This document shows, one piece after another, positions 1 through 63,629 of a stretch of 63,629 nucleotides of DNA. Position 1 is the first letter of the stretch, and every line of letters starts with the position of its first letter. The stretch comes from Clostridia bacterium. GTDB lineage: Bacteria > Bacillota > Clostridia > Oscillospirales > CAG-272. The stretch spans positions 1 through 63,629 of the forward strand of contig JAFTRA010000039.1 of the NCBI GenBank assembly GCA_017462485.1, given 5' to 3'. The translations under genes and the position numbers were made by a program. Under the pieces are notes generated by a model. That model had not been told where the DNA came from. It saw only the letters and a program-made list of their open reading frames with translations, and made no database searches.

Positions 1-141
1 AAGATACTCTCCATCACTTGCTAAGCGGAAATCGCATTTTTGCCAAATCCATTATTAGCAAGTGAAAATGGGTATAGTCACAAAACCCTCTATAAAAATA
101 GAGAGCTATCCCGTAAAATTTGTTGATTGAATTATGTGGCA
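1..141 (-). promoter_or_regulatory. structured 5' leader of a leftward gene outside the window
   Basis: Read leftward from the promoter at 147-175, this stretch has a perfect 10-bp stem (CACTTGCTAA at 15-24 with TTAGCAAGTG at 55-64). It also has a short local hairpin (CTCTAT 88-93 with ATAGAG 98-103) and a possible closing stem joining 5-12 to about 100-110. The local hairpin and the closing stem share bases, as in a two-state switch. No convincing ORF lies in positions 1-260; the gene it would control is off the left edge. No riboswitch class was recognised. Confidence 0.35.
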
Positions 142-146
142 CAACT

Positions 147-175
147 ATTATATCACAACTTTTACGGTTTGTAAA
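147..175 (-). promoter_or_regulatory. sigma-A promoter, leftward
   Basis: On the minus strand, TTTACA (170-175), a 17-nt spacer and TATAAT (147-152). It drives the leader at 1-141. Confidence 0.5.
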
Positions 176-261
176 TATGTTTAGTGGAATTTTATCCAAT
201 CACCTTCCGTGAAAGAAGAATGTCATTTTCCTTGGCAAACACTGCATTTTTGGAGACAAAT

Positions 262-301
262 ACAAAAAATACGGCATACCTCCTTCGAGATATACCGTAT
301 T
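262..301 (-). terminator. intrinsic terminator of the DUF4364 gene
   Basis: Stem AATACGG (268-274) with CCGTATT (295-301). On the minus strand it is followed by a run of U, corresponding to the plus-strand A run at 264-269. It lies about 70 bp after the stop codon of the DUF4364 gene. Confidence 0.6.
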
Positions 302-373
302 CTTAAAAACCGTTCTTTAGCGCATCTAGCTAATAAAATTCGGTTTAAATTAAGTTTTAGGCTTGCCTATCGC

Positions 374-928
374 TTAAGGCAAAAATTCAAGCTTGCCCGT
401 TACGCAGAAAAGTATTCCTCTGTGCAAAGCGTCGGGATTGGATTCAAAGCTTGATATCATTTTTTCAGCCTGGTCGCGAGAATTAACGGTAATGGAAAGC
501 GAAAACAGCTTGCCGTGCTTATCCTTTGCGCCCATGGTGACCTCAAATCTTCTATCGGGAAGCTCGATGATTTTCGATGATATCGTTGCATTGCTCTTGG
601 ATAACGAAATATACTTTGCGGCAGACTTTATGCTCGACTCACGGAAATCCTCGTCAAGCCTGTCATAAAGCTCTGCTGCTATCATACGTCCGCTGTCCGA
701 AATCATATAAAAGCGCTCGCCGTCAATTTCATCAAACAAAAGATGCTCCGCATCGGCAAGCTCACGAAGGCACGCCTCGTAATCAAAGGTAACCTCGTCA
801 ACGTTTTCGCTGATAATCTTGGTGAGCGTCGTATAATCTATCGGATAACGTATATTGTCAAGTAAAAAAAGTAGGAATATTTTAATATCCGTCAAGCTCT
901 GAAGCTTGAATTTGGACTGTTTTTTCAT
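374..928 (-). CDS. DUF4364 family protein (winged-helix regulator-like)
   Basis: A 184-residue soluble protein resembling the DUF4364 family of Clostridia. The N-terminal ~90 residues (basic MKKQSKFK start, then helix-rich sequence) fit a winged helix. The C-terminal half looks like an alpha/beta domain with the segment RRFEVTMGAKD. No signal peptide or membrane segment is visible. The start has an AAAGG ribosome site 6 nt upstream. The role is unknown; a DNA-binding regulator is inferred only from the fold expectation. It stands alone between two terminators, downstream of the peptide-binding lipoprotein gene. Confidence 0.65.
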   Translation of the reverse strand: MKKQSKFKLQSLTDIKIFLLFLLDNIRYPIDYTTLTKIISENVDEVTFDYEACLRELADAEHLLFDEIDGERFYMISDSGRMIAAELYDRLDEDFRESSIKSAAKYISLSKSNATISSKIIELPDRRFEVTMGAKDKHGKLFSLSITVNSRDQAEKMISSFESNPDALHRGILFCVTGKLEFLP

Positions 929-994
929 AGTTTGCCTTTCTTATTTTGTGGGTAAAACCCGTCTTTAAGATTTTTCCCGTTTCCAATTGGATAA

Positions 995-1020
995 ATAGGC
1001 TGCCGAGGACGGCAGCCTAT
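995..1020 (-). terminator. hairpin after the peptide-binding lipoprotein gene
   Basis: Perfect 10-bp stem ATAGGCTGCC (995-1004) with GGCAGCCTAT (1011-1020) and a 6-nt loop, just after the lipoprotein stop on the minus strand. The following U tract is short, so it may be a weak terminator or an mRNA 3'-end stabiliser. Confidence 0.55.
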
Positions 1021-1041
1021 CACTGTGTATCAATATAAAAT

Positions 1042-2802
1042 TTAGTCTAAATATTGCTCATACTTTCTCTGCTTCATATCGGTAAGAACAACGTTTCCGA
1101 GGCCGTCAAAGTCAACCTTGGATATATCCTTATGCATAAATGCAAAGCTCTGGTTAAATACGAGAGGAATCACAGCAGCGGAATCTACGAGGTACTTCTC
1201 TGCTTCGTGGAGAATCTCGCTTCTTTCCTTCTTATCTGTCTCGTCATATGCGGACTGAATAAGCGCATTGTAGGTCTCATCATTGTAACCGCCGAAGCTT
1301 GCATAAAACTTAGTCTTCGCGGGAAGCTCTACACCGCAGCCGCTGAACTTATCCGAGAATGCGGAAAGCGCAACGAATGGGTCAGTGGAGTACATCTGCC
1401 AATCAACAGCTATAACGTCAAAGTCACGGTCGCCTCTTGCGGCATTATTTACAAGCACCTGAAGCTCGGAATCCTTGATAGGAGCCTTTACAGACTCGGA
1501 ATTAAGCTGTGTGGATATAACGCCCGCAGTCTTTACGGTTACCTTGAAGCCCGCATTAAGAGACTCCCAGGCGGTCTTTACAATATTTGCTATCGCCAAA
1601 GACTCTTCGTCACCGTTTACGGTAAGGGTAAAGTTTTTATCAAGTCCTGTAAAATCAACTCCCGAAAGAAGCTCGTTAGCCTTTGCTACGTTAGCGCTTG
1701 CGGAAATGAGGTCGTCAACCTTTTTATTAAAGGATTTACCCGTTCTGGTATCAAGCACGGTATCGGGCAAGAAGCCGGTAGCTGCTTTACCGAAAGTAAT
1801 CGCATCGATAATAGCGTTACGGTCAATTGCGAGAGAAAGCGCCTGTCTGACCTCTTTCTTTGCAAAGAGGGGGTTATCCACATTAAATACGTAGGTGTAG
1901 GTGGAAAGGTCGTCGGCTACGATTGCCTTCTTCTTATTCTCGGCCCTGTCAGCCAAGGAAGCGTCGCTCATATAGAATACCGTCTTGTCCTCAATATCGG
2001 AGTAGGTAAGAGCCTTATCTCCCTCGCCTGCGGTAAGGAATGAAACGAGCTGCGAGGGTCTTACAATCTTCGTAGGATTCTTAATGTCGAGCTTCTGATG
2101 ATAGCCTTCGTTACGTGCAAGAACAAAGGAGTTCTCTTCTTCGTCAACGCTCTTTATCATGAACGGACCGTTGGTTACAGCGGTGTTTACAATCTTTGAC
2201 CAATATCCCGAGGTAATAGCGGTAGCTATATCCTGGCGTATGGGAGAGGTAGCAACCGAAGCAAGATTCTTAAGAAGCTGCTTGTAATCTGCGCCATCAC
2301 GGTAGGTTATGGTAATCTCATAAGTATCGCTGGCAACAGCTCCGAGCTCGTAAACGGTTTTGTTACCGTTCTTTACCTCAACAGCATTTTCAATGTCGTA
2401 AAGAAGGCTTGCCGCGGGATTTGCGTTGTTAGGGTCAAGGAGCACGTTACGCCAAGCGTATATGTAATCCTCCGCTTTAACGCGAACACGGTCGGACCAA
2501 TAGGTTTCCCTGAGCTCTATCGTTATAGTGTTCTCTTTCTTGTCAACGTCATAGTCGTCAGCAGCGCTGCACTTGAGCTTTCCGTTTTCCTTAATAGTGA
2601 AAAGCGGGTCGAAAAGAAGACTCATGACCTGCTCCGCATTACTGTCAACATAATAATCGGTAGGGTCGAAATCGTAAACTCTCTCGCCAAGATAAACGCT
2701 TATTTCAGCTCCGTCATTCTTAGGCTTGCCGCAGGAAGTCAAAGCGAGCATAGAGCCGGTAAGAATCGCAAGAGCGAGAAGCAAACTTGTAATCTTTTTC
2801 AT
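1042..2802 (-). CDS. ABC transporter substrate-binding lipoprotein, family 5 (oligopeptide type)
   Basis: A 586-residue extracellular solute-binding protein of the OppA/SBP_bac_5 type. It starts with a lipoprotein signal peptide whose lipobox is LTSC, with the acylated Cys at residue 24. The body has features typical of family 5: an early segment with SLLFDPLFTIKENG, and a later VRQALSLAIDRNAI segment that lines the peptide site. The length is usual for the family. No permease or ATPase gene is adjacent, so it is an orphan binding protein that probably serves a distant transporter. The ribosome site GGAGG lies 6 nt before the ATG, and a good promoter sits at 2840-2868. Confidence 0.88.
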   Translation of the reverse strand: MKKITSLLLALAILTGSMLALTSCGKPKNDGAEISVYLGERVYDFDPTDYYVDSNAEQVMSLLFDPLFTIKENGKLKCSAADDYDVDKKENTITIELRETYWSDRVRVKAEDYIYAWRNVLLDPNNANPAASLLYDIENAVEVKNGNKTVYELGAVASDTYEITITYRDGADYKQLLKNLASVATSPIRQDIATAITSGYWSKIVNTAVTNGPFMIKSVDEEENSFVLARNEGYHQKLDIKNPTKIVRPSQLVSFLTAGEGDKALTYSDIEDKTVFYMSDASLADRAENKKKAIVADDLSTYTYVFNVDNPLFAKKEVRQALSLAIDRNAIIDAITFGKAATGFLPDTVLDTRTGKSFNKKVDDLISASANVAKANELLSGVDFTGLDKNFTLTVNGDEESLAIANIVKTAWESLNAGFKVTVKTAGVISTQLNSESVKAPIKDSELQVLVNNAARGDRDFDVIAVDWQMYSTDPFVALSAFSDKFSGCGVELPAKTKFYASFGGYNDETYNALIQSAYDETDKKERSEILHEAEKYLVDSAAVIPLVFNQSFAFMHKDISKVDFDGLGNVVLTDMKQRKYEQYLD

Positions 2803-2839
2803 ATTTTTCCTCCGAAGTAAAATATTACTTTACCCGTAT

Positions 2840-2868
2840 ATTTTATCACAAAACAAAATCTTTTTCAA
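2840..2868 (-). promoter_or_regulatory. sigma-A promoter of the peptide-binding lipoprotein gene
   Basis: Minus strand: TTGAAA (2863-2868), 17-nt spacer, TAAAAT (2840-2845), about 40 bp before the start codon at 2802. Confidence 0.6.
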
Positions 2869-3060
2869 TGTTTTATTGTCTCAAAGGGTATTTTCGTCGA
2901 GATGCACAACGCCAAAGCTTGTTATTTGTATACTTTTTACATATATGCATATGTAATAAAAATATGGAAATAATTAGGAATGTAACTTCCAAATCGGAAG
3001 AAGCTTTTGAACGTTTTTCCGTTTTAACAAAATAAAATTCGAAAAGAGGAACAAACATCA

Positions 3061-3909
3061 ATGCACGATTTGAATTCCAATTTATTTCACAGCATTGCCG
3101 ACTCAGACCTTGCGCTTGAAAGACGCAGAGCCGACCTTGATACGCCCGGCGTGGATTACCGACGGGACGAGGTCTCCGGATTCGTATGGGAACGAATTAC
3201 GGTTAAGAGTCTTGAGGGCGAGCGAGCCATCGGACGCCCCTCGGGAAACTACGACACCCTGACCCTTGCAAGAATGGACACGCTCGACGAGGACGAAATA
3301 GATGACGCGGCAAACGAGATAGCAGGGGAGCTATGCTATATGGTAGATAAGCTTTCGGTAACTCCGGAAAGAATCCTTGCGGTAGGGCTTGGAAACTTGG
3401 ATTTGACACCCGATGCCATAGGTCCGAGGACTGCCTCCGAAATCAATGCCACAATGCATATAAGAGAGCTTGACCGCAAGATGTTTTTAAATCTCGAATG
3501 CTCGGAAATTGCGGTATTCTCCCCCGGCGTTATGGCAAAGACGGGTATGGAGTCGAGCGAGGCAGTCGTAAGCATAGCAGAAAGAATATCTCCCGACGTT
3601 ATTTTTGCGATAGACGCTCTGGCCTCGCGTTCCCCCGAAAGACTCGGAAGGACGATACAGATTTCGAACACCGGCATTTTCCCCGGCAGCGGAATAGGAA
3701 ACCGCCGCCACCCCTTAAACGAAAAAACGCTCGGCATTCCCGTTATAGCGATAGGCGTGCCTACCGTGATAAGCGCAAAGGCGTTATCGGGCGAAAAGGA
3801 AGGCTCGCTTGAAATGTTCGTTTCCCCAAGAGAGATAGACGGTATCGTTACGGCATCGTCGAAAATAATTTCAAAAGGTATAAATCAAGCGTTCGGAATC
3901 TTTTATTAG
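3061..3909 (+). CDS. gpr: GPR endopeptidase (germination protease)
   Basis: A 282-residue protease that in the GPR family degrades the small acid-soluble proteins coating spore DNA during germination. Visible family motifs are SDLALERR near the N terminus, GLGN followed by TPDAIGPR, PGVMAKTGMESSE and IDALASR. It is shorter than the ~370-residue Bacillus enzyme but keeps the core. A GAGGA ribosome site lies 10 nt before the start. In this family it is made in the forespore; no clean sigma-G promoter was found upstream, although the 5' region is AT-rich. It is a marker that the organism makes endospores. A shared terminator separates it from the convergent nitroreductase gene. Confidence 0.93.
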   Translation: MHDLNSNLFHSIADSDLALERRRADLDTPGVDYRRDEVSGFVWERITVKSLEGERAIGRPSGNYDTLTLARMDTLDEDEIDDAANEIAGELCYMVDKLSVTPERILAVGLGNLDLTPDAIGPRTASEINATMHIRELDRKMFLNLECSEIAVFSPGVMAKTGMESSEAVVSIAERISPDVIFAIDALASRSPERLGRTIQISNTGIFPGSGIGNRRHPLNEKTLGIPVIAIGVPTVISAKALSGEKEGSLEMFVSPREIDGIVTASSKIISKGINQAFGIFY

Positions 3910-3930
3910 TAATGCCGTTTTTTCAAACAT

Positions 3931-3974
3931 AAAAAGTGTGCAAGCCGAAAAAACACGGTTTTTGCACACTTTTA
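3931..3974. terminator. bidirectional terminator between gpr and the nitroreductase gene
   Basis: Stem AAAAGTGTGCAA (3932-3943) with TTGCACACTTTT (3962-3973). A/T runs on both sides serve the two convergent genes. Confidence 0.8.
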
Positions 3975-3982
3975 TTGTCATT

Positions 3983-4558
3983 TTAACCTATTTTACCAAC
4001 TATCAGTTCGGAAAGAGAACGCTTTGGAACGCAGTTTACACCATCATTGTTCTTGTAGTATTTGATACCGACGCTCTCATTGATAGGGACGATTTTCGCA
4101 TCTTCTGCAGGATAGCCGAGAGCTATAACGAGAACGGGAAAATACTTATCCCCCTTCACAAGAGACGAGAAATACTCTTTTTTGAAGTTCCTGATAATGC
4201 AAGCCCCTATTCCCCTCTCCGCCGCCGCAAGAACTATCGCCTCGGCTGTTATACCCGTATCTATCATAAGATTTGAGTCGGGATTTTCGTTTTCGGTTAC
4301 GATTACCAGGTAAGAGGTAGGCATAACGCTCTCGTCGGGCTTTTGGCTTTCCGGAAGATACCCGCCCATCGAAATATTTTGAAACGCGCTCTGCGCTTCG
4401 TCACCGCTTACGGTAATATAACGCAAGCGCTGGAGATTTGCCGCACTCGGCGTAAGCCTTGCGCACTCGAGAATATGCATCAAGTCCTTATCCGTGACGA
4501 GCTTTGACCTATCAAAGCGCCTGATAGTACGCGCTTTTTCTATAAGCTTCAAAAACAT
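3983..4558 (-). CDS. nitroreductase family protein (FMN oxidoreductase)
   Basis: A 191-residue member of the nitroreductase fold, which uses FMN and NAD(P)H to reduce nitro, quinone or flavin substrates as a dimer. The N-terminal RTIRRFD segment provides the conserved FMN phosphate-binding arginines, and ARLTPSAANLQ is the usual second FMN contact. The later segment ERGIGACIIRNF and ALGYPAED near residues 130-165 also fit. It is a small variant of the family. The AAGGG ribosome site is 7 nt before the ATG. The natural substrate cannot be told from sequence. It lies downstream of obg on the same strand across a 129-bp gap that holds a repeat copy. Confidence 0.85.
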   Translation of the reverse strand: MFLKLIEKARTIRRFDRSKLVTDKDLMHILECARLTPSAANLQRLRYITVSGDEAQSAFQNISMGGYLPESQKPDESVMPTSYLVIVTENENPDSNLMIDTGITAEAIVLAAAERGIGACIIRNFKKEYFSSLVKGDKYFPVLVIALGYPAEDAKIVPINESVGIKYYKNNDGVNCVPKRSLSELIVGKIG

Positions 4559-4606
4559 AAAAGAACCCTTGAAATAATTTTTTAAGCCGCTTTCCGCAGC
4601 GTGTCA

Positions 4607-4648
4607 GAAAAGACGAATAATACGAGCTCGTCCTAAAACCTAAATTTT
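4607..4648 (-). repeat. solo end of an interspersed foldback (MITE-like) repeat
   Basis: This stretch resembles the right end of the 41.4-41.66 kb element in inverted orientation. Shared pieces are CTCGTCCTAAA and AATAATA, followed by an AATTTT box. It lies between obg and the nitroreductase gene. See the finding on the repeat family. Confidence 0.5.
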
Positions 4649-4687
4649 AATCACTTTAGGCGTGTTAGATTTAGGTAGGTTTTGCTG

Positions 4688-5974
4688 TCAATACACAAAA
4701 TCGAACTCGAAGTCGTATATGCTTACCGTATCTCCCTCTTCAACGCCTGCCTCGCGGAGCTTTTCTATAACTCCGTTCTTTATAAGCACTCGCTGGAAGA
4801 AGTTCAAGGACTCGTAATCCGAGAAATTGATTTTTCCCATAAAGTTGAAGAGCCACTGGCCCTCAACGACGAATTTATCGTTTTCACGGCGCACGGTGGT
4901 CTGCATTATATCGTCGTCGGTAACCTTTACGCTGTCCTCTTCGGTATACTCAGGCTCATAAACCGTAAGGGGCGGCAGCTCTAAAAGAGCCTCAGCCGCA
5001 AGACGAACCAGCTCGTCGAGTCCCTCACCCGTTATAGCTGACACGGGTACTACCTTTCTGTTAAGCTCACGGCAGAAATCGAAGAATTCCTTTACGTACT
5101 CCTCGTCGTCCATAAGCACCGAATCTATTTTATTCGCAACTATTATCTGTGGGCGAGTCGCAAGCTCGGGAGAATACCTTTTAAGCTCCTCATCAATTTT
5201 CTTCACGTCGTCTATGGGATTTCTTCCGTCCTGACAGGAGAGGTCAACGACGTGCAAAAGAAGTCTGCATCTATCGACGTGGCGCAGGAATGCGTGGCCG
5301 AGTCCGAGTCCCTCAGAGGCTCCCTCGATAAGTCCGGGAATATCTGCCGCGAGGAAACCCTTTCCTTCTTTAAGAGATACGACTCCGAGGTTCGGAGAAA
5401 GCGTTGTGAAATGGTAATTGGCAATTTTGGGCTTTGCGGCGCTTATTCTTGAAAGAATAGATGATTTTCCTACGTTGGGGAATCCTATCAGACCAACCTC
5501 CGCAAGCATTTTGAGCTCAAGTAAAACTTCCCTCTCCTCGCCCTTGGTGCCGCTTTTTGCAAATCTAGGAATCTGGCGCGTGGGGGTTGCGAAATGACGG
5601 TTACCCCATCCGCCTCTTCCTCCTCGGCAAATAACGAACTCGTCGGCTGACGCCATATCGAAAATAATTTTCCCCGTATCCACGTCCTTTATAAGCGTTC
5701 CGGGGGGCACGGGAATCACGATATCCGCACCGCTCTTTCCGTGACGCTTTCCGCCGTTTCCGTTATCTCCGTTCTCGGCTATGAATTTTCTTTTGTAGCG
5801 AAACGCAAGAAGCGTATTTGCGCCCGTGTCAACCTTGAAGATAACGTTACCGCCTCTTCCTCCGTCGCCACCGTCGGGGCCGCCTGCGTTTACGTACTTC
5901 TCTCTGTGGAACGCCACGGCACCGTTTCCGCCGTCGCCCGCTTTGAGATATATTTTAATGTTGTCTATAAACAT
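4688..5974 (-). CDS. obg: Obg/CgtA GTPase
   Basis: A 428-residue GTPase that acts in large ribosomal subunit assembly and stress signalling. The glycine-rich Obg fold occupies residues 1-158 (KAGDGGNGAVAFHREK at the start). The G domain follows with GFPNVGKSS (G1), DIPGLIEGAS (G3), NKID (G4) and SAITGEGLD (G5). A C-terminal OCT domain of about 75 residues completes the Gram-positive form. The start is fixed by AAAGGAG 6 nt upstream. It follows der on the same strand after 165 bp. Confidence 0.97.
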   Translation of the reverse strand: MFIDNIKIYLKAGDGGNGAVAFHREKYVNAGGPDGGDGGRGGNVIFKVDTGANTLLAFRYKRKFIAENGDNGNGGKRHGKSGADIVIPVPPGTLIKDVDTGKIIFDMASADEFVICRGGRGGWGNRHFATPTRQIPRFAKSGTKGEEREVLLELKMLAEVGLIGFPNVGKSSILSRISAAKPKIANYHFTTLSPNLGVVSLKEGKGFLAADIPGLIEGASEGLGLGHAFLRHVDRCRLLLHVVDLSCQDGRNPIDDVKKIDEELKRYSPELATRPQIIVANKIDSVLMDDEEYVKEFFDFCRELNRKVVPVSAITGEGLDELVRLAAEALLELPPLTVYEPEYTEEDSVKVTDDDIMQTTVRRENDKFVVEGQWLFNFMGKINFSDYESLNFFQRVLIKNGVIEKLREAGVEEGDTVSIYDFEFDFVY

Positions 5975-6139
5975 ACAGTTCTCCTTTCATAAGAATTGAG
6001 TGCTGACGATCAGGCGAAAAATCGAAGTCATATTTTTATGCCTTTCTCGTTTATCAGCTCGCTCAACGTTTTCTTCAAAAAGACGTATTCAGTGTCATTG
6101 AATGTGAAGAAAAGCTTACAAATCAGGCGAATTGTCGTG

Positions 6140-7474
6140 TCAGTCGCCTTCCTTATCGCCCTTTTGCCTTATAACGAGCTTGATAGGCGTTCCCTCAAAC
6201 CCGAAGGTATCCCTCAAGCAGTTCTCGATATATCTTCTGTACGAGAAGTGGAAAAGCTCCTCGCTGTTGCAGAAGATTACGAAGGTGGGTGGGCATACGC
6301 CCGTTTGCGTCATATAATAAATTTTAAGTCTCTTTCCTCTGTCCGAGGGGGGCTGAACGCGCGTCATAGCGTCGTTAAGCACGTCGTTGAGCATACCCGT
6401 GCTGACTCGGTGGCAAGCGGCATTGTGAACGTCGTTTATCATAGAATAAACGTTCATTACTCTCTGCCCTGTCATAGCTGATACGAAAATTATCGGCGCG
6501 TACGGCATATAGGCAAGAGCCGTGCGTATTTTTGCCGTCACTTCCTTGGTCGTGCTGTTATCCTTCTCGACGGCATCCCACTTGTTCACGACTATTATGC
6601 AAGCCTTTCCCGCCTCGTGAGCAATACCCGCAATCTTTTCGTCCTGCTCGGTTATACCGTCCTTGCCGTCTATCATAAGCAGGCAAACGTCCGCCCTCTC
6701 TACCGCCATATTAGCGCGCAGAACGCTGAACTTCTCAATTCTGTCCTCAACCTTTGCCTTGCGTCTTATTCCCGCGGTGTCTATGAAATTGTACTTTCCG
6801 TAAACGTTCTCAACGAGGGTATCAACGGCATCTCTCGTAGTTCCCGCAATATCGGAAACTATCATTCTCTCCTCGCCGCACATACGGTTGATAATAGAGG
6901 ATTTACCGGCGTTAGGCTTGCCTATTACGGCAACGTTTATAACGGAGTCGTCCTCATCGTCCTCCTCGGGAAAATCGCACTCCTCGATTATCGCATCGAG
7001 AAGGTCGCCCGAGCCCGTTCCGTGAAGAGAGGAAAGCGCTATCGGCTCTCTCTCAAAGCCAAGCTCGAAGAACTCGTAATACTCGTAAGGCACCTCGCCT
7101 ATTCTGTCAATCTTATTTACGCAAAGAATGATAGGCTTTCCCGATTTTTTGAGCATTACGGCTATATCCTTATCGTCCGCAAGAAGCCCGGCTCTGACGT
7201 CGCAAAGGAATATTATAACGTCAGCCGTCGCAACGGCTATTTCCGCCTGCATACGCATCTGCTTAAGGATGGTATCCTCGCTTTTCGGCTCGATTCCGCC
7301 CGTATCAATCAGTATAAACTTTCTATTATTCCACTCCGCATCGGCATAAATACGGTCGCGCGTTACACCCGGAGTGTCCTCAACTATTGATCGGCGCTCG
7401 CCGATAATTTTATTAAAAAGCGTGCTTTTGCCGACGTTCGGTCTGCCGACTATCGCAACAATTGGTTTTGCCAT
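6140..7474 (-). CDS. der: Der (EngA) double-domain GTPase
   Basis: A 444-residue GTPase with two tandem G domains, needed for 50S ribosome assembly. Domain 1 shows GRPNVGKST, DTGGIEP and NKID. Domain 2 shows GKPNAGKSS, DTAGIRRK and NKWD. A C-terminal KH-like domain ends the protein. Length matches the family. The ribosome site AAAGGA precedes the ATG. It lies 53 bp after the DUF512 gene, an arrangement conserved in Clostridia and consistent with cotranscription. Confidence 0.97.
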   Translation of the reverse strand: MAKPIVAIVGRPNVGKSTLFNKIIGERRSIVEDTPGVTRDRIYADAEWNNRKFILIDTGGIEPKSEDTILKQMRMQAEIAVATADVIIFLCDVRAGLLADDKDIAVMLKKSGKPIILCVNKIDRIGEVPYEYYEFFELGFEREPIALSSLHGTGSGDLLDAIIEECDFPEEDDEDDSVINVAVIGKPNAGKSSIINRMCGEERMIVSDIAGTTRDAVDTLVENVYGKYNFIDTAGIRRKAKVEDRIEKFSVLRANMAVERADVCLLMIDGKDGITEQDEKIAGIAHEAGKACIIVVNKWDAVEKDNSTTKEVTAKIRTALAYMPYAPIIFVSAMTGQRVMNVYSMINDVHNAACHRVSTGMLNDVLNDAMTRVQPPSDRGKRLKIYYMTQTGVCPPTFVIFCNSEELFHFSYRRYIENCLRDTFGFEGTPIKLVIRQKGDKEGD

Positions 7475-7527
7475 TTTTATCGTCCTTTCTTTAAAATTCC
7501 GGAGCTCTTCTGCCTTTTTTCAGCGCA

Positions 7528-8841
7528 TCACTCCGCGCCGAGCATAGCTCTTACAAACTCATATCCGTCGTTTTCGCTAACGGACACCTTAACCGAGAGC
7601 TTTTCCGAAAGCTCGGAAAGCGTCATACCGCAGAGAAATACGTCCTCTCCGTCACGCAAGGCGTTCTCGGGAATAAACAGCTCGTCTCCAAGCTCACGTC
7701 CCGAAAGCTGCTCAAAGATGTCCTTACCCGTGAGAAGTCCCGCAACGGTGATGCTTTCGCCGTAAAAGTAGTTTTTGATTTCAAAAACTCTTATATCAAG
7801 ATTGTTTATAAAGCTCATAAGCTTATCCGCAATACCTTTTATCATAGGGTATGGTGCGGTAGCCGTCGCAACCGATACGACGCGACGCTCCTTTATCGAA
7901 TCACGCATATCCGAAATATCCTCCCAGGCTATCGAAAAGTCGGTTAAGAAGGAGCGTATCATACCGACGCCGTTCTCTAGCTGAGGATATCCCTCGTAGT
8001 ATTCCTCCTCGGGAATCGGGCGCTCTGCTTTAAGGTAAAATTCATCTGCCGCGAAGAACATTCTTGAGCCGTGCTCCCGAAGCATTTTTTCGGCTACGGA
8101 ATCAATGATATCTATAACAGCCCCTGCCTCTTCTCTTGAAAAATCTGTGAGAGGATAAAGCTTATCCCTGAATTTCGTCAGTCCTGCGGGAACTACAGAA
8201 ACACTGCTCATCTCGGGGAAATACTCCGCAAGGTCAAGAAGGCTTCTCGTGAGTTCCTCACCGTCGTTAATGCCTCGGCAAAGAACTATCTGACCGCACA
8301 TCGAGAGTCCCGCGCGCTTAAAGTCGTCAAGATATTTTAAAACCTCGCCCGAGCGCTTGTTTTTCATCATTTTCACACGAAGCTCGGGATTCGTCGTATG
8401 GACCGATATATTGATAGGCGAAAAACGCATTTTTACTATGCGCTGAACGTCGGCATCGGTCATATTTGTAAGCGTTATATAATTTCCGTGAATAAACGAG
8501 AGTCTCGAATCGTCGTCCTTGAAATACAGCGATTCGCGAAGCCCCTCGGGATTCTGGTCTATAAAGCAGAAGATGCAGCCGTTCTTGCATGAATGCTTTT
8601 TATCCATAAGAGGAGTTTCGAAGCCAAGACCTATATCGTCGTACTCGCCCTTTTTCATATTAACGGTGTATTCTTTTTCGTCGCGCGCAATTTTGAGTGA
8701 AACCTTGCGCTCAGAGAGATAAAAACGGTAATCGAGAACGTCGGATATTTCGTTTCCGTTTATTGAAATCAAAACGTCACCAGGTAAAATCTTATGCTTT
8801 GCGGCAAGCGATGCCGCTTCAACGTCGGTTATCTTTACCAC
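7528..8841 (-). CDS. DUF512 family protein with PDZ-like and radical-SAM-like iron-sulfur domains
   Basis: The protein is read from a GTG start at 8841 (437 residues), because AAGGAGG lies 6 nt before it. An upstream ATG at 8925 would add 28 residues with no ribosome site. The N-terminal ~65 residues form a PDZ-like domain (LPGDVLISINGNEI). A CxxxCxxC cluster, CKNGCIFC, follows and is the type that binds a 4Fe-4S cluster in radical SAM proteins. The DUF512 domain fills the C-terminal half. The reaction is unknown. Its linkage to der is typical of Clostridia, where it is often called a putative Fe-S oxidoreductase. Confidence 0.85.
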   Translation of the reverse strand: MVKITDVEAASLAAKHKILPGDVLISINGNEISDVLDYRFYLSERKVSLKIARDEKEYTVNMKKGEYDDIGLGFETPLMDKKHSCKNGCIFCFIDQNPEGLRESLYFKDDDSRLSFIHGNYITLTNMTDADVQRIVKMRFSPINISVHTTNPELRVKMMKNKRSGEVLKYLDDFKRAGLSMCGQIVLCRGINDGEELTRSLLDLAEYFPEMSSVSVVPAGLTKFRDKLYPLTDFSREEAGAVIDIIDSVAEKMLREHGSRMFFAADEFYLKAERPIPEEEYYEGYPQLENGVGMIRSFLTDFSIAWEDISDMRDSIKERRVVSVATATAPYPMIKGIADKLMSFINNLDIRVFEIKNYFYGESITVAGLLTGKDIFEQLSGRELGDELFIPENALRDGEDVFLCGMTLSELSEKLSVKVSVSENDGYEFVRAMLGAE

Positions 8842-8984
8842 GAGGCTCCTCCTTATTAAGTATTTTTGCCGGGAATACTTTGCCCACAGGCATTTCACAT
8901 AATAAACCAACCTATATTTTAGCATATTATTTTAAAAATTGCAAGTTTTTTATAAATTAAAAAGAAAATAAAAGGTGAACATTG

Positions 8985-9013
8985 TTGACAAAATTTCCAC
9001 AATGCTTTATAAT
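8985..9013 (+). promoter_or_regulatory. consensus sigma-A promoter of lnt
   Basis: TTGACA (8985-8990), 17-nt spacer, TATAAT (9008-9013), 36 bp before the lnt start codon. A perfect consensus. Confidence 0.8.
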
Positions 9014-9048
9014 TAGCATGGATGAATATGTATTGGCGGATTTAAAAA

Positions 9049-10650
9049 ATGAACGAAAGAAAGAAAATTTTTCTCTTACTCCTTACAAGTGGCATACTTA
9101 CCGGAATTTCGGTAGCCTTTTCAAAATATCTCGGATTTCTTGAGTGGATATCTCTGATTCCGCTCGTCCTCGCGCTTAACAAGCTTCGCTGCCTTGAGAA
9201 TTTGAAGCTCCGCCACGCCTATCTTTACGGCCTTTTCTACTTCGAATGCTTCTACGCCGTTTGCTTCCATTGGTTCATTTATCTTTATCCGCTTGATTTC
9301 ACGGGGCTTAACAATTTTTACTCGGTGATAGTAATAATCCTCGCTTGCTTCGGGCTCTCGTTTCTGCAAGCGCTCTTCGGAGGTCTCGTCTTTCTGATTT
9401 ACGTCCTGGTATCGAGATTGACTCTTCCGAAAAAATTCCCGATAATCAATCTCATTTCACTTCCCGTAATATACTCCTTCTACGAATTTACCCAAACACT
9501 CGGCTGGTGGGGAGTTCCGTGGGGCAGGCTTTCCCTAGGGCAAGTGGATATGCTCTTACCCGTCGAGGCGGCATCTCTCTTCGGCTCGTACTTTATAACC
9601 GCTGTTATCGTTCTGGTCAATTCGCTTCTCGCGTTCGCTCTTACGGAAATGAGGGACGGAAATCGGTCGAAAAAATACGCGCTTACCGCACTTACCGTAT
9701 TCGTGGCTAATATGGCACTCGGCAGTGTTCTTATGCTGATGGGCGAGAGAGCCGTGGGAGAGGATAGCATTACCGTCGGCGTAGTTCAAGGAAATTACGA
9801 TTCTACGGAAAAGTGGACTTCCTCGCCTCAGTCGATGCTTGACAAGCACTTGGATTTGACACGCGGTGCGGCAAGCGACGGCGCGGAGCTGGTTATATGG
9901 GCTGAAACCGCCCTTCCCTTCGGTCTTCACCCCAAGTCGATTTACAGTATTCAAATTTCAGAGGTGGCGAGGGAATACGGAATAACGGTTCTCGTCGGCG
10001 CTATGAGCTATGATGACGGTGAGGAATACAATGCCGTGTTCTGCTACAATCCCGACGGAACCGTTGACGAAACCCTCTATAAAAAAAGGCACCTCGTACC
10101 CTTTGGCGAGTACGTTCCAATGAGGAGCTTTATTGAAACGGTAGTTCCGTTTATGAGCAAAATCTCAATGCTGGACGAGGATATGACTCCCGGTACGGAT
10201 AGCGAAATATTTGACACGGATATAGGTAAAGTCGGCTCTCTTATATGCTTTGACTCTATTTATGAAATGCTCTCGCGCGATTCCGTAAGAGACGGAGCAG
10301 AGCTTATAGCTATAAGCACGAACGACTCCTGGTTCTCGGATTCGGCGGGAATTTATATGCATAACAATCAGGCAAGGCTGCGCGCGATTGAAAACGGAAG
10401 ATACGTCGCAAGGTCGGCAAATACGGGTATATCCTGCTTTATATCAAGCACCGGAGAAATCCTATCAGAGCTTCCCCCTCTTACCGAGGGTTACTTATGC
10501 GAAGAGGTATATCTTTCGGGAAGAACAACGCTTTACAAAATTATAGGAAACACCTTTGTTTATCTGCTTGGCACTACGATTTTAGTTCCCTTTGCGTATG
10601 AGGCTTTTTTAGAAATAAAGCGCAAAAACGCCAATAAATGCAAACAATAA
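9049..10650 (+). CDS. lnt: apolipoprotein N-acyltransferase (Lnt family)
   Basis: A 533-residue membrane enzyme of the Lnt family, which adds a third acyl chain to the N-terminal Cys of lipoproteins. Several hydrophobic segments occupy residues 1-235 and a nitrilase-like domain follows. The catalytic triad is visible: Glu286 in WAETALP, Lys345 or 346 before HLVPFGEYVP, and Cys400 in SLICFD. The length is normal. Lnt is a hallmark of Gram-negative bacteria and is uncommon in Firmicutes, so lipoproteins here, including the two in this window, may be triacylated. A consensus promoter is 36 bp upstream. The next gene begins close to its stop. Confidence 0.92.
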   Translation: MNERKKIFLLLLTSGILTGISVAFSKYLGFLEWISLIPLVLALNKLRCLENLKLRHAYLYGLFYFECFYAVCFHWFIYLYPLDFTGLNNFYSVIVIILACFGLSFLQALFGGLVFLIYVLVSRLTLPKKFPIINLISLPVIYSFYEFTQTLGWWGVPWGRLSLGQVDMLLPVEAASLFGSYFITAVIVLVNSLLAFALTEMRDGNRSKKYALTALTVFVANMALGSVLMLMGERAVGEDSITVGVVQGNYDSTEKWTSSPQSMLDKHLDLTRGAASDGAELVIWAETALPFGLHPKSIYSIQISEVAREYGITVLVGAMSYDDGEEYNAVFCYNPDGTVDETLYKKRHLVPFGEYVPMRSFIETVVPFMSKISMLDEDMTPGTDSEIFDTDIGKVGSLICFDSIYEMLSRDSVRDGAELIAISTNDSWFSDSAGIYMHNNQARLRAIENGRYVARSANTGISCFISSTGEILSELPPLTEGYLCEEVYLSGRTTLYKIIGNTFVYLLGTTILVPFAYEAFLEIKRKNANKCKQ

Positions 10651-10670
10651 ATTACAATTCGGTGAGTTTT

Positions 10671-11651
10671 ATGAAAAACAACAAAAGAATTTACATCAAA
10701 ATCATTGACATTTTGCAAAAAGCCCCAATGACGAGAAAAGAGCTTATATCGGCTTATATTGCCTCGCTCGGTCTCACTCGGGAGCAGCTGCTCGACAAAA
10801 GCACGCACGGCAAGGCTAACGTCGAGCGAAGCATCGCGGGCGCGGCGATCAACGATATGCGAGATAAAGGAATGATAATAAAGGGCGAGGACTCAAAATA
10901 TACTGCCTGCGACCAGAAGCCCGTAATCATAAGGAACGAGCAGTGCGAGAGCGAAATACTCAAAATGCTCGACGGTGTAAGTCTTACCAAGGCTGAAATT
11001 CGAAAGAACTTGACACGAATATTCGGTATAGATAAAACAATCACCGAAAAGGACGACAATAAGCTTTTTGCTTATATGGGCGATGCGCTTCGCCGTATGG
11101 TCAACTCGGGAGCTATCAAATACAGAGACAATTACTATACGCTTTCCCAGAGGCTTTCGGCAAGGCTCGATGATATAAGCAGTCTTTTAACGCTTCAGCA
11201 TTCATTTCTCACGAGGCTTCATAAAAAAGGGGGCGAGTTCTTCGAAACCTACTTTATGACGCTGCTTGAAAAATACGTTTCTCTCTTTGGAAAGACGGTT
11301 ATCAGCAACACTACGACGGGCGGCTCTGCCGACGGCGGAATCGACGGAATTATGGAAACGGTTGACCCTCTCGGATTCAAAGAGACTATTATGGTGCAAA
11401 CCAAAAACAGAACCGACACCACGAATGAAACGACGGTAAGGGGCTTCTTTGGAGCGGTCTGCGCAAGGCAAGGCTCACGAGGAATTTTCGTTACCACCTC
11501 CGACTTTCACCCCGCCGCAAAGGCGTTTCTCGACTCTATTGATAACTGCGTAGGAGTTGACGGTGATAAGCTTTTCGAAATGGCAAGGCTCACGCATTAC
11601 GGAATAAAAAAGGTCGGCGGTGAGATAACCGTTGACGATAAACTACTCTGA
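10671..11651 (+). CDS. Mrr-like restriction endonuclease
   Basis: A 326-residue protein from the ATG at 10671, which has GGTGAG just upstream; an earlier in-frame ATG at 10638 would overlap lnt by 13 bp. The N-terminal ~150 residues look like tandem winged helices (PMTRKELISAYIASLG and SLTKAEIRKNL). The C-terminal domain carries the Mrr/PD-(D/E)xK pattern: GGIDG with Asp225, then Gln243-Thr-Lys245 in VQTKNR. Such proteins cut modified or foreign DNA. No methylase is adjacent, which fits a type IV or solitary defence nuclease. It is probably cotranscribed with lnt. Confidence 0.78.
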   Translation: MKNNKRIYIKIIDILQKAPMTRKELISAYIASLGLTREQLLDKSTHGKANVERSIAGAAINDMRDKGMIIKGEDSKYTACDQKPVIIRNEQCESEILKMLDGVSLTKAEIRKNLTRIFGIDKTITEKDDNKLFAYMGDALRRMVNSGAIKYRDNYYTLSQRLSARLDDISSLLTLQHSFLTRLHKKGGEFFETYFMTLLEKYVSLFGKTVISNTTTGGSADGGIDGIMETVDPLGFKETIMVQTKNRTDTTNETTVRGFFGAVCARQGSRGIFVTTSDFHPAAKAFLDSIDNCVGVDGDKLFEMARLTHYGIKKVGGEITVDDKLL

Positions 11652-11747
11652 CAGCGCCGATTATACGTTTTTCGGTAACTAATTTTCGGCAAGAGCATCC
11701 CTCTTTCAAAATAGATACATAATTAAAATTAAAAAGGATAGAAAAAA

Positions 11748-12212
11748 ATGAAAATAACAGAATCACGCGTGGCTCTATATGGAGCTCTTAAAGACGTATC
11801 AGGACTCGCTGAGGAGCGCGGAATTACGGCAGAGGTAAAATGCTTTATAGCAGACCACGATTTATGCGAAATCTCCGAGGATAATCTCGGCGCAGCGGCT
11901 CTCGTATCGGGCGAGATAACTCTCTTTGCCGAGGGCAGCGACAAAAAAATGATTCTCGAATGCGCCCTCAGTATAACCGACGGTGAGGTTTCCCCCGACG
12001 AGATGCTAAGAGAGGTTACAGCGGTTCGAGACAATATGAAACAGATTCTCGAAAAGCTCGACGAAACGAAGGACGTCGAAAAAGCCTTCGCAAGCTTCGA
12101 GCCTGAGGAGGAGCCCGTGGCAGACGAGCCCAAATACGATAATAAGAAGTTCTATATATACGCAGGCTTGGCTGTTGCCGTTATATTGCTTCTTGTATTA
12201 CTTTTCAAGTAA
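11748..12212 (+). CDS. hypothetical tail-anchored membrane protein
   Basis: A 154-residue protein that I do not recognise. Residues 1-~105 are soluble and mildly acidic. Residues ~105-132 form a very acidic linker (EPEEEPVADEPK). Residues ~133-153 are a single hydrophobic helix (AGLAVAVILLLVLL) with only FK after it, so the protein is probably anchored by its C terminus with the main domain in the cytoplasm. The ribosome site AAAGGA precedes the ATG. It follows the nuclease gene by 96 bp. Confidence 0.6.
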   Translation: MKITESRVALYGALKDVSGLAEERGITAEVKCFIADHDLCEISEDNLGAAALVSGEITLFAEGSDKKMILECALSITDGEVSPDEMLREVTAVRDNMKQILEKLDETKDVEKAFASFEPEEEPVADEPKYDNKKFYIYAGLAVAVILLLVLLFK

Positions 12213-12299
12213 GATGCATTTTGATGAGAAATGACGGAAAATGGTATTTTTCAAACTTTTTACCATAAAGGTACAATTCAAAGTATAACAAGGTGATTT

Positions 12300-12500
12300 A
12301 TGGACTTTTCTAAATACGGAATCAAGCAGACTCCGAACTGCGAAAGCTGCGAATTTTATCAGTACGACGATTACGATGGCTCGTACTCCTGCTCGCTTTC
12401 CTTAGACGAGGATGAAAGAGTTGATTTTCTCGGCTTAAAAAAGGGCTGCCCCTACTACCGCTACTACGACGAATACAAGAGCGTGCATAGGCAAATATGA
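12300..12500 (+). CDS. DUF6472 family small cysteine-containing protein
   Basis: A 66-residue protein with four cysteines: NCESCEF, YSCSLS and GCPYYRYYDEY. The CxxC...C...C arrangement suggests a bound metal ion. It matches the DUF6472 family common in Clostridia, whose function is unknown. An AAGGTG ribosome site precedes the ATG. It is followed by a bidirectional terminator. Confidence 0.7.
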   Translation: MDFSKYGIKQTPNCESCEFYQYDDYDGSYSCSLSLDEDERVDFLGLKKGCPYYRYYDEYKSVHRQI

Positions 12501-12593
12501 TTTTGATTATTCCGCGCCGCATTCGTGCGATTTGGCACATATGCGTCAAGTCTTTATCAAAGCAACCGATTATTCCATAAAAACTCAAAAAAG

Positions 12594-12637
12594 CGGACGA
12601 GAACACGGCATAACACCGATATTCTCGTCCGTTTTTT
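12594..12637. terminator. bidirectional terminator after the DUF6472 gene and the ADP-ribosylglycohydrolase gene
   Basis: Stem CGGACGAGAA (12594-12603) with TTCTCGTCCG (12622-12631), an inner CGG/CCG pair and TTTTTT at 12632-12637. The A run upstream serves the minus-strand gene. Confidence 0.8.
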
Positions 12638-12690
12638 GCGTTTTTAAATTTGTCTTTTATCCAAGACCGGCTTTTTACGTTTGTTTACTA

Positions 12691-14169
12691 TTATCCAAGA
12701 AGAACAAAGGATATATACATGGCCGTATGTCTGCCATGAGAGGTAACCTCGAGAACTACTCTGTTTTCAGGAGCGATGCGCTCGCCTGCGGTAATTACGA
12801 AATCAAGCGAGGTTTCATTCTTCGTATGTTTATCCTTACGGGGAATGAATGCGGACTGTCTTCCGCTTACGCTGAAGCCTTCGGGAAGGAGCCAGCGCAA
12901 AGAGACCGTATGCTGCTGATTTTCGTAGCATTGCTTTGCGCCCAAATCCACGTGAACCTTAACTTCACCGAGGGGTGATATTTCGGGAGTGGAAAGAGTA
13001 ACGTCCGCCGTGAGAAAGGCTTCCTCGAAATGCATTGTATAGGTTTTGAGCTTTTCAAGAGAAGCTCTCGATTTTTCACCTACCTGCTTTATAAAGAGCT
13101 CCTTGATATTGTCCGGAATATCATCGGTGTCGGATAAGTAAACCGTATATTCCTTGCGATACCAATGCTGACCGTTGTGCGCCCCGAGGACAGCGGGAGC
13201 GATCTCCGATACTCTCCAGCTAAGTTCAGAGCAGGTTTTCGGGAAGCTTCTTCCGACACCTCCCTGAGCGAGAGAAATTGTTACGATAGCGTCGCCTATG
13301 TACTCAGCCCAATCGGACGGAATCTTTTCGGTGCCGTAAAGTATTCCCATAGTAGCTCCGACGGTTGCTGCGGTACAGTCGGTATCGTCTCCGCAGTTAA
13401 TAGCCGTGAGCATAGATTTTTTGAAATCTCCCTCTCCGTATATAAGACCGATTACCGTGTATGCAACGTTTGACGGTGCTTCAAACCAGCCGTTGCCTAT
13501 ATCCATGTTGGTTTCGAGAACGGTGTTTCTGGCTTCTACCCAGCTTTTACCGCCCCTGTAGCAATCAAGTACAAGCTTAACACTCTTCGCTATGCGGCAC
13601 TCGGCGGGAATTGCGGCAAGTCCGACCTCAATGCAGTCTTCAAGATTTTCGAGAACGAAAGCTGCGGATTGCATAGCCGCAACGAATGCCGCAGCGAAGG
13701 TTCCCTCGCCTGCACCGTGGTCAACCTTGGCATCCTCAATGGCAAACTTTGCTGCAACCTCGGGAAGTGCGGGAGCGGAGCACGCCCATACCTCAGTTCT
13801 TATCCACGCGCCGTTTGAATCTCGCCAGGTAGTATCGTAATCTCCGGCAAGAGGCGGTATAAGTCCTCTTCTCATATTTGCTTTTCCTACGCCGTACTCA
13901 TTCCAATGTGGAGGAATAAAGCTCAACCAGAACTCACCGAGGATTGAAGCGTTTATATTGTTCGGACCTACGTTTTCAAGCGCGTGAAGCCATACTAACT
14001 GCAAATCGAGGTCATCGTTCGGAAGGGGCTCTCCTTTTTTGGAAATAAATCCCTTTACGTCAAGAAGTTCTCTCTTGCCCTCGAAGGGACCGCCCATAGT
14101 TCCTCCGATGTTCTTGCCTATCCAGCACGCTTTTACCTTGTCCTTATAGGTACTCAAATTAAGTTTCAT
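12691..14169 (-). CDS. ADP-ribosylglycohydrolase family protein
   Basis: A 492-residue protein from the ATG at 14169, chosen for its AAAGGTG ribosome site; an upstream start at 14247 has none. The ARH fold is shown by PNDDLDLQLVW near residue 60 and by NCGDDTDCTAAT near residue 290, which supply the metal-binding aspartates. A C-terminal ~130-residue beta-rich extension follows, so it is larger than classic DraG-type enzymes. Family members remove ADP-ribose from proteins or act on related glycosides. The AraC gene directly upstream and an upstream promoter with operator-like repeats suggest it is an inducible catabolic glycohydrolase. The substrate is not known. Confidence 0.8.
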   Translation of the reverse strand: MKLNLSTYKDKVKACWIGKNIGGTMGGPFEGKRELLDVKGFISKKGEPLPNDDLDLQLVWLHALENVGPNNINASILGEFWLSFIPPHWNEYGVGKANMRRGLIPPLAGDYDTTWRDSNGAWIRTEVWACSAPALPEVAAKFAIEDAKVDHGAGEGTFAAAFVAAMQSAAFVLENLEDCIEVGLAAIPAECRIAKSVKLVLDCYRGGKSWVEARNTVLETNMDIGNGWFEAPSNVAYTVIGLIYGEGDFKKSMLTAINCGDDTDCTAATVGATMGILYGTEKIPSDWAEYIGDAIVTISLAQGGVGRSFPKTCSELSWRVSEIAPAVLGAHNGQHWYRKEYTVYLSDTDDIPDNIKELFIKQVGEKSRASLEKLKTYTMHFEEAFLTADVTLSTPEISPLGEVKVHVDLGAKQCYENQQHTVSLRWLLPEGFSVSGRQSAFIPRKDKHTKNETSLDFVITAGERIAPENRVVLEVTSHGRHTAMYISFVLLG

Positions 14170-14204
14170 AATAAAAACACCTTTCATTGATATTAGAATT
14201 ACCG

Positions 14205-14247
14205 TATGGTACAGCTCTATGGTATCAAAAAAAGGTGTCTTTTTCAA
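14205..14247 (-). promoter_or_regulatory. promoter with AraC-type direct-repeat operator
   Basis: Minus strand: TTGAAA (14242-14247), 17-nt spacer, TACCAT (14219-14224). TACCATA is repeated in direct order at 14218-14224 and 14205-14211 with a 13-nt period, the first copy covering the -10 box. The neighbouring AraC-family gene is the likely binding protein. Confidence 0.45.
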
Positions 14248-14279
14248 TATTTGATTTTTACCTTGAATGTAGGTATTTT

Positions 14280-15122
14280 TTACTTTTTGAATTTCGCGCG
14301 GTATTCCGCAGGTGTCATACCGTTCTTTTTTGAGAATGCGTGGTAAAACGTGCTCCTGTCGGAAAAGCCCGACCTCTGTATTATTTGCTCTATCGAGGTA
14401 TCCTCGTTTTCAAGCAGCGCCATCGCGCGCTCTATTCTTCTGTTCTTTATATACTCCGTAGGAGACGAGCCGAATTTATGCTTAAAAACGCGGCTGAAAT
14501 ACGACGGATTGTAAAAGCACTTCGATGCCAGCGCGGTTAGAGTCATATGCTCCTCCGGGCTATTATCTATGTATTCCTTAAGTCCCTCCCATATATCATC
14601 CGCTAGGACGTCTGCCGCATCGGCGCGCCTGAGCATTTTTATGAGTAAGATATTAAGGTAATTTTCCACAACGGAGAGCGTTCCGCGCTCCTTGTCTTTG
14701 CGCTCCTTAAGCATAGCCTCAAGGATAAATTCGATTTCTCTGCGATCTTCTCCGCTAAAAGATATTTTTCCACCGTTCTGATCCTTTCTCATATCGTCAA
14801 ACGACGAAAGGGCGAGAAGGGCAAGTGCGTTTGCAGGAGTAATTACCCCCTCGTAAACAAGGTTTGGCGAGAAAAATATCTCGATATGAGAAAAGGGGGT
14901 ATCCGACGTAAACGAATGCGTAGCTCCGCAGTTTATAAATATCATATCTCCGCGCTTTACCTTATATTCAACTCCGTCAATAACCTCAAGAGCCTCTCCA
15001 TCGGATATATACACTATCTCGATAAATTCATGGCAGTGGAGAGGACAGCTTTGCGCGTTATTATAGCGTCGAAGTCCTATAGCGCCGCTGTCTATGCAAT
15101 TTTCCGACGTAAATACCTTCAT
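14280..15122 (-). CDS. AraC family transcriptional regulator
   Basis: A 280-residue regulator from the ATG at 15122, which has GAGAGGAGA just upstream; an earlier in-frame start at 15158 is less likely. The N-terminal ~130 residues are cupin-like (QSCPLHCHEFIEIVYI and FINCGATHSF). The C-terminal ~100 residues carry two helix-turn-helix motifs (LTALASKCFYNPSYFSRVFK and IEQIIQRSGFSDRSTFYHAF). It precedes the ADP-ribosylglycohydrolase gene by 110 bp and probably controls it in response to a small sugar-like ligand. Its own leader contains a copy of the interspersed repeat. Confidence 0.88.
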   Translation of the reverse strand: MKVFTSENCIDSGAIGLRRYNNAQSCPLHCHEFIEIVYISDGEALEVIDGVEYKVKRGDMIFINCGATHSFTSDTPFSHIEIFFSPNLVYEGVITPANALALLALSSFDDMRKDQNGGKISFSGEDRREIEFILEAMLKERKDKERGTLSVVENYLNILLIKMLRRADAADVLADDIWEGLKEYIDNSPEEHMTLTALASKCFYNPSYFSRVFKHKFGSSPTEYIKNRRIERAMALLENEDTSIEQIIQRSGFSDRSTFYHAFSKKNGMTPAEYRAKFKK

Positions 15123-15171
15123 CACAATTCTCTCCTCTCGTATATTACGGGTCGGCAAGCTGCGTGGGCAA

Positions 15172-15233
15172 GCGCCGAGTGCGCTGAAAATTCGAGTCTA
15201 GGGCAGGTTAGTATTATTCCCTCTTGCCTAAGT
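15172..15233 (+). repeat. solo end of the interspersed foldback repeat
   Basis: Closely resembles the right end of the element at 41.4-41.66 kb: GCGCTGAAAATTC, then TATTATTCCCTCTTGC followed by CTAAGTAT. It lies in the upstream region of the AraC gene. Confidence 0.6.
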
Positions 15234-15344
15234 ATAACACAGTAAGCTCTCCAAGTCAATGACTTTAAATTATGATTTGCGTATGATTTTGCGTAAATTT
15301 TGTGCAGTTTGCAAGAAAAAGTTAGAAAATTTTTTATAAATCGC

Positions 15345-15371
15345 AAACGAGAAAAAACGAGAAAAAACGAG
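15345..15371. repeat. short tandem repeat, AAACGAGAAA unit
   Basis: About 2.7 copies of a 10-bp A-rich unit (ACGAGAAAAA) in the AraC-rplM intergenic region. It may act as an A-tract upstream element for the rplM promoter or have no function. Confidence 0.4.
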
Positions 15372-15439
15372 CATTTAAGAGATTTTGGAAGCTTTGAGTT
15401 TTCTAAATCATTTTCCCGAAAAAAAGTTTTAAAAAAGGG

Positions 15440-15468
15440 TTGACAATGAGATTTCCTTATGTTATAAT
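15440..15468 (+). promoter_or_regulatory. consensus sigma-A promoter of rplM-rpsI
   Basis: TTGACA (15440-15445), 17-nt spacer, TATAAT (15463-15468). A perfect consensus preceded by A/T tracts, as expected for ribosomal protein genes. Confidence 0.85.
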
Positions 15469-15474
15469 AACTAG

Positions 15475-15534
15475 GCTTTGAAAAAAGGTTGAAGTTTTGA
15501 GGACTTCATAAACAAAAAACAGGAGGATTTAAAA
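15475..15534 (+). promoter_or_regulatory. possible L13 autoregulatory leader
   Basis: A short 5' untranslated region between the promoter and rplM. The imperfect inverted pair GAAGT/ACTTC around 15490-15510 could form a hairpin. L13 leaders that bind their own protein are known in Firmicutes. This one was not matched to the known consensus, so the call is tentative. Confidence 0.25.
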
Positions 15535-15960
15535 ATGTCCACATTCATGGCAAAAGCAGAAACCATTGAACGTAAATGGTATGTTATTGATGCCGCAGGC
15601 AAGCCTCTCGGTAAGACCGCAGTTAAGGCTGCTAACATTCTTCGCGGTAAGCACAGACCTGAATTCACTCCCCACGCAGATTGCGGTGAATTCGTTATCA
15701 TCGTAAACGCTTCTAAGGCTGTTCTCACAGGTAAGAAGCTTGAGCAGAAGTACTACCGTCACCACTCCGGTTACATCGGCGGACTCAAGGAAGTACAGTA
15801 CAAGACTCTTATGGCTACTCGTCCCGAGTTTGCTATGGAGCTTGCAGTAAAGGGTATGCTCCCCCACAACACTCTTGGCGCTAAGGCCTTCACTCGTCTT
15901 CGCGTTTACAAAGACGCTGATCACAAGCAGGCAGCTCAGCAGCCCATCGTACTTGACTAA
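15535..15960 (+). CDS. rplM: 50S ribosomal protein L13 (uL13)
   Basis: A 141-residue ribosomal protein that nucleates large-subunit assembly. Family motifs visible are [30 protein letters not shown] and [19 protein letters not shown]. Length is normal. An AGGAGG ribosome site lies 8 nt before the start. It is cotranscribed with rpsI 11 bp downstream from a consensus promoter. Confidence 0.98.
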
Positions 15961-15971
15961 TAGGGAGGATA

Positions 15972-16379
15972 ATGAACATGTACACAAGTGCTAAACCTTA
16001 TTTCTACGGCACAGGCAGAAGAAAAAAGTCTGTTGCAAGAGTTCGTCTCTATCCCGGTACAGGTAACGTTACCATTAACGGCAGAGATATTGATAACTAC
16101 TTTGGTCTTGAGACTCTCAAGCTCATCGTTAACCAGCCCTTCGGTGTAACCGAAACCGTTGGCAAGTTTGACATCGTTGCTAACGTTTGCGGCGGCGGCT
16201 TCTCCGGTCAGGCAGGCGCTATCCGTCACGGCGTTGCTCGTGCTCTCCTTGTTGCTGACGAAGCATACAAGCCCCTTCTCAAGAAGGCTGGCCTTCTCAC
16301 TCGTGACCCTCGTATGAAGGAAAGAAAGAAGTACGGTCTCAAGGCTGCTCGTCGCGCACCTCAGTTCTCGAAGAGATAA
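15972..16379 (+). CDS. rpsI: 30S ribosomal protein S9 (uS9)
   Basis: A 135-residue ribosomal protein whose C-terminal tail, ending in SKR, reaches the P-site tRNA. Motifs are [29 protein letters not shown] and [14 protein letters not shown]. Length is normal. The in-frame ATG at 15978 is an alternative start. The operon ends at the terminator at 16403-16425. The mobile-element remnant begins just after it. Confidence 0.98.
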
Positions 16380-16402
16380 TTTATTATTTCTTATATACAA
16401 AG

Positions 16403-16425
16403 AGCTCTGCTATGCAGGGCTTTTT
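16403..16425 (+). terminator. terminator of rplM-rpsI
   Basis: 8-bp stem AGCTCTGC (16403-16410) with GCAGGGCT (16414-16421), one G-U pair and a 3-nt loop, followed by a T run. Confidence 0.75.
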
Positions 16426-16431
16426 GTTATT

Positions 16432-16542
16432 TTCAAACACCTCGGTCATTGCAATACTGAAATCACCTCTAATATCTACGTTCACATCTTCAAAGAATAC
16501 AAAGCCAAGATGGCTGAATCTATCGAACACGATTTGCTTTAA
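16432..16542 (+). pseudogene. C-terminal remnant of a tyrosine recombinase (integrase)
   Basis: The frame ending at TAA 16540-16542 reads HLGHCNTEITSNIYVHIFK and then about 15 more residues. LGH...T..IY.H is the last catalytic block of phage and ICE integrases, with the tyrosine nucleophile in NIYVH. Everything upstream of this block is missing, so only about 35 codons remain. It sits directly after the rpsI terminator and marks the scar of an integrated element whose other remains extend to about 18 kb. Confidence 0.75.
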
Positions 16543-16664
16543 TCAAAAAGGGCGATACAAATTGTAAAAATTTATGCCGTTATATTTGCTTTTATTAGGA
16601 ATTATGATATGATAATAAATTAGGAAAAATTTCTCGATTATTGTCAACATTGTTGGAATAACAC

Positions 16665-16693
16665 TTGACAAACATCTAAAGATGTGGTATAAT
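16665..16693 (+). promoter_or_regulatory. consensus sigma-A promoter of the structured RNA and toxin
   Basis: TTGACA (16665-16670), 17-nt spacer, TATAAT (16688-16693). A perfect consensus. Transcription should start near 16700. Confidence 0.8.
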
Positions 16694-16699
16694 TTACTC

Positions 16700-16855
16700 G
16701 GTATCAATATATGATTTGGTCATATGATATTAGTGTAAGTGATTGGTTCACTTATTTTTAGACCGACAAGGTCGATATCACCAGTTAAGTTAGACCGACA
16801 AGGTCGCCCAAGTGCAAAACTTGGTCAGGGTCATAGAGATATCTATGACCTTTTT
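16700..16855 (+). ncRNA. structured RNA with tandem repeats, ended by a terminator
   Basis: A predicted RNA of about 155 nt between a perfect promoter and a strong terminator. It can form successive hairpins. Two have TTGG-containing loops: 16708-16726 with loop TTTGG, and 16736-16754 with loop TTGGT. Two copies of TTAGACCGACAAGGTCG (16758-16774 and 16790-16806, period 32 nt) each fold as GACC-GACAA-GGTC. A 6-bp hairpin at 16808-16824 and the terminator stem follow. GGTCATA at 16718-16724 could pair instead with TATGACC of the terminator. There is no good ORF inside. It is either an RNA antitoxin-like element or an attenuator for the toxin gene 16 nt further on. I know of no matching family. 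Confidence 0.55.
16829..16855 (+). terminator. intrinsic terminator between the structured RNA and the MazF-like gene
   Basis: Perfect 9-bp stem GGTCATAGA (16829-16837) with TCTATGACC (16842-16850), a 4-nt loop, then TTTTT. It lies only 17 nt before the toxin start codon, so toxin mRNA must come from read-through. Confidence 0.85.
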
Positions 16856-16871
16856 CTTTGGGAGAAATGTT

Positions 16872-17531
16872 ATGGAAAAATACGTAAAATCTATTACTGC
16901 GTTGAATAATGCTACACTCAATAATAAAGATGCTGATGACATAGAGCGGTGTGCAGAATCGGATATTTTTTGGGCACAAAACAAAAACAAACCTTTACTT
17001 GAGCGTAAAATAAAAAGAGGTAACATATATCAGTTTGAATTTGGTAAAAACTATGTGCCCGAAATGTCATATGAACACAGGGGGCTTGTTATAGGTGTTT
17101 CGGGTAAATTGTTGTATGTTCTTCCTATATGTTCTTATAATTCGTCTAAAGAAGAACATACCTCTGCATATCATCCTATAGATAACCCAGATAATACTAA
17201 AAGTAATTATTACCTACTAAAACAAAGCGAACATCCGTTTTTAACTCATAATTCAGTACTAAAGCTCAACGATATTAGAACGGTGAGTATCGCAAGAATT
17301 AAATACAAACAAAACAATGGGTATTTAAATCCACAGTCCAATACATATAAAGAAATTGAAAAAATAGTTTTTTCTAAATATTTTTATAAATATTCATATG
17401 ATTATAACCAACTTATAGAAGAAAACAAGAAACTGAATGAAGTGATAACCAAACTAAAAGATCTTAACTCGGAACTACAAGAGAAAGTTAATTCACTTAG
17501 GAGTACTTGTACAGCAAAGACAAGTGGATGA
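16872..17531 (+). CDS. PemK/MazF-like toxin with coiled-coil tail
   Basis: A 219-residue protein from the ATG at 16872, with GGGAGA 6 nt upstream. Residues ~45-150 look like the MazF/PemK endoribonuclease fold: IKRGNIYQFEFG is the typical RGdIy start, RGLVIGVSGKLLYVLPI the next strands, and LNDIRTVSIARI the final helix or strand. An N-terminal ~40-residue helical extension and a C-terminal ~40-residue coiled coil are extra. MazF-type toxins cut single-stranded RNA. No protein antitoxin gene is next to it. Instead the structured RNA and terminator precede it. The gene is clearly more AT-rich than the chromosome around it, which fits transfer. Confidence 0.65.
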   Translation: MEKYVKSITALNNATLNNKDADDIERCAESDIFWAQNKNKPLLERKIKRGNIYQFEFGKNYVPEMSYEHRGLVIGVSGKLLYVLPICSYNSSKEEHTSAYHPIDNPDNTKSNYYLLKQSEHPFLTHNSVLKLNDIRTVSIARIKYKQNNGYLNPQSNTYKEIEKIVFSKYFYKYSYDYNQLIEENKKLNEVITKLKDLNSELQEKVNSLRSTCTAKTSG

Positions 17532-17558
17532 TTTATTAAAATATTAGCGGTGAATGAT

Positions 17559-17598
17559 GGTGCAATTTTGGTGCAACACTTTACGCAACGATATTCAC
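17559..17598 (+). repeat. 40-bp direct repeat, copy 1
   Basis: Matches 35 of 40 positions of the copy at 17783-17822. Both contain a doubled GGTGCAA and then CACTTTA and AACGATA. It lies just after the toxin gene and is a candidate attachment-site or arm-site repeat of the lost element. Confidence 0.6.
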
Positions 17599-17725
17599 AA
17601 AACCCTACGATATTGCACAAAAACACATGATAACGCTATGATATGGCACAATATTTACGATATTTAACGCTGTTCACGCTATGCCTATAACAGCAAGAGA
17701 TAATTTTTGTCTTACGGAAACTCTC

Positions 17726-17766
17726 AAAAACCCGATACCATCAAGGTTTTCGGGTTTTTCTTTTTT
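17726..17766 (+). terminator. intrinsic terminator downstream of the toxin gene
   Basis: 10-bp stem AAAAACCCGA (17726-17735) with TCGGGTTTTT (17750-17759), followed by a T-rich stretch. Confidence 0.75.
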
Positions 17767-17782
17767 GTATATAGGTCGGCTT

Positions 17783-17822
17783 GGTGCAAATTTGGTGCAA
17801 CACTTTATCAAACGATACTCAC
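17783..17822 (+). repeat. 40-bp direct repeat, copy 2
   Basis: Second copy of the GGTGCAA-doublet repeat, 224 bp after copy 1 and on the same strand. Confidence 0.6.
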
Positions 17823-17981
17823 GATATTCACGATATCAAACGGCGTTCTTAACTTTTGACGGAGGAAAAATCATAACGCTTGCGAAGCAAGCTAATAACT
17901 CTAAACTAAAACATTCACATCTCGGGAGATTACAAAGCCAAGTGCCTCTAACAATCGATCACGATAGATAACCCAAAATAC

Positions 17982-18010
17982 TTGACTTTCGTATAAGGTT
18001 ATGTTACAAT
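17982..18010 (+). promoter_or_regulatory. sigma-A promoter of pnuC
   Basis: TTGACT (17982-17987), 17-nt spacer, TACAAT (18005-18010). Confidence 0.65.
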
Positions 18011-18016
18011 ATATGA

Positions 18017-18173
18017 AGTTCGCATCTGTCGGCTTGCCAGCAAGCATTTTTGTTTGTGATTATTAAGTGAAAATAAATATAAAATAAACTGCCACCGGGT
18101 AGTAAAATGCAAAAAGCATTCGTATGCGCATCGTTAGGTCTTTGAAGATGCGTATTCGAATGCTTTGTTTTTT
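18017..18173 (+). promoter_or_regulatory. attenuator-type leader of pnuC (candidate riboswitch)
   Basis: The leader contains GCTTG/CAAGC and CTGCC/GGTAG hairpins in its first 90 nt. A near-perfect 20-bp terminator hairpin follows (18113-18132 with 18147-18166) and a TTTTTT run, 11 nt before the pnuC start codon. This layout is typical of a ligand-sensing expression platform. NAD-type, TPP or FMN riboswitches are known upstream of Pnu transporters, but none of their conserved boxes was recognised here. Confidence 0.5.
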
Positions 18174-18184
18174 GGGAGTTTTTT

Positions 18185-18910
18185 ATGTCTTGGTTAAAAA
18201 AATCAATAAAATATTTTTCGAAAGCGGAAATTGTATTATGGTGCTTATCGTCGGCGCTTATTGTAATAGCGTTTTTTATCTTTGATAGAGAAAATTATCT
18301 GGCGTTATTTGCTTCTTTGATTGGTGTAACTTCCCTTATTTTTAATGCAAAGGGGAATCCATTCGGTCAATTTCTGATGGTCATATTCAGCTTAATGTAT
18401 GGAATTATATCGTTCACATTTGCATATTACGGAGAAATGATTACCTACCTAGGTATGACAATGCCTATGGCAATATTTGCACTCGTGTCTTGGTTGAGAA
18501 ACCCTTTCAACAGCAACAAATCCGAAGTTAAGGTAAATACCATCGGTAAACCCGAGACTTTGTTTATGTGGTTAATGACGATAGCGGTCACAGTTCTCTT
18601 CTATTTCGTGCTTAAGTATTTTGAAACGACAAACCTGATTCCAAGCACGCTATCCGTAACAACGAGTTTTCTTGCAGTCTATCTTACGTTTAGAAGAATT
18701 CCGTATTTCGCATTGGCATATGCCGCAAATGATATCGTCTTAATAGTTCTATGGATATTGGCAAGCATTTACGATACAAGGTACATTTCGGTAGTTGTTT
18801 GCTTTACGGCATTTTTTGCAAACGATATTTATGGGTATATTAGTTGGAAGAAAATGAAAATAAGACAGAACAAGCAAACTTTGGTTTACAATAAATCGTT
18901 AAATTTATAA
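18185..18910 (+). CDS. pnuC: nicotinamide riboside transporter PnuC
   Basis: A 241-residue membrane protein with about seven hydrophobic helices, of the PnuC family that imports nicotinamide riboside by facilitated diffusion for NAD synthesis. Conserved pieces are SLIGVTSLIFNAKGNPFGQ, YGEMITYLGMT, LTFRRIPYFALAYAANDIVLI and NDIYGYISW. Length is usual. GGGAG precedes the ATG by 6 nt. Related Pnu transporters can carry thiamine or riboflavin, so the substrate is inferred. Expression is probably set by the upstream attenuator. The gene is AT-rich and sits at the edge of the mobile-element remnant. Confidence 0.88.
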   Translation: MSWLKKSIKYFSKAEIVLWCLSSALIVIAFFIFDRENYLALFASLIGVTSLIFNAKGNPFGQFLMVIFSLMYGIISFTFAYYGEMITYLGMTMPMAIFALVSWLRNPFNSNKSEVKVNTIGKPETLFMWLMTIAVTVLFYFVLKYFETTNLIPSTLSVTTSFLAVYLTFRRIPYFALAYAANDIVLIVLWILASIYDTRYISVVVCFTAFFANDIYGYISWKKMKIRQNKQTLVYNKSLNL

Positions 18911-19110
18911 AGACGCTTTTAAAAAGCTAGCAATATTTGATTGATTTTTTCCACGCTCAACCAGCGGTATGTTTACTTTTCGCATAACAGCAACTATAAT
19001 AAAAGCGAAAAGAGGCAATCTATTAATCAAGCAAAAACGAACAAGAAAAAAGCAAAACAATTTGGACTTCTATCTTGGCAATTGGAATAGTAAGTATGAT
19101 AGCTCTGTTG

Positions 19111-19884
19111 CTATTTATCTTCTTTTCTAGCTCTTTTGGGTGAGATTTTATACATTTGCTTGAACTTATAGGAGAAATAGTTGCTGTCGTTAAAGCCGCA
19201 TTCGTAGGCAATTTCGCCAATAGTTTTACCGGGCTCGTTCTTTAGCATAAACTCGGCGCGCTGAAGCCTTAAAAGCGTTAGATATTCGTTAAAGCCAAAG
19301 CCCGTGGTTTTCTTGAACACGCGCGAGAGATGCTCGGGACTGACAGATTCCCTCTTTGCCGCCTCGGAGAGCTTTATATCGTGCATATAGTTCTCACGGA
19401 TATAGTCTATCACGTTATCCACCGGCGAGTGATTGCTCTTGATTTTTTCTCCGCCCTTTCGGTTTCTGATAAGGACTAAGAGAAGCTCGCACGTCAATAA
19501 GCGCAACGCTTCTTCTGAAAGAAAATCCCCCGAAGTAAATTCCCTTTCTATCCTCTCGAAGACCTCGCTCACCCGAATAGAGACCTCCTTTCCCCGATAT
19601 ACGAAATCAAGCTCATTTATATGCTCACGAAGTCCTTCTGTTACGTATTCCTCGCCAAAATTTATAAGCATTCGGCTATGCGGCTCTATTCCGTAATTCG
19701 TTTTATGTATCGTACCGCCCGGGATACACACAATATCTCCCGCTACGACCTCGTAGAAGCTTCCGTCGATAAAATAACGGCACTTTCCTTCCTTTAGATA
19801 ATATATCTCAAAATTTTCATGGTAATGGTGGGTGGACTCGCTTCCCCGCCTGCCGACAGCCTTATGAAAATAGTAATTCTCCAT
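19111..19884 (-). CDS. AraC family transcriptional regulator, probably of hexuronate genes
   Basis: A 257-residue regulator from the ATG at 19884 with AAGGG upstream; an earlier in-frame start at 19974 lacks a ribosome site. The N-terminal cupin is visible as THHYHENFEIYYLKEGKC and IPGGTIHK. Two C-terminal helix-turn-helix motifs follow (IKLSEAAKRESVSPEHLSRV and IGEIAYECGFNDSNYFSYKF), with the family signature near the end. It is divergent from uxaB-uxaA, and the 253 bp between them should hold the operator. Control of galacturonate use is inferred from position. Confidence 0.87.
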   Translation of the reverse strand: MENYYFHKAVGRRGSESTHHYHENFEIYYLKEGKCRYFIDGSFYEVVAGDIVCIPGGTIHKTNYGIEPHSRMLINFGEEYVTEGLREHINELDFVYRGKEVSIRVSEVFERIEREFTSGDFLSEEALRLLTCELLLVLIRNRKGGEKIKSNHSPVDNVIDYIRENYMHDIKLSEAAKRESVSPEHLSRVFKKTTGFGFNEYLTLLRLQRAEFMLKNEPGKTIGEIAYECGFNDSNYFSYKFKQMYKISPKRARKEDK

Positions 19885-20137
19885 TTTGCGCCCTTCACGT
19901 TTCCATATTTTGATTGACCGATTCAACCGTGTTGAAATTAACTCGGTAGAAATTAAATCAGCCCTAAAATTCAATGCTATACCGTAAGTTTATCACAATA
20001 TATCAAAAAAATCAAGAAAAATATCAAAATGCGCTAATTTATTTAAGGAAATGTGTGTTTTTTTGATATAGAATATAGTCAAGAGAAAATAATCAAGCGC
20101 TTTGGAAGGGCAAATTCTCACAAAAAGGAGATTTATT

Positions 20138-21445
20138 ATGAATTTTAACAAAATTACACGTCCCGAGAGGGTTATACAATTCGGAGAAGGCGGATTTTTG
20201 CGCGGCTTCTTCGACTGGATGCTGCAGAAGATAAATGCAAGCAGTGATTTTTCAGCAAGCGTGGTAGTCATTCAGCCTATACCTAACGGTATGTGCGACA
20301 AGCTTGAGGAGCAGAAGTGCGTATATACTCACCTTATCAGAGGCGTCGAGGGCGTTGAAAAGAGCGTTATAGACGTTATCTCAAGATGCGTAAATCCTTA
20401 TGAAAGCTTTGACTCATATCTCGCTCTTGCCGAGAATCCCGACTTCAGATTCGTCGTTTCGAACACCACCGAATCGGGAATCACCTTTTCCGAAGAGGAC
20501 AAGATAACCGACGCTCCCCCGAAGACCTTCCCCGCAAAGCTTACGCTTCTTTTGAAGAGAAGATTCGAGCTCGGGCTTGACGGCTTTATTTTCCTCCCCT
20601 GCGAGCTTATAGACAGAAACGGAGACAATCTCAAGAAATGCATAATGAAGTACGCAGACCTTTGGAATCTCGGTGAAGAGTTCAAAAAATGGATAGAATG
20701 TAAAAATATATTTACAAATACGCTCGTTGACAGAATCAACACGGGCTATCCTAAGGACGAAAAGCTTGACCTCGGTTATGATGACAATATGGTCAACACC
20801 TCGGAATATTTTCATCTCTGGGTTATCGAAACCGAGCACGACCTCGATTCCGAGCTACCCTTCTCCAAGGCAGGACTTAACGTTATTGTCACTCGTGATA
20901 AGCTTGAAATGTACCGCACGAGAAAGGTGCGTATTCTAAACGGTGCTCACACGTCCTTAGTTCCCTACGCTCTTCTTTCGGGATTTGACACGGTTAAGAG
21001 CTGCATAGACGATGAGGGTATGCGCGAGCATATCAGAAAATGCGTTTTCGATGAAATTATCCCTACTCTTGATTTGCCAAAGGAAGAGCTTACCGACTAT
21101 GCGAACAGCGTTCTCGAGCGCTTTGCAAATCCCTATATCAAGCACTACCTCTCTTCTATCGCGCTTAACTCTGTAAGCAAATTCAAGGTACGCGTGCTTC
21201 CCTCTATCCTTGAATATATAAAGCGCTACGGCAAGATGCCGAAAACTCTTATCTTCTCGTTTGCGAAGCTCATAGAGTTCTACAAGATGGGAACGCCTAA
21301 CGACGCCCCCGAGGTTATAGAGTACATAAAAAATCACAGCGTACGAGATATACTTAAAAACGAAGAGTTCTGGGGTACGGACCTCTCATATCTTACAGAG
21401 GAGTTGGAAGTGGCGGCGGATTTAGGCGCAACCGAAAATGGCTGA
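20138..21445 (+). CDS. uxaB: tagaturonate reductase (mannitol dehydrogenase family)
   Basis: A 435-residue polyol dehydrogenase family enzyme that interconverts D-tagaturonate and D-altronate with NAD(H) in galacturonate breakdown. The N-terminal Rossmann segment reads VIQFGEGGFLRGFFDWM. The catalytic region contains NVIVTRDKLEMYRTRKVRILN, followed by GAHTSLVPYALLSG, with Lys and His residues typical of the family. The start is the ATG at 20138 after AAAAAGGAG. The neighbouring uxaA confirms the assignment over fructuronate or mannitol dehydrogenases. Confidence 0.88.
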   Translation: MNFNKITRPERVIQFGEGGFLRGFFDWMLQKINASSDFSASVVVIQPIPNGMCDKLEEQKCVYTHLIRGVEGVEKSVIDVISRCVNPYESFDSYLALAENPDFRFVVSNTTESGITFSEEDKITDAPPKTFPAKLTLLLKRRFELGLDGFIFLPCELIDRNGDNLKKCIMKYADLWNLGEEFKKWIECKNIFTNTLVDRINTGYPKDEKLDLGYDDNMVNTSEYFHLWVIETEHDLDSELPFSKAGLNVIVTRDKLEMYRTRKVRILNGAHTSLVPYALLSGFDTVKSCIDDEGMREHIRKCVFDEIIPTLDLPKEELTDYANSVLERFANPYIKHYLSSIALNSVSKFKVRVLPSILEYIKRYGKMPKTLIFSFAKLIEFYKMGTPNDAPEVIEYIKNHSVRDILKNEEFWGTDLSYLTEELEVAADLGATENG

Positions 21446-21470
21446 AATTAAAGAAAGGAATAATTCAAAA

Positions 21471-22841
21471 ATGCGTATAAATCCTCTTGACAACGTAGAA
21501 GTAAATCTTGATAACGGTCATAAGTATGCGCTACGTGATATAAAGCGCGGAGAGGACGTTATAAAATACGGAAACCCGATAGGCCACGCAACCTGCGATA
21601 TTGCGGCAGGTGAGCACGTGCATACGCATAACTTAAAAACCAATTTATCGGGAGGTCTCGAATACACCTACGAGCCCGAATTCTACAATATACCCGAAGG
21701 GACTTCGGATAAAACCTTTATGGGCTACGTCAGAGCAAATGGCGAGGTTGGAATACGCAACGACGTATGGATAATCAACACGGTTGGGTGCGTAAACAAG
21801 GTTGCCGAAAAAATTGCCGAAGCGACAGGGGCATACCATTTCCCTCATCCATTCGGCTGCTCGCAGCTCGGTGACGACCAAAAGATAACGCAAAAGATAC
21901 TTTCGGGTATGGTGCATCACCCGAATGCCGCAGCGGTGCTCGTTCTCGGTCTTGGCTGCGAGAACAATAATATTGAGGTATTCAAAAAAGCTCTCGGTGA
22001 GTACGACGGGGAGCGTGTCAGATTCCTTAACGCGCAGGACTTCGACGACGAGGTTAGCGAGGGCATAAGAATCGTCTGCGAGCTCCAGAATTACGCAAAG
22101 AGATTCAAAAGAGAGCCTATCCCCGTATCGAAGCTTAAGATAGGACTCAAGTGCGGCGGAAGTGACGGATACAGCGGTATTTCCGCAAATCCTCTCGTCG
22201 GAAGATTTTCTGATAAGCTTATCGGTATGGGCGGAAGCTGCGTTCTTACCGAGGTACCGGAAATGTTTGGCGCAGAGCATCTGCTTATGAAGAGGTGCGA
22301 GAGCGAAGAGGTATTCCAAAAAACCGTTTCTCTTATAAACGACTTCAAGGACTACTACGAGAGGCACGGTCAGGTTATATACGAAAATCCCTCGCCCGGA
22401 AACAAGGCGGGCGGAATTACGACGCTTGAGGAAAAATCCCTCGGCTGCGTGCAAAAGGGCGGACTTGCCAAGGTCTCGGACGTGCTTGACTACGGTGACA
22501 GAATTTCAAAGCCCGGTCTCTCGTTACTTAATGGCCCCGGTAACGATATCGTCGCTATAACCAATCTTATGGCGGCAGGCGCGCATATGATTCTCTTCAC
22601 TACAGGTAGAGGAACTCCCGTAGGAAGCGCTGTTCCTACCGTGAAGATATCGACTAACCGCAGCCTCTTCGAGCGTAAAGGCGGCTGGATAGATTTCGAC
22701 GCAAGTCCTACGCTTTCGGGAAATGAACTGACAGACGAGCTTTTCGATTTCGTTATATCCATAGCAAGCGGCAAAGAGACAAAAAACGAAATTAACGGTT
22801 ACAGAGAAATCTCAATTTTCAAGGACGGAGTAACACTCTAA
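21471..22841 (+). CDS. uxaA: altronate dehydratase (UxaA family)
   Basis: A 456-residue dehydratase that converts D-altronate to 2-keto-3-deoxygluconate. The N-terminal SAF-like domain includes GEHVHTHNLKT. The large domain has GYVRANGEVGIRNDVWII, FPHPFGCSQLGDD and LKCGGSDGYSGISANP. The start at 21471 follows AAAGGAA by 10 nt; an ATG at 21438 overlapping uxaB is the alternative. It forms a two-gene operon with uxaB. Later pathway genes such as kdgK and kdgA are not in the window. Confidence 0.92.
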   Translation: MRINPLDNVEVNLDNGHKYALRDIKRGEDVIKYGNPIGHATCDIAAGEHVHTHNLKTNLSGGLEYTYEPEFYNIPEGTSDKTFMGYVRANGEVGIRNDVWIINTVGCVNKVAEKIAEATGAYHFPHPFGCSQLGDDQKITQKILSGMVHHPNAAAVLVLGLGCENNNIEVFKKALGEYDGERVRFLNAQDFDDEVSEGIRIVCELQNYAKRFKREPIPVSKLKIGLKCGGSDGYSGISANPLVGRFSDKLIGMGGSCVLTEVPEMFGAEHLLMKRCESEEVFQKTVSLINDFKDYYERHGQVIYENPSPGNKAGGITTLEEKSLGCVQKGGLAKVSDVLDYGDRISKPGLSLLNGPGNDIVAITNLMAAGAHMILFTTGRGTPVGSAVPTVKISTNRSLFERKGGWIDFDASPTLSGNELTDELFDFVISIASGKETKNEINGYREISIFKDGVTL

Positions 22842-22852
22842 AGCAGCGTGAT

Positions 22853-22950
22853 ACTCCAAAAAGGAGAATTCCCGCTTAACTATGGTTGCCCGAGGGCAAG
22901 TTATCAGTTTAGAGATGCCTCGCATCGTTATGATTGGCTTCGCCAAGCTA
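22853..22950 (+). repeat. degenerate palindrome-rich repeat, related to that at 63.4 kb
   Basis: It begins with AGCGTGATACTCC, then has TTGCCC/GGGCAA and GGCTTCGCCAAGC hairpins. The same AGCGTGATACTC and TTGCCC...GGGCAAG order occurs at 63376-63430. It lies between uxaA and its terminator. Confidence 0.5.
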
Positions 22951-22959
22951 TGAAAACAC

Positions 22960-23014
22960 AAAGTGCAATACACCGTTCTCATGAGGAAAAAGCGGTATAT
23001 TGCACTTTTTTTGT
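22960..23014. terminator. bidirectional terminator between uxaA and metA
   Basis: 11-bp stem AAAGTGCAATA (22960-22970) with TATTGCACTTT (22998-23008), extended by ACCG/CGGT and followed by T7. It serves both convergent operons. Confidence 0.85.
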
Positions 23015-23038
23015 AAATCTTTATTTACTTATTTGGGG

Positions 23039-23965
23039 TTATTTCTTATTTCCGAGCTTATTTACGTCGTACGGAGTCGTCTGGTAAACGAAGTAGTTAA
23101 GCCAGTTCGAGAAGAGGAGATTTGCGTGAGCTCTCCAGCTTACGACGGGAGCTTTTTCGGGGTCGTTGTTCTCGAAATAATTCTTAGGAACGTCAATAGG
23201 TCTTCCGAGTCCAACGTCTCTTACGTACTCATTCTTTAGCGTTTCGGCATCGTACTCACTATGACCCGTGATGAATATTTGCCTTCCCTGCTTGCTTCTT
23301 ACGGCATAGACGCCGCATTCCTCGGACGAGGCAAGAATTTTAAGCTCGGGTACGGCTTCGATATCCTCTCTATAAACCGTCGTATGACGTGACTGGGGTA
23401 CCATAAACACGTCGTCAAAGCCTCGGAAAAGAATAGACTTCTTATACTCAACGGTATGCGGAAATACTCCGAAAAGCTTTCTGTCAAGGGTATGCTTATT
23501 TATACCGTAGTGGTAATAGAGGCCTGCCTGCGCTCCCCAGCAGATATGAAGTGTGCTGTGAGCGTGAGTTTTTGACCATTCCATTATTTCGCAAAGCTCT
23601 TTCCAATACTCGACCTCTTCAAATGGCATATGCTCCACGGGAGCGCCCGTTATGATAAGGCCGTCGTAAAAGTTTTCCTTTATCTCGTCAAAGGTTTTAT
23701 AAAACGAAATAAGATGCTCCTCGGATACGTTCTTCGCCTTGTGGCTGGAGGTATGGAGAAGCTCAAGCTCTACCTGCAGTGGCGAGTTTCCGAGAAGACG
23801 TGAGAACTGCGTTTCAGTAGCAATCTTCGTAGGCATAAGATTTAAGAGAGCTATTTTAAGAGGTCTTATGTCCTGCGTTATCGCGCGGGTCTCGGTCATA
23901 ACGAAAATATTCTCGTCAGAGAGTGTTTTTACCGCAGGTAAATCGTTAGGAATTTTAATTGGCAT
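23039..23965 (-). CDS. metA: homoserine O-acetyltransferase (MetA type)
   Basis: A 308-residue enzyme that activates homoserine for methionine synthesis. From the ATG at 23965 (GGGAG upstream) the numbering matches the characterised family: catalytic Cys142 in HICWGAQAG, and His235 and Glu237 in TGHSEYD. Residue 111 is Glu (TGAPVE), the residue known to select acetyl-CoA, whereas Gly at this position gives succinyl-CoA use. It follows metY on the same strand, whose product consumes O-acetylhomoserine, which supports the acetyl assignment. Confidence 0.93.
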
Positions 23966-24069
23966 ATTGTACTCCCGGGCGTGATGGATATACGGACTGA
24001 TTTCCGAAACCCTCAAGCCTTAATTTTAATATAATTTTGGTGCTTAGTCGCAAGAGCTGTCAATTTGAT

Positions 24070-25353
24070 TTAAATATTATTTAAAGCTCCTTCGATATCG
24101 GCGATAAGGTCGCGGTAGCTTTCAATTCCGCAAGAAAGACGTACCAAATCCGAGGGAACGCCTGCCGCTGTAAGCTCTTCCTCGCTCATCTGACGGTGAG
24201 TGGAGCTTGCGGGGTGCAAGCAGCAGGAATGAGCGTCGGCAACGTGCGTCTCGATTGCGGCAACCTTAAGCGATTTCATAAACGCCTCTGCGGCTGCTCT
24301 TCCGCCCTTTATACCGAAGCTTACGACACCGCAGGTGCCGTTTGGCATATACTTATTCGCAAGCTCGTAATACTTATTCGATTTAAGTCCCGGGTAATTT
24401 ACCCAAGCTATTTTCTCGTGAGCTTCGAGGAACTCGGCTACCTTCATAGCATTAAGGCAATGCCTTTCCATACGAACGTGAAGACTTTCAAGTCCGAGAT
24501 TCAACAGATACGCGCTCTGGGGAGACTGCGTGCAGCCGAAATCACGCATAAGCTGCGCCGTTGCCTTATAAATATACGCTCCCTCCTTGCCGAACTTTTC
24601 AGCGTAGGTTATACCGTGATAGCTATCGTCGGGAGTGCAGAGTCCCGGGAACTTTTCAGCGTTTGCCATCCAATCGAACTTGCCCGAGTCAACGATGCAG
24701 CCGCCGACAGCGGAGCCGTGACCGTCCATATACTTCGTCGTGGAATGAGTTACAATATCCGCGCCAAACTCAAAGGGACGGCAGTTGACCGGAGTCGCAA
24801 AGGTGTTATCTATAATAAGCGGAACTCCGTGCTTATGCGCGGCAGAGGCGAACTTCTCGATATCGAGAACGGTGAGCGCAGGGTTAGCTATGGTTTCACC
24901 GAAAACAGCCTTGGTATTAGGTCTGAATGCCGCTTCAAGCTCCTCTTCGGTACAATCGGGGTCAACGAAGGTAAAGTCGATTCCCATTTTTTTCATAGTC
25001 ACGCCAAAGAGATTGAACGTACCCCCGTATATGCTTGCCGAGGAGATTACGTGGTCTCCGGCATTTGCGATATTGAACACGGCAAAGAAATTTGCCGCCT
25101 GGCCCGACGAGAGAAGCATTGCGGCGCTTCCGCCCTCGAGAGCGCATATTTTTGCCGCTACCATATCGCAGGTGGGATTCTGGAGTCTCGAATAGAAGTA
25201 GCCCGACGCCTCAAGGTCGAAAAGCTTACCCATATCCTCGCTCGTTGCGTATTTAAAGGTCGTGCTTTGTATAATCGGTATCTGGCGAGGCTCTCCGTTG
25301 CCGGGGGTGTAGCCCGCCTGAACGCATTTCGTTTCTATTTCGTAGTTTTTCAT
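24070..25353 (-). CDS. metY: O-acetylhomoserine sulfhydrylase (MetY type)
   Basis: A 427-residue PLP enzyme that makes homocysteine from O-acetylhomoserine and sulfide. Cys/Met-metabolism family motifs are SRLQNPTCDMVAAKICALEGG, LIIDNTFATP with Asp182 contacting the cofactor, and HSTTKYMDGHG with PLP-lysine Lys207. Length is typical of MetY and longer than MetB or MetC. The start at 25353 follows AAGGA by 7 nt; a further upstream start at 25419 is unlikely. It is probably cotranscribed with metA 104 bp downstream. No S-box or T-box was seen in its short leader. Confidence 0.92.
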   Translation of the reverse strand: MKNYEIETKCVQAGYTPGNGEPRQIPIIQSTTFKYATSEDMGKLFDLEASGYFYSRLQNPTCDMVAAKICALEGGSAAMLLSSGQAANFFAVFNIANAGDHVISSASIYGGTFNLFGVTMKKMGIDFTFVDPDCTEEELEAAFRPNTKAVFGETIANPALTVLDIEKFASAAHKHGVPLIIDNTFATPVNCRPFEFGADIVTHSTTKYMDGHGSAVGGCIVDSGKFDWMANAEKFPGLCTPDDSYHGITYAEKFGKEGAYIYKATAQLMRDFGCTQSPQSAYLLNLGLESLHVRMERHCLNAMKVAEFLEAHEKIAWVNYPGLKSNKYYELANKYMPNGTCGVVSFGIKGGRAAAEAFMKSLKVAAIETHVADAHSCCLHPASSTHRQMSEEELTAAGVPSDLVRLSCGIESYRDLIADIEGALNNI

Positions 25354-25407
25354 ATTCATTTCCTTTTCTGCTTCTGTAAAGCTGCCTTTTTTACTTTCAC
25401 ACATTAT

Positions 25408-25436
25408 ATTGTAGCACAATATATTTTAAAAATCAA
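25408..25436 (-). promoter_or_regulatory. sigma-A promoter of metY-metA
   Basis: Minus strand: TTGATT (25431-25436), 17-nt spacer, TACAAT (25408-25413). The leader to the ATG is about 45 nt. Confidence 0.6.
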
Positions 25437-25525
25437 TATATTTTAAATTCACGGCAAGCAAAAAAATAATATCAGACAAAGTTTATGAATTTTTAGCAAA
25501 TATTTGCTTTTTTGATAAGGAGTTA

Positions 25526-25554
25526 TTGAAAAAAACTTAGCGGTATGTTAAAAT
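25526..25554 (+). promoter_or_regulatory. sigma-A promoter of the glycyl radical enzyme cluster
   Basis: TTGAAA (25526-25531), 17-nt spacer, TAAAAT (25549-25554). Confidence 0.6.
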
Positions 25555-25560
25555 GAAATG

Positions 25561-25659
25561 AATTCAGCAGCCGACAAGACTTGCGACCGATAAACCACGG
25601 CGTACTTTGCCGTTTCGGTCCTCGTAAAGAGGCTAACCTATATAAAAAGGATTTAAAAT
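25561..25659 (+). promoter_or_regulatory. structured leader of unknown class
   Basis: The ~100-nt leader can form GACCGA/TCGGTC enclosing CGGC/GCCG (about 25585-25620), followed by CCTC/GAGG. An outer AGCC/GGCT pair could close the whole. It has no U run, so any control would be on translation. No known riboswitch consensus was recognised. Confidence 0.35.
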
Positions 25660-26235
25660 ATGAAAAGCATTTACTTTTTCTGCACGAAGCCGTGGGTATA
25701 TCTTACCGAGCTTCCCGTGCTATTTATGCTGTGGGTAGCGATGATTTTTAACGGTCAGTCCGAGGAGGTCTTCAAGTTTTACCCTCTTATAATCGTTTTA
25801 TCGGCAGCGGTAATATTTATTTTCGTTTATTTCTTCCGTGTTATCTCAATAAGCATTGACGAAATAAGGTATCACGGTCTCTTTTCCTCGCGGGACAGTG
25901 CGTTCATAGACGAGAACAAAACGCTCCTGATTTCACTTAAACCTAGATTAAGGCTCGGACTTGAGCTTTACGGTGATGCCGGTGACGTGCCCGCATTCGA
26001 CTGGATGAAGGCAGAGGATGTGAAACACAGAGATATATGTCTCTTCCGAGGTAAAGCTATCGGCGGTAAGAGGTCGGCAGCCAGAATACTCAATTTTTTC
26101 TCCGTTCCAAAAGAAGAGATTGTAAAAGCTACAAACGATGGCTTCTTTTACGAGGATGATGCGCTGCTTGTCAAATCCGAGAGAAAAAACGAAGTGTTTC
26201 AGATTAGCATACAATTTAAGACTACTTTAACTTAA
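25660..26235 (+). CDS. hypothetical two-helix membrane protein
   Basis: A 191-residue protein that I do not recognise. Two membrane helices lie at about residues 15-32 and 42-60 (LPVLFMLWVAMIF and IIVLSAAVIFIFVYFF). A ~130-residue cytoplasmic beta-rich domain follows and contains SISIDEIRYHGLFSSRDS, reminiscent of PH-like domains in small bacterial membrane proteins. The ribosome site AAAAGGA precedes the start. It is the first gene of a likely operon with a glycyl radical enzyme 33 bp downstream, though a functional link is not evident. Confidence 0.55.
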   Translation: MKSIYFFCTKPWVYLTELPVLFMLWVAMIFNGQSEEVFKFYPLIIVLSAAVIFIFVYFFRVISISIDEIRYHGLFSSRDSAFIDENKTLLISLKPRLRLGLELYGDAGDVPAFDWMKAEDVKHRDICLFRGKAIGGKRSAARILNFFSVPKEEIVKATNDGFFYEDDALLVKSERKNEVFQISIQFKTTLT

Positions 26236-26268
26236 ACAAAAATAACTTACAACTTAAGAAGAAGCTTT

Positions 26269-28245
26269 ATGAACAATACCCTTTATAACTTTTACATAAA
26301 AGATCGCTCCTACAGAGATACCTACCGTAAGGATTTTAGCAAGAATCTTGCAGAAGAATTCAAAGCCGAGGGGCTTTCCGACGATGAGCGTCTTATAAGA
26401 CGCTTTGAGATTCTTACCGCCCTTGAAGAGCCCCATATACACGATTTTGAAAAGATAGTTATGCTCCGCACGACAAAGAATATTCCCGACTGCTTTACCG
26501 AGGATGAGTGGGAAGAGAGGCGCAAAAAACATTATATCCACGAAAGCGGATACGCTTCGAATCTCTGCCCGAACTACGCAAAGGTGATAGAAAAGGGACT
26601 TCTTTTCTTCCGCAAGGACGCTGACGAATATGGCAAGCGGGCTATCGACGCCATAATCTCTCTTTGCGACAAATATCTTGCCGAAGCCAAAAGGCAACAA
26701 AGACTCGACCTTGTCGAAATTTTCGAGCAGATTCCCAGATACGAGGCAAGGAACTTCCGTGAGGCTCTCCAGTTCTTCCGTATAATTCACTTCTCTCTTT
26801 GGCTTGAGGGCGATTATCATAACACGGTAGGCCGCTTTGACCAATATATGTACCCCTATTTCAAGCGGGATATGGACTCTGGAATATACACGTTTGACAG
26901 CGCGCTCGAGCTTCTCGAGGACTTCTTCATTTCCTTTAATAAGGACTCTGACCTCTATTTCGGAGTTCAGCAGGGCGATAACGGTCAGAGTATGGTGCTT
27001 GGCGGTCTTAACGAGGACGGAAACGACAGCTTTAATCTACTCTCCGAGCTTTGCCTTATAGCATCCGAAGAGCTGAAGCTTATAGACCCTAAAATCAATC
27101 TCCGTGTCAGCAAAAAGACACCTCTTTCGGTTTTCGAGAAATGCACAAAGCTCACACGCGCCGGACTCGGATTCCCACAGTATTCAAACGACGACGTGGT
27201 TATCCCCGCCCTTATTAAGTACGGCTACGCAAAGGAGGACGCCATAAACTACGTGGTTGCGGCTTGCTGGGAATTCATTATCCCCGGAGTCGGCAACGAT
27301 ATTGCGAATATTGGCGCGGTAAACTTCCCTGCCGTAATCGACAGAGCGATAAGAGACTCGCTCTCAAAGGCGAAATCCTTTGATGACGTTCTTGAGAAAG
27401 CGGAAGAATACATAAAGGAAGAATGCAAAAAAACAGGCGAGGATATACACGACGTTCTCGTAGCTCCCTCGCACCTTATGGATATTTTAAGAGACGGAAA
27501 AAAATATAACAATTTTGGAATTCACGGCTCGGGAATAGCTAGCGCTGCAGACGCTCTTGCCGCAGTAAAAAAATACGTATTCATTGAAAAGAGTGTCACC
27601 CGTGACGAGCTTATAGCGGCTCTCGACTCGAACTTTGAGAATTCCCCCGAGCTTCTCCATAGGCTGCGCTTTGAAGCGCCTAAAATGGGGCAGGCGAACA
27701 GCGAAGTCGATTCGCTTGCAGGATTCATTATGAAAACCTTTGCGGACTCGCTTGAAGAAAAAAGAAATTGCCTTGGCGGTATTTATCGCGCAGGTACGGG
27801 CACGGCTATGTATTATCTATGGCACGCAAGTAACCTTGGCGCAACGGCAGACGGCAGACGTGCGGGCGAGCCCTTCGGAACTAACTTCTCACCAAGCCTT
27901 TTTGCTAAAATCCCGGGACCCGTGTCAGTTATCGAGTCATTCACCGCAAACGATATGACACGCAATATGAACGGCGGTCCTCTGACGCTCGAATTTGCCT
28001 TTAGCATATTTAACGACGAGGAAAGCATTGGTAAGGTTGCAAGACTTATAGAGTATTTCGTTAAACGTGGCGGTCATCAGCTCCAGCTTAACGCTGTAAA
28101 TCTTGATACGATGAGAGAGGCGCAGAAGAGCCCCGAGCTATACAGAAATCTCGTCGTAAGAATATGGGGCTGGTCGGCATATTTCGTTGAGCTTGACAAG
28201 CAGTTCCAGGACCACGTTATGAGGCGTCAGGAGTACACGGTCTGA
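26269..28245 (+). CDS. glycyl radical enzyme of the PFL superfamily, substrate unknown
   Basis: A 658-residue protein of the pyruvate formate-lyase superfamily, whose members make a radical on a backbone glycine. The glycyl loop near the C terminus reads VRIWGWSAYF with Gly634; most relatives have R-V-(A/S)-G-(Y/F). The active-site loop is AACWEFIIPG with Cys333 and Glu335, a Cys-x-Glu arrangement like that of the dehydratase/lyase branch (usually GCVEP). It is shorter than the usual 750-850 residues. The adjacent activase confirms the radical mechanism. I cannot assign the substrate; pyruvate formate-lyase itself is excluded because the CC pair is missing. Confidence 0.82.
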   Translation: MNNTLYNFYIKDRSYRDTYRKDFSKNLAEEFKAEGLSDDERLIRRFEILTALEEPHIHDFEKIVMLRTTKNIPDCFTEDEWEERRKKHYIHESGYASNLCPNYAKVIEKGLLFFRKDADEYGKRAIDAIISLCDKYLAEAKRQQRLDLVEIFEQIPRYEARNFREALQFFRIIHFSLWLEGDYHNTVGRFDQYMYPYFKRDMDSGIYTFDSALELLEDFFISFNKDSDLYFGVQQGDNGQSMVLGGLNEDGNDSFNLLSELCLIASEELKLIDPKINLRVSKKTPLSVFEKCTKLTRAGLGFPQYSNDDVVIPALIKYGYAKEDAINYVVAACWEFIIPGVGNDIANIGAVNFPAVIDRAIRDSLSKAKSFDDVLEKAEEYIKEECKKTGEDIHDVLVAPSHLMDILRDGKKYNNFGIHGSGIASAADALAAVKKYVFIEKSVTRDELIAALDSNFENSPELLHRLRFEAPKMGQANSEVDSLAGFIMKTFADSLEEKRNCLGGIYRAGTGTAMYYLWHASNLGATADGRRAGEPFGTNFSPSLFAKIPGPVSVIESFTANDMTRNMNGGPLTLEFAFSIFNDEESIGKVARLIEYFVKRGGHQLQLNAVNLDTMREAQKSPELYRNLVVRIWGWSAYFVELDKQFQDHVMRRQEYTV

Positions 28246-29069
28246 TGCTTGGCACGGTTTTCGATATAAAGGAATTCGCGCTTCACGACGGCGAAGGAAT
28301 ACGGACTACCGTTTTTATGAAGGGCTGCCCCCTTCGCTGCGCCTGGTGCCACAATCCAGAGGGACTTTCAAAAGAACCCGAGCTTTACTTAAAGCAAAAC
28401 GGATGCACAGCCTGCGGCTTATGCAAAAGAGGGTGCGCTCACGAGGATTGCAAGCCCTTTGGAAGATGCCTTCATATTTGCCCCGGCGATTTGGTTTCGG
28501 TTTCGGGCAAGGTATGGAGTGCAGGTGAGCTTGCGGAAAAGCTACTCTCGGACAGCGGTATTCTGAATTCTTCGGGCGGCGGAATAACGGTTTCGGGCGG
28601 CGAGCCCCTTATGCAGCACGCTTTCGTCACAGAGTTGCTCTCTCTTCTTCGCGGCAAGGTGCATAGAACGCTTGAGACCTCGGGCTTTGCGAGCGAAGAG
28701 GTATTCAGGAGCGTTGCCGCCGAATGCGATTTTATCATTATGGACATAAAGCTTGCCGATGATGACGAGCATAAAAAATATACAGGTCAGTCGAACGCTC
28801 TTATTTTTAAGAACGCATCTTGGCTAAAGAGCTCAAAAATTTCACACCTTTTCAGAACTCCTCTTATACCGGGTATCACCGACACTGAGGAAAACCTCAC
28901 CGCAATCTCCTCTATCGTCGGAGAGGACAAACTTGAGCTTTTGCCCTATAATACCCTTGCCCCCGCAAAGTACGAAAGCGTTGGACGAACTTTCCCAAGT
29001 TACATAAACCAGACCTGCGCAAAGCTCCCCGATTTAAAACTCTTCAAAAATGCGAGAATAAGAAAATAA
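28245..29069 (+). CDS. glycyl radical enzyme activase (radical SAM)
   Basis: A 274-residue radical SAM enzyme that installs the glycyl radical on its partner. The SAM cluster is Cys28-x3-Cys32-x2-Cys35 in GCPLRCAWCHNPEG. Residues ~50-80 hold a second cysteine-rich segment (TACGLCKRGCAHEDC and CLHICPG), like the ferredoxin insert of many activases. SGGGITVSGGEPLMQ is the GGE motif. The start codon overlaps the stop of the glycyl radical enzyme by 1 nt, so the two are translationally coupled. It is followed by a strong terminator. Confidence 0.93.
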   Translation: MLGTVFDIKEFALHDGEGIRTTVFMKGCPLRCAWCHNPEGLSKEPELYLKQNGCTACGLCKRGCAHEDCKPFGRCLHICPGDLVSVSGKVWSAGELAEKLLSDSGILNSSGGGITVSGGEPLMQHAFVTELLSLLRGKVHRTLETSGFASEEVFRSVAAECDFIIMDIKLADDDEHKKYTGQSNALIFKNASWLKSSKISHLFRTPLIPGITDTEENLTAISSIVGEDKLELLPYNTLAPAKYESVGRTFPSYINQTCAKLPDLKLFKNARIRK

Positions 29070-29137
29070 TTTTAGTTTTAAAACTATTATTTACATTTTT
29101 CACACTTTATTTGAAATTCTACGTTCTTAAATATTAA

Positions 29138-29168
29138 GAACCCCCTCGGTTGAGGGGGTTCTCTTTTT
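29138..29168 (+). terminator. intrinsic terminator of the glycyl radical enzyme operon
   Basis: 10-bp GC-rich stem GAACCCCCTC with GAGGGGGTTC (29138-29161) and a GGTT loop, followed by a T7 run. Confidence 0.9.
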
Positions 29169-29224
29169 TTGTTTAGATTTATCGAATCGGATTCGAATTT
29201 ATCACTTTTTGTCGAAACAAAGAG

Positions 29225-32200
29225 TTAATTATATCTCTTTGCAACGCCGCCTGCAAGAGTTATCATCTTAACAGCCTGAAGCGAGAATTTATCCGCTTCA
29301 ACCGTCAAGCATTTCGTCATAGTACCCTTTGCGAGTACCTTAACTCTTCCTGCTGACTTGCTGATAAGTCTCTTAGCCTTAAGAGCTTCAAGAGTTACTA
29401 TCTCTCCGTCCTCAAAGTTTTCGCAAATCTCGTCGATGTTTACTTCGTCCATCTTGCCCGAGCGAGCCTTCTTGATAACTTCAATGGAGTGCTCTGCTAC
29501 GTAGTCGTTAACCATTTCGTCAGCGTGCTGAGCGTCGGTGAAGATATGCTCTTCCTCTACTACAGTAGCTTCTTCGACTACGGGAGTTTCTTCCATTACA
29601 GTAGTCTCTTCCACTGCGGGAGCTTCTTCCAGTGCGGGAGCTTCTTCCACTGCGGGAGCTTCTTCCACTGCGGGAGTCTCCGCTGCAGCGGAAGCCTTTG
29701 CCTCCTGCTTGTGAGCATCCATAACGCTATCAACGTTCTCTTCACGAAGCACGGTCGTTTCGTCAAGCTTAACGCCTGCGGGAAGAATTATCTTCATAAG
29801 TCCTCGACGGGCAAGCTCACTGTTCGACTCGTAAGGCTTACGGTAATCAACGTTCTGCTCCTTACCCTTCACCACCTCAAGCGTCTTCATAAGCTCATCT
29901 ATAAGCTCAAGCGCATACTTAAGCGCTCTTGCGCTTCTTATCTTGAGAAGCATAGGAAGTTTATCAAACTTGGGATTATCCGAAAGGTCTGTGAAGTGAT
30001 ACTTATTTACGTTATAGGATTCGGGGATAAGCGCAAGGTTAATAGTAAGAGTCTTTCCTTTTATATTGATTCTCGCACACTGCGTACGTCCCTTTGTAAA
30101 GGTTTCGTAATTCCAGCTCGTTCTCGCCTTGATTCCCTTATAGGAAAGAAGGTGATTCTTAAGAGCGGTATAGTATCCCTGAACGTCGTCTGCCGCCTGG
30201 ATAAGTCTTGATGTGAAGGAGCTTCTGTATCTGATATATACAACGTTACCTTCAACCATAATGGTATCGTCGGAAGAGATTTCGGGAACAGCAGGGCTTA
30301 CGGCAGCCTTTTCGGTAACTACCGCTACCTCTTCCTCTGCCACCTTGGGAGCTTCTTCCGCTGCGGGAGTCACCTCGAGTACGGGAGCGTCAGCAGCTTC
30401 TTCCCGGTCATAGAGGAATACCTCTTCGCGAGATACGGTGGTATCAACATTCTCGCCACCGATAATATCGCTTACGTTCGCCTCTCTGATTTCAAGGCTT
30501 GCGTCGTACTTAACGCCTGCGGGAAGGATAACCTTCACGAGTCCACGTTTAGCAAGGCTGGCGTTTGATTCATAAGGCATACGGTAATCATTTGTAGGCA
30601 CTTCTCCGCCTTCTATTTCAAGCTTTCTCATTACCTCTTCGATAAGCTCAAGGGCATATTTAAGTCCTCTGTCGCTCTTAACCTTAAGGAGCATGGGAAG
30701 TTTATCAAATTTCGGATTGTCCGAAAGGTCTGTGAAGTGATACTTGCTTGCGTTATATTCCTTCGGGTCAAGAGCTAGGTTAAGAGTAAGAGCCTTACCC
30801 TTAACGTTCACCTTTGCGCACTGAACTCTGCCCTTTGTGAATATTTCATAGTTCCAACTTGTTTTTGCTTTTACACCGCCGTAAGAAAGAAGTTTATTCT
30901 TTATCGCAGTGTAGTAATTCTGCAAGGTTTCGCTTGCCTGAATAAGTCTTGACGTAAACGAGCTTCTGTAGTGAACGTAAATAACCTCACCATCAACAAG
31001 GATACTATCCTCTACATTATCGTCTGCAGCGGCGATAACGGGAGCTGCGTTTACAACAGGTTCGGGAATTTCTTCTGCTTTTGGGGTTTCAGCAATAACG
31101 GTTGTTTTGGGAGATTCTGCCTCTGCTGATATCAGTTCGGGAACTTCGACTGCAGCCTCTCCCACAATAGGGGTGGTGTTAACTGCTGCTCCTTCTTTGG
31201 TAGGAGATACGGTTGCAACGGGTACAACCGGGGTTGCGGAATCGGTGAGCGCCGCGGGAGCAGCTTCTGCCGGAGCAGTAGGAGCCGTGGGCTGAACAAC
31301 GACTACAGGAGCCGAAACTACCGTTACGGGAGCATCGGGAGTAGGCGCGTCGGTATCGTCCTCATCACCCTCGTCGTCATCCTTCTTCTTGTTCTTATTC
31401 TTCTTGAGAAGTATTACTACAACAACAGCTGCAGCTACAAGAACAACTGCCAGAGCAACTATAAGCCATATCCACCAGTTGCTCGTTTCTTCAATTGCTA
31501 CGATCGCATATACGGAGAAGTGAGGAGCGTTGAACTTGATGCTGCCGTTCTTAACCTCGGAGCCCTCAACGAGAGTTACCTTTCCGTCTTCGTCAATGTA
31601 GTATATAGCAAGGTTTTCGTGATTCTTATAATCATCGGGAATTACGAACGTAACGGTATAAACCTTTCCGCTTACCGCATTACCCTTAACGTCATAAGCT
31701 ACAATAACCTTACCCTTAAGTCCCTTTTCAAGACCTGTAATCTTAACGTCCTTGTGTTCTTCGGTAACGTCGGTCGCTGTGAACGAGTCAGCGTTTTCGC
31801 CATTGAGAGTTACCTTACCGCCGGCGAGAGTTGCGCTGTTCTGGGTAGCTCCACCCTGGTTTCCGCCTTCGTTTCCGCCTTCGTTTCCGGTTGCGGGAAT
31901 TTCAGTGTAGCCCACCTTGTAGTCACAGTTTTCTCTGTCACAAGCCTTGTGAGCCGTGTAGCCGGGCTCGGTAGCTGTGGGAGCCTTTGCGGGAACGTCT
32001 ACAAGATTGTGTCCAAGAGGATCAATGCTTGCGGTTGTAGGATTCTGGCACTTCGTACATACGCCTGTCTTTACACCGGGCTCGGTACAAGTAGCGGGAG
32101 TAGTTACGGTCCAATCATAAGTGTGCTCGCACTCAATGTCGTCTTCCTCAGCGATGCTCCAAAGCTTTCCGTTGAATGCTTCAACAGCAGCCTCGAAGGT

Positions 32201-35200
32201 TTCCTTCTCCGCAGGGTCTATATAGTAATTAGAGGTGATGTTATAAGTAATTGCGTTTTCAGTAACGTTAATCGTGTATTCGCCTACCGCAGAGCCGGTG
32301 TTACCCGTGATAGCGATAGTTATTTCTTCTACAACGTTGGTACCGTCGGTAACCACGAGAGTAAGAGTATAAGTAGTACCTTCTGCGTATTCAAGCTCAA
32401 CGTCACCGGTACCGGTCCATTTTGCACCGTTAATCCAAAGCTCAACAGTGAGACCTGCAAGGCTGAATTTAGCCTGTGCAACAGACCAATCAAGTTCCAT
32501 TACGTACTCACCGTCGGTAGCGCCAACTATCTCGTAGTTTGCAGCGTCCTTTGCGGTGAAGGTTGCGGTTGCGGTGTAGTTGCCTGCTACGGTTGCTGTG
32601 TTCGCCGCATATACAACGTTAAGACGAGTTGCGTCGTAACCGGTAACAAGAACCTCGTAGTTGGAATTAGGAGCGTAGGTGAACTCACCTGCAGTGTAAT
32701 CCCAAGCAACGTTTTCCATAGAAATCTGCGCCTTCGCAACAGACCAATTAACGCTTGTTACGTACTCACCGTCGGTAGCGCCAACTATCTCGTAGTTTAC
32801 AGCGTCCTTTGCGGTGAAGGTTGCGGTTGCGGTGTAGTTACCTGCTGCGGTTGCGGTGTTCGCCGCATATACAACGTTAAGAAGAGTTGCGTCGTAACCG
32901 GTAACGAGAACCTCGTAGTTGGAATTAGGAGCATAGGTGAACTCACCTGCAGTGTAATCCCAAGCTATGTTTTCCATAGAAATCTGCGCCTTTGCAACAG
33001 ACCAATTAACGCTTGTTACGTACTCACCGTCGGTAGCGCCAACTATCTCGTAGTTTGCAGCGTCCTTTGCGGTGAAGGTTGCGGTTGCGGTGTAGTTGCC
33101 TGCTGCGGTTGCGGTGTTCGCCGCATATACAACGTTAAGAAGAGTTGCGTCGTAACCGGTAACGAGAACCTCATAGTTGGAATTAGGAGCATAGGTGAAC
33201 TCACCTGCAGTGTAATCCCAAGCAACGTTTTCCATAGAAATCTGAATCTTTGCGATATCTACGGCTACGTCGTAGGAAACGGTTTCGTCAAGACCTGCGT
33301 CAGCATCAACAATGTGAATCTCGCAGGTATACGTGTTATTCTGCGCATTTCCGATTACGGTATATTCGTTAGACGTTGCGCCTGTAATAGCTTCTCCGTT
33401 ACAGAACCACTGGAAAGTAATCGTAGCGTCGTCTTTACGAGCGTAATCGCAGAATGCAACAAGCTTATAGTTACTTCCGTTGTAATCGCCCTTGATTTCG
33501 GTAACAAGCTCGTCGCCAAGCTTAACGCCCGCGTCAAAGTCACCGAGAGGACGGAGAACTATATCCTTTTCGGGCATAGTCTTGTATATCTTACCGTCGT
33601 CAGCGCCCATCCAGTTCTCAACGCCCGCGTTGTTTGCGAAGAAGTTAATGTCAGCTCCTACGGGAAGGAAGCCGCGAACCTCTTTCTCACCGTTGACAAA
33701 CGTTACCTGATAGATATCAAGGAACTCAACGGTTGCGTCAACGCTTACGGTAACCTCTCTGCCGTTCCAAAGAGCGATAAGAACGGTTTCAAGCTTATCA
33801 AGGTAAGGCTTATATTCCTCAAATCTCTCAGGGAAGTGCTGGTCTGCCTCTTCCATAACCTTGCCGAGTACCTTAAGGAAATCAGCCTCGGTTACGGTTA
33901 CGGTTTCATCAGCCTGGAACACGCCGTTGCCACGATAGAAATCGGATACGGTTTTGTTCATATACTTCTCGGGAATATAGCCGGCTGCTTTTACAATGTA
34001 ATTCTTTGCGGTATTGTAGTACGGACCGAGCTTATCGGCATACTCTTCTACCTTCTTGTCAATCTGCTCGTCGGTAAGATTTTCAAGGTTATCATCAATT
34101 CCCGCCTTCTTTGCGAGATTGAGGATAATCTCCTTACCAAGTGCCTTATCAATAACCTTCTCGTAGTCAATGCACTGAAGAAGAGCTACGATATCGCTCA
34201 TAGTGAGGTCCTCGTTGATGAACGAAACGACGTCGTTGCCGTTCTTATCGAGGAGAGTGAATACCTTGTGCTTCAAGGTATCGGGAATCATTTCGCTTTC
34301 AGCTGCTCTCAAAACGAGGGCTGCGAATTCATCGGGAACAAGAAGCTTAACCGAAACCTCGCCGTCTTTGGTAACGTCGAAGTCAACGTGAGAAGCTACG
34401 ATATTCATTACCGACTTAACCTTTGCAAGCTCTGCTTCGGTGCCGGTAAGTCCAACGTTTACGTCAAGGTCAAAGTTGCCGAACGCAAACTTAACGCCAA
34501 GGTCGTAGGTAAGAAGAGTCTTGAAATCTTCTACCGTGTAGTTTGCTATTTCACCGGGCATAGGAATCTTCTTAAGAGCCGAGAGGATAGCCTCGGTGCC
34601 GATGCTGAAATCATATCCTGATACGAACTCGAAGACAACCTTATCGTCAACGCTTACGGACTTGAAGGACTTAACAATGTCCTTGATGGAAAGGCTCGAA
34701 AGAACGCTTCCGCCGTTTTCCTTAACCTCAACGACCTTTTCAACGTTGGTCGTTACAGTGCTTTCAACCTTTGCCTTTACTTCGTCAACTACCTTCTGCT
34801 CTTCCTCGTCGAGCTCGCCGTCGCCGTCAGCGTCGTAAACGATCTCGATAACCTCGGGAAGAACCTCGTCAACGATACCCTGAATCTTTTCGGTAAGGTC
34901 AGCGGGAATTTCTTCTTCGCCTATGTACTTATCAACGGCAACCTGAATGACAACGTCAAACTCACCGTTGGTTACGGACTCTATCTTTTCCTGAAGATTT
35001 TCCTTGAGCTCGGGGTCGTTCTTCACGTTTTCCTTGAGCTGCTCAATGTCAGACGTTCCAAACTGGTCAACAAGGAAGTCCTTAAGAACGCTCTTGAGAT
35101 TTGCGGGAATATTGTCATAACCCGTAGCTTCTACAAGCTCAAATGCGAAATCTGAGGAAAGGGTAATGCCGGAATCGGTACCGAGCACGCTATCCATAGC

Positions 35201-35506
35201 ATACTGGGTTGCGACTTTTATAACCTGATGAATCAGGTCAATCGCGTCCTGCTTTGTAATGTCCAAATACTTGGAATATGCGGTTTTGATCTGAACATCA
35301 AGCTTTGCCTCCTCTCCGTCTGTCGGAGGAACGTAGGTAATGGTGTACCAAGGCTCGTCATACGCAAGCGTCGAGGTAGAGTCATTACCGTTATCACCGT
35401 TGCCACTGTCAAGTGCGAAGGCAGTTACAGCTAAAACGCTGAACAGCATCATCACGACAAGAAGAAATGCAACGGCAATCTTTGAGTGTCGGCTGATTTT
35501 TTTCAT
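29225..35506 (-). CDS. giant cell-envelope protein with MBG-like repeats and a uL15-like cytoplasmic tail
   Basis: A 2093-residue membrane protein. Residues 1-32 are a signal peptide. Residues ~33-670 are an acidic helical region. An Ig-like segment follows, then three near-identical 86-residue MBG-like repeats (about 757-1014) and cysteine-containing repeats near 1125-1180 (CTKCQ). One membrane helix lies at about 1342-1366, with KKNKNKKKDDD inside. The cytoplasmic part has Pro/Ala/Glu linkers and two ~175-residue copies of one domain (about 1506-1690 and 1746-1920, both with YHFTDLSDNPKFDKLPMLLK). A last ~75 residues (FEDGEIVT, RVKVLAKGTMTK, ADKFS, AGG) align with the C terminus of ribosomal protein uL15. 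The function is unknown. The AGGTG ribosome site and a promoter at 35591-35619 support the start. Confidence 0.8.
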   Translation of the reverse strand: MKKISRHSKIAVAFLLVVMMLFSVLAVTAFALDSGNGDNGNDSTSTLAYDEPWYTITYVPPTDGEEAKLDVQIKTAYSKYLDITKQDAIDLIHQVIKVATQYAMDSVLGTDSGITLSSDFAFELVEATGYDNIPANLKSVLKDFLVDQFGTSDIEQLKENVKNDPELKENLQEKIESVTNGEFDVVIQVAVDKYIGEEEIPADLTEKIQGIVDEVLPEVIEIVYDADGDGELDEEEQKVVDEVKAKVESTVTTNVEKVVEVKENGGSVLSSLSIKDIVKSFKSVSVDDKVVFEFVSGYDFSIGTEAILSALKKIPMPGEIANYTVEDFKTLLTYDLGVKFAFGNFDLDVNVGLTGTEAELAKVKSVMNIVASHVDFDVTKDGEVSVKLLVPDEFAALVLRAAESEMIPDTLKHKVFTLLDKNGNDVVSFINEDLTMSDIVALLQCIDYEKVIDKALGKEIILNLAKKAGIDDNLENLTDEQIDKKVEEYADKLGPYYNTAKNYIVKAAGYIPEKYMNKTVSDFYRGNGVFQADETVTVTEADFLKVLGKVMEEADQHFPERFEEYKPYLDKLETVLIALWNGREVTVSVDATVEFLDIYQVTFVNGEKEVRGFLPVGADINFFANNAGVENWMGADDGKIYKTMPEKDIVLRPLGDFDAGVKLGDELVTEIKGDYNGSNYKLVAFCDYARKDDATITFQWFCNGEAITGATSNEYTVIGNAQNNTYTCEIHIVDADAGLDETVSYDVAVDIAKIQISMENVAWDYTAGEFTYAPNSNYEVLVTGYDATLLNVVYAANTATAAGNYTATATFTAKDAANYEIVGATDGEYVTSVNWSVAKAQISMENIAWDYTAGEFTYAPNSNYEVLVTGYDATLLNVVYAANTATAAGNYTATATFTAKDAVNYEIVGATDGEYVTSVNWSVAKAQISMENVAWDYTAGEFTYAPNSNYEVLVTGYDATRLNVVYAANTATVAGNYTATATFTAKDAANYEIVGATDGEYVMELDWSVAQAKFSLAGLTVELWINGAKWTGTGDVELEYAEGTTYTLTLVVTDGTNVVEEITIAITGNTGSAVGEYTINVTENAITYNITSNYYIDPAEKETFEAAVEAFNGKLWSIAEEDDIECEHTYDWTVTTPATCTEPGVKTGVCTKCQNPTTASIDPLGHNLVDVPAKAPTATEPGYTAHKACDRENCDYKVGYTEIPATGNEGGNEGGNQGGATQNSATLAGGKVTLNGENADSFTATDVTEEHKDVKITGLEKGLKGKVIVAYDVKGNAVSGKVYTVTFVIPDDYKNHENLAIYYIDEDGKVTLVEGSEVKNGSIKFNAPHFSVYAIVAIEETSNWWIWLIVALAVVLVAAAVVVVILLKKNKNKKKDDDEGDEDDTDAPTPDAPVTVVSAPVVVVQPTAPTAPAEAAPAALTDSATPVVPVATVSPTKEGAAVNTTPIVGEAAVEVPELISAEAESPKTTVIAETPKAEEIPEPVVNAAPVIAAADDNVEDSILVDGEVIYVHYRSSFTSRLIQASETLQNYYTAIKNKLLSYGGVKAKTSWNYEIFTKGRVQCAKVNVKGKALTLNLALDPKEYNASKYHFTDLSDNPKFDKLPMLLKVKSDRGLKYALELIEEVMRKLEIEGGEVPTNDYRMPYESNASLAKRGLVKVILPAGVKYDASLEIREANVSDIIGGENVDTTVSREEVFLYDREEAADAPVLEVTPAAEEAPKVAEEEVAVVTEKAAVSPAVPEISSDDTIMVEGNVVYIRYRSSFTSRLIQAADDVQGYYTALKNHLLSYKGIKARTSWNYETFTKGRTQCARINIKGKTLTINLALIPESYNVNKYHFTDLSDNPKFDKLPMLLKIRSARALKYALELIDELMKTLEVVKGKEQNVDYRKPYESNSELARRGLMKIILPAGVKLDETTVLREENVDSVMDAHKQEAKASAAAETPAVEEAPAVEEAPALEEAPAVEETTVMEETPVVEEATVVEEEHIFTDAQHADEMVNDYVAEHSIEVIKKARSGKMDEVNIDEICENFEDGEIVTLEALKAKRLISKSAGRVKVLAKGTMTKCLTVEADKFSLQAVKMITLAGGVAKRYN
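32460..33245 (-). repeat. three tandem ~258-bp repeats coding MBG-like domains
   Basis: Each unit codes 86 residues beginning ISMEN(V/I)AWDYTAGEFTYAP. The DNA copies differ at only a few positions, so they arose or were homogenised recently. The copy number is likely to vary between strains. Confidence 0.85.
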
Positions 35507-35590
35507 TTTTTCACCTCATACAAATTTCTTTACGTCCGCGAAGCCGCAGACGCTTAAATATAAGTATTAAATAGTAATACTATTGAGTCG

Positions 35591-35619
35591 ATTATAACAC
35601 CTTTTTTTACCAAAAGCAA
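35591..35619 (-). promoter_or_regulatory. sigma-A promoter of the giant envelope protein gene
   Basis: Minus strand: TTGCTT (35614-35619), 17-nt spacer, TATAAT (35591-35596). The leader is about 80 nt. Confidence 0.6.
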
Positions 35620-35661
35620 TAGGTTTTACTAAATTTACGAGAAAAATATCGTTTTTTTTAG

Positions 35662-35749
35662 AAAAAAGTGGGGAACGTGTGCAAAATAGCAAGGTTTTTT
35701 TATGCAAAATGATGCATTTTCCCTTTTTTCCATTTTTCACACGCTCCCC
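35662..35749 (-). terminator. long-hairpin terminator of the 1076-residue protein gene
   Basis: Outer stem GGGGAACGTGTG (35670-35681) with CACACGCTCCCC (35738-35749), one mismatch, enclosing a smaller hairpin. On the minus strand a U run follows (A run at 35662-35667). With the promoter at 35591-35619 it fills the 306-bp gap between the two large genes. Confidence 0.7.
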
Positions 35750-35812
35750 TACTTGAGCGCTTCGGCTTATTTTTCCAAACTTAACACGCCCCCGACCTTA
35801 AAATTGCGAAAA

Positions 35813-38800
35813 TCAGTAGTCGTCATCGTAAAAGTCGTCAGGTCCGTCCAACGTTCTTCTCTTCCTTTTAACTATTATCACGGTAATCAGAGCAACGACA
35901 AGGACCACGAATGCGCTCACCGCCGCAACAGCTATGTAAAACAGCTTTTTAAGTCTCGGAGAAAGCTTAAGTCCGCCCTTATCCTCAACAACGGGCAAAA
36001 GAGTCTTTTCATAAACGGCATCGTACGTAGCGTCGCAGGTTGCCTCCGTTATTTCCTTATCCCACTTCACAAATTCGTATGAATAGGTTCCGTCACTTGC
36101 AATTTTGGGCGCTGTCGGTGGTGTAACCTTAGAGCCGTGAGCAAGCTCAAGCTCGGAAATAACCTTTCCGTTTGCCGTAAATTTCACAGTATAAATCTTT
36201 ACTGCCGCCTTTACCGAAATTATAGCGTCGGACTTCCTTATTTTATATCCGCCGTCTTCCTCCGGGAAAATTCTGTTTCCCGACGAATCGGTAACTATCA
36301 CGTCAAGAAGCTTTATTCCCTCTTTTAACGCCACGTCAATAAAGATTACGTCCTTATCAAGCACGGTATCGTTCGAGGTAATTCCGCAATTGGCATCGTA
36401 ACGCTCGACACGTGTCGATATTTCCACCATACTGTTCGGCACGGTGACTACCGAATATTCTCTTCTGAATATGTATTTGTTTCCGCTGCCTGCCTCAAAC
36501 TTAAGCGTACCGTCTTCCTCGGTGTACGCTTTATTAAGAAAAGCGCTATCGGTTTGCTCTGTAAGCTTATATTTGTCCGTATTTGCTATATTGTGGTTAA
36601 TCTGAAGCTCTGCCTTTACGGGATGAATTTCTCCGTTGCCTTTTATCGCTTTCAGCGTTACGTCAAGCTTTGTTGTATTACCCGAATACGCAAGCTCAAT
36701 AAATTCAACTCCTGCCTGCTTCATCTCGTAAACATCTTTAAATGTAAACTTCAGCGTACCTTTTGGCAGAATAAGCGTTAAGGATTTCTTACCTGCTATT
36801 CTATCAAGCAGCATTGAAACATCGACTTTATTTCCAAGGAATTTGCCGGCGTCGCATACAGCATTGTTACCCTCGTAGGTGATTGCCGCGCCCTTGCTTA
36901 CGGTAGCTTCAACTATATAACGCTTATCGAACACGGCAGTGTATGAGCAATCCTCTGTGAGCTCAAGTATTTCCGTAGGTCTGCCCTTTTCGTCAGCCCA
37001 GCCCGAGAAAACGTAATATACGCTATCCTCTTCGGGCTTTTCAAGTGGAAGCGGACATTCGGGTACTATACCCGATATAAGTCTTTGTGTAAGCTCCTCT
37101 CCGTTTACCGACCACTTAACGTTGTAGTAGGTCGGCACTCTGTCATAAAGAGGAACTATGACAGCATCGGCACTGAAACCGAGTGTGAGGTCAACCGCTT
37201 CGTCCGAAGCCGTTCTTGACACGCTAAAAAGCTTCCAACCTATGAATGTATATTCGCCCGTCTCGTCGGTATAATTCTCGGGGGTTTCTCCCTCATACAC
37301 CACGGGGCTCTCGGGGTCAACTGCAAGCACGAGCTCACGGTAGCCCGACGGCTCAGACTCATCACGCACCCTGAACGTAAGATTTACCGGGATTGCGTTA
37401 TACTTCTTTGTCACCGTGGTAACGGTTTCAAAAACGGCGTCGGCGGTAAGCTCGCTTCTGTATAGAGGAACATCGCCACTCTCAAAAGCTTCCGCAAGAG
37501 CGCTCCTCTCGTCAGCTTTAAGCTTCTTATACACCGAGAGAACCTCGTTCTGCCTTGCCACCACCGGCTCGGGAGCTAAGACCTCGGTAGGCGGGTCTCC
37601 CGGATTTTCAACGGAATCCGGCAAAGTGGGTTCATCAACCTTTTCGGGATAGGTAGGCTTCTCTACCTTTTTCGGTTCCTTCGGCTCTTCCATAAACTGC
37701 GGATAGGGCTCAGTGCCGGGCTTTGAGGTATTATCGTCGTTGTAATAGGTTTTGTTTTCGAGGATCTGACTTATAGTTCTGTTATCTATCTTCCAGGAGC
37801 TATTATATGCAATATTTCCTTTATAGTCACGAAGCTCTCCGTCAATGAGCGCATTGGTAACCAAGGCAAGCTGACAAACAAGGATAACGTACTTTTCATT
37901 CTTGTCCTCTTGCACGAGCTTTGCTCTGACAAGCTTATTGCGGTAAAGAATATCAAGCGCCTGCGTAAGCTTTAAGAATCCGTCGCACATCTTGTCGTAG
38001 TTTTCTACGTAGAACTGATATTGCATCTCTTCGGTTTTGCACGCCTTAAAGCCCGTCATAATTTCTCTGACGGTTTCCGTAGCGTCACCCGCCTGATGCA
38101 CGGCAGCCTTCTCCGCTCCCGCCGCTATGATAGCGCTCTCGTTAACGAGCACCTGGTCAACGGTGCCACCCATGACTGCCGAATAAACCGTTCTTTTAAG
38201 CCCGGTCATCGAAACGTCTATAAGCTTCACGGCGTCAATACGCTTCTTTATAGGCTTAAGCTTTTCAAGATACTCGCCATACTTTACCTTTGCGGTATTG
38301 TACGCCTCAAGCTCAACCTCGTAATTATCAAACGCCGCCTGGTCGAGCTTGAACTGCTCGATAGCAAGCTCGTAATTGTCAAATGCGGTCTTGTCCTTTT
38401 CGTACTGCTCGAGCGCAGCTAAATACTTACTGTATTCCGCGTAAGAATCGTCATAAAGAGCTTTAAGTAAACAATAATTGTCATATTCCGCCGATTGCTG
38501 ATTATATTTCTCGATATTTTCCGCATATTCCGCAACGTTACGGTAAAGATTCAGGAATACGTTAACGTCTTCTTTCTTTATTTCGGTTTCTGCAGTATAG
38601 ATTACCTTAACCTCTGTATTTTGGAGAGGCTCCGCCATCTCTACGCTTCCCTCTCCCACGTCCGAAAGCTCGACACGGGCTCTGCCTATTTCAGCATACG
38701 AGGGCTTCCAAAGAAAAACTTCTGCGTTATCCGACGTGTAGGAATATTCATATGCCTTGATTTTAAGTGAGCCATCCTCATAGAGAAGCTCAACCTTACT

Positions 38801-39043
38801 TGTGTTGATTATCGGGTTATATGAAATCTCAAGCTCCGAAAAAGCATCGAGAAATGCCTTTTCTTTTTCATCAAGCTCCAAATCAAGATAAGCTTCAAGA
38901 AATTCTTTTGCGTCAATAATCTCATTTTTGCCGGATGCGGCAAGGCTGAAATCGTAATTTGCCGCCGAAGCGACGAACGTAAACGCAAATACCGATAAAA
39001 GAAGTGTCGCAACGAGCGTAATAATTCGTTTTTGTTTTTTCAT
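35813..39043 (-). CDS. large secreted membrane-anchored protein with coiled coil and InlB-type repeats
   Basis: A 1076-residue envelope protein. Residues 1-27 are a signal peptide. Residues ~180-280 are a Tyr/Asn-rich helical repeat (AFDNYELAIEQFKLDQAAFD and similar), probably a coiled coil. Around 460-510 is a Pro/Glu/Lys linker (EEPKEPKKVEKPTYPEK). Several later ~60-75-residue units look like InlB B-repeats (YTFIGWKLF, YVFSGWADE, YEFVKWDKE). A C-terminal helix at about 1038-1062 and the tail KRKRRTLDGPDDFYDDDY complete it. Such proteins sit on the cell surface for adhesion or wall organisation. GAGAGGA precedes the start. It lies upstream of the 2093-residue protein on the same strand and may work with it. 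Confidence 0.78.
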   Translation of the reverse strand: MKKQKRIITLVATLLLSVFAFTFVASAANYDFSLAASGKNEIIDAKEFLEAYLDLELDEKEKAFLDAFSELEISYNPIINTSKVELLYEDGSLKIKAYEYSYTSDNAEVFLWKPSYAEIGRARVELSDVGEGSVEMAEPLQNTEVKVIYTAETEIKKEDVNVFLNLYRNVAEYAENIEKYNQQSAEYDNYCLLKALYDDSYAEYSKYLAALEQYEKDKTAFDNYELAIEQFKLDQAAFDNYEVELEAYNTAKVKYGEYLEKLKPIKKRIDAVKLIDVSMTGLKRTVYSAVMGGTVDQVLVNESAIIAAGAEKAAVHQAGDATETVREIMTGFKACKTEEMQYQFYVENYDKMCDGFLKLTQALDILYRNKLVRAKLVQEDKNEKYVILVCQLALVTNALIDGELRDYKGNIAYNSSWKIDNRTISQILENKTYYNDDNTSKPGTEPYPQFMEEPKEPKKVEKPTYPEKVDEPTLPDSVENPGDPPTEVLAPEPVVARQNEVLSVYKKLKADERSALAEAFESGDVPLYRSELTADAVFETVTTVTKKYNAIPVNLTFRVRDESEPSGYRELVLAVDPESPVVYEGETPENYTDETGEYTFIGWKLFSVSRTASDEAVDLTLGFSADAVIVPLYDRVPTYYNVKWSVNGEELTQRLISGIVPECPLPLEKPEEDSVYYVFSGWADEKGRPTEILELTEDCSYTAVFDKRYIVEATVSKGAAITYEGNNAVCDAGKFLGNKVDVSMLLDRIAGKKSLTLILPKGTLKFTFKDVYEMKQAGVEFIELAYSGNTTKLDVTLKAIKGNGEIHPVKAELQINHNIANTDKYKLTEQTDSAFLNKAYTEEDGTLKFEAGSGNKYIFRREYSVVTVPNSMVEISTRVERYDANCGITSNDTVLDKDVIFIDVALKEGIKLLDVIVTDSSGNRIFPEEDGGYKIRKSDAIISVKAAVKIYTVKFTANGKVISELELAHGSKVTPPTAPKIASDGTYSYEFVKWDKEITEATCDATYDAVYEKTLLPVVEDKGGLKLSPRLKKLFYIAVAAVSAFVVLVVALITVIIVKRKRRTLDGPDDFYDDDY

Positions 39044-39069
39044 TTAAGAATCCTCTCGTTTGTACTTTT

Positions 39070-39633
39070 TTAAGCTTTTGGCGATTTTTCTATGAGAAAG
39101 AAATACGGTGATGTCGGTGAATTAAGTATTCTAAATTCGGATGCGCATATTTTAAACCTCGAAAGAGTTGAGAAATATTCACGGAGCATCTCGCCCTCGA
39201 GCGCTCCCTCCTCGTGACCCGGGTATATCGCGACGATAAGAACACCGTCGGGTAAGAGCAAATCAATGGCGGCTTCAACTGCGGGCATAGTGGTTTCACG
39301 CAAGGTGGTGACCGCCTTTTTGCCGCTTCTCGGCAGATACCCGAGGTTGAACATTCCTGCCTTTATAGGCTCTTTTACAAATTCCTTTACTCTATGGTGA
39401 GAGGCGCATATCAAGGTATAGTTTTCGGGAGCGCCGTTTTCTTTTAAGTGGCTCTCGGTTGACTTTAGCGCCTCCTCTTGTATATCAAAGGCGTAAACTC
39501 TGCCCTCCTCTCCCACAGTTTTTGAAAGAAAGAGCGTATCGTTACCGTTGCCCATCGTGAAATCAACGGCAACCTCACCCCGTGAGAGATGCTCGAGAAT
39601 AAAATGCTTATGAAGTCCTGTCAAATCTACCAT
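39070..39633 (-). CDS. mnmM: class I SAM methyltransferase, YtqB/MnmM family
   Basis: A 187-residue methyltransferase resembling YtqB, now known as MnmM, which methylates the wobble-uridine modification of certain tRNAs. Motif I is VDFTMGNGNDTLFL. NLGYLPRSGKKAVTT and IYPGHEEGALE are the family-specific loops. Length is usual. It starts 3 bp after the rqcH stop, so the two translation-quality genes are probably cotranscribed. The assignment to MnmM is from family resemblance. Confidence 0.82.
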   Translation of the reverse strand: MVDLTGLHKHFILEHLSRGEVAVDFTMGNGNDTLFLSKTVGEEGRVYAFDIQEEALKSTESHLKENGAPENYTLICASHHRVKEFVKEPIKAGMFNLGYLPRSGKKAVTTLRETTMPAVEAAIDLLLPDGVLIVAIYPGHEEGALEGEMLREYFSTLSRFKICASEFRILNSPTSPYFFLIEKSPKA

Positions 39634-39636
39634 AAA

Positions 39637-41367
39637 TCAAATTTCCTTTATCGGTTTAACATATGCCGTATAGTTGGTTTTATATGTCACAAAGCCCGGC
39701 TTTGAGCCCGACGGCTTTTTGATATTCTTGACACGGGTATAATCTACAGCCACCAAATCGGCAGTCGCCTTTGAATATCCGGCGGCAATTCCGGCAGCCT
39801 CGGTATAGTCTCTGTCGCTTGGCTCCTTACCGTCCGTCACAAGAATAACGTGCGAGCCCGGAAGGTCCTTTACGTGAAACCAGATATCATCATTTGAGGC
39901 TTCCTTCATCGTGAGCCTGTCGTTCTGAATATTGTTTCGTCCAACGTAGAGCGTCATCCCGTCGGTCGTTTTGAACGCAAGAGGCTTTGAGCGTGACTGC
40001 TTCGGCGGCTTATAGCCCTTCATTCTTGAGGCGTAGCCTGAGGTAAATAGCTCGTCACGGATATCGGATATATCCTGCTCAGTCTCGGCAGAGTCTAAAA
40101 ACGCCTGAACGCTCTCGAGGTATTTAAGCTCGGCTTCCCAGAGTGAAATCTGCTCCGCAAGAATCTTTTTAGCCGTTTTGCACTTGTTATAGAGCTTATA
40201 CATTCTCTGCGCGTTTGCCGCAGGCGAGAGCCTTTCGTCAAGCTCTATCGTAACGACGGGGCAGGACTCGTCGTAATAATCAGTTGCCTCAAGAGTTTTA
40301 TCTCCACGCTTTATTCTATACATATTCGCTGTTATAAGGTCGCCCGAGCGCTTATAGGTCTCACCCTTTTCACTATCCGAGAGAGCCTCTCTTTGAATAG
40401 CGAGCTTCTTCTCGGTGCGCGCCCTTACACTCGTGAGCAGCGTTCTTATATCGTGGGCGCGCTGATGAATTTTTTCAAGCCTGTCCTTTTCGGCAAAATA
40501 GAGGTCAAAAAGCTCGCCAAGCGTTTCAAAATGCACGTAGTCCGCATAGTCACCGAGATAGCTTATATCCATATACGAGTAATCAATAGGCTTGCCGCTT
40601 TTATCTATTGCTACCGTTGGATTGTAACGCTCCTCGATAAGCAGCCTCTGCCAATCAAGGAATACCGAATAAAAGCGCTCTGCGTCTATCTCGGACACGG
40701 GAACGTCCGTTTCTCCCGAGGCTCTGAAAACCAGCTCGTGCGCAATCTGTGTGGCTATTCCCGAGTAGGTCGATGTGATAAATTTCTCACCGCTCTTCTC
40801 GCGTGGGAACTCGGAAAGCTTCTCAAAGAAAAGCTCTCTGTTTATATCAAGGACATTCGCCTTGTTTTGCATAGCGGGAGCCTTATACTTAAGCCCCGGA
40901 AGAATCTGACGTATCGTGCTCGCGGAAAAATCTATGATTTTTAATGCCGAAATTATTTTTTCCTCTCCGTCGAGGAGAATGAAGTTAGCGTACTTGCCCA
41001 TTATTTCGCAAACCATTTTCATCTCCGACGGAAAACCCATTTCGTCATATCCGGAGACGGAAAAGATTGCGATTCTATCAAACCCCGGCTGCGAAACCCC
41101 GGTGATTTTTGCGCCAATCAAACGCTTTCTCAAAAACATACAAAACATAGGCGCTTTTAGCGGATTCTCCTTAACCTTCGAGGTTAATTGCAATCTCGGG
41201 GCATTGGGGCCAACGTTAAAAAGCAAACGCGAGGACTTTTTTCCGTGGTGGATAACAATATCTATCTCATCGTTTGCGGGCTGAAGAATTTTTTCAATTT
41301 TCGCTTCGGGAAACTCCCTCTGAAATTCGGTTAAAACCGCTCTCATCATACAAGCGTCGAATGCCAT
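39637..41367 (-). CDS. rqcH: Rqc2/RqcH-type NFACT protein (ribosome quality control)
   Basis: A 576-residue NFACT family protein. Bacterial RqcH binds 50S subunits blocked by peptidyl-tRNA and adds C-terminal alanine tails that mark the chain for degradation. NFACT-N is at residues 1-~130 (FDACMMRAVLTEF start and APRLQLT). A helical coiled-coil middle lies at about 255-430. The NFACT-R domain contains NDDIWFHVKDLPGSHVIL near residue 500. Length is normal for Firmicutes. Some relatives were first named fibronectin-binding proteins. It precedes mnmM in an operon. Confidence 0.93.
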   Translation of the reverse strand: MAFDACMMRAVLTEFQREFPEAKIEKILQPANDEIDIVIHHGKKSSRLLFNVGPNAPRLQLTSKVKENPLKAPMFCMFLRKRLIGAKITGVSQPGFDRIAIFSVSGYDEMGFPSEMKMVCEIMGKYANFILLDGEEKIISALKIIDFSASTIRQILPGLKYKAPAMQNKANVLDINRELFFEKLSEFPREKSGEKFITSTYSGIATQIAHELVFRASGETDVPVSEIDAERFYSVFLDWQRLLIEERYNPTVAIDKSGKPIDYSYMDISYLGDYADYVHFETLGELFDLYFAEKDRLEKIHQRAHDIRTLLTSVRARTEKKLAIQREALSDSEKGETYKRSGDLITANMYRIKRGDKTLEATDYYDESCPVVTIELDERLSPAANAQRMYKLYNKCKTAKKILAEQISLWEAELKYLESVQAFLDSAETEQDISDIRDELFTSGYASRMKGYKPPKQSRSKPLAFKTTDGMTLYVGRNNIQNDRLTMKEASNDDIWFHVKDLPGSHVILVTDGKEPSDRDYTEAAGIAAGYSKATADLVAVDYTRVKNIKKPSGSKPGFVTYKTNYTAYVKPIKEI

Positions 41368-41412
41368 TTTGCGCTCCGTTTCAAATATAGCTCAACTCAG
41401 CGAGCCTTAATA

Positions 41413-41658
41413 CTTAGGCAAGAGGCAATAATACAAACTCGTTTTGGAAAGGCAAATTTCCAGAAATACATCGGTAAAAATCCTTATAATATCCTATATT
41501 ATCTCGAATTTCAACCTCGTCTTGCAGAAAATTTGCTCTTTCTAAAATTTCTCTAAACCCTCGAGCCTTAATTTTAAGATGACTTTGCAAGAGTGATAAG
41601 TGCCGAAAGCGCTGAAAATTCAGGCTTTAGGACGAGTTCATATTATTCCCTCTTGCTT
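41413..41658. repeat. MITE-like foldback element with ~29-bp terminal inverted repeats
   Basis: The left end (from TAGGCAAGAGGCAATAATA at 41415) and the right end (complement of 41630-41658) match at 24 of 29 positions. The interior is AT-rich and holds no gene. Partial copies of the right end occur at 4607-4648 and 15172-15233. No transposase gene is in the window, so any mobility would need one in trans. Confidence 0.65.
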
Positions 41659-41727
41659 ATTTAGTTTAGCATATTTAAAAGCTTTAGTCAAGTAGCCAAC
41701 ATCAACACAATGTGAATTCAATTTAGG

Positions 41728-41756
41728 GGCTATCAGCTCGTGAGGAATGAAGTCAA
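41728..41756 (+). repeat. 28-bp direct repeat flanking a foldback element, copy 1
   Basis: GGCTATCAGC followed by CGTGA and GAATGAAGT. It recurs at 41925-41952 with a few mismatches, on either side of the foldback element at 41763-41906. Confidence 0.55.
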
Positions 41757-41762
41757 TATGCC

Positions 41763-41906
41763 AGCCTTCTCCTGCGGGAGAAGGGGGACCGCTTGCGGTG
41801 GATGAGGAGTAGGCAAAGAACTTTATCCGTAGTAAATGTTTTGTTCATAAGCAAGACACCTCATCCGTCAGTCTTCGACTGCCACCTTCTCCCACTGGAG
41901 AAGGCT
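41763..41906. repeat. 144-bp foldback repeat element
   Basis: Perfect 10-bp terminal inverted repeats AGCCTTCTCC (41763-41772) and GGAGAAGGCT (41897-41906), each inside its own small hairpin (CCTTCTCC...GGAGAAGG). Inner repeats GGATGAGG (41800-41807) and CCTCATCC (41859-41866) continue the fold. It has no coding capacity. It resembles the small palindromic repeats that are abundant in gut Firmicutes genomes. Confidence 0.7.
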
Positions 41907-41924
41907 AATATTTAGGCCGGTGTT

Positions 41925-41952
41925 GGCTATCAGCGCGTGAAGAATGAAGTAA
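41925..41952 (+). repeat. 28-bp direct repeat flanking a foldback element, copy 2
   Basis: Second copy of the GGCTATCAGC...GAATGAAGT repeat, located between the foldback element and the hairpin array. Confidence 0.55.
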
Positions 41953-41954
41953 TG

Positions 41955-42070
41955 TTTTTGCATAGCAAAAAGCGATATATTGACGCAAAAGCGTCAATGC
42001 GGTATTGCTTGCTCTGCAAGCAGCGATATTATTTGCCAGTGCAAATAGAGATATGTTCGCTATGCGAACG
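41955..42070. repeat. array of five short perfect hairpins with GCGATAT spacers
   Basis: Hairpins are TTTTTGC/GCAAAAA (41955-41971), TTGACGC/GCGTCAA (41980-41997), TGCTTGC/GCAAGCA (42006-42022), TATTTGC/GCAAATA (42030-42047) and TGTTCGC/GCGAACG (about 42054-42070). The stems differ in sequence, but the spacers share (A)GCGATAT(T)-like sequence. This is not a CRISPR: the constant parts are the spacers and the stems are self-complementary. Confidence 0.65.
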
Positions 42071-42089
42071 TATAAAAGCTGTTGTATTG

Positions 42090-42809
42090 TTAAATTGCTT
42101 TGTATGCGCGCGGCAAAAGGTCATATACCATAGTCCCCGAGGGCGTGCTTTCGCAAAGGGCGCACATAGGCCCGCAGAATATCGTTTCTTCCTTTATGCC
42201 GTATCGCTGAGAAAGATAGTGAAACGCTGCGGAAAATGCCAAGGACATAGGAGCTCTCTCCTTGCCCGGAATATCTATAACTCTCATTTTTGCCTCTCTG
42301 CCACCGTAAGAGAGAACGAGTACGGAGTTTATACCCTTCACATTCCCCGAACGGTATATTTGGCAAAGCAGCCTTTTCGAGTCAAAAACTTCGATATTAT
42401 CTGAAACCGCAATCAAAAAATCTCCCGCGTCACAAGAGATGCAAGCTTTAACGTTCTCCGAATAAAAGTCGTTTTCCTCGTAATTTGAGAACAAAGATTT
42501 ACATTTTCCGACATTTCCCCCGATTTTACCGTTGGAGTTCGGCAGAGTTATTTTGCCGTATTCACCGACAATTTTAATCTCGTACTCCGACGTCGGATAT
42601 CCGTTAACGCGATAAATATAAGTCATAATTGCGCGGCAAAGGTCGGGCCTGTATATACTTTTTACGTCCTCGACTTCAAGCAGATAATCAAGCTCGGTAT
42701 CACGAAGGACTTTGATTTTTCTGCCAGATTCAGAGGATAGGGCGAAATCATTTTCCTCACTCTCGCCAACGAATATAAAGCTCTCTTCAAAGGTCACTAT
42801 TTTATACAT
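42090..42809 (-). CDS. hypothetical protein, possibly of the diaminopimelate epimerase-like fold
   Basis: A 239-residue soluble protein of unknown function with no signal peptide or membrane segment. The order of strands around DLCRAIMTYIYRVNGY and the later GINSVLVLSYGGREAKMRVIDIPGK faintly recalls DapF-like epimerases, but the catalytic cysteine pair cannot be placed. Treat that as a weak suggestion. The ORF composition and the weak overlap with other frames support a real gene. It is flanked on both sides by repeat and structured non-coding DNA, an unusual setting. Confidence 0.5.
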   Translation of the reverse strand: MYKIVTFEESFIFVGESEENDFALSSESGRKIKVLRDTELDYLLEVEDVKSIYRPDLCRAIMTYIYRVNGYPTSEYEIKIVGEYGKITLPNSNGKIGGNVGKCKSLFSNYEENDFYSENVKACISCDAGDFLIAVSDNIEVFDSKRLLCQIYRSGNVKGINSVLVLSYGGREAKMRVIDIPGKERAPMSLAFSAAFHYLSQRYGIKEETIFCGPMCALCESTPSGTMVYDLLPRAYKAI

Positions 42810-42850
42810 CTTAATATCCTCATAAGAATGTTACAAAAACTCGACTAGTC

Positions 42851-43076
42851 GCTTTAAGATTAGGAGACAGGTGGATTTTGAGCGAAAATCTTTGTTCTTT
42901 AAGACGAGAATCGTACAAAGGTACGATGAGTCTTAAAAACGGAGATAGAAAATGACCTATTAAGAATGAGGAAATTCGCAGAATTTCAACCTTAATAATT
43001 ACTTTTTAGCTCGTTTAGCTGATTTCGGTGATTTTTTCTTTACTTTAGGTCATTTTCGGTTGCGCCTAAACGCGCC
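42851..43076. repeat. complex structured intergenic element
   Basis: It contains a nested hairpin (TTTAAGAC 42898-42905 with GTCTTAAA 42930-42937, inside it ATCGTAC with GTACGAT). GATTTT/AAAATC forms another (42874-42890). GAAATTC/GAATTTC (42971-42987) sits inside TTAAG/CTTAA. A perfect 12-bp long-range stem joins GAAAATGACCTA (42948-42959) with TAGGTCATTTTC (43046-43057). There is no ORF. Either strand could be the transcribed one. Confidence 0.55.
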
Positions 43077-43082
43077 GGCCCC

Positions 43083-43114
43083 TAAAAAATAAGAGAGGGC
43101 GAACGCTCTCTCTT
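43083..43114 (-). terminator. terminator of cca
   Basis: 10-bp stem AAGAGAGGGC (43091-43100) with GCTCTCTCTT (43105-43114), one G-U pair. On the minus strand it is followed by a U run (A6 at 43084-43089). Confidence 0.75.
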
Positions 43115-43137
43115 ACATTATATGTTAAAATAGGGTT

Positions 43138-44325
43138 TTACGCTTTAAGATTATTTTCCTTGACATAGGCTAAAAGCTCGCATCTTTCGTTCTTGATTTC
43201 ACCCACGGCAGCGAGCTTCAAAAGCTCGTTCAGAATTTTTCCGACACGCTCGCCCCTTATTCCTAAGGAAAGTATGTCACTGCCGTCAATTTCAAGCTGC
43301 GATAATTTACGAATACTGCCCTCATTCATAAGCTCTGCGACTCTGCGGCTGATATTTTTTCCGCACTTACCAAGGGCAGCGCATATTTTCGCGATTTTCA
43401 GCGACATTTCGTCATCCTTGCCTATAAGGAAGAGCTTTATTTCATTATCCGTCATTTCCCTACAAAGTGAAAGATTATTTAACACGGATATACCCGTATC
43501 TCTCGTTTTTGAATCCATTTTAAGAGATTTTGCCGCCGCAGAAAATCCCTGCGCGCCAGACGACAAGGCGAAGAGCGCCAGCTGACGCTCGTCATAAGAG
43601 AGCGAGTCAAACGCCTCTTTTTCCGGGAGTCTTACCTGTTCAAGCTCTGGGATAAATTCGAGGATAACGTCGGAATAATTCTTTATCACCTCGTAAGCCC
43701 GCTTTCCCGAAAGAAGCTTTTTCCATTCGGTAAAAATCCGCTCTGCCGATATGCTTTTAAGTCTCGGGGCAAATTTTCTTACGGCGTCGCCTGTCTTTTC
43801 CTCAATTTCGAAATCAAGCACAGAGGAAAAACGGATAGCTCTCAAAACTCTGAGGGCGTCCTCGGCAAATCTCTCTTCAGGCTCTCTTACGCATCTTATG
43901 ATTTTTTTCTCAAGGTCCCCGATGCCGTCAAAGACGTCAACGACTCCGACTCTGCCGTTATACGCGAGCGCATTAACCGTGAAGTCACGCCTTGCGAGGT
44001 CAAGAGACAAATTATCGGTATATAAAACCGACTCGGGATGGCGCATATCACGGTATTCACCGTCTATTCTGTACGTCGTTACCTCGTGAACGCCACCGTC
44101 ACAAATAACCGTAACCGTGCCGTGAGCTATGCCCGTATCAACCGTTCTCCCAAATATCTCTTTTATTCTTTCGGGCGGGGCGCTCGTGGTTATATCAAAG
44201 TCGTAGGGCTCTCTTCCTATAAGTGAGTCCCTTACGCAGCCGCCCACTATATACGCCTCATAGCCGTTTTCATAGAGAGTATCTATTATCTTTTCAGCCG
44301 AGCTCGGCATAGTTATTTTTGCCAT
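43138..44325 (-). CDS. cca: CCA tRNA nucleotidyltransferase
   Basis: A 395-residue enzyme from the ATG at 44325 (an upstream in-frame start at 44340 is possible) that adds or repairs the CCA end of tRNA. The nucleotidyltransferase head shows YIVGGCVRDSLIGREPYDFD with the catalytic DxD. TVDTGIAHGTVTV follows, then SLDLARRDFTVNALAY for nucleotide selection and RFAEDALRVLRAIRF, the neck motif. No HD phosphohydrolase domain is evident. Poly(A) polymerase of the same class is the alternative, but in Firmicutes such proteins are CCA-adding. Confidence 0.93.
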   Translation of the reverse strand: MAKITMPSSAEKIIDTLYENGYEAYIVGGCVRDSLIGREPYDFDITTSAPPERIKEIFGRTVDTGIAHGTVTVICDGGVHEVTTYRIDGEYRDMRHPESVLYTDNLSLDLARRDFTVNALAYNGRVGVVDVFDGIGDLEKKIIRCVREPEERFAEDALRVLRAIRFSSVLDFEIEEKTGDAVRKFAPRLKSISAERIFTEWKKLLSGKRAYEVIKNYSDVILEFIPELEQVRLPEKEAFDSLSYDERQLALFALSSGAQGFSAAAKSLKMDSKTRDTGISVLNNLSLCREMTDNEIKLFLIGKDDEMSLKIAKICAALGKCGKNISRRVAELMNEGSIRKLSQLEIDGSDILSLGIRGERVGKILNELLKLAAVGEIKNERCELLAYVKENNLKA

Positions 44326-44358
44326 CTTTATTTTCACCAACTTTCCCTATCGGTCCTA

Positions 44359-44387
44359 TTGACTTTTATAATTTTTAGGGTTAAAAT
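44359..44387 (+). promoter_or_regulatory. sigma-A promoter of the polysaccharide deacetylase gene
   Basis: TTGACT (44359-44364), 17-nt spacer, TAAAAT (44382-44387), 58 bp before the start codon. Confidence 0.6.
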
Positions 44388-44445
44388 ATGAATATAGTAT
44401 ATCACATATTTTACAATTATTCCATATTTTAAAGGAGCTAATTTT

Positions 44446-45306
44446 ATGCGTTACAAATTTATGAGATTTCCGGGCGGCAAGCTAAAGGCGGTGACCTTAA
44501 GCTACGACGACGGTATAAAGGCAGACCTGAAGCTCTGCGAAATACTTAATAAGTACGGCTTGAAATGCACCTTCAATATTAACTCGGGCAGCATGGGAGA
44601 CCCCAAAAAGCCGAACAAGCTTACGGCGGACGAAATAAAGACTCATATGCTCGATATGGGACACGAGATAGCCGTTCACGGTGAGTCGCATATCGCTCCC
44701 GGAATTGCCGACCCCGTAAGAGCCATAACCGACGTTCTTAATTGCAGGCGCACGCTTGAATGCGAGTTTGGAATAATCGTTCGCGGTATGGCATATCCGG
44801 ATACAGGTATAACCCGTGTGGACGGCTCTAACACGGTAGAAAATATTGCTGGATATCTAAAAAATCTCGGAATCGTTTATTCAAGAACTCTGGGCGGTGA
44901 TAATGACAGCTTTATGCTCCCTGACAACTGGTACGCTTGGATGCCTACCGCTCATCATAACAACAAAAATCTTATGGAGTGGGCTGAAAAATTCGTTTCG
45001 ATTTCTCTCGAAAATACGTATTTAACAAGGCAGTACCCGAGGCTCTTCTACCTTTGGGGACACAGCTATGAGTTCGACAATAACGACAATTGGAGCGTTA
45101 TTGAAGAGTTTGCGGAAAAGATAGGCAAAAAGACGGACACCTGGTATGCCACCAATATGGAAATATACGAGTACACCGAGGCGTACAAGTCCCTCGTTAT
45201 GAGCGCAGACTGCACGAGGATATACAACCCGACTATGATAGAGGTATTTATCTCGGTTGACACGAGAAACTTTAGCATAAAGCCGGGAGAAACTATCGTT
45301 ATATAA
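44446..45306 (+). CDS. polysaccharide deacetylase family protein
   Basis: A 286-residue carbohydrate esterase family 4 protein. Motif 1 is LSYDDG near residue 20, supplying the catalytic and metal-binding aspartates. Motif 2 is VHGESH near residue 80, the HxxxH metal site. Family members remove N- or O-acetyl groups from peptidoglycan, chitin or related glycans. No signal peptide is visible, so it may act inside the cell or leave by another route. An AAAGGAG ribosome site lies 8 nt before the ATG. It is a single-gene unit ending at the terminator at 45374-45417. Confidence 0.87.
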   Translation: MRYKFMRFPGGKLKAVTLSYDDGIKADLKLCEILNKYGLKCTFNINSGSMGDPKKPNKLTADEIKTHMLDMGHEIAVHGESHIAPGIADPVRAITDVLNCRRTLECEFGIIVRGMAYPDTGITRVDGSNTVENIAGYLKNLGIVYSRTLGGDNDSFMLPDNWYAWMPTAHHNNKNLMEWAEKFVSISLENTYLTRQYPRLFYLWGHSYEFDNNDNWSVIEEFAEKIGKKTDTWYATNMEIYEYTEAYKSLVMSADCTRIYNPTMIEVFISVDTRNFSIKPGETIVI

Positions 45307-45373
45307 TCCCGAGCTAAAAGGAGTGATAAGCGCAAAAACGCGCTTCACCTCTTACATATACAACAAAAAAATC

Positions 45374-45417
45374 AAGAGCTTAAAATGCTACGGTAAATAG
45401 TGTTTTAAGCTCTTTTT
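45374..45417. terminator. bidirectional terminator between the deacetylase and VTT genes
   Basis: Stem AGAGCTTAAAA with TTTTAAGCTCT (within 45374-45414), followed by TTTTT. A second, weaker hairpin lies at about 45318-45355. Confidence 0.8.
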
Positions 45418-45447
45418 GTATATAATTATTTACTTTTAGACACTAAA

Positions 45448-46212
45448 TTACTCGTCGGTGCTTTCAGTCTCGGACTCTTTAAATTCTTTTTTCTTTCTCT
45501 CCATCATCTTGTTAAATTTATTTGCAAGGAAGAATACCAGACAAAGAAGAAGAACGCAAAGAAGAATGAATCCTATCCAGTGCCAAGCAGCCGTAAACCT
45601 TTCGAACGGAACTATCGAGAGTCCGAAGATTATCGTAGCAATTCCGATTCCCCTGCCGAAAACTATCGAGGGTATAAACCATTTGAGCGACATTTTAAGA
45701 GTTCCCGCTATCATAACCAGAGCGTCGTCGGGGAAAATCGGGAACATCATCATAAGCGGGAAGAATACTGTTCCTTTATTGCGGAGAAGTCCTAGAGATT
45801 TTTCGCAATCCTCCTCGCCAAGCATCTTTGTGCAAAGCTTATATCCGCCGAATCTTCCGACCATATACATAGAAGCACTCGATATCATAACGCTCGCAAA
45901 GGAAAGTATAAACGCCTGCCACGCAATAGGATATATCGCCTGGCTTAACAATATGAAAGCCATCGAAGCACCCGGTATTACGCAAAGAAGAACACTGAGA
46001 ACGGTCTGCAAAACTATGAAAATTATCCAGCCGTACCACGAGGTTCTGAAGGAATGGAAAATTTCAAGATTGAATTTCATTCCGTCATCAAAATAAACTA
46101 TATCAAAGGCCATAAGCAGCAGCATCGTTACTACCGATATTGCCACTACGGAAGCAAGAATCAAAAGTATGTTCAGCAAAGCCTTCTTATTTCTTTTAAA
46201 AAACGCTTTCAT
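45448..46212 (-). CDS. VTT (TVP38/DedA-type) membrane protein
   Basis: A 254-residue integral membrane protein from the ATG at 46212, with GGAG 5 nt upstream; a GTG two codons earlier is possible. About five hydrophobic segments surround the VTT motifs: CVIPGASMAFILLSQAIYP and FPIFPDDALVMIAGTLKMS, where the FPIFPDD re-entrant loop is typical. Proteins of this family move phospholipids across the membrane and affect envelope stability. The C-terminal ~30 residues are a charged cytoplasmic tail. The specific lipid is unknown. Confidence 0.85.
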   Translation of the reverse strand: MKAFFKRNKKALLNILLILASVVAISVVTMLLLMAFDIVYFDDGMKFNLEIFHSFRTSWYGWIIFIVLQTVLSVLLCVIPGASMAFILLSQAIYPIAWQAFILSFASVMISSASMYMVGRFGGYKLCTKMLGEEDCEKSLGLLRNKGTVFFPLMMMFPIFPDDALVMIAGTLKMSLKWFIPSIVFGRGIGIATIIFGLSIVPFERFTAAWHWIGFILLCVLLLCLVFFLANKFNKMMERKKKEFKESETESTDE

Positions 46213-46352
46213 TGTCACTCCAAAACAAATTTTTACATTTTAATTGTAACAAAATTATACCTTTATGTCAATAATATATAGGTAACTTTTTTATTAAATA
46301 TTTGTTACTCTGCAAAGATATTTAAGGAAATTATAAGAAACGAGGAAAAACA

Positions 46353-47678
46353 ATGAAGTCTATATGGTCAGAGAAGGTCGATATGCCTACATTTAATGCG
46401 CCCGAGGGCGATAAGAGATATGACGTGCTCATTATCGGCGGTGGAATAGCGGGTATTCTCACAGCGTATATGTTAAAGAAAAAAGGCGTAAGCTACGCTC
46501 TTATTGAAGCGGACAGAATATGCGGCAGAACTACCGCAAATACAACGGCAAAGATAACCGCGCAGCACGCGCTTATCTATGAAAAAATCATAAACGGCTT
46601 TGGGACCCAAGTGGCAAAAAAATACTACGAGATAAACAGCCGAGCCATTTTCGAATACCGTAGGCTTGCGGAAAATATTGAATGTGACTTTAAAGATGAG
46701 AGCGCCTTCGTTTATTCCTGTACCTCGCGTGATAAGCTCGAAAGAGAGGCTCGGGCGTACGAAAAAGCCGGAATTCCCTTTAAATTTCACGAATCTTTAA
46801 ATCTGCCGATTTCAGTCGCAGGAGCTCTGGAGATGGAAAATCAGGCGCAGTTTCACCCCTTGAAGTTCATTTCCTCTTTAGCGAAGGACTTAAACATTTT
46901 TGAAAACACCAGAGCTCTTAAAATTTCGGGCGGCACAGTAATAACGAACAGAGGAAATTTTTTTGCCGAAAGAATCATAGTAGCCACGCATTTCCCCTTT
47001 ATAAATTCACACGGGTTGTACTTTATGAAGATGTATCAGGAGCGCTCGTACGTTATGGCACTCGAGGGGGCGGAGGACGTTTTCGGAATGTATATTGATG
47101 AAAAGAAGGGTGGCTTCTCATTCAGAAATCACGAAGGGCTTCTGCTTCTCGGCTGCGGCGGACACCGTACGGGCGAGAAAAACGAGAGCCTTAAGACTCT
47201 TGCAGACTTCAAGGAGAAGTATTACAAAAACAGCACGGTAAAAGAAGAGTGGGCAACGCAGGACTGCATTACCCTCGACGGTATTCCGTACGTTGGAAGA
47301 TATTCCGCCTTGTCACCGAATCTTTTCGTTGCGACGGGCTTTAACAAGTGGGGTATGACCTCGTCTATGAGTGCGGCGCTTATTCTCGCCGACCTCGTTA
47401 CCGATAGAGAGAACGAATACGCGAGCATATTCTCTCCCTCAAGAAGTATCTTTAACAAAAGCTTGCTTTCGAATATCAAAGAGTCCGCAAAGGGACTTAT
47501 TACCTTTAAAGCACCGAGATGCCCGCATCTTGGTTGTGCGCTTAAATATAACAAGAGCGAGCATAGCTGGGACTGCCCCTGCCACGGCTCAAGATTCACC
47601 GAAGACGGCGCTCTTATTGACAATCCCGCAAACAAGGATAAGCCCTCACTTCAAAATGAAGGCGGCTCTCACGCCTGA
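46353..47678 (+). CDS. FAD-dependent oxidoreductase with C-terminal Rieske domain
   Basis: A 441-residue two-domain flavoprotein. The N-terminal DAO-type domain shows VLIIGGGIAGILTAYMLKKK near residue 25 and the FAD-binding acid in ALIEAD. It ends with the second FAD contact LFVATGFNKWGMTSS. The last ~60 residues are a compact Rieske [2Fe-2S] domain with Cys390-Pro-His392 and Cys408-Pro-Cys-His411. The order FAD then Rieske is known in predicted oxidoreductases of many Firmicutes, but the substrate is not known. GAGGA precedes the ATG. Confidence 0.88.
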   Translation: MKSIWSEKVDMPTFNAPEGDKRYDVLIIGGGIAGILTAYMLKKKGVSYALIEADRICGRTTANTTAKITAQHALIYEKIINGFGTQVAKKYYEINSRAIFEYRRLAENIECDFKDESAFVYSCTSRDKLEREARAYEKAGIPFKFHESLNLPISVAGALEMENQAQFHPLKFISSLAKDLNIFENTRALKISGGTVITNRGNFFAERIIVATHFPFINSHGLYFMKMYQERSYVMALEGAEDVFGMYIDEKKGGFSFRNHEGLLLLGCGGHRTGEKNESLKTLADFKEKYYKNSTVKEEWATQDCITLDGIPYVGRYSALSPNLFVATGFNKWGMTSSMSAALILADLVTDRENEYASIFSPSRSIFNKSLLSNIKESAKGLITFKAPRCPHLGCALKYNKSEHSWDCPCHGSRFTEDGALIDNPANKDKPSLQNEGGSHA

Positions 47679-47757
47679 CGGGACAAAAACAAAAAGCTTT
47701 ATGCCAAAAGCTCTATACGGAATTTAACAATTTAAATCTGTAAAATTGCTTCGGCAC

Positions 47758-47786
47758 TTGACTTTATCGGTGCGAAAGTGTATAAT
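47758..47786 (+). promoter_or_regulatory. sigma-A promoter of egsA
   Basis: TTGACT (47758-47763), 17-nt spacer, TATAAT (47781-47786). A small hairpin, TCGCCTTAGGCGA, lies in the leader near 47813. Confidence 0.7.
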
Positions 47787-47838
47787 TGAATTCGTTAACA
47801 GTTCACGCAAGTCGCCTTAGGCGACAGAATGGAGTTTT

Positions 47839-49158
47839 ATGCTTAACTTAATGAAAAAAATCAACAACGTTCCCTGCTCTTGCGGAAAGACTCACAGCTT
47901 TGATTCAGAGGTTTATGCCGGTCGAGGCGCTATAAATAAGCTCTCCGACGTCCTTCTTGGCTTCGGCTCGAGGAAGGTTTACGTTTTTGCTGATAAAAAC
48001 ACCTATGCGGTAGGCGGAGAGGCAGTTACAAATATACTTGAAAGCTCAGAAATCGCTTATTCGACGTTCATATACGACGAGAGCCCGAAGCCCGATGAAA
48101 AGGGACTTGGCAGCGCCGTTATTCACTGCCCTGCCGATGCTGATACGGTTATCGCGATAGGCTCGGGAGTTATAAACGACATCGGTAAAATGCTTACCGC
48201 GCTTGGAAACAAAAAATATATAATCGTTGCTACCGCTCCCTCTATGGACGGCTACGCTTCAACCTCATCCTCTATGTGCCGCGACGGACTCAAGGTGAGT
48301 CTCTCCTCGAAGAGCGCCGACGTTATTATAGGTGACACCGATATTCTTAAGACAGCGCCCGTCAAAATGATGATTTCGGGTCTCGGAGATATGCTCGCAA
48401 AGTACGTAAGCATATGCGAATGGAGAATAAGCAATCTTCTCACGGGTGAATATTACTGCGAGAATATAGCCGAGCTTATCAGAGTAGCTCTCCGTAACTG
48501 CGTTAAGGTTTCGGACAGCATTTTATCAAGAAGCGACGAAGCCGTAGCCGCCCTCTTCGACGGACTTACCATCGGAAGCGTTGCTATGAACTATGCGGGA
48601 ATATCAAGACCCGCTTCGGGAGCTGAGCATTACATATCCCATATCATTGATATGAGAAGCGAAGAATTCGGCACGCCTGCCGACCTGCACGGTATTCAGT
48701 GCGCTATTGGTACGTATATCGCAACGAAGCTTTACGAGAAGCTTTATTCCATAACACCCGATTTCGAACGTGGCACATCTTACGCTCGTGACTTTGATTT
48801 TGCCGATTGGAGCGAGCATTTGAGAACGCTTCTCGGCAGTGGTGCCGAAAGTATGATAGCGCTTGAGGCAAAGGAGAAAAAGTACGACAAGGAAGCGCAC
48901 AGAGAACGCTTAAAGCTCATTATAGAAAAGTGGAATGACATACTTAAGATTATGAAAGAGGAGCTTCCCGAAATATCAGAGCTTGACAAGCTCTACGATA
49001 AGTTATCTATTCCGAAATCCCCGACGGAAATCGGAACGGAAGCCGCCCTTCTTCCCGAAATCTTCAAGGCTTCAAAGGATATTCGTGACAAATACGTGCT
49101 TCCAAGACTTCTTTGGGATATCGGACTTCTTGACGAGTTTGCAAAAACGGTAGAATAA
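47839..49158 (+). CDS. egsA: sn-glycerol-1-phosphate dehydrogenase (EgsA/AraM family)
   Basis: A 439-residue iron-type alcohol dehydrogenase family enzyme that reduces dihydroxyacetone phosphate to sn-glycerol-1-phosphate. The NAD(P)-binding segment is IAIGSGVINDIGKMLTALG. ATAPSMDGYASTSSSMCRDG is the family signature. Metal-binding positions fall in ISGLGDMLAKYVS and DLHGIQCAIG. Length is normal. In Bacillus the homologue AraM feeds heptaprenylglyceryl lipid synthesis. GGAG lies 4 nt before the chosen start; the ATG at 47851 is an alternative. It is monocistronic. Confidence 0.9.
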   Translation: MLNLMKKINNVPCSCGKTHSFDSEVYAGRGAINKLSDVLLGFGSRKVYVFADKNTYAVGGEAVTNILESSEIAYSTFIYDESPKPDEKGLGSAVIHCPADADTVIAIGSGVINDIGKMLTALGNKKYIIVATAPSMDGYASTSSSMCRDGLKVSLSSKSADVIIGDTDILKTAPVKMMISGLGDMLAKYVSICEWRISNLLTGEYYCENIAELIRVALRNCVKVSDSILSRSDEAVAALFDGLTIGSVAMNYAGISRPASGAEHYISHIIDMRSEEFGTPADLHGIQCAIGTYIATKLYEKLYSITPDFERGTSYARDFDFADWSEHLRTLLGSGAESMIALEAKEKKYDKEAHRERLKLIIEKWNDILKIMKEELPEISELDKLYDKLSIPKSPTEIGTEAALLPEIFKASKDIRDKYVLPRLLWDIGLLDEFAKTVE

Positions 49159-49204
49159 GGACAATAATTCCGTACAGTTAATAGTAAATTGATACTTTAA
49201 ATAC

Positions 49205-49250
49205 AAAAAGGCTAGCTCGAGTTACAACTTAAGCTAGCCCTTGTTTTTTA
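49205..49250. terminator. bidirectional terminator after egsA
   Basis: Stem GGCTAGCT (49210-49217) with AGCTAGCC (49232-49239), inner GAGTT/AACTT, then a T run. The A run upstream serves the convergent gene. Confidence 0.8.
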
Positions 49251-49267
49251 ATTTGGGAAATTAAATC

Positions 49268-50329
49268 TTAATAATATACTTGAACCGATTCCGCTTCCCT
49301 TGCAAGCTGCATACTGTTTGAGTCTATTTCCGAAAGCAGCGCGCTTCTTAAGCTTGAGATAGTGCAGAACTCCTTGAAATATTCTTTTGCTTCGGAAGAG
49401 GTGCCTTTTTTATTGCCGAAATCCAAGCTCTTCAAGCTTTCGTCGGCTCTTTTTTCAAAGGCTGACACGAGCCTTTCAAAAGATTTATTCATAAAGCTAT
49501 GTATTAAATCGAGGTCAAGACTCGCTCCGCTATACACCTTTTTGTGCGCAGCTTCAACCAAGGCTTCGGTAGAGCCCGAGGAAAGTGCGTTTTCAACCAG
49601 GGCGGCAGCCTTCGTCAAGCTTTCAGCCTCACCCGAGCTTATCCTCTCTATCAGCATATCAAGCTTGCTCCAATAAAACGCGGGAAGTTCCGACGCAAAC
49701 GCATCACGAAGCGCAAGATTCAGCGCATTTGATGCCGCAGCTAGGAGCTTTTCTTTTGTTTTTACGCCGCCCTCAAGCTCGCTGTATTTTGATTCTAGGC
49801 TGCGGTTTGTATTCTCCGTGCTTCTCATTCCGCGGTCAGCCTCTTCCATCCAAAGCTGCGAATTTCTCATAAGCTCCTTCGAGTTTTTGATTCTCTTCTT
49901 TATAGGCCTCACCTTAAGAGTTTTAACGAGCGCCTTAAGAAAGGCGAAGGCGGTGAATACAAAAGAGAATACCGTTAGAATTTTAAAAAGCGTATCGTAG
50001 GATTCTACCGTATTTTTCGTGAAGTATAAATAAACGCTTGCTATAATCGCTATAACGGTGATTATATTCCAAAAGAATGCGGGAAAGCTCTTCTTGTCGT
50101 ATTCACGCTTTGCGCACTCATAATCGTGCTTTGCTTGCTTTAAGCTCTTTTTACTGCTTTGCGCTATTCCGTCATAGTTAATAATTTCCGCCTCGTTATC
50201 CTCTATTCTGTACTTGGCGCTTCTGACGTCTGATTCGGTCTTGTCAAGCTTCTTTTTCTCGAGCGAAATAAGTGATATTCCTGCTCTTACAGAATAAAGA
50301 TAGGTCAGATTTTTTTCTTTATTTTTCAT
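49268..50329 (-). CDS. hypothetical membrane protein with long coiled coils
   Basis: A 353-residue protein of unknown function from the ATG at 50329 (GGAG upstream; an in-frame start 12 codons earlier is possible). Residues ~20-80 and ~150-210 are charged helical coiled coils (KKKLDKTESDVRSAKYRIED). Two membrane helices lie between them at about 85-105 and 115-135 (FFWNIITVIAIIASVYLY and ILTVFSFVFTAFAFLKAL). The C-terminal ~130 residues are a soluble helical domain. The shape suggests a membrane-tethered scaffold. No neighbour points to its role. Confidence 0.6.
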   Translation of the reverse strand: MKNKEKNLTYLYSVRAGISLISLEKKKLDKTESDVRSAKYRIEDNEAEIINYDGIAQSSKKSLKQAKHDYECAKREYDKKSFPAFFWNIITVIAIIASVYLYFTKNTVESYDTLFKILTVFSFVFTAFAFLKALVKTLKVRPIKKRIKNSKELMRNSQLWMEEADRGMRSTENTNRSLESKYSELEGGVKTKEKLLAAASNALNLALRDAFASELPAFYWSKLDMLIERISSGEAESLTKAAALVENALSSGSTEALVEAAHKKVYSGASLDLDLIHSFMNKSFERLVSAFEKRADESLKSLDFGNKKGTSSEAKEYFKEFCTISSLRSALLSEIDSNSMQLAREAESVQVYY

Positions 50330-50394
50330 AATAATCTCCGTTCTGCCGCCAAGGCGACTGCGCAAATTGTTAATATTTATTTACAAAACAGCAC

Positions 50395-52149
50395 TTAAAT
50401 CTGCGGAATATAAATTTTGAATATCTCGTTAAGTTCGCTCTCCGTAAGAGCGCTGATATCCGAAAAGTCGTCACGTCTTATGCTGAACGCAACCTCGTTA
50501 AAGCCTATCTCTACTCCGCCCGAGGTAACCCCCGGGGAGTCCCAGAAGCTTTCGTCAACCGTAACGGTTGCGCCCCCCGATATCTCGTCAGGTCTGTTAT
50601 CATTCTTTCCCGCATTGAACCATCCGTCAATAGAAAGCGTATATCCCTCGGCAATCACTATCACTGCGCCTATCGGAAGAGTTTCTTTCGTGAACTTTTG
50701 CGTTGCAAAGTACTGCGATGAGGTGGAAATATTGCTTATAAGACTGTAATAATACTCGTTGTTATCCGAGCGGTAGCATCCGTTTTGCCATAATATTTCT
50801 ATATATTTTCGTTCTTCTTCGGAAAACGAAGACTCAAACGGAGTCTTTGCGGCATCCTTAACCGCCGCCTTGGCTATTTCTATTGCCGCATCCTTAGTCA
50901 GCGTTATTCCCAAATCCGAAAGCCTTACGGTTTCGCTGCCCTCGGGGTTGTATATATTCGCATCAAAATCCTCGGGGATATAGGAAAGGGGGTCTATATT
51001 AAGCCCGACTGCCGTATGCAACAACGCAAGGCACGCAACGTATCTGCCAAAATTCGACAAATGGTATCCGTCACGGGTGAGATTATCGCCTATAATAGAG
51101 GCTCTTGCGTTCTGAATGGCCGTACCCGTGTAGGAAATTAACTCAAATTTTCCCGATTCTGCTATCACGCTCTCTACAGTGTCGGCAATAGCGTAATACA
51201 TCGTTTTCTGATTTGAGTCATAATTCAAAAATCCCGAATGGGTTGATTCTCTGTCATAAGCCCAGGTCATATTGAAAAGAAGCTTTGCCTTGGGACAAAG
51301 CGGCTCGGTTAATGACACCAGCTCATCAAGTCTCTCATACGAGGAAGCAACTCCTGAAGAATCACTCACCTGCTGATAGGATATATAGTCCCAATTCTCG
51401 CTCAGCAGCGCATCTTTTGCGGTGTAGTCAGTAAAGGTCTGCCACTCACCGCTATCGTTTACGTAGTAGGTATAAGCGGGGAGATTTTCTTTTACGTTAC
51501 CGAGATGCTTATCAATGCTGCATCCCCCTATGTAGAGATTGCCTATCTTAACATTTTCAACGCCAAGATTCTTTGCGACGTCATACATATATCTCGCCGT
51601 ATCGACAGAGAAGCTATTGCCTATAAAGAGAATTTTAAGGACGCTATCCTCTTCCCATTCCTGCTTTAGTACCTCACCGCTCATATTCCCTATAATGCTC
51701 CAAATATCTTCGTTTTTGTGCCAAACGTCCTTTGCGAGAGTATCGAAATAAACGTCACCGTTTTTGCCAAAAGCATTATTCGGCGCTCCCTCTCCCGTAT
51801 AAAATAACGAGCCGACGGCAGAATCCTCTGCGTCGTCATTACCTGAGCCGTTATCGTTTACACTCTCCCCTTTTATATTCAAAAGGTAACTCCAGCCGTC
51901 ATCCGAAAGCTTATAAACGTCAGCGCTTTCAGTATCCAAGTAAAAGTCACCGAGCGATGCGGAAACACTTTTACCGTCAGGCGCTCCCTCACCCGTGTGC
52001 CACACGGTTCCGTCCTTTCCGTCGGTTCCGTCCCTGCCGTCACTTCCGTTTATGCCTTTTATAACGTCGTCACCGCCGCAGCCCGTAAAAATTACGGCAA
52101 GCGACATAAGGAGAAGCAGAAGGCAAGCTATTTTCAAGAAACCTTTCAT
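50395..52149 (-). CDS. DUF4886/SGNH-hydrolase-like lipoprotein with short collagen-like repeat
   Basis: A 584-residue lipoprotein with lipobox FTGC (Cys24). A short collagen-like Gly-x-x run follows (GINGSDGRDGTDGKDG). Two ~60-residue units then start with HTGEGAPDGK and YTGEGAPNNA. Residues ~170-400 are the DUF4886 domain with SGNH-hydrolase blocks: ILFIGNSFS (block I Ser), IGGCS, YISYQQVS, and DGYHLSNFGRY with the catalytic Asp and His. The C-terminal ~150 residues are beta-rich. Such proteins probably deacylate or deacetylate glycans at the cell surface. It is a single gene with its own promoter. Confidence 0.82.
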   Translation of the reverse strand: MKGFLKIACLLLLLMSLAVIFTGCGGDDVIKGINGSDGRDGTDGKDGTVWHTGEGAPDGKSVSASLGDFYLDTESADVYKLSDDGWSYLLNIKGESVNDNGSGNDDAEDSAVGSLFYTGEGAPNNAFGKNGDVYFDTLAKDVWHKNEDIWSIIGNMSGEVLKQEWEEDSVLKILFIGNSFSVDTARYMYDVAKNLGVENVKIGNLYIGGCSIDKHLGNVKENLPAYTYYVNDSGEWQTFTDYTAKDALLSENWDYISYQQVSDSSGVASSYERLDELVSLTEPLCPKAKLLFNMTWAYDRESTHSGFLNYDSNQKTMYYAIADTVESVIAESGKFELISYTGTAIQNARASIIGDNLTRDGYHLSNFGRYVACLALLHTAVGLNIDPLSYIPEDFDANIYNPEGSETVRLSDLGITLTKDAAIEIAKAAVKDAAKTPFESSFSEEERKYIEILWQNGCYRSDNNEYYYSLISNISTSSQYFATQKFTKETLPIGAVIVIAEGYTLSIDGWFNAGKNDNRPDEISGGATVTVDESFWDSPGVTSGGVEIGFNEVAFSIRRDDFSDISALTESELNEIFKIYIPQI

Positions 52150-52229
52150 AAAATATCCTTAAATCGAGCTGGAAGCTTACAAATCATCTCACAGCCTAAA
52201 AATCTTTATAAATTTATTGGTACGATACA

Positions 52230-52258
52230 AGTATATCATAACTAAAACTCCAAGTCAA
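52230..52258 (-). promoter_or_regulatory. sigma-A promoter of the DUF4886 lipoprotein gene
   Basis: Minus strand: TTGACT (52253-52258), 17-nt spacer, TATACT (52230-52235). Confidence 0.65.
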
Positions 52259-52290
52259 CCGAGAAAATATATTTAGCGGCAAAAAGAAAT

Positions 52291-52351
52291 AAAAAAAGCC
52301 TGCGACAGAGGTGCTGAACGCTTAAATTCGCACTACTTTTGCAGACTTTTT
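52291..52351 (-). terminator. terminator of the histidine operon
   Basis: Nested stems CTGC/GCAG and GTGC/GCAC inside A7/T6 runs, placed directly after the hisK stop. On the minus strand it ends in U7. Confidence 0.7.
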
Positions 52352-52372
52352 TATTTCCCGATATTTTCCGTT

Positions 52373-53125
52373 TTATTCGCAAAGATATTTATACTCATCG
52401 AAAAGATAAGCTATATTCTCCTTCGAGTGAGAATCGCTTGAGAGAATGAATTTTCCGCCCTTCGATTTTATGTATTCAATAATTTCGGGTGCGGGGTAAG
52501 GCGCGCTTCTGTATCCTCTCGATATAACGCCCGTATTTATTTCAAACGGCTTTCCGTAAGGGATAAGAGCGTCTATCGCATCTCGATAAGCCTTTATATA
52601 ACGTGGCGCCGTGGTATCAAATAGCTTATCCCCCTCGTTAAACTTTGTTATAAGGTCAAAGTGAGCTATAATATCGGCACCGGTTTTACGTACGACGTCG
52701 GAAAGAAGCTCGTAGTACCTTTCGCATACCGCAAGATAATCTCCCGCGAAGCGTTCCTCGACCATTTTTATAAAATCGGGCTTCGATATATCGAGCGAGA
52801 AATACTCCTCCCCGATTTTGAAATAATGCACCGAGCCTATCCTATAATCGTAGTCATTTTCGTGAGATGTGGTATAATAGTCCATCTCTATTCCGACAAG
52901 GACGTTGATTTCCTTTTTGTATTTCTCCCGAAGGCGTCTTATCTCGCCTATAAACTCCCTCTCACGCTCTCTTTCGATACAGCATTCCTTATCGAACTCA
53001 ACGTAAGAATGAGCGAGAATACCGATAGTGGAAAGTCCTTTTTCTATTGAGGATAAAACCATTTCCTCGGGGGTATTCCTTCCGTCGCAAAAGACGGTAT
53101 GAGTATGAAGGTCGGTATATCCCAT
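52373..53125 (-). CDS. hisK: histidinol-phosphatase, PHP family
   Basis: A 250-residue metal-dependent phosphatase that removes phosphate from L-histidinol phosphate, the penultimate step of histidine synthesis. PHP metal-ligand motifs are TDLHTHTVFCDG at the N terminus, IIAHFDLITKFN in the middle and LSSDSHSKEN near the end. Length is normal. It is the last gene of the operon and its start directly abuts the hisIE stop. It replaces the HAD-type phosphatase fused to HisB in enterobacteria. Confidence 0.92.
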   Translation of the reverse strand: MGYTDLHTHTVFCDGRNTPEEMVLSSIEKGLSTIGILAHSYVEFDKECCIEREREREFIGEIRRLREKYKKEINVLVGIEMDYYTTSHENDYDYRIGSVHYFKIGEEYFSLDISKPDFIKMVEERFAGDYLAVCERYYELLSDVVRKTGADIIAHFDLITKFNEGDKLFDTTAPRYIKAYRDAIDALIPYGKPFEINTGVISRGYRSAPYPAPEIIEYIKSKGGKFILSSDSHSKENIAYLFDEYKYLCE

Positions 53126-53773
53126 TTAAGTCATTTTCTCCTGCTTGACCTTTTTATCTATGACGTGACGGGAGGCAAGCTCTTTATGAATATCCTCAAG
53201 GGAAATTCCCATCTGTATCATAAGCACGAGCAGGTGATAGGTAAGGTCGGCTATTTCGTAGACGGTCTCCTTTTTATCGTCTGCCTTTGCGGCAATAATC
53301 ACCTCGGTGCTTTCCTCTCCGACCTTTTTGAGTATTTTATCAAGTCCCTTTTCGAAAAGATAGGTCGTATATGAGCCCTCGGTCTTTTCAATTTTTCTGC
53401 CCTCGATAAGCTTCACGAGTCCCGAAAGCGAGAATTCCTTAAGCTCGGGATTCTCAAACACTCCGTTATAGAAGCAGCTCTCCTCACCCGTATGGCAAGC
53501 GGGGCCGTCGGGCTCTACCACAACCACAAGCGCATCTTTATCGCAATCGGCGGTAATTGAAACTATATGCTGATAGTTTCCGCTGGTTTCACCCTTGAGC
53601 CAAAGCTCTTCTCTTGAGCGGCTGAAAAAGCAGGTAAGCTTTTTCTCCATAGATATTTTTAGGCTTTCCTTGTTCATATAAGCGAGAGTCAATACCTTTT
53701 TGCTGACCGAGTCCACGACTATCGCGGGAATAAGCCCCTTTTGGTCAAATTTAAGTTCGTTTATATCAAGCAT
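53126..53773 (-). CDS. hisIE: bifunctional phosphoribosyl-AMP cyclohydrolase / phosphoribosyl-ATP pyrophosphatase
   Basis: A 215-residue fusion for steps 2 and 3 of histidine synthesis. HisI is at residues 1-~115, with metal-binding positions in [12 protein letters not shown] and [12 protein letters not shown]. HisE is at residues ~120-210, with [20 protein letters not shown] and [11 protein letters not shown] as the metal-binding acidic helix. This order and length match the usual fusion. It is 28 bp downstream of hisF. Confidence 0.96.
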
Positions 53774-53801
53774 ACGCTATCTCCTTTTTAGGCACTTTTG
53801 G

Positions 53802-54560
53802 TTATATTCTTACGGGAATACTGTTTTTTATCAGGGTTTTCTTAAGGTCGTTTATTTTAACCTCACCGAAATGGAATATTGATGCGGCAAGACCTGCGTC
53901 AACCTTAGGCAATTTATTGAAAAGCTCCACGAAGTCCGCCATAGAGCCGGCTCCTCCCGATGCTATAATCGGAACGGATACGATTTTGCTTACAGCGTCA
54001 AGCATTTCTATATCAAAGCCTCTCTTCACTCCGTCGGTATCTATCGAGTTAAGGACTATCTCGCCGGCGCCCGAGTCCACTCCGCGCTTTATCCATTCGA
54101 GAGCGTCCATACCCGTGTCTACTCTTCCGCCCTTTGCGAAAACTCTGAAAGCACCCTCAACGCGCTTCACGTCAACCGACAGAACTACGCACTGGTCGCC
54201 GTAACGCTTTGCCGCCTCGTATATAAGCCCCGGATTTCTTATAGCGCCCGAGTTGACGCTCACCTTATCCGCTCCGCATTTCAGCACTCTGTCAAAGTCG
54301 TCAAGCGTGTTGATGCCGCCGCCAACCGTGAGCGGAATAAAAATCGTGCTCGCCACCTCTTTGAGTATATCCGTGAAGAGCGCTCTTCCCTCCGACGAGG
54401 CGGTTATATCGTAAAACACAAGCTCGTCAGCACCGTTATCGCTGTAATACTTACCGAGAGTTACGGGTGAGGAAACGTCGGAAAGGCCCATAAAATTAAC
54501 GCCCTTAACCACACGTCCGTCCTTTACGTCAAGGCACGGAATAATTCTCTTCGTAATCAT
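53802..54560 (-). CDS. hisF: imidazole glycerol phosphate synthase subunit HisF
   Basis: A 252-residue TIM-barrel cyclase that uses ammonia from HisH to make imidazole glycerol phosphate and AICAR. IPCLDVKDGRVVKGVNF includes the catalytic Asp near residue 11. LNSIDTDGVKRGFDIEM includes the second catalytic Asp near residue 130. Its start overlaps the hisA stop by 4 bp, as is common for coupled his genes. Confidence 0.97.
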   Translation of the reverse strand: MITKRIIPCLDVKDGRVVKGVNFMGLSDVSSPVTLGKYYSDNGADELVFYDITASSEGRALFTDILKEVASTIFIPLTVGGGINTLDDFDRVLKCGADKVSVNSGAIRNPGLIYEAAKRYGDQCVVLSVDVKRVEGAFRVFAKGGRVDTGMDALEWIKRGVDSGAGEIVLNSIDTDGVKRGFDIEMLDAVSKIVSVPIIASGGAGSMADFVELFNKLPKVDAGLAASIFHFGEVKINDLKKTLIKNSIPVRI

Positions 54561-55270
54561 TTCGCCACCTCTATCGCCTCTTTTAGCGATATTGCTTTCG
54601 TATAATACGCTTTTCCTATTATAGCGCCGTAAAGCTCCATTTCACGAAGGCTCCTTACGTCGTCAATCGACGACACGCCCCCCGATGCTATTACATTCAG
54701 GGAAAGCTCACGTGAGAGCTTCTTATAAAGCTCGCGGTTTGTTCCCCGCATAGCGCCGTCTCTCGATATATCCGTAGAAATTATCGTAGAAACACCAAGC
54801 TCCTCAAGCTCACGGCAAAAGTCGATAGCCTTCTTTTCGGATTTTTCGGTCCAGCCCTTTATAGCGACGTACGAATCCTTTATATCAACACCAACCGCTA
54901 CCTTTTCACCGAAAAGCCTTATCGCCTCTACTAAAAATTTTCTGTCCGTAAGAGCAGCCGTTCCGAGAATAACTCTTCCGACGCCCGCATCAATATATCT
55001 TTTTGCGACCTCTATATTTCTGATTCCGCCGCCAACCTCAACGAACATATCGCTCTCGCGCACGAGCTTCTTTACGGTTTCGATATTCGGAGTCTCGCCG
55101 CTTTTTGCGCCCTCAAGGTCAACCACGTGCATATATTTTGCGCCCGAGGCGTAAAAATCCGTCGCAATCTCTATCGGGTTATCACTGTAAACGGTCATGG
55201 CGTTGTAATCGCCCTTCAAAAGACGCACCGCCTTGCCGCCATACAGGTCTATTGCCGGGAATATTTTCAT
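54557..55270 (-). CDS. hisA: ProFAR isomerase HisA
   Basis: A 237-residue TIM-barrel isomerase for step 4. FPAIDLYGGKAVRL holds the catalytic Asp8. STDISRDGAMRGTN holds the second catalytic Asp. GGIRNIEVAKRYIDAGVGRV is the phosphate loop. It overlaps hisH upstream and hisF downstream by 4 bp each. Confidence 0.97.
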   Translation of the reverse strand: MKIFPAIDLYGGKAVRLLKGDYNAMTVYSDNPIEIATDFYASGAKYMHVVDLEGAKSGETPNIETVKKLVRESDMFVEVGGGIRNIEVAKRYIDAGVGRVILGTAALTDRKFLVEAIRLFGEKVAVGVDIKDSYVAIKGWTEKSEKKAIDFCRELEELGVSTIISTDISRDGAMRGTNRELYKKLSRELSLNVIASGGVSSIDDVRSLREMELYGAIIGKAYYTKAISLKEAIEVAK

Positions 55271-55890
55271 TTACTTCCCCCTATCTCGCAAAATGCGCGA
55301 AGTATATTAAGGCCTACCTCACCGCTTTTTTCGGGGTGGAACTGGCAGCCGTAAACGTTATTTTTTGCAACCGCGGCAGTAAGCATAGCACCGTACTCCG
55401 CCTCGGCTATAACACTGTTTTCGCACTTCGTAGCGTAAAACGAATGAACGAAATAAACGAAATCTCCCTCGGAAAGATATTTGAACAGCTCGTTTTTTTC
55501 CTTTCCGAAATGAAGAGCGTTCCAACCGATATGGGGAACCTTATAATCGTTTGGAATAACCTCTTTTATGGAGCGAACCTCGCCCGGAATAAGAGCGAGT
55601 CCAAGATGCTCTCCGTACTCAAAGCTACGCTCGAAAAGAAGCTGCATACCAAGACAAATGCCCATTATCGGCTTACCCGTAGCTGCCATTTCCACAACCA
55701 GCTCTCCAAGTCCCGAGAGAGAAAGCTTTTTAGCCGCATCCTCAAAGGCGCCAACACCCGGAAGAATTATTCTGTCCGCACTCCTTATCACCTCGGGGTC
55801 TGAGGTTGCAGTTGCCTCTTTTCCGATAGCACGGAAGGAGCTGACGAGCGAGAAAAGATTGCCCACACCGTAATCAATTATGGCAACCAT
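55267..55890 (-). CDS. hisH: imidazole glycerol phosphate synthase subunit HisH
   Basis: A 207-residue class I glutamine amidotransferase that feeds ammonia to HisF. The nucleophile is in PIMGICLGMQLLFERS (Cys near residue 78). The His-x-Glu pair is in YGCQFHPEKSGE. The N-terminal DYGVGNLFSL and LPGVGAFEDA are typical. The start overlaps the hisB stop by 1 bp. Confidence 0.97.
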   Translation of the reverse strand: MVAIIDYGVGNLFSLVSSFRAIGKEATATSDPEVIRSADRIILPGVGAFEDAAKKLSLSGLGELVVEMAATGKPIMGICLGMQLLFERSFEYGEHLGLALIPGEVRSIKEVIPNDYKVPHIGWNALHFGKEKNELFKYLSEGDFVYFVHSFYATKCENSVIAEAEYGAMLTAAVAKNNVYGCQFHPEKSGEVGLNILRAFCEIGGSK

Positions 55891-56477
55891 TAAAGCACTC
55901 CTTTTGTCGAGGGGATATCAGAGGCAAATCTTGCGTCTATTTCGGCAGCACGTCTTAGGCTTCTCGCGCAGGATTTGAACACGCCCTCGATTATGTGATG
56001 AGCGTTATTTCCCGCAAGCTGTCTTATATGAAGCGTGCAGCCTGCGTTAATGGCAAACGCCTGCCAGAATTCACTTGCAAGCTCGGTATCAAAATCGCCT
56101 ACCTTATCTGCCTTTATGTCAAGGTCGCAGGCGAAATATCCTCTGCCGGAAATATCAAGAGCCGTGAGAATAAGCGCCTCATCCATAGGAAGCGTCGTAT
56201 CGGCATAGCGCACAATACCCGCCTTGTTTCCAAGAGCCTTGCAGAACGCCTGGCCGAGACAGATACCGATATCCTCAGCCGTGTGATGAAAATCGACCTC
56301 GGTATCTCCCTTGCAATTTACCTCAAGCGTGAATTTTCCGTGCTTTGCGAAAAGCGTCAGCATATGGTCAAGGAACGCACTGCCGCTATTTATTTTCGAG
56401 CTGCCGTCTCCGTCAAGCTCTATTTTAAGCTCTATGTCGGTTTCGTTAGTCTTTCTTTTTATCTCTGCGTATCTCAT
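55890..56477 (-). CDS. hisB: imidazoleglycerol-phosphate dehydratase
   Basis: A 195-residue monofunctional dehydratase for step 6. Manganese-binding motifs are FLDHMLTLFAKH, DFHHTAEDIGICLG and the later NNAHHIIEGVFKS. The start is taken at the ATG 56477 with AGGTG upstream; an ATG three codons earlier would overlap hisC by 8 bp. There is no phosphatase domain, which agrees with the separate hisK. Confidence 0.96.
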   Translation of the reverse strand: MRYAEIKRKTNETDIELKIELDGDGSSKINSGSAFLDHMLTLFAKHGKFTLEVNCKGDTEVDFHHTAEDIGICLGQAFCKALGNKAGIVRYADTTLPMDEALILTALDISGRGYFACDLDIKADKVGDFDTELASEFWQAFAINAGCTLHIRQLAGNNAHHIIEGVFKSCARSLRRAAEIDARFASDIPSTKGVL

Positions 56478-56478
56478 A

Positions 56479-57537
56479 TCATTCACCTAGCATTTCCTTT
56501 ATTTTGTCAACTAAAGTTTTCATTTCTTCAATACTTCCAACGGTTATACGGTTGTAGTCCGAAATTTTGTCCGCTTCAAAGTGGCGAATCAAAACGCCCT
56601 TTGCTTTCAGCTTTTCATAAAGCTCCTTACCGCCGATTTTCTTATGCTTTGCGAAAACGAAGTTAGCCTTTGAATCGGTAAATTCAAATCCGAGCCCTTT
56701 AAGCTTACCCTTCGTCCACTCTCTGTTCTCTATAATTTTCTTACAGTTATCCTTAAAGTAAGCGTCGTCAAGAAGAGCACCGACTCCTGCCGCGGCAGTC
56801 ATACGGTTAACGTTATAGGGGTTAGTCGAGTACCTGATACGAGTTAAATCCTCGATAAGCTTTTCGGAAGCAACACCGAATCCAAGCCTTGCGCCAGCCA
56901 TAGAGCGTGATTTCGAAAACGTTCCCGTCACGAGAAGATTATCGTACTTCCTTATAAGCGGAATGCAGCTTTCAGCTCCGAAATCAACGTAAGCCTCGTC
57001 GATTACTACTATACGGTCTCGGTTTGACGAGATTATTTTTTCCAGCTTTTCTATGCCGAGAGCAATTCCCGTCGGAGCGTTCGGATTGGCTATAAATACC
57101 GTACCGTGTGAATTTACGTAGTCGTCCACGTCAATTGTGAAGTCGTCCTTCAAGGGTATTTCACAAAACGGAACGTTATTGACTGCGGCAAAAACCTTAT
57201 AAAAGCCGTAGGTTATGTTTGCGAACACCGCAGGGCAGCTCTCATCGCAGTACGCCATAAAGGCAAAATTCAAAACCTCGTCCGAGCCATTGGTGAGTAT
57301 CACCTCCGAGGGCTTAACTCCAAGGCTCTCCGAGAGAGTTTTCGCCAGCTCCTTACACTCGGGGTCTGAATAAAGCATAAGCCGCCTCGCCTCGCATTCG
57401 GCATACTCTACCGCCTTAGCGGAAGGCGGAAAGGGGGATTCGTTGGTATTAAGCTTTATATATTCCCTCTCCTTAGGCTGCTCGCCGGGAGTATATGGCT
57501 TCAACGCTTTTAATTTCCCTGTAAGAAATTTACTCAT
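56479..57537 (-). CDS. hisC: histidinol-phosphate aminotransferase
   Basis: A 352-residue PLP enzyme for step 7. The N-terminal LNTNESPFPPS is the substrate-binding signature. VIDEAYVDFG is the cofactor-contact motif. TGTFSKSRSMAGARLGF contains the PLP-lysine. The start overlaps the hisD stop by 4 bp. Confidence 0.96.
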   Translation of the reverse strand: MSKFLTGKLKALKPYTPGEQPKEREYIKLNTNESPFPPSAKAVEYAECEARRLMLYSDPECKELAKTLSESLGVKPSEVILTNGSDEVLNFAFMAYCDESCPAVFANITYGFYKVFAAVNNVPFCEIPLKDDFTIDVDDYVNSHGTVFIANPNAPTGIALGIEKLEKIISSNRDRIVVIDEAYVDFGAESCIPLIRKYDNLLVTGTFSKSRSMAGARLGFGVASEKLIEDLTRIRYSTNPYNVNRMTAAAGVGALLDDAYFKDNCKKIIENREWTKGKLKGLGFEFTDSKANFVFAKHKKIGGKELYEKLKAKGVLIRHFEADKISDYNRITVGSIEEMKTLVDKIKEMLGE

Positions 57538-58814
57538 TTTTCTTCCTCAAATCTTATAACTGCGCTCTTTGCGTGGGCGGTAAGTCCCTCGCATTTCGCA
57601 AAATATTCAACGTCGCGCGAAACCTCGCGAAGCGCTTCCTTATCATAGTAGATATACTGAGTCTTTTTAACAAAGTCGTCAACTGAAAGGGGGCTTGAGA
57701 ATTTAGCCGTACCACTCGTCGGCAACGTGTGATTCGTTCCCGCAAAATAATCTCCAAGCGCCTCCGGGCAATATCTTCCGAGGAATACCGAACCTGCGTG
57801 CCTTACCCTCTCTAGATACTTAAATGGCTCGTCCACGCATATTTCAAGATGCTCGGGCGCTATTCCGTTTGCGATATCAACCGCATCGTCAAGCGACTCG
57901 GTTACTATTATCTTGCCGTATGTATCGATAGACGCTCTCGCAATTTCACTTCTTTCAAGTAATGGTATCTGCGCTTCTATCTCCGAAGCGACGAGATTCG
58001 CAAACTCCTCGGAATCGGTAACCAATACCGCGCTTGCCATCTTATCGTGCTCCGCTTGCGAAAGAAGGTCTGCGGCAATATCGCACGCTCTGTTCTTCCC
58101 GTCGGCTATTACCATTATTTCGCTCGGTCCCGCTATCATATCAATGGAAACCTCTCCGTAAACCTGGCGCTTCGCTTCGGCAACGTATGCGTTTCCGGGG
58201 CCTACTATCTTGTCTGTTTTCGGCACGGTTTCGGTTCCGTAAGCAAGAGCCGCAATCGCTCCCGCTCCACCTATTTTATAGATTTCATCAACGCCCGCAA
58301 CGTAAGCCGCTGCGAGAATATGAGGGTTTACCGAGCCGTTACTGTCGGGCGGGGTAACCATAACCACTCTTTTACAGCCTGCAATCTTTGCGGGGATTGC
58401 GTCCATAAGCACGGTTGAGGGGTAAGCGGCTGTTCCCCCTGGAACGTAAAGTCCCGCGCGGTCAACGGGAATAACCTTCTGACCTACCACGACTCCGTTT
58501 TCTTTTTTGATTTGGAATCCCGGATTTTTCTGCTTCTCGTGGAATTCTCTTATATTCTTCGCCGCAGTGCGAAGCACCTCTATAAATTTCGGGTCAACAT
58601 AGGCTATCGCCGTCTTTATTTCCTCTTCACTTACACGAAGAGACGTAAGGCTCGCGCGGTCAAACTTCTTTGCGTAGTAGTAGAGAGCCGCATCCCCCTC
58701 TCTACGTACCTTTTCGATTATTTCCTTTACCGTGGCGCTGACGTCAACCTTTTCCGCCACAGCGGAGAATATTTCTTCCCTCTGGCTGAGGGCGTCCTTT
58801 ATAATTCTTATCAT
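57534..58814 (-). CDS. hisD: histidinol dehydrogenase
   Basis: A 426-residue zinc enzyme for the last two oxidations. IDMIAGPSEIMVIADG and LLSQAEHDKMASAVLVT provide the zinc-binding Gln and His. GIAPEHLEI and LPTSGTAKFSSPLSV are conserved substrate-binding segments. Length is normal. It is 13 bp after hisG. Confidence 0.97.
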   Translation of the reverse strand: MIRIIKDALSQREEIFSAVAEKVDVSATVKEIIEKVRREGDAALYYYAKKFDRASLTSLRVSEEEIKTAIAYVDPKFIEVLRTAAKNIREFHEKQKNPGFQIKKENGVVVGQKVIPVDRAGLYVPGGTAAYPSTVLMDAIPAKIAGCKRVVMVTPPDSNGSVNPHILAAAYVAGVDEIYKIGGAGAIAALAYGTETVPKTDKIVGPGNAYVAEAKRQVYGEVSIDMIAGPSEIMVIADGKNRACDIAADLLSQAEHDKMASAVLVTDSEEFANLVASEIEAQIPLLERSEIARASIDTYGKIIVTESLDDAVDIANGIAPEHLEICVDEPFKYLERVRHAGSVFLGRYCPEALGDYFAGTNHTLPTSGTAKFSSPLSVDDFVKKTQYIYYDKEALREVSRDVEYFAKCEGLTAHAKSAVIRFEEEK

Positions 58815-58827
58815 TACTGCTCCTGCC

Positions 58828-59463
58828 TTAGTCTTTTGCTATCTGTTTTGAGATACCCGTTCTTATCTCTTCTATTTTATCGGAGAGGAATTTGAAGCTC
58901 GATTTATTCGCTATAAGTCTTGCGCTTATAGGCTCAAACTTCTCTACCACCTCAAGGTTATTCTCACGGAGAGTTGCTCCCGTCTCCACTATATCCACGA
59001 TAACGTCGGAAAGATTGAGTATCGGAGCAAGCTCTATCGAGCCGTTAAGATGAATGATATCAATATCTCTTCCGAGCGAAGAATAATATTTTTTCGCAAT
59101 ATTCGTGAACTTCGTAGCCACACGTAGCGTCTTGCTCTTGTCATCAACAAAGCCTCTCTTCGCCGCTACTGCCATATGGCAACGTCCCACGTTCAAGTCA
59201 AGAAACTCGTAAACGTCCGGAGAATATTCAAGCAAAATATCCTTTCCCGCAACGCCTATATCAGCCGCTCCTCTCTCAACGTAAATCGCCACGTCAGAGG
59301 GCTTAACCCAGAAATATCTTATGCCGAGCTCGGAGTTTTCAAATATGAGCTTTCTCGAGTTTTCCTTTATATCACGGCACTCAAATCCTGCCGCCTCGAA
59401 CATTCCGTAAACCTTTTCTCCAAGTCTTCCTTTTGGAAGGGCTATGTTAATAAATCTTTTCAT
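58828..59463 (-). CDS. hisG: ATP phosphoribosyltransferase, short form
   Basis: A 211-residue short-form HisG catalysing the committed step, condensation of ATP and PRPP. INIALPKGRLGEK starts the protein. ADIGVAGKDILLE and DVIVDIVETGATLRENNLEV (PRPP loop) are conserved. It lacks the C-terminal regulatory domain of long HisG and therefore needs HisZ, which is encoded just upstream. Confidence 0.97.
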   Translation of the reverse strand: MKRFINIALPKGRLGEKVYGMFEAAGFECRDIKENSRKLIFENSELGIRYFWVKPSDVAIYVERGAADIGVAGKDILLEYSPDVYEFLDLNVGRCHMAVAAKRGFVDDKSKTLRVATKFTNIAKKYYSSLGRDIDIIHLNGSIELAPILNLSDVIVDIVETGATLRENNLEVVEKFEPISARLIANKSSFKFLSDKIEEIRTGISKQIAKD

Positions 59464-59489
59464 ATTTGTGAACGTTCCTTTTTAGATGA

Positions 59490-59558
59490 GTCGTTTGTTT
59501 TAAGTTTCCGCAAGGGAATCCGTACAACACTCTCCGCTTAGCAAAGAATACAAACGAC
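59490..59558 (-). other. intercistronic inverted repeat between hisZ and hisG
   Basis: Perfect 9-bp inverted repeat GTCGTTTGT (59490-59498) and ACAAACGAC (59550-59558) around a 51-nt loop that can itself form TTCC/GGAA. There is no U tract, so it is probably not a terminator. It occupies the only large gap (123 bp) inside the his operon. Confidence 0.4.
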
Positions 59559-59586
59559 GTTTTTAAAAATTCATTTTAAGCTTTTT

Positions 59587-60516
59587 TTAAAACGAAAGCT
59601 TTTCAAGCTCGTCAAGGTAAACGGCAAAGCCTATCGCACGGGATTTTCTTCCCATTTTATTCATAAGATTATCATACTGACCGCCCGAAAGTATTCCCGA
59701 GGGGATACCCTCAACGAAGCCCTTAATGGCAATTCCGTTATAGTACTTCATATCTACGACAAGAGAAAAATCTATGCATATTTTCTTGCCGTACCCCGCA
59801 TTCGTAAGCGTGGCGGTTAAACTTGAAAGCCTATCAACAGCTTCGCTTGCCTTCTCGTTAACCCTGAATTTATCAAGCTCGGGAATTACCGCTTCGGGCG
59901 AGCCGTAAATATCCACGAGAGAAACCGCAAGCTCGGACTTATCAGCGGCGAGTCCCTCTCGCTCGCATACGCTCTTTATTCCGTCCTTATTCTTCATAGC
60001 GAGGTATGAGAATATATTTTTCTTTCCGGCGGCACTGACACCGCAATAGGTTAAAACGCTCTCCGGTATATCAAGGTGAGAAATTTCAAGAATATTTCTC
60101 TCCGATATCGAGTCAAGGCTCTTTGCGGCGAGAAGAAGTACCTCGCTTATCTCTGCGTCACCGACGTTACCTATGCACTCAAGTCCTACCTGCATAAACT
60201 CCTTGAAGCTTTTCGTTCCGCCTGATATACGGTAAACGTTTTCGTTATATTGAGTTTTTATAACTCCCTCGGGCTTGTCCTTGCTGTTTTTTATAATGGA
60301 GAGCGTAACGTCTGGCTTCAAGGCGAGAAGTCTGCCGTCCGTATCGGTAAAGGTTATAACATTCTCAGAAACCAAGAAGTCCTTATTTCTTGCGTAAAGG
60401 TCGTATTCCTCAAATTTACTCATTTTGTAACGCTCGTATCCGTACTCGGAATAAAGAGCGCGAAGAGTAAAAACCGCAACCTCGTCTCTGGTCAATACGC
60501 TTTTGAACTTATCCAT
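59587..60516 (-). CDS. hisZ: ATP phosphoribosyltransferase regulatory subunit HisZ
   Basis: A 309-residue paralogue of histidyl-tRNA synthetase that activates short HisG and makes it sensitive to histidine. VITFTDTDGRLLALKPDVTL matches the synthetase core, QVGLECIGNVGDAEISEVLL the motif 2 region, and GIPSGILSGGQYDNLMNKMG motif 3. It lacks the anticodon-binding domain, so it is not a true synthetase. It is the first gene of the operon. Confidence 0.92.
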   Translation of the reverse strand: MDKFKSVLTRDEVAVFTLRALYSEYGYERYKMSKFEEYDLYARNKDFLVSENVITFTDTDGRLLALKPDVTLSIIKNSKDKPEGVIKTQYNENVYRISGGTKSFKEFMQVGLECIGNVGDAEISEVLLLAAKSLDSISERNILEISHLDIPESVLTYCGVSAAGKKNIFSYLAMKNKDGIKSVCEREGLAADKSELAVSLVDIYGSPEAVIPELDKFRVNEKASEAVDRLSSLTATLTNAGYGKKICIDFSLVVDMKYYNGIAIKGFVEGIPSGILSGGQYDNLMNKMGRKSRAIGFAVYLDELEKLSF

Positions 60517-60608
60517 CGTTTTCCTCTTTCACTTTAGTTAGATAAACTATGAAACTTTATTTAAAATGTTTTACCATATTTATTATCAAGTGTATTCGTA
60601 TGCAATAG

Positions 60609-60637
60609 ATTTTAGCACACTAAAGTGACAATGTCAA
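60609..60637 (-). promoter_or_regulatory. sigma-A promoter of the histidine operon with palindromic spacer
   Basis: Minus strand: TTGACA (60632-60637), 17-nt spacer, TAAAAT (60609-60614). The spacer contains the inverted repeat CACT-TT-AGTG, which could be an operator. The 85-nt leader shows no T-box features. Confidence 0.7.
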
Positions 60638-60680
60638 TAGCATTTGAATATTTTCCGTCAAAATTTTTATTATCCTAGGC

Positions 60681-60729
60681 AAAAGAAAAAAGGAAACTGC
60701 CCTGCGCTTAATTTGCAAGGCAGCTGCCT
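60681..60729 (-). terminator. terminator of the secreted-protein gene
   Basis: Imperfect stem around CTGCCCTGC and GCAAGGCAG (60698-60723), followed on the minus strand by a U-rich tract. Confidence 0.6.
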
Positions 60730-60751
60730 AATATATTAATCGAATTGATTT

Positions 60752-62071
60752 TTATTCCTCGATTACGTAGATAGAGATTGCATGAACACTGGTGGTATAG
60801 GTTGAAGCATAGCAATTAAACAGACTATTTGAAGTTGTTTTGTAATACTTAATAACATCTCGCACCAGCTTATCATTATCCATTTCAGATATACCGTCTA
60901 TCGTAGCAGTTCCGGTTGAATCAACAAGAATATTGAAACAAACAGTAGAAAGGGTTGAATCAGTTGTAGTTTTCAGCTGATTATTACTTGTTCCACCGGA
61001 CGCATTTAAGTATTTGCCTTCATCAATTTGAAGAAGATAACTTCCATCTGTCTGAGCAACGAGAGTTATTATCTGAATACTATCCGAATCTACCGTAATA
61101 GTATCGCCGTCTTTGGTAATGCTGCAAACGCCTCTGTTGGATGATTTTTGTTCTGTGCTCATAGCCTCATTATAATCTTTAGCGACTATAATTATCTTTT
61201 TGCCGTCGCCTATCTGACTTATATCGGTAACCAACCTGGCAACAGTTTTTTCTGCGTCAGCCTCTGTCGGCGTGATAATAACCGAATACTCACCGACGGT
61301 ATAACCCGCAAACTCACTATCACGTACGACAAGCGTGCTTTTCACGTTCTTTTCGTTATCATACTCAACTATTTCCCAAGCGAGCACCTTACCCTCTGAT
61401 ACGGTGAAGTCTGTCGAAAGACTTTCGATTACCGTTCCAGCTTTATAAACTCCTGCGTTGACAGAATCATTCATCGTTCCGTTGTTTACCTTAACGTAAT
61501 GATAACTTCCAACAGCATTGGCTTCGGTGGTTTTATTCAAAATTCTGTCAGCCACGTCAGCGTATTCAAGAAGCGACCTATAAAGAGTCTTCTTTTCGTC
61601 TTCTACGTTTTCGGTGACCAAAAGACGCTCGTAGAGATATTCAAGAACGCTGTATTTATGCTTTGCGGACTTTATTTCATCTGTTCCGTTCGAAAGCTTC
61701 GCGACAGCGTAAAATTCTGCGCTGATATTCTGTGCCGGAACGCCCGTCGGCATTACGAAAATGCTGCATTCAAGTTCGTTTACCGTGTCTGTTCCGCCAA
61801 TTTCCTCAATAGTGCTGCCGCTGACTGCCTCGCACAACCAATTGTCCTCGGCATCGTAAATATCCACGGAAAGCTCGTAGCCATCTGCATTTTCGGTATG
61901 TACGGCATACATCAACCGCATAGTATCGCCATAATAAACGTTATTTGAAACTATTTCTACCGTAGGCTCGGTTTCATCGGCGGCGGATACGCTTACCGCC
62001 ATAACTGCGCATAAGAGAAGCGCAAATGCAAATACAAATGCTAACGCCTTTTTTAAGTTGGTTCTTTTCAT
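60752..62071 (-). CDS. hypothetical secreted protein
   Basis: A 439-residue exported protein of unknown function. Residues 1-31 are a signal peptide ending near VSAADE. The remainder is Thr/Asp-rich and beta-like. An early segment NNVYYGDTMRLMYAVHTENA recalls the fibronectin-like or cadherin-like domains of clostridial secreted proteins, followed by a short helical stretch (YSVLEYLYERLLVTE). There is no C-terminal anchor or LPXTG motif. AGGGAG precedes the ATG. It lies 33 bp after a 49-residue peptide gene on the same strand and is probably cotranscribed with it. Confidence 0.65.
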   Translation of the reverse strand: MKRTNLKKALAFVFAFALLLCAVMAVSVSAADETEPTVEIVSNNVYYGDTMRLMYAVHTENADGYELSVDIYDAEDNWLCEAVSGSTIEEIGGTDTVNELECSIFVMPTGVPAQNISAEFYAVAKLSNGTDEIKSAKHKYSVLEYLYERLLVTENVEDEKKTLYRSLLEYADVADRILNKTTEANAVGSYHYVKVNNGTMNDSVNAGVYKAGTVIESLSTDFTVSEGKVLAWEIVEYDNEKNVKSTLVVRDSEFAGYTVGEYSVIITPTEADAEKTVARLVTDISQIGDGKKIIIVAKDYNEAMSTEQKSSNRGVCSITKDGDTITVDSDSIQIITLVAQTDGSYLLQIDEGKYLNASGGTSNNQLKTTTDSTLSTVCFNILVDSTGTATIDGISEMDNDKLVRDVIKYYKTTSNSLFNCYASTYTTSVHAISIYVIEE

Positions 62072-62104
62072 TTTTCTTTCTCCCTCTATCTTTCTTGGCT
62101 CGAT

Positions 62105-62254
62105 TTAGGTCCAGCCGCCCTTGTCATAACTGCCGTTGAACGGATTATTGTCGTTATCCTCTTCGGGCGGTATGATTTGACTTGACGTAACTATTACGTC
62201 GCTTGCGCCAAGAAGTATTATTTCAAGTTCTGCGCTTTCATACTTTTTCTTCAT
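62105..62254 (-). CDS. small 49-residue peptide of the YESAELE...DVIVTS type
   Basis: A short gene with a strong AAGGAG ribosome site 7 nt before its ATG (62254) and a promoter at 62287-62315. The peptide begins MKKKYESAELEIILLGAS, continues DVIVTSSQ, and ends in an acidic then Gly-rich tail (EEDNDNN and GSYDKGGWT). The pattern of a lysine-rich start, Y..xE.EII and a DVI(V/T)TS block is one I have seen in short clostridial ORFs, but no function is known. It precedes a secreted protein gene by 33 bp. It might be a signalling or modified peptide precursor; this is inference. Confidence 0.6.
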   Translation of the reverse strand: MKKKYESAELEIILLGASDVIVTSSQIIPPEEDNDNNPFNGSYDKGGWT

Positions 62255-62286
62255 AGCCACTCTCCTTAAAGCTTACTAACAATAAG

Positions 62287-62315
62287 AGTTTAGCACAACT
62301 GATTTATATTTGCAA
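62287..62315 (-). promoter_or_regulatory. sigma-A promoter of the small peptide and secreted protein genes
   Basis: Minus strand: TTGCAA (62310-62315), 17-nt spacer, TAAACT (62287-62292). Confidence 0.5.
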
Positions 62316-62394
62316 TATAAAACGACTTTTTTCTAAAGAAAATTTCTAAATTAAATTATTTTTCGCCATTTCCCGTGAAATCACATCTAAATTA

Positions 62395-62423
62395 TTGACA
62401 CGAGGGCTGAAATCTGTTAGACT
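62395..62423 (+). promoter_or_regulatory. sigma-A promoter of the aldose epimerase gene
   Basis: TTGACA (62395-62400), 17-nt spacer, TAGACT (62418-62423), 47 bp before the start codon. Confidence 0.65.
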
Positions 62424-62470
62424 AATTTCGTACTCAAAATTACACTTGAAACTATTTGGAGGTAATCTAT

Positions 62471-63319
62471 ATGATAACTATTAAAAATTCCGATATGACC
62501 GTAAAAATAGCCGAGCTTGGCGCTGAAATCAAGAGCATTTCGTGCGGCGGCGTCGAGTATATGTGGTCATCTGACCCTAAATTCTGGGCTATGAGCGCTC
62601 CCATAATGTTCCCTATGTGCGGTGGACTCAAGGGCGGCAGATACGAGCTTTTCGGCGAAAGCTACGAGATGCTCAAGCACGGCTTTGCTAAGATAAGCAC
62701 GTTCGAGGTTGAAAAATCAACCGACTCATCGGTTACTATGCTTCTTCGCGACAATGAAGAAACCAGAAAGATGTATCCCTATTCCTTCGCGTTCAGAGTC
62801 AGCTTCTCACTTTCGGGAAAGAGCCTTTCGGTTACTTACGATGCTGAGAATCTTGACACCAAGACTATGTACTGCACCTTTGGTGCTCACGAGGCGTACG
62901 CCTGCCCCGAGGGAATCGAGGACTACGAAATAGTCTTCCCCGAGAAAGAAACGCTTTACGCTTACGGACTTAACGGAGATATTCTCACCGACTACACGAA
63001 GCTTATGGTTGATAACAGCGACCGCCTCGTGCTTAAGGATAAGGACTTCTTCCTTGACGCTCTCGTTTTCAAGGACGTTAAGAGCAAGAGTGCGACCCTC
63101 GTTGGCAAAACGAGTGGAAGACGTGTTAAAGTGGATTTCGACGGCTTTGATTATCTCGTTTTATGGCATAAATACACTGCTCCCTATCTCTGCATTGAGC
63201 CCTGGTGCGGTCTTTCTGACGTCACGGGAAGCTCCTATGACTTCAGAGAAAAAGAGGGTATGCGCGCCCTCGAGCCTAAGGAACATTTCACACGTACCCA
63301 TACTATAACCGTTGGCTAA
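62471..63319 (+). CDS. aldose 1-epimerase family protein
   Basis: A 282-residue beta-sandwich mutarotase-like protein that would interconvert sugar anomers. The start is the ATG at 62471 with GGAGG 8 nt upstream. KIAELGAEIKSISCGGVEYMW, PIMFPMCGGLKGGRY and FGAHEAYACPEG, the latter with a catalytic His, are family features, and CIEPWCGLSD holds the acidic residue late in the chain. It is closest to the LacX-like subgroup. The substrate sugar is not known. It is monocistronic. Confidence 0.85.
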   Translation: MITIKNSDMTVKIAELGAEIKSISCGGVEYMWSSDPKFWAMSAPIMFPMCGGLKGGRYELFGESYEMLKHGFAKISTFEVEKSTDSSVTMLLRDNEETRKMYPYSFAFRVSFSLSGKSLSVTYDAENLDTKTMYCTFGAHEAYACPEGIEDYEIVFPEKETLYAYGLNGDILTDYTKLMVDNSDRLVLKDKDFFLDALVFKDVKSKSATLVGKTSGRRVKVDFDGFDYLVLWHKYTAPYLCIEPWCGLSDVTGSSYDFREKEGMRALEPKEHFTRTHTITVG

Positions 63320-63375
63320 TTATTGTCATATCTTGGCATAGCCTAAAAAAGCGAGCGAAAATATCACCAAACGAT

Positions 63376-63629
63376 AGCGTGATACTCTTAACGGAGTATC
63401 ACGCTAACTAAGTTTGCCCTTCGGGCAAGTGAAGTTATCTTCGACACGTGAAGTTCACTTCGTGAGTGAAGTTTCGCCTGACGGCGAAGTGTGGGCAAAC
63501 TTAACTTCACTTGTGCGTAGCACAAACTTCACTGCGTAGCAACTTCACTTTTGCGATAGCAAAAACATCACCAACAGAAAAAGAGAGGACATTTCGGCTA
63601 TGACCGATTTGTTCTCTCTTTCTGCTTGT
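63376..63629. repeat. palindrome-rich repeat element at the right edge
   Basis: It starts with a perfect 12-bp hairpin AGCGTGATACTC (63376-63387) with GAGTATCACGCT (63394-63405). A chain of short hairpins follows (TTGCCC/GGGCAA, TTCGCC/GGCGAA, TTGTGC/GCACAA, TTTTGC/GCAAAA) separated by AACTTCAC or its complement. It ends in a larger imperfect palindrome around 63577-63627 (AAAGAGAGGACA with TGTTCTCTCTTT). There is no gene in 63320-63629. The element may continue past the window. Confidence 0.65.

What the first reader, a model, noticed from the sequence alone, without database searches (positions are those of the whole stretch)
16665..17531. Promoter - structured repeat RNA - terminator - MazF-like toxin: a possible new RNA-controlled toxin module
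Seen: a perfect promoter (16665-16693), a ~155-nt RNA with two copies of TTAGACCGACAAGGTCG (period 32) and several hairpins, a strong terminator (16829-16855), and 17 nt later a MazF/PemK-like gene with no promoter of its own and no protein antitoxin gene. Known: this is the layout of type III toxin-antitoxin loci (ToxIN, CptIN, TenpIN), where a repeat RNA binds a toxin with a MazF/Kid-like fold. Inferred: this may be a type III-like system built on a PemK/MazF-type protein. Alternatively, the RNA is an attenuator, since GGTCATA (16718-16724) can pair with the terminator arm.
Basis: partly seen in the sequence, partly recalled or inferred. Interest (0 to 1): 0.78.

Follow-up and report, generated by a model that had tools for sequence, protein, structure and literature searches.

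The report
RNA-guarded MazF-like toxin gene cassette
A gut-type bacterium carries a small mobile cassette in which a conserved folded RNA sits in front of a MazF-like, probably toxic gene and probably keeps it in check; a viral genome carries a copy of the RNA without the gene, which hints at an RNA used by a phage to disarm a bacterial defence.

Summary
In detail: perfect promoter, about 155-nt structured RNA, terminator, then a 219-codon gene. 48 homologous genes were found; 47 of 48 genomes hold exactly one copy of the same RNA, upstream of the gene (the 48th contig starts inside the gene). The RNA matches no Rfam family and covaries strongly. No neighbour gene is conserved, so no protein antitoxin was found. 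In an RNA-first sample of 299 genomes, 15 carry the RNA but only 8 an intact gene; the RNA stays folded where the gene is broken or gone. A 101-kb viral contig carries the RNA alone. The protein is a divergent PemK/MazF relative. Best reading: an RNA-antitoxin/toxin module that works like type III systems, most like AbiF/RCd22, with a new RNA family and toxin; it lacks tandem repeat units, and similarity to ToxN was not seen, though that comparison has little power. The attenuator idea is not supported across the family. Toxicity, RNA binding and expression are untested.

The parts
16371..16382 (.). left 12-bp direct repeat AAGAGATAATTT at the 3' end of rpsI (att-like)
   Evidence: exact repeat with 17695-17706; same-genus genome G018 has the site without the roughly 1.3-kb insert
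16665..16693 (+). promoter TTGACA-17-TATAAT with TG before the -10
   Evidence: the best -10-like box upstream of the RNA is an exact TATAAT in 35 of 43 loci examined
16700..16857 (+). structured RNA (proposed antitoxin RNA), about 155 nt; start inferred from the promoter
   Evidence: covariance model R1, 85.5 bits for 16723-16860 (the window is one of the model's 46 rows); fold z -4.84
16700..16779 (+). 5' domain: outer helix GGUAUC/GAUAUC closing hairpins P0, P2 and P3 (predicted in the window; a related junction is predicted in the Lachnospiraceae type)
   Evidence: the Lachnospiraceae-type P1 and P2 are conserved but show no two-sided changes
16761..16773 (+). hairpin P3: GACC-GACAA-GGTC, GACRA pentaloop
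   Evidence: 4 of 5 pairs with two-sided changes, 96.1% of cells paired
16793..16805 (+). hairpin P4: GACC-GACAA-GGTC, GACRA pentaloop, spacing 32
   Evidence: 3 of 4 pairs with two-sided changes, 100% of cells paired
16808..16824 (+). hairpin P5
   Evidence: 5 of 5 pairs with two-sided changes, 96.5% of cells paired
16827..16857 (+). intrinsic terminator between the RNA and the gene
   Evidence: 5 of 10 pairs with two-sided changes, 98.5% of cells paired
16860..16864 (+). ribosome-binding-like GGGAG
   Evidence: sequence; a loosely defined RBS-like stretch in 36 of 37 relatives counted
16872..17531 (+). proposed toxin: 219 aa, N-terminal basic region, divergent PemK/MazF-like domain (about residues 49-161), C-terminal coiled coil
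   Evidence: dN/dS 0.05-0.20 in 22 homolog pairs
17695..17706 (.). right 12-bp direct repeat AAGAGATAATTT

Best explanation
A self-contained RNA/protein toxin-antitoxin module carried on a small integrated cassette. From one strong promoter the cell makes mostly a short terminated RNA of about 155 nt (inferred) and, by read-through, a little mRNA for a MazF-fold toxin that in relatives mostly starts from TTG (27 of 37). The RNA is proposed to bind the toxin through its two GACRA-pentaloop hairpins, a loop type that in phage P22 boxB is read by a protein, and to hold it inactive; the terminator sets the ratio of RNA to toxin. Release of the toxin, for instance when a phage disturbs the host's RNA supply, would stop growth. 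Shown here: conserved linked RNA and gene, covarying structure, no conserved protein partner, RNA present where the gene is broken or gone, an insertion site in one genus, a free copy in a viral contig. Inferred: expression, toxicity, binding, neutralisation, phage defence.
For: 47 of 48 homolog genomes have exactly one RNA, upstream of the gene. 17 of 24 pairs have two-sided changes; 0 of 500 shuffles reach this. RNA and protein distances correlate, r 0.79, 0.62 and 0.52 in nested subsets of 34, 31 and 28 loci, 0 of 2000 permutations each. No ORF family shared by more than 4 of 49 loci in the flanks. RNA-first sample: 15 of 299 genomes have the RNA, of which 8 have an intact gene, 1 a gene in pieces and 6 no profile match. 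RNA pairs kept: 23.53 of 24 with intact genes (n=38), 23.64 with broken (n=11), 22.50 with genes missing, deleted or in pieces (n=8). A viral contig carries the RNA with its own promoter-like boxes and terminator and no toxin match in its 101 kb. PemK_toxin matches 20 of 36 relatives (best E 0.0014, below cut-off); distant relative L113 (E 2.1e-14 to the family profile) passes the PemK_toxin cut-off. Working analogue with the same layout: AbiF/RCd22 (PMC12373285).
Against: No expression, toxicity or binding data. No toxin family is matched above its cut-off by the window protein or by nine of the ten relatives listed in full (the tenth is distant L113). Where MazF has ITS and the distant relatives have PITS/PMTS, this family has F or C in place of the Thr in 35 of 35 rows, so the catalytic Thr of MazF (its role is recalled) seems to be replaced. 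Retention of RNA after gene loss could be inertia. Some broken genes may be assembly errors in MAGs. One orphan, L101, has a damaged P3. Three distant relatives of the protein lack the RNA. The viral copy is one case among 173 pattern-matched viral loci tested with the model. hhalign to PemK gave 2%.
Confidence: 0.6

Rival explanations
1. A purely cis-acting leader: the protein binds its own leader (two hairpins) and so adjusts termination or translation of its own mRNA; the RNA is not an antitoxin and the protein need not be toxic.
For: Strict cis linkage in 47 of 48 genomes, RNA/protein co-divergence, a terminator directly before the gene.
Against: No conserved alternative fold with the terminator: best upstream pairing with the terminator 3' arm scores 11.01 against 10.97 in shuffles, with the 5' arm 11.74 against 11.12, over 38 loci; single loci do score high (3' arm: L004, L005, L018, L045, L047; 5' arm: L016, L020, L051). 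The RNA remains folded without the gene and exists alone in a bacterium (L054) and in a viral contig (L235).
Confidence: 0.25
2. Autoregulated non-toxic RNA-binding protein of a mobile element; gene decay is ordinary loss of accessory genes.
For: Broken or missing genes are common (12 of 48; 7 of 15); the Thr of MazF's ITS is F or C in 35 of 35 rows; no known-toxin match above cut-off in the window protein.
Against: Strong purifying selection on intact copies (dN/dS 0.05-0.20, 22 pairs); MazF-family relationship; among close homologs no intact gene without the RNA was seen.
Confidence: 0.12
3. A classical attenuator or riboswitch sensing a metabolite, with the first reader's GGTCATA pairing as antiterminator.
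For: In the window the best upstream pairing with the terminator 3' arm scores 17 against a shuffled mean of 13.4, with 3 of 40 shuffles as high; L004 (0 of 40) and L005 (1 of 40) score high too.
Against: Not conserved over 38 loci; no Rfam match at gathering score in the window or in its RNA searched alone at E up to 10; the downstream gene is a MazF relative, not a metabolic gene.
Confidence: 0.03

Closest known systems
AbiF/RCd22 (abiF RNA motif RF03085; PMC12373285, abstract, outline and passages seen)
   Same: SigA-type promoter, short RNA with two conserved hairpin motifs (33 and 35 nt, 19 nt between), terminator, then a toxin gene without predicted promoter; RNA acts in cis and trans and binds the toxin
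   Different: Toxin is AbiF/Abi_2 (linked to Cas13 ancestors), not PemK/MazF; the RNA here matches no Rfam family at gathering score
Type III toxin-antitoxin systems ToxIN, CptIN, TenpIN (PMC5086642, PMC4627078, PMC6315513; passages seen)
   Same: Promoter, RNA, Rho-independent terminator, toxin gene; ToxN and CptN folds resemble Kid; found in many gut Firmicutes
   Different: Those RNAs are tandem arrays of roughly 34-55-nt units, pseudoknotted in the solved cases and cut by the toxin; here only a 13-nt hairpin recurs (core identity 0.75, following 18 nt 0.27), and no similarity to ToxN was seen (weak test)
MazEF/PemIK type II
   Same: PemK/MazF-like domain
   Different: No conserved protein antitoxin gene; N-terminal extension, C-terminal coiled coil, F or C in place of the Thr of ITS
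Phage P22 boxB RNA (PMC12550061, passages seen)
   Same: GACAA pentaloop with a GNRA-like fold read by a protein
   Different: Two hairpins in a leader with its own terminator; no N protein; resemblance is of the loop sequence only
Pseudo-ToxI of phage TE escape mutants (PMC5086642, passage seen)
   Same: Phage-borne copy of an antitoxin-like RNA
   Different: Here it is a complete free-standing RNA in an environmental viral contig (L235); effect untested

Membership tests
Type III TA (ToxIN/CptIN/TenpIN) | RNA encoded upstream of the toxin on the same strand behind one promoter | tested here: met
   (sequence only; transcription not measured)
Type III TA (ToxIN/CptIN/TenpIN) | Rho-independent terminator between RNA and toxin gene | tested here: met
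   terminator helix 98.5% of cells paired
Type III TA (ToxIN/CptIN/TenpIN) | tandem array of repeat units (roughly 34-55 nt) | tested here: not met
   only the hairpin recurs: core 0.75 identity, following 18 nt 0.27, in 36 loci
Type III TA (ToxIN/CptIN/TenpIN) | repeat folds as H-type pseudoknot | tested here: inconclusive
   plain hairpins with covariation; pseudoknots were looked for only by eye
Type III TA (ToxIN/CptIN/TenpIN) | toxin homologous to ToxN, CptN or TenpN | tested here: inconclusive
   no type III toxin model for the window protein or for ten relatives (Pfam); the lists for 36 relatives show only 25 of 115 and 25 of 55 families. hhalign to a 10-sequence ToxN profile 0.3%, but the control MazF against ToxN gives 0.1%, so the test has no power. 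CptN and TenpN not compared directly; no fold prediction
Type III TA (ToxIN/CptIN/TenpIN) | RNA neutralises the toxin protein directly and is processed by it | not testable with these tools
   needs bench work
PemK/MazF superfamily | PemK_toxin (PF02452) profile match | tested here: inconclusive
   20 of 36 relatives match at E up to 1, best 0.0014, below cut-off, about residues 49-161; distant relative L113 passes cut-off at 27.1 bits; window protein itself: no match; hhalign 2%
MazEF/PemIK type II TA | adjacent protein antitoxin gene | tested here: not met
   no ORF family (45 codons or more) shared by more than 4 of 49 loci within the flanks held, up to 4 kb a side; ORFs overlapping the gene or the 200 nt before it were left out
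Known structured RNA family (Rfam 15) | match at gathering score | tested here: not met
   window, window RNA at E up to 10 and eight relatives: no match to the RNA at gathering score

The most novel reading that the evidence does not exclude
A new class of RNA-guarded defence toxin (MazF-fold protein held by an RNA with paired GACRA pentaloop hairpins) against which at least one large phage carries its own free-standing copy of the antitoxin RNA, a natural RNA-only counter-defence.
Probability: 0.35. Interest if true: 0.87.

Novelty: new variant of a known kind. Interest (0 to 1): 0.72.

Why it matters
It would add an RNA-antitoxin family based on PemK/MazF-type proteins, which are best known with protein antitoxins, and a structured RNA that is not in Rfam 15. 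It makes testable how a MazF-fold protein can move from protein to RNA control. If the phage copy works, it would be a natural stand-alone RNA anti-defence, a complete gene rather than a laboratory escape mutation.

Tried and rejected
Family searches of the window protein gave nothing above a cut-off; PADLOC LmuC (E 0.08) was discarded as chance, and coiled-coil matches (DivIC, bZIP and the like) reflect the C-terminal heptads. The lists show 25 of 115 and 25 of 55 families, so they do not show absence of others. hhalign to a PemK profile of 14 close sequences gave a 29-column local match, probability 2%, to ToxN 0.3%; PemK against ToxN, a control, gave 0.1%, so these comparisons decide nothing. 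R1 matches of 26-39 bits were judged terminator-only or partial, by alignment (L055-L058; L189, L224) or by the printed sequence (L165, L166), and were not counted. Weak protein matches not counted as close homologs: G012 (E 9.3e-4, residues 137-214) and G572/L061 (E 7.9e-5; a shorter PemK-like ORF by eye); L002, L113, L061 and L003 carry no R1 match. Protein searches of viral contigs, plasmids and phages found no relative, nor did one DNA search of plasmids. The antiterminator idea was tested and not supported for the family. P1 and P2 of the Lachnospiraceae type have no two-sided changes and are held only as predictions.

Limits: the genome search samples are partial (391 of the class, 299 of the family of G584, and 70 and 69 of two narrower groups). 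Viral pattern scans gave 0, 39, 13, 102, 13 and 11 stretches; 173 distinct loci were run through the model (52, 78 in 109, 12 new in 115, 10 in 117, 21 in 123). One search listed 80 of its 102; the 21 (L317-L337) are taken from the gap in numbering to be its unlisted ones. One real match. Rows dropped before counts: A1 leaves out L025 and L033 (near copies) and L050 (no leader on contig); A3 leaves out broken genes, L009 and L033 (near copies) and distant L002; one search uses 43 loci, 38, 22 (fold) and 36 (copy identity), 29 sequences. Gene states 'intact' and 'broken' were judged by eye; the single stops of G603 and G613 were taken as the natural ends because L032 and L042 show full-length frames. 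In one search the 37 rows include frameshifted L006, and the start coordinate of L032 was set 3 bases early (it is TTG).

Print: searches listed no paper that, by title or abstract start, describes this RNA or a PemK/MazF toxin with an RNA antitoxin; only open-licence PMC papers are held, and the 3161 candidate RNAs of PMC8040213 (passages seen) were not checked one by one, so the RNA could be among them.

Full report
What is there. In window 16665-17531 a perfect promoter with TG before the -10 starts an RNA of about 155 nt that folds far better than shuffled sequence (z -4.84, 0 of 200), ends in an intrinsic terminator, and is followed after about 16 nt by a 219-codon gene with a GGGAG box. 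Two identical 17-mers lie 32 nt apart; each contains a hairpin GACC-GACAA-GGTC.

It is a conserved unit. A genome scan found 48 homologs at 44-75% identity, by record title mostly Lachnospiraceae with some Oscillospiraceae and other Clostridia-type MAGs. Their upstream regions show the same RNA. On 46 leaders, 97.8% of cells of the 24 pairs are standard pairs, 17 pairs have two-sided changes, and no shuffle (0 of 500) reaches this; sliding the partners drops pairing to 31-47%. Each carrier genome has exactly one copy: 47 of 48, the last being a contig that starts inside the gene; in L028 it lies 385 nt before the start codon, in the other 32 loci measured 67-122 nt, counted from P4. Core parts are hairpins P3 and P4 with GACRA loops (variants GATGA, GGCRA), P5 and the terminator; an outer 5' domain varies between clades, and L036 has lost P3. 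RNA and protein distances go together (Mantel r 0.79; 0.62 and 0.52 after removing divergent clades; 0 of 2000 each).

No protein partner found. All-against-all comparison of ORFs of 45 codons or more in the flanks of 49 loci shows no family shared by more than 4 loci. So the RNA and the gene alone travel together. In the window the unit sits on a segment of about 1.32 kb at the 3' end of rpsI between two 12-bp direct repeats (16371-16382, 17695-17706); genome G018 of the same genus has this site without the segment, and two other genomes of the genus (G011, G016) have further copies of the rpsI end there, as at an integration hot spot. Of 69 genomes of the genus only the window's has the RNA (two 31-32-bit matches not counted).

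The protein. It has an N-terminal basic stretch, a domain at about residues 49-161 and a coiled coil. 20 of 36 relatives match PemK_toxin weakly (best E 0.0014); the window protein does not. A distant relative, L113, matches the family profile at 2.1e-14 and passes the PemK_toxin cut-off. L002 and L113 lie beside phage-type genes (my reading of the ORFs); they and a third distant relative, L061, lack the RNA. No similarity to ToxN was seen, but the control, MazF against ToxN, is blank as well, so a distant fold relation is open. The Thr of MazF's ITS is F or C in 35 of 35 rows, so catalysis of the usual MazF kind is in doubt; the role of that Thr is recalled. Intact copies are under purifying selection (dN/dS 0.05-0.20 in 22 pairs with dS below 1.2).

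The gene is lost, the RNA stays. Of the 48 homologs 12 are broken by stops, frameshifts or truncation (judged by eye; some may be assembly errors). A sample chosen by RNA alone is clearer: 15 of 299 genomes have the RNA, of which 8 carry an intact gene, 1 a gene in pieces and 6 none by profile; in L092 and L093 stubs of the gene remain. The RNA keeps 23.53 of 24 pairs beside intact genes (n=38), 23.64 beside broken ones (n=11) and 22.50 where the gene is missing, deleted or in pieces (n=8; the worst, L101, keeps 20). The reverse, an intact close homolog without the RNA, was not seen. This fits an antitoxin, whose loss before the toxin would be harmful, but inertia after recent loss cannot be excluded.

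Free RNA. L054 (bacterial, G206) has promoter and RNA, both loops changed to GGCAA, a lengthened terminator and no toxin gene after it; G206 is not among the three genomes with a protein match in the class search. L235, a 101,075-bp IMG/VR contig, has the RNA at 14193-14330 (63.8 bits): TTGACA-17-TATCTT, P3 GATT-GGCAA-AATC with changed but kept pairs, P4, P5 and terminator, fold z -3.93, and no toxin match in the record. Its P4-P5 stretch is nearly the same as in the window-type copies (no tree was built). It is the only real match among 173 viral loci tested. Three of five neighbouring proteins match PHROG families; I saw no structural phage gene in the two stretches read, and the viral label is IMG/VR's.

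How it most likely works. A short RNA in excess, and a little toxin by read-through, is the logic of type III systems (PMC5086642 and PMC4627078, passages) and was shown for AbiF/RCd22, where two conserved hairpins neutralise the toxin in cis and trans and the terminator limits read-through (PMC12373285, abstract, outline and passages). The GACRA loop recalls P22 boxB, whose GACAA pentaloop takes a GNRA-like fold and exposes a C to the protein (PMC12550061, passages). A basic stretch before the MazF-like domain would be a natural partner, which is conjecture. The attenuator alternative has no pairing conserved over 38 loci, though the window, L004 and L005 score above most of their own shuffles.

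Membership. It works like a type III system but is not filed as one: tandem repeat units were tested and not met, and homology to the known toxins is undecided. That RNA-antitoxin systems reach beyond ToxN-like toxins is shown by AbiF and by avcID with a deaminase toxin (PMC10511110, start of abstract in the listing only). I call it a new variant of a known kind.

Noticed in passing
L235:14193-14330: Free-standing copy of the RNA in a 101-kb viral contig with large-phage type genes and no toxin match in the record.
   Followed up: partly
L036:3838-4561: Its leader lacks hairpin P3: a TTGATT-17-TATAAT promoter lies directly before P4, and its protein also lacks most of the C-terminal coiled coil.
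   Followed up: no
L189:9476-9495 and L224:8164-8183: Two viral contigs share TTTGACCGACAAGGTCACCC beside a long palindrome (26 bits); unclear whether a partial mimic or chance.
   Followed up: partly
window 16371-17706; L169:1880-2600; L170:1930-2381: The 3' end of rpsI looks like an insertion hot spot in this genus, with repeated copies of the gene's last bases.
   Followed up: partly
window 17559-17590 and 17782-17830: Repeated GGTGCAA...ACTTTA-type stretches downstream of the cassette, perhaps remains of an integrase end.
   Followed up: no
L002:1327-2019; L113:1477-2265; L061:1378-1941: Distant relatives of the protein without the RNA, the first two beside phage-type genes; how they are controlled is unknown.
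   Followed up: partly
L006:3599-3651 (-) and L006:4711-4852: An ldcC-type RNA (RF02440) and a cobalamin riboswitch flank one broken homolog.
   Followed up: no
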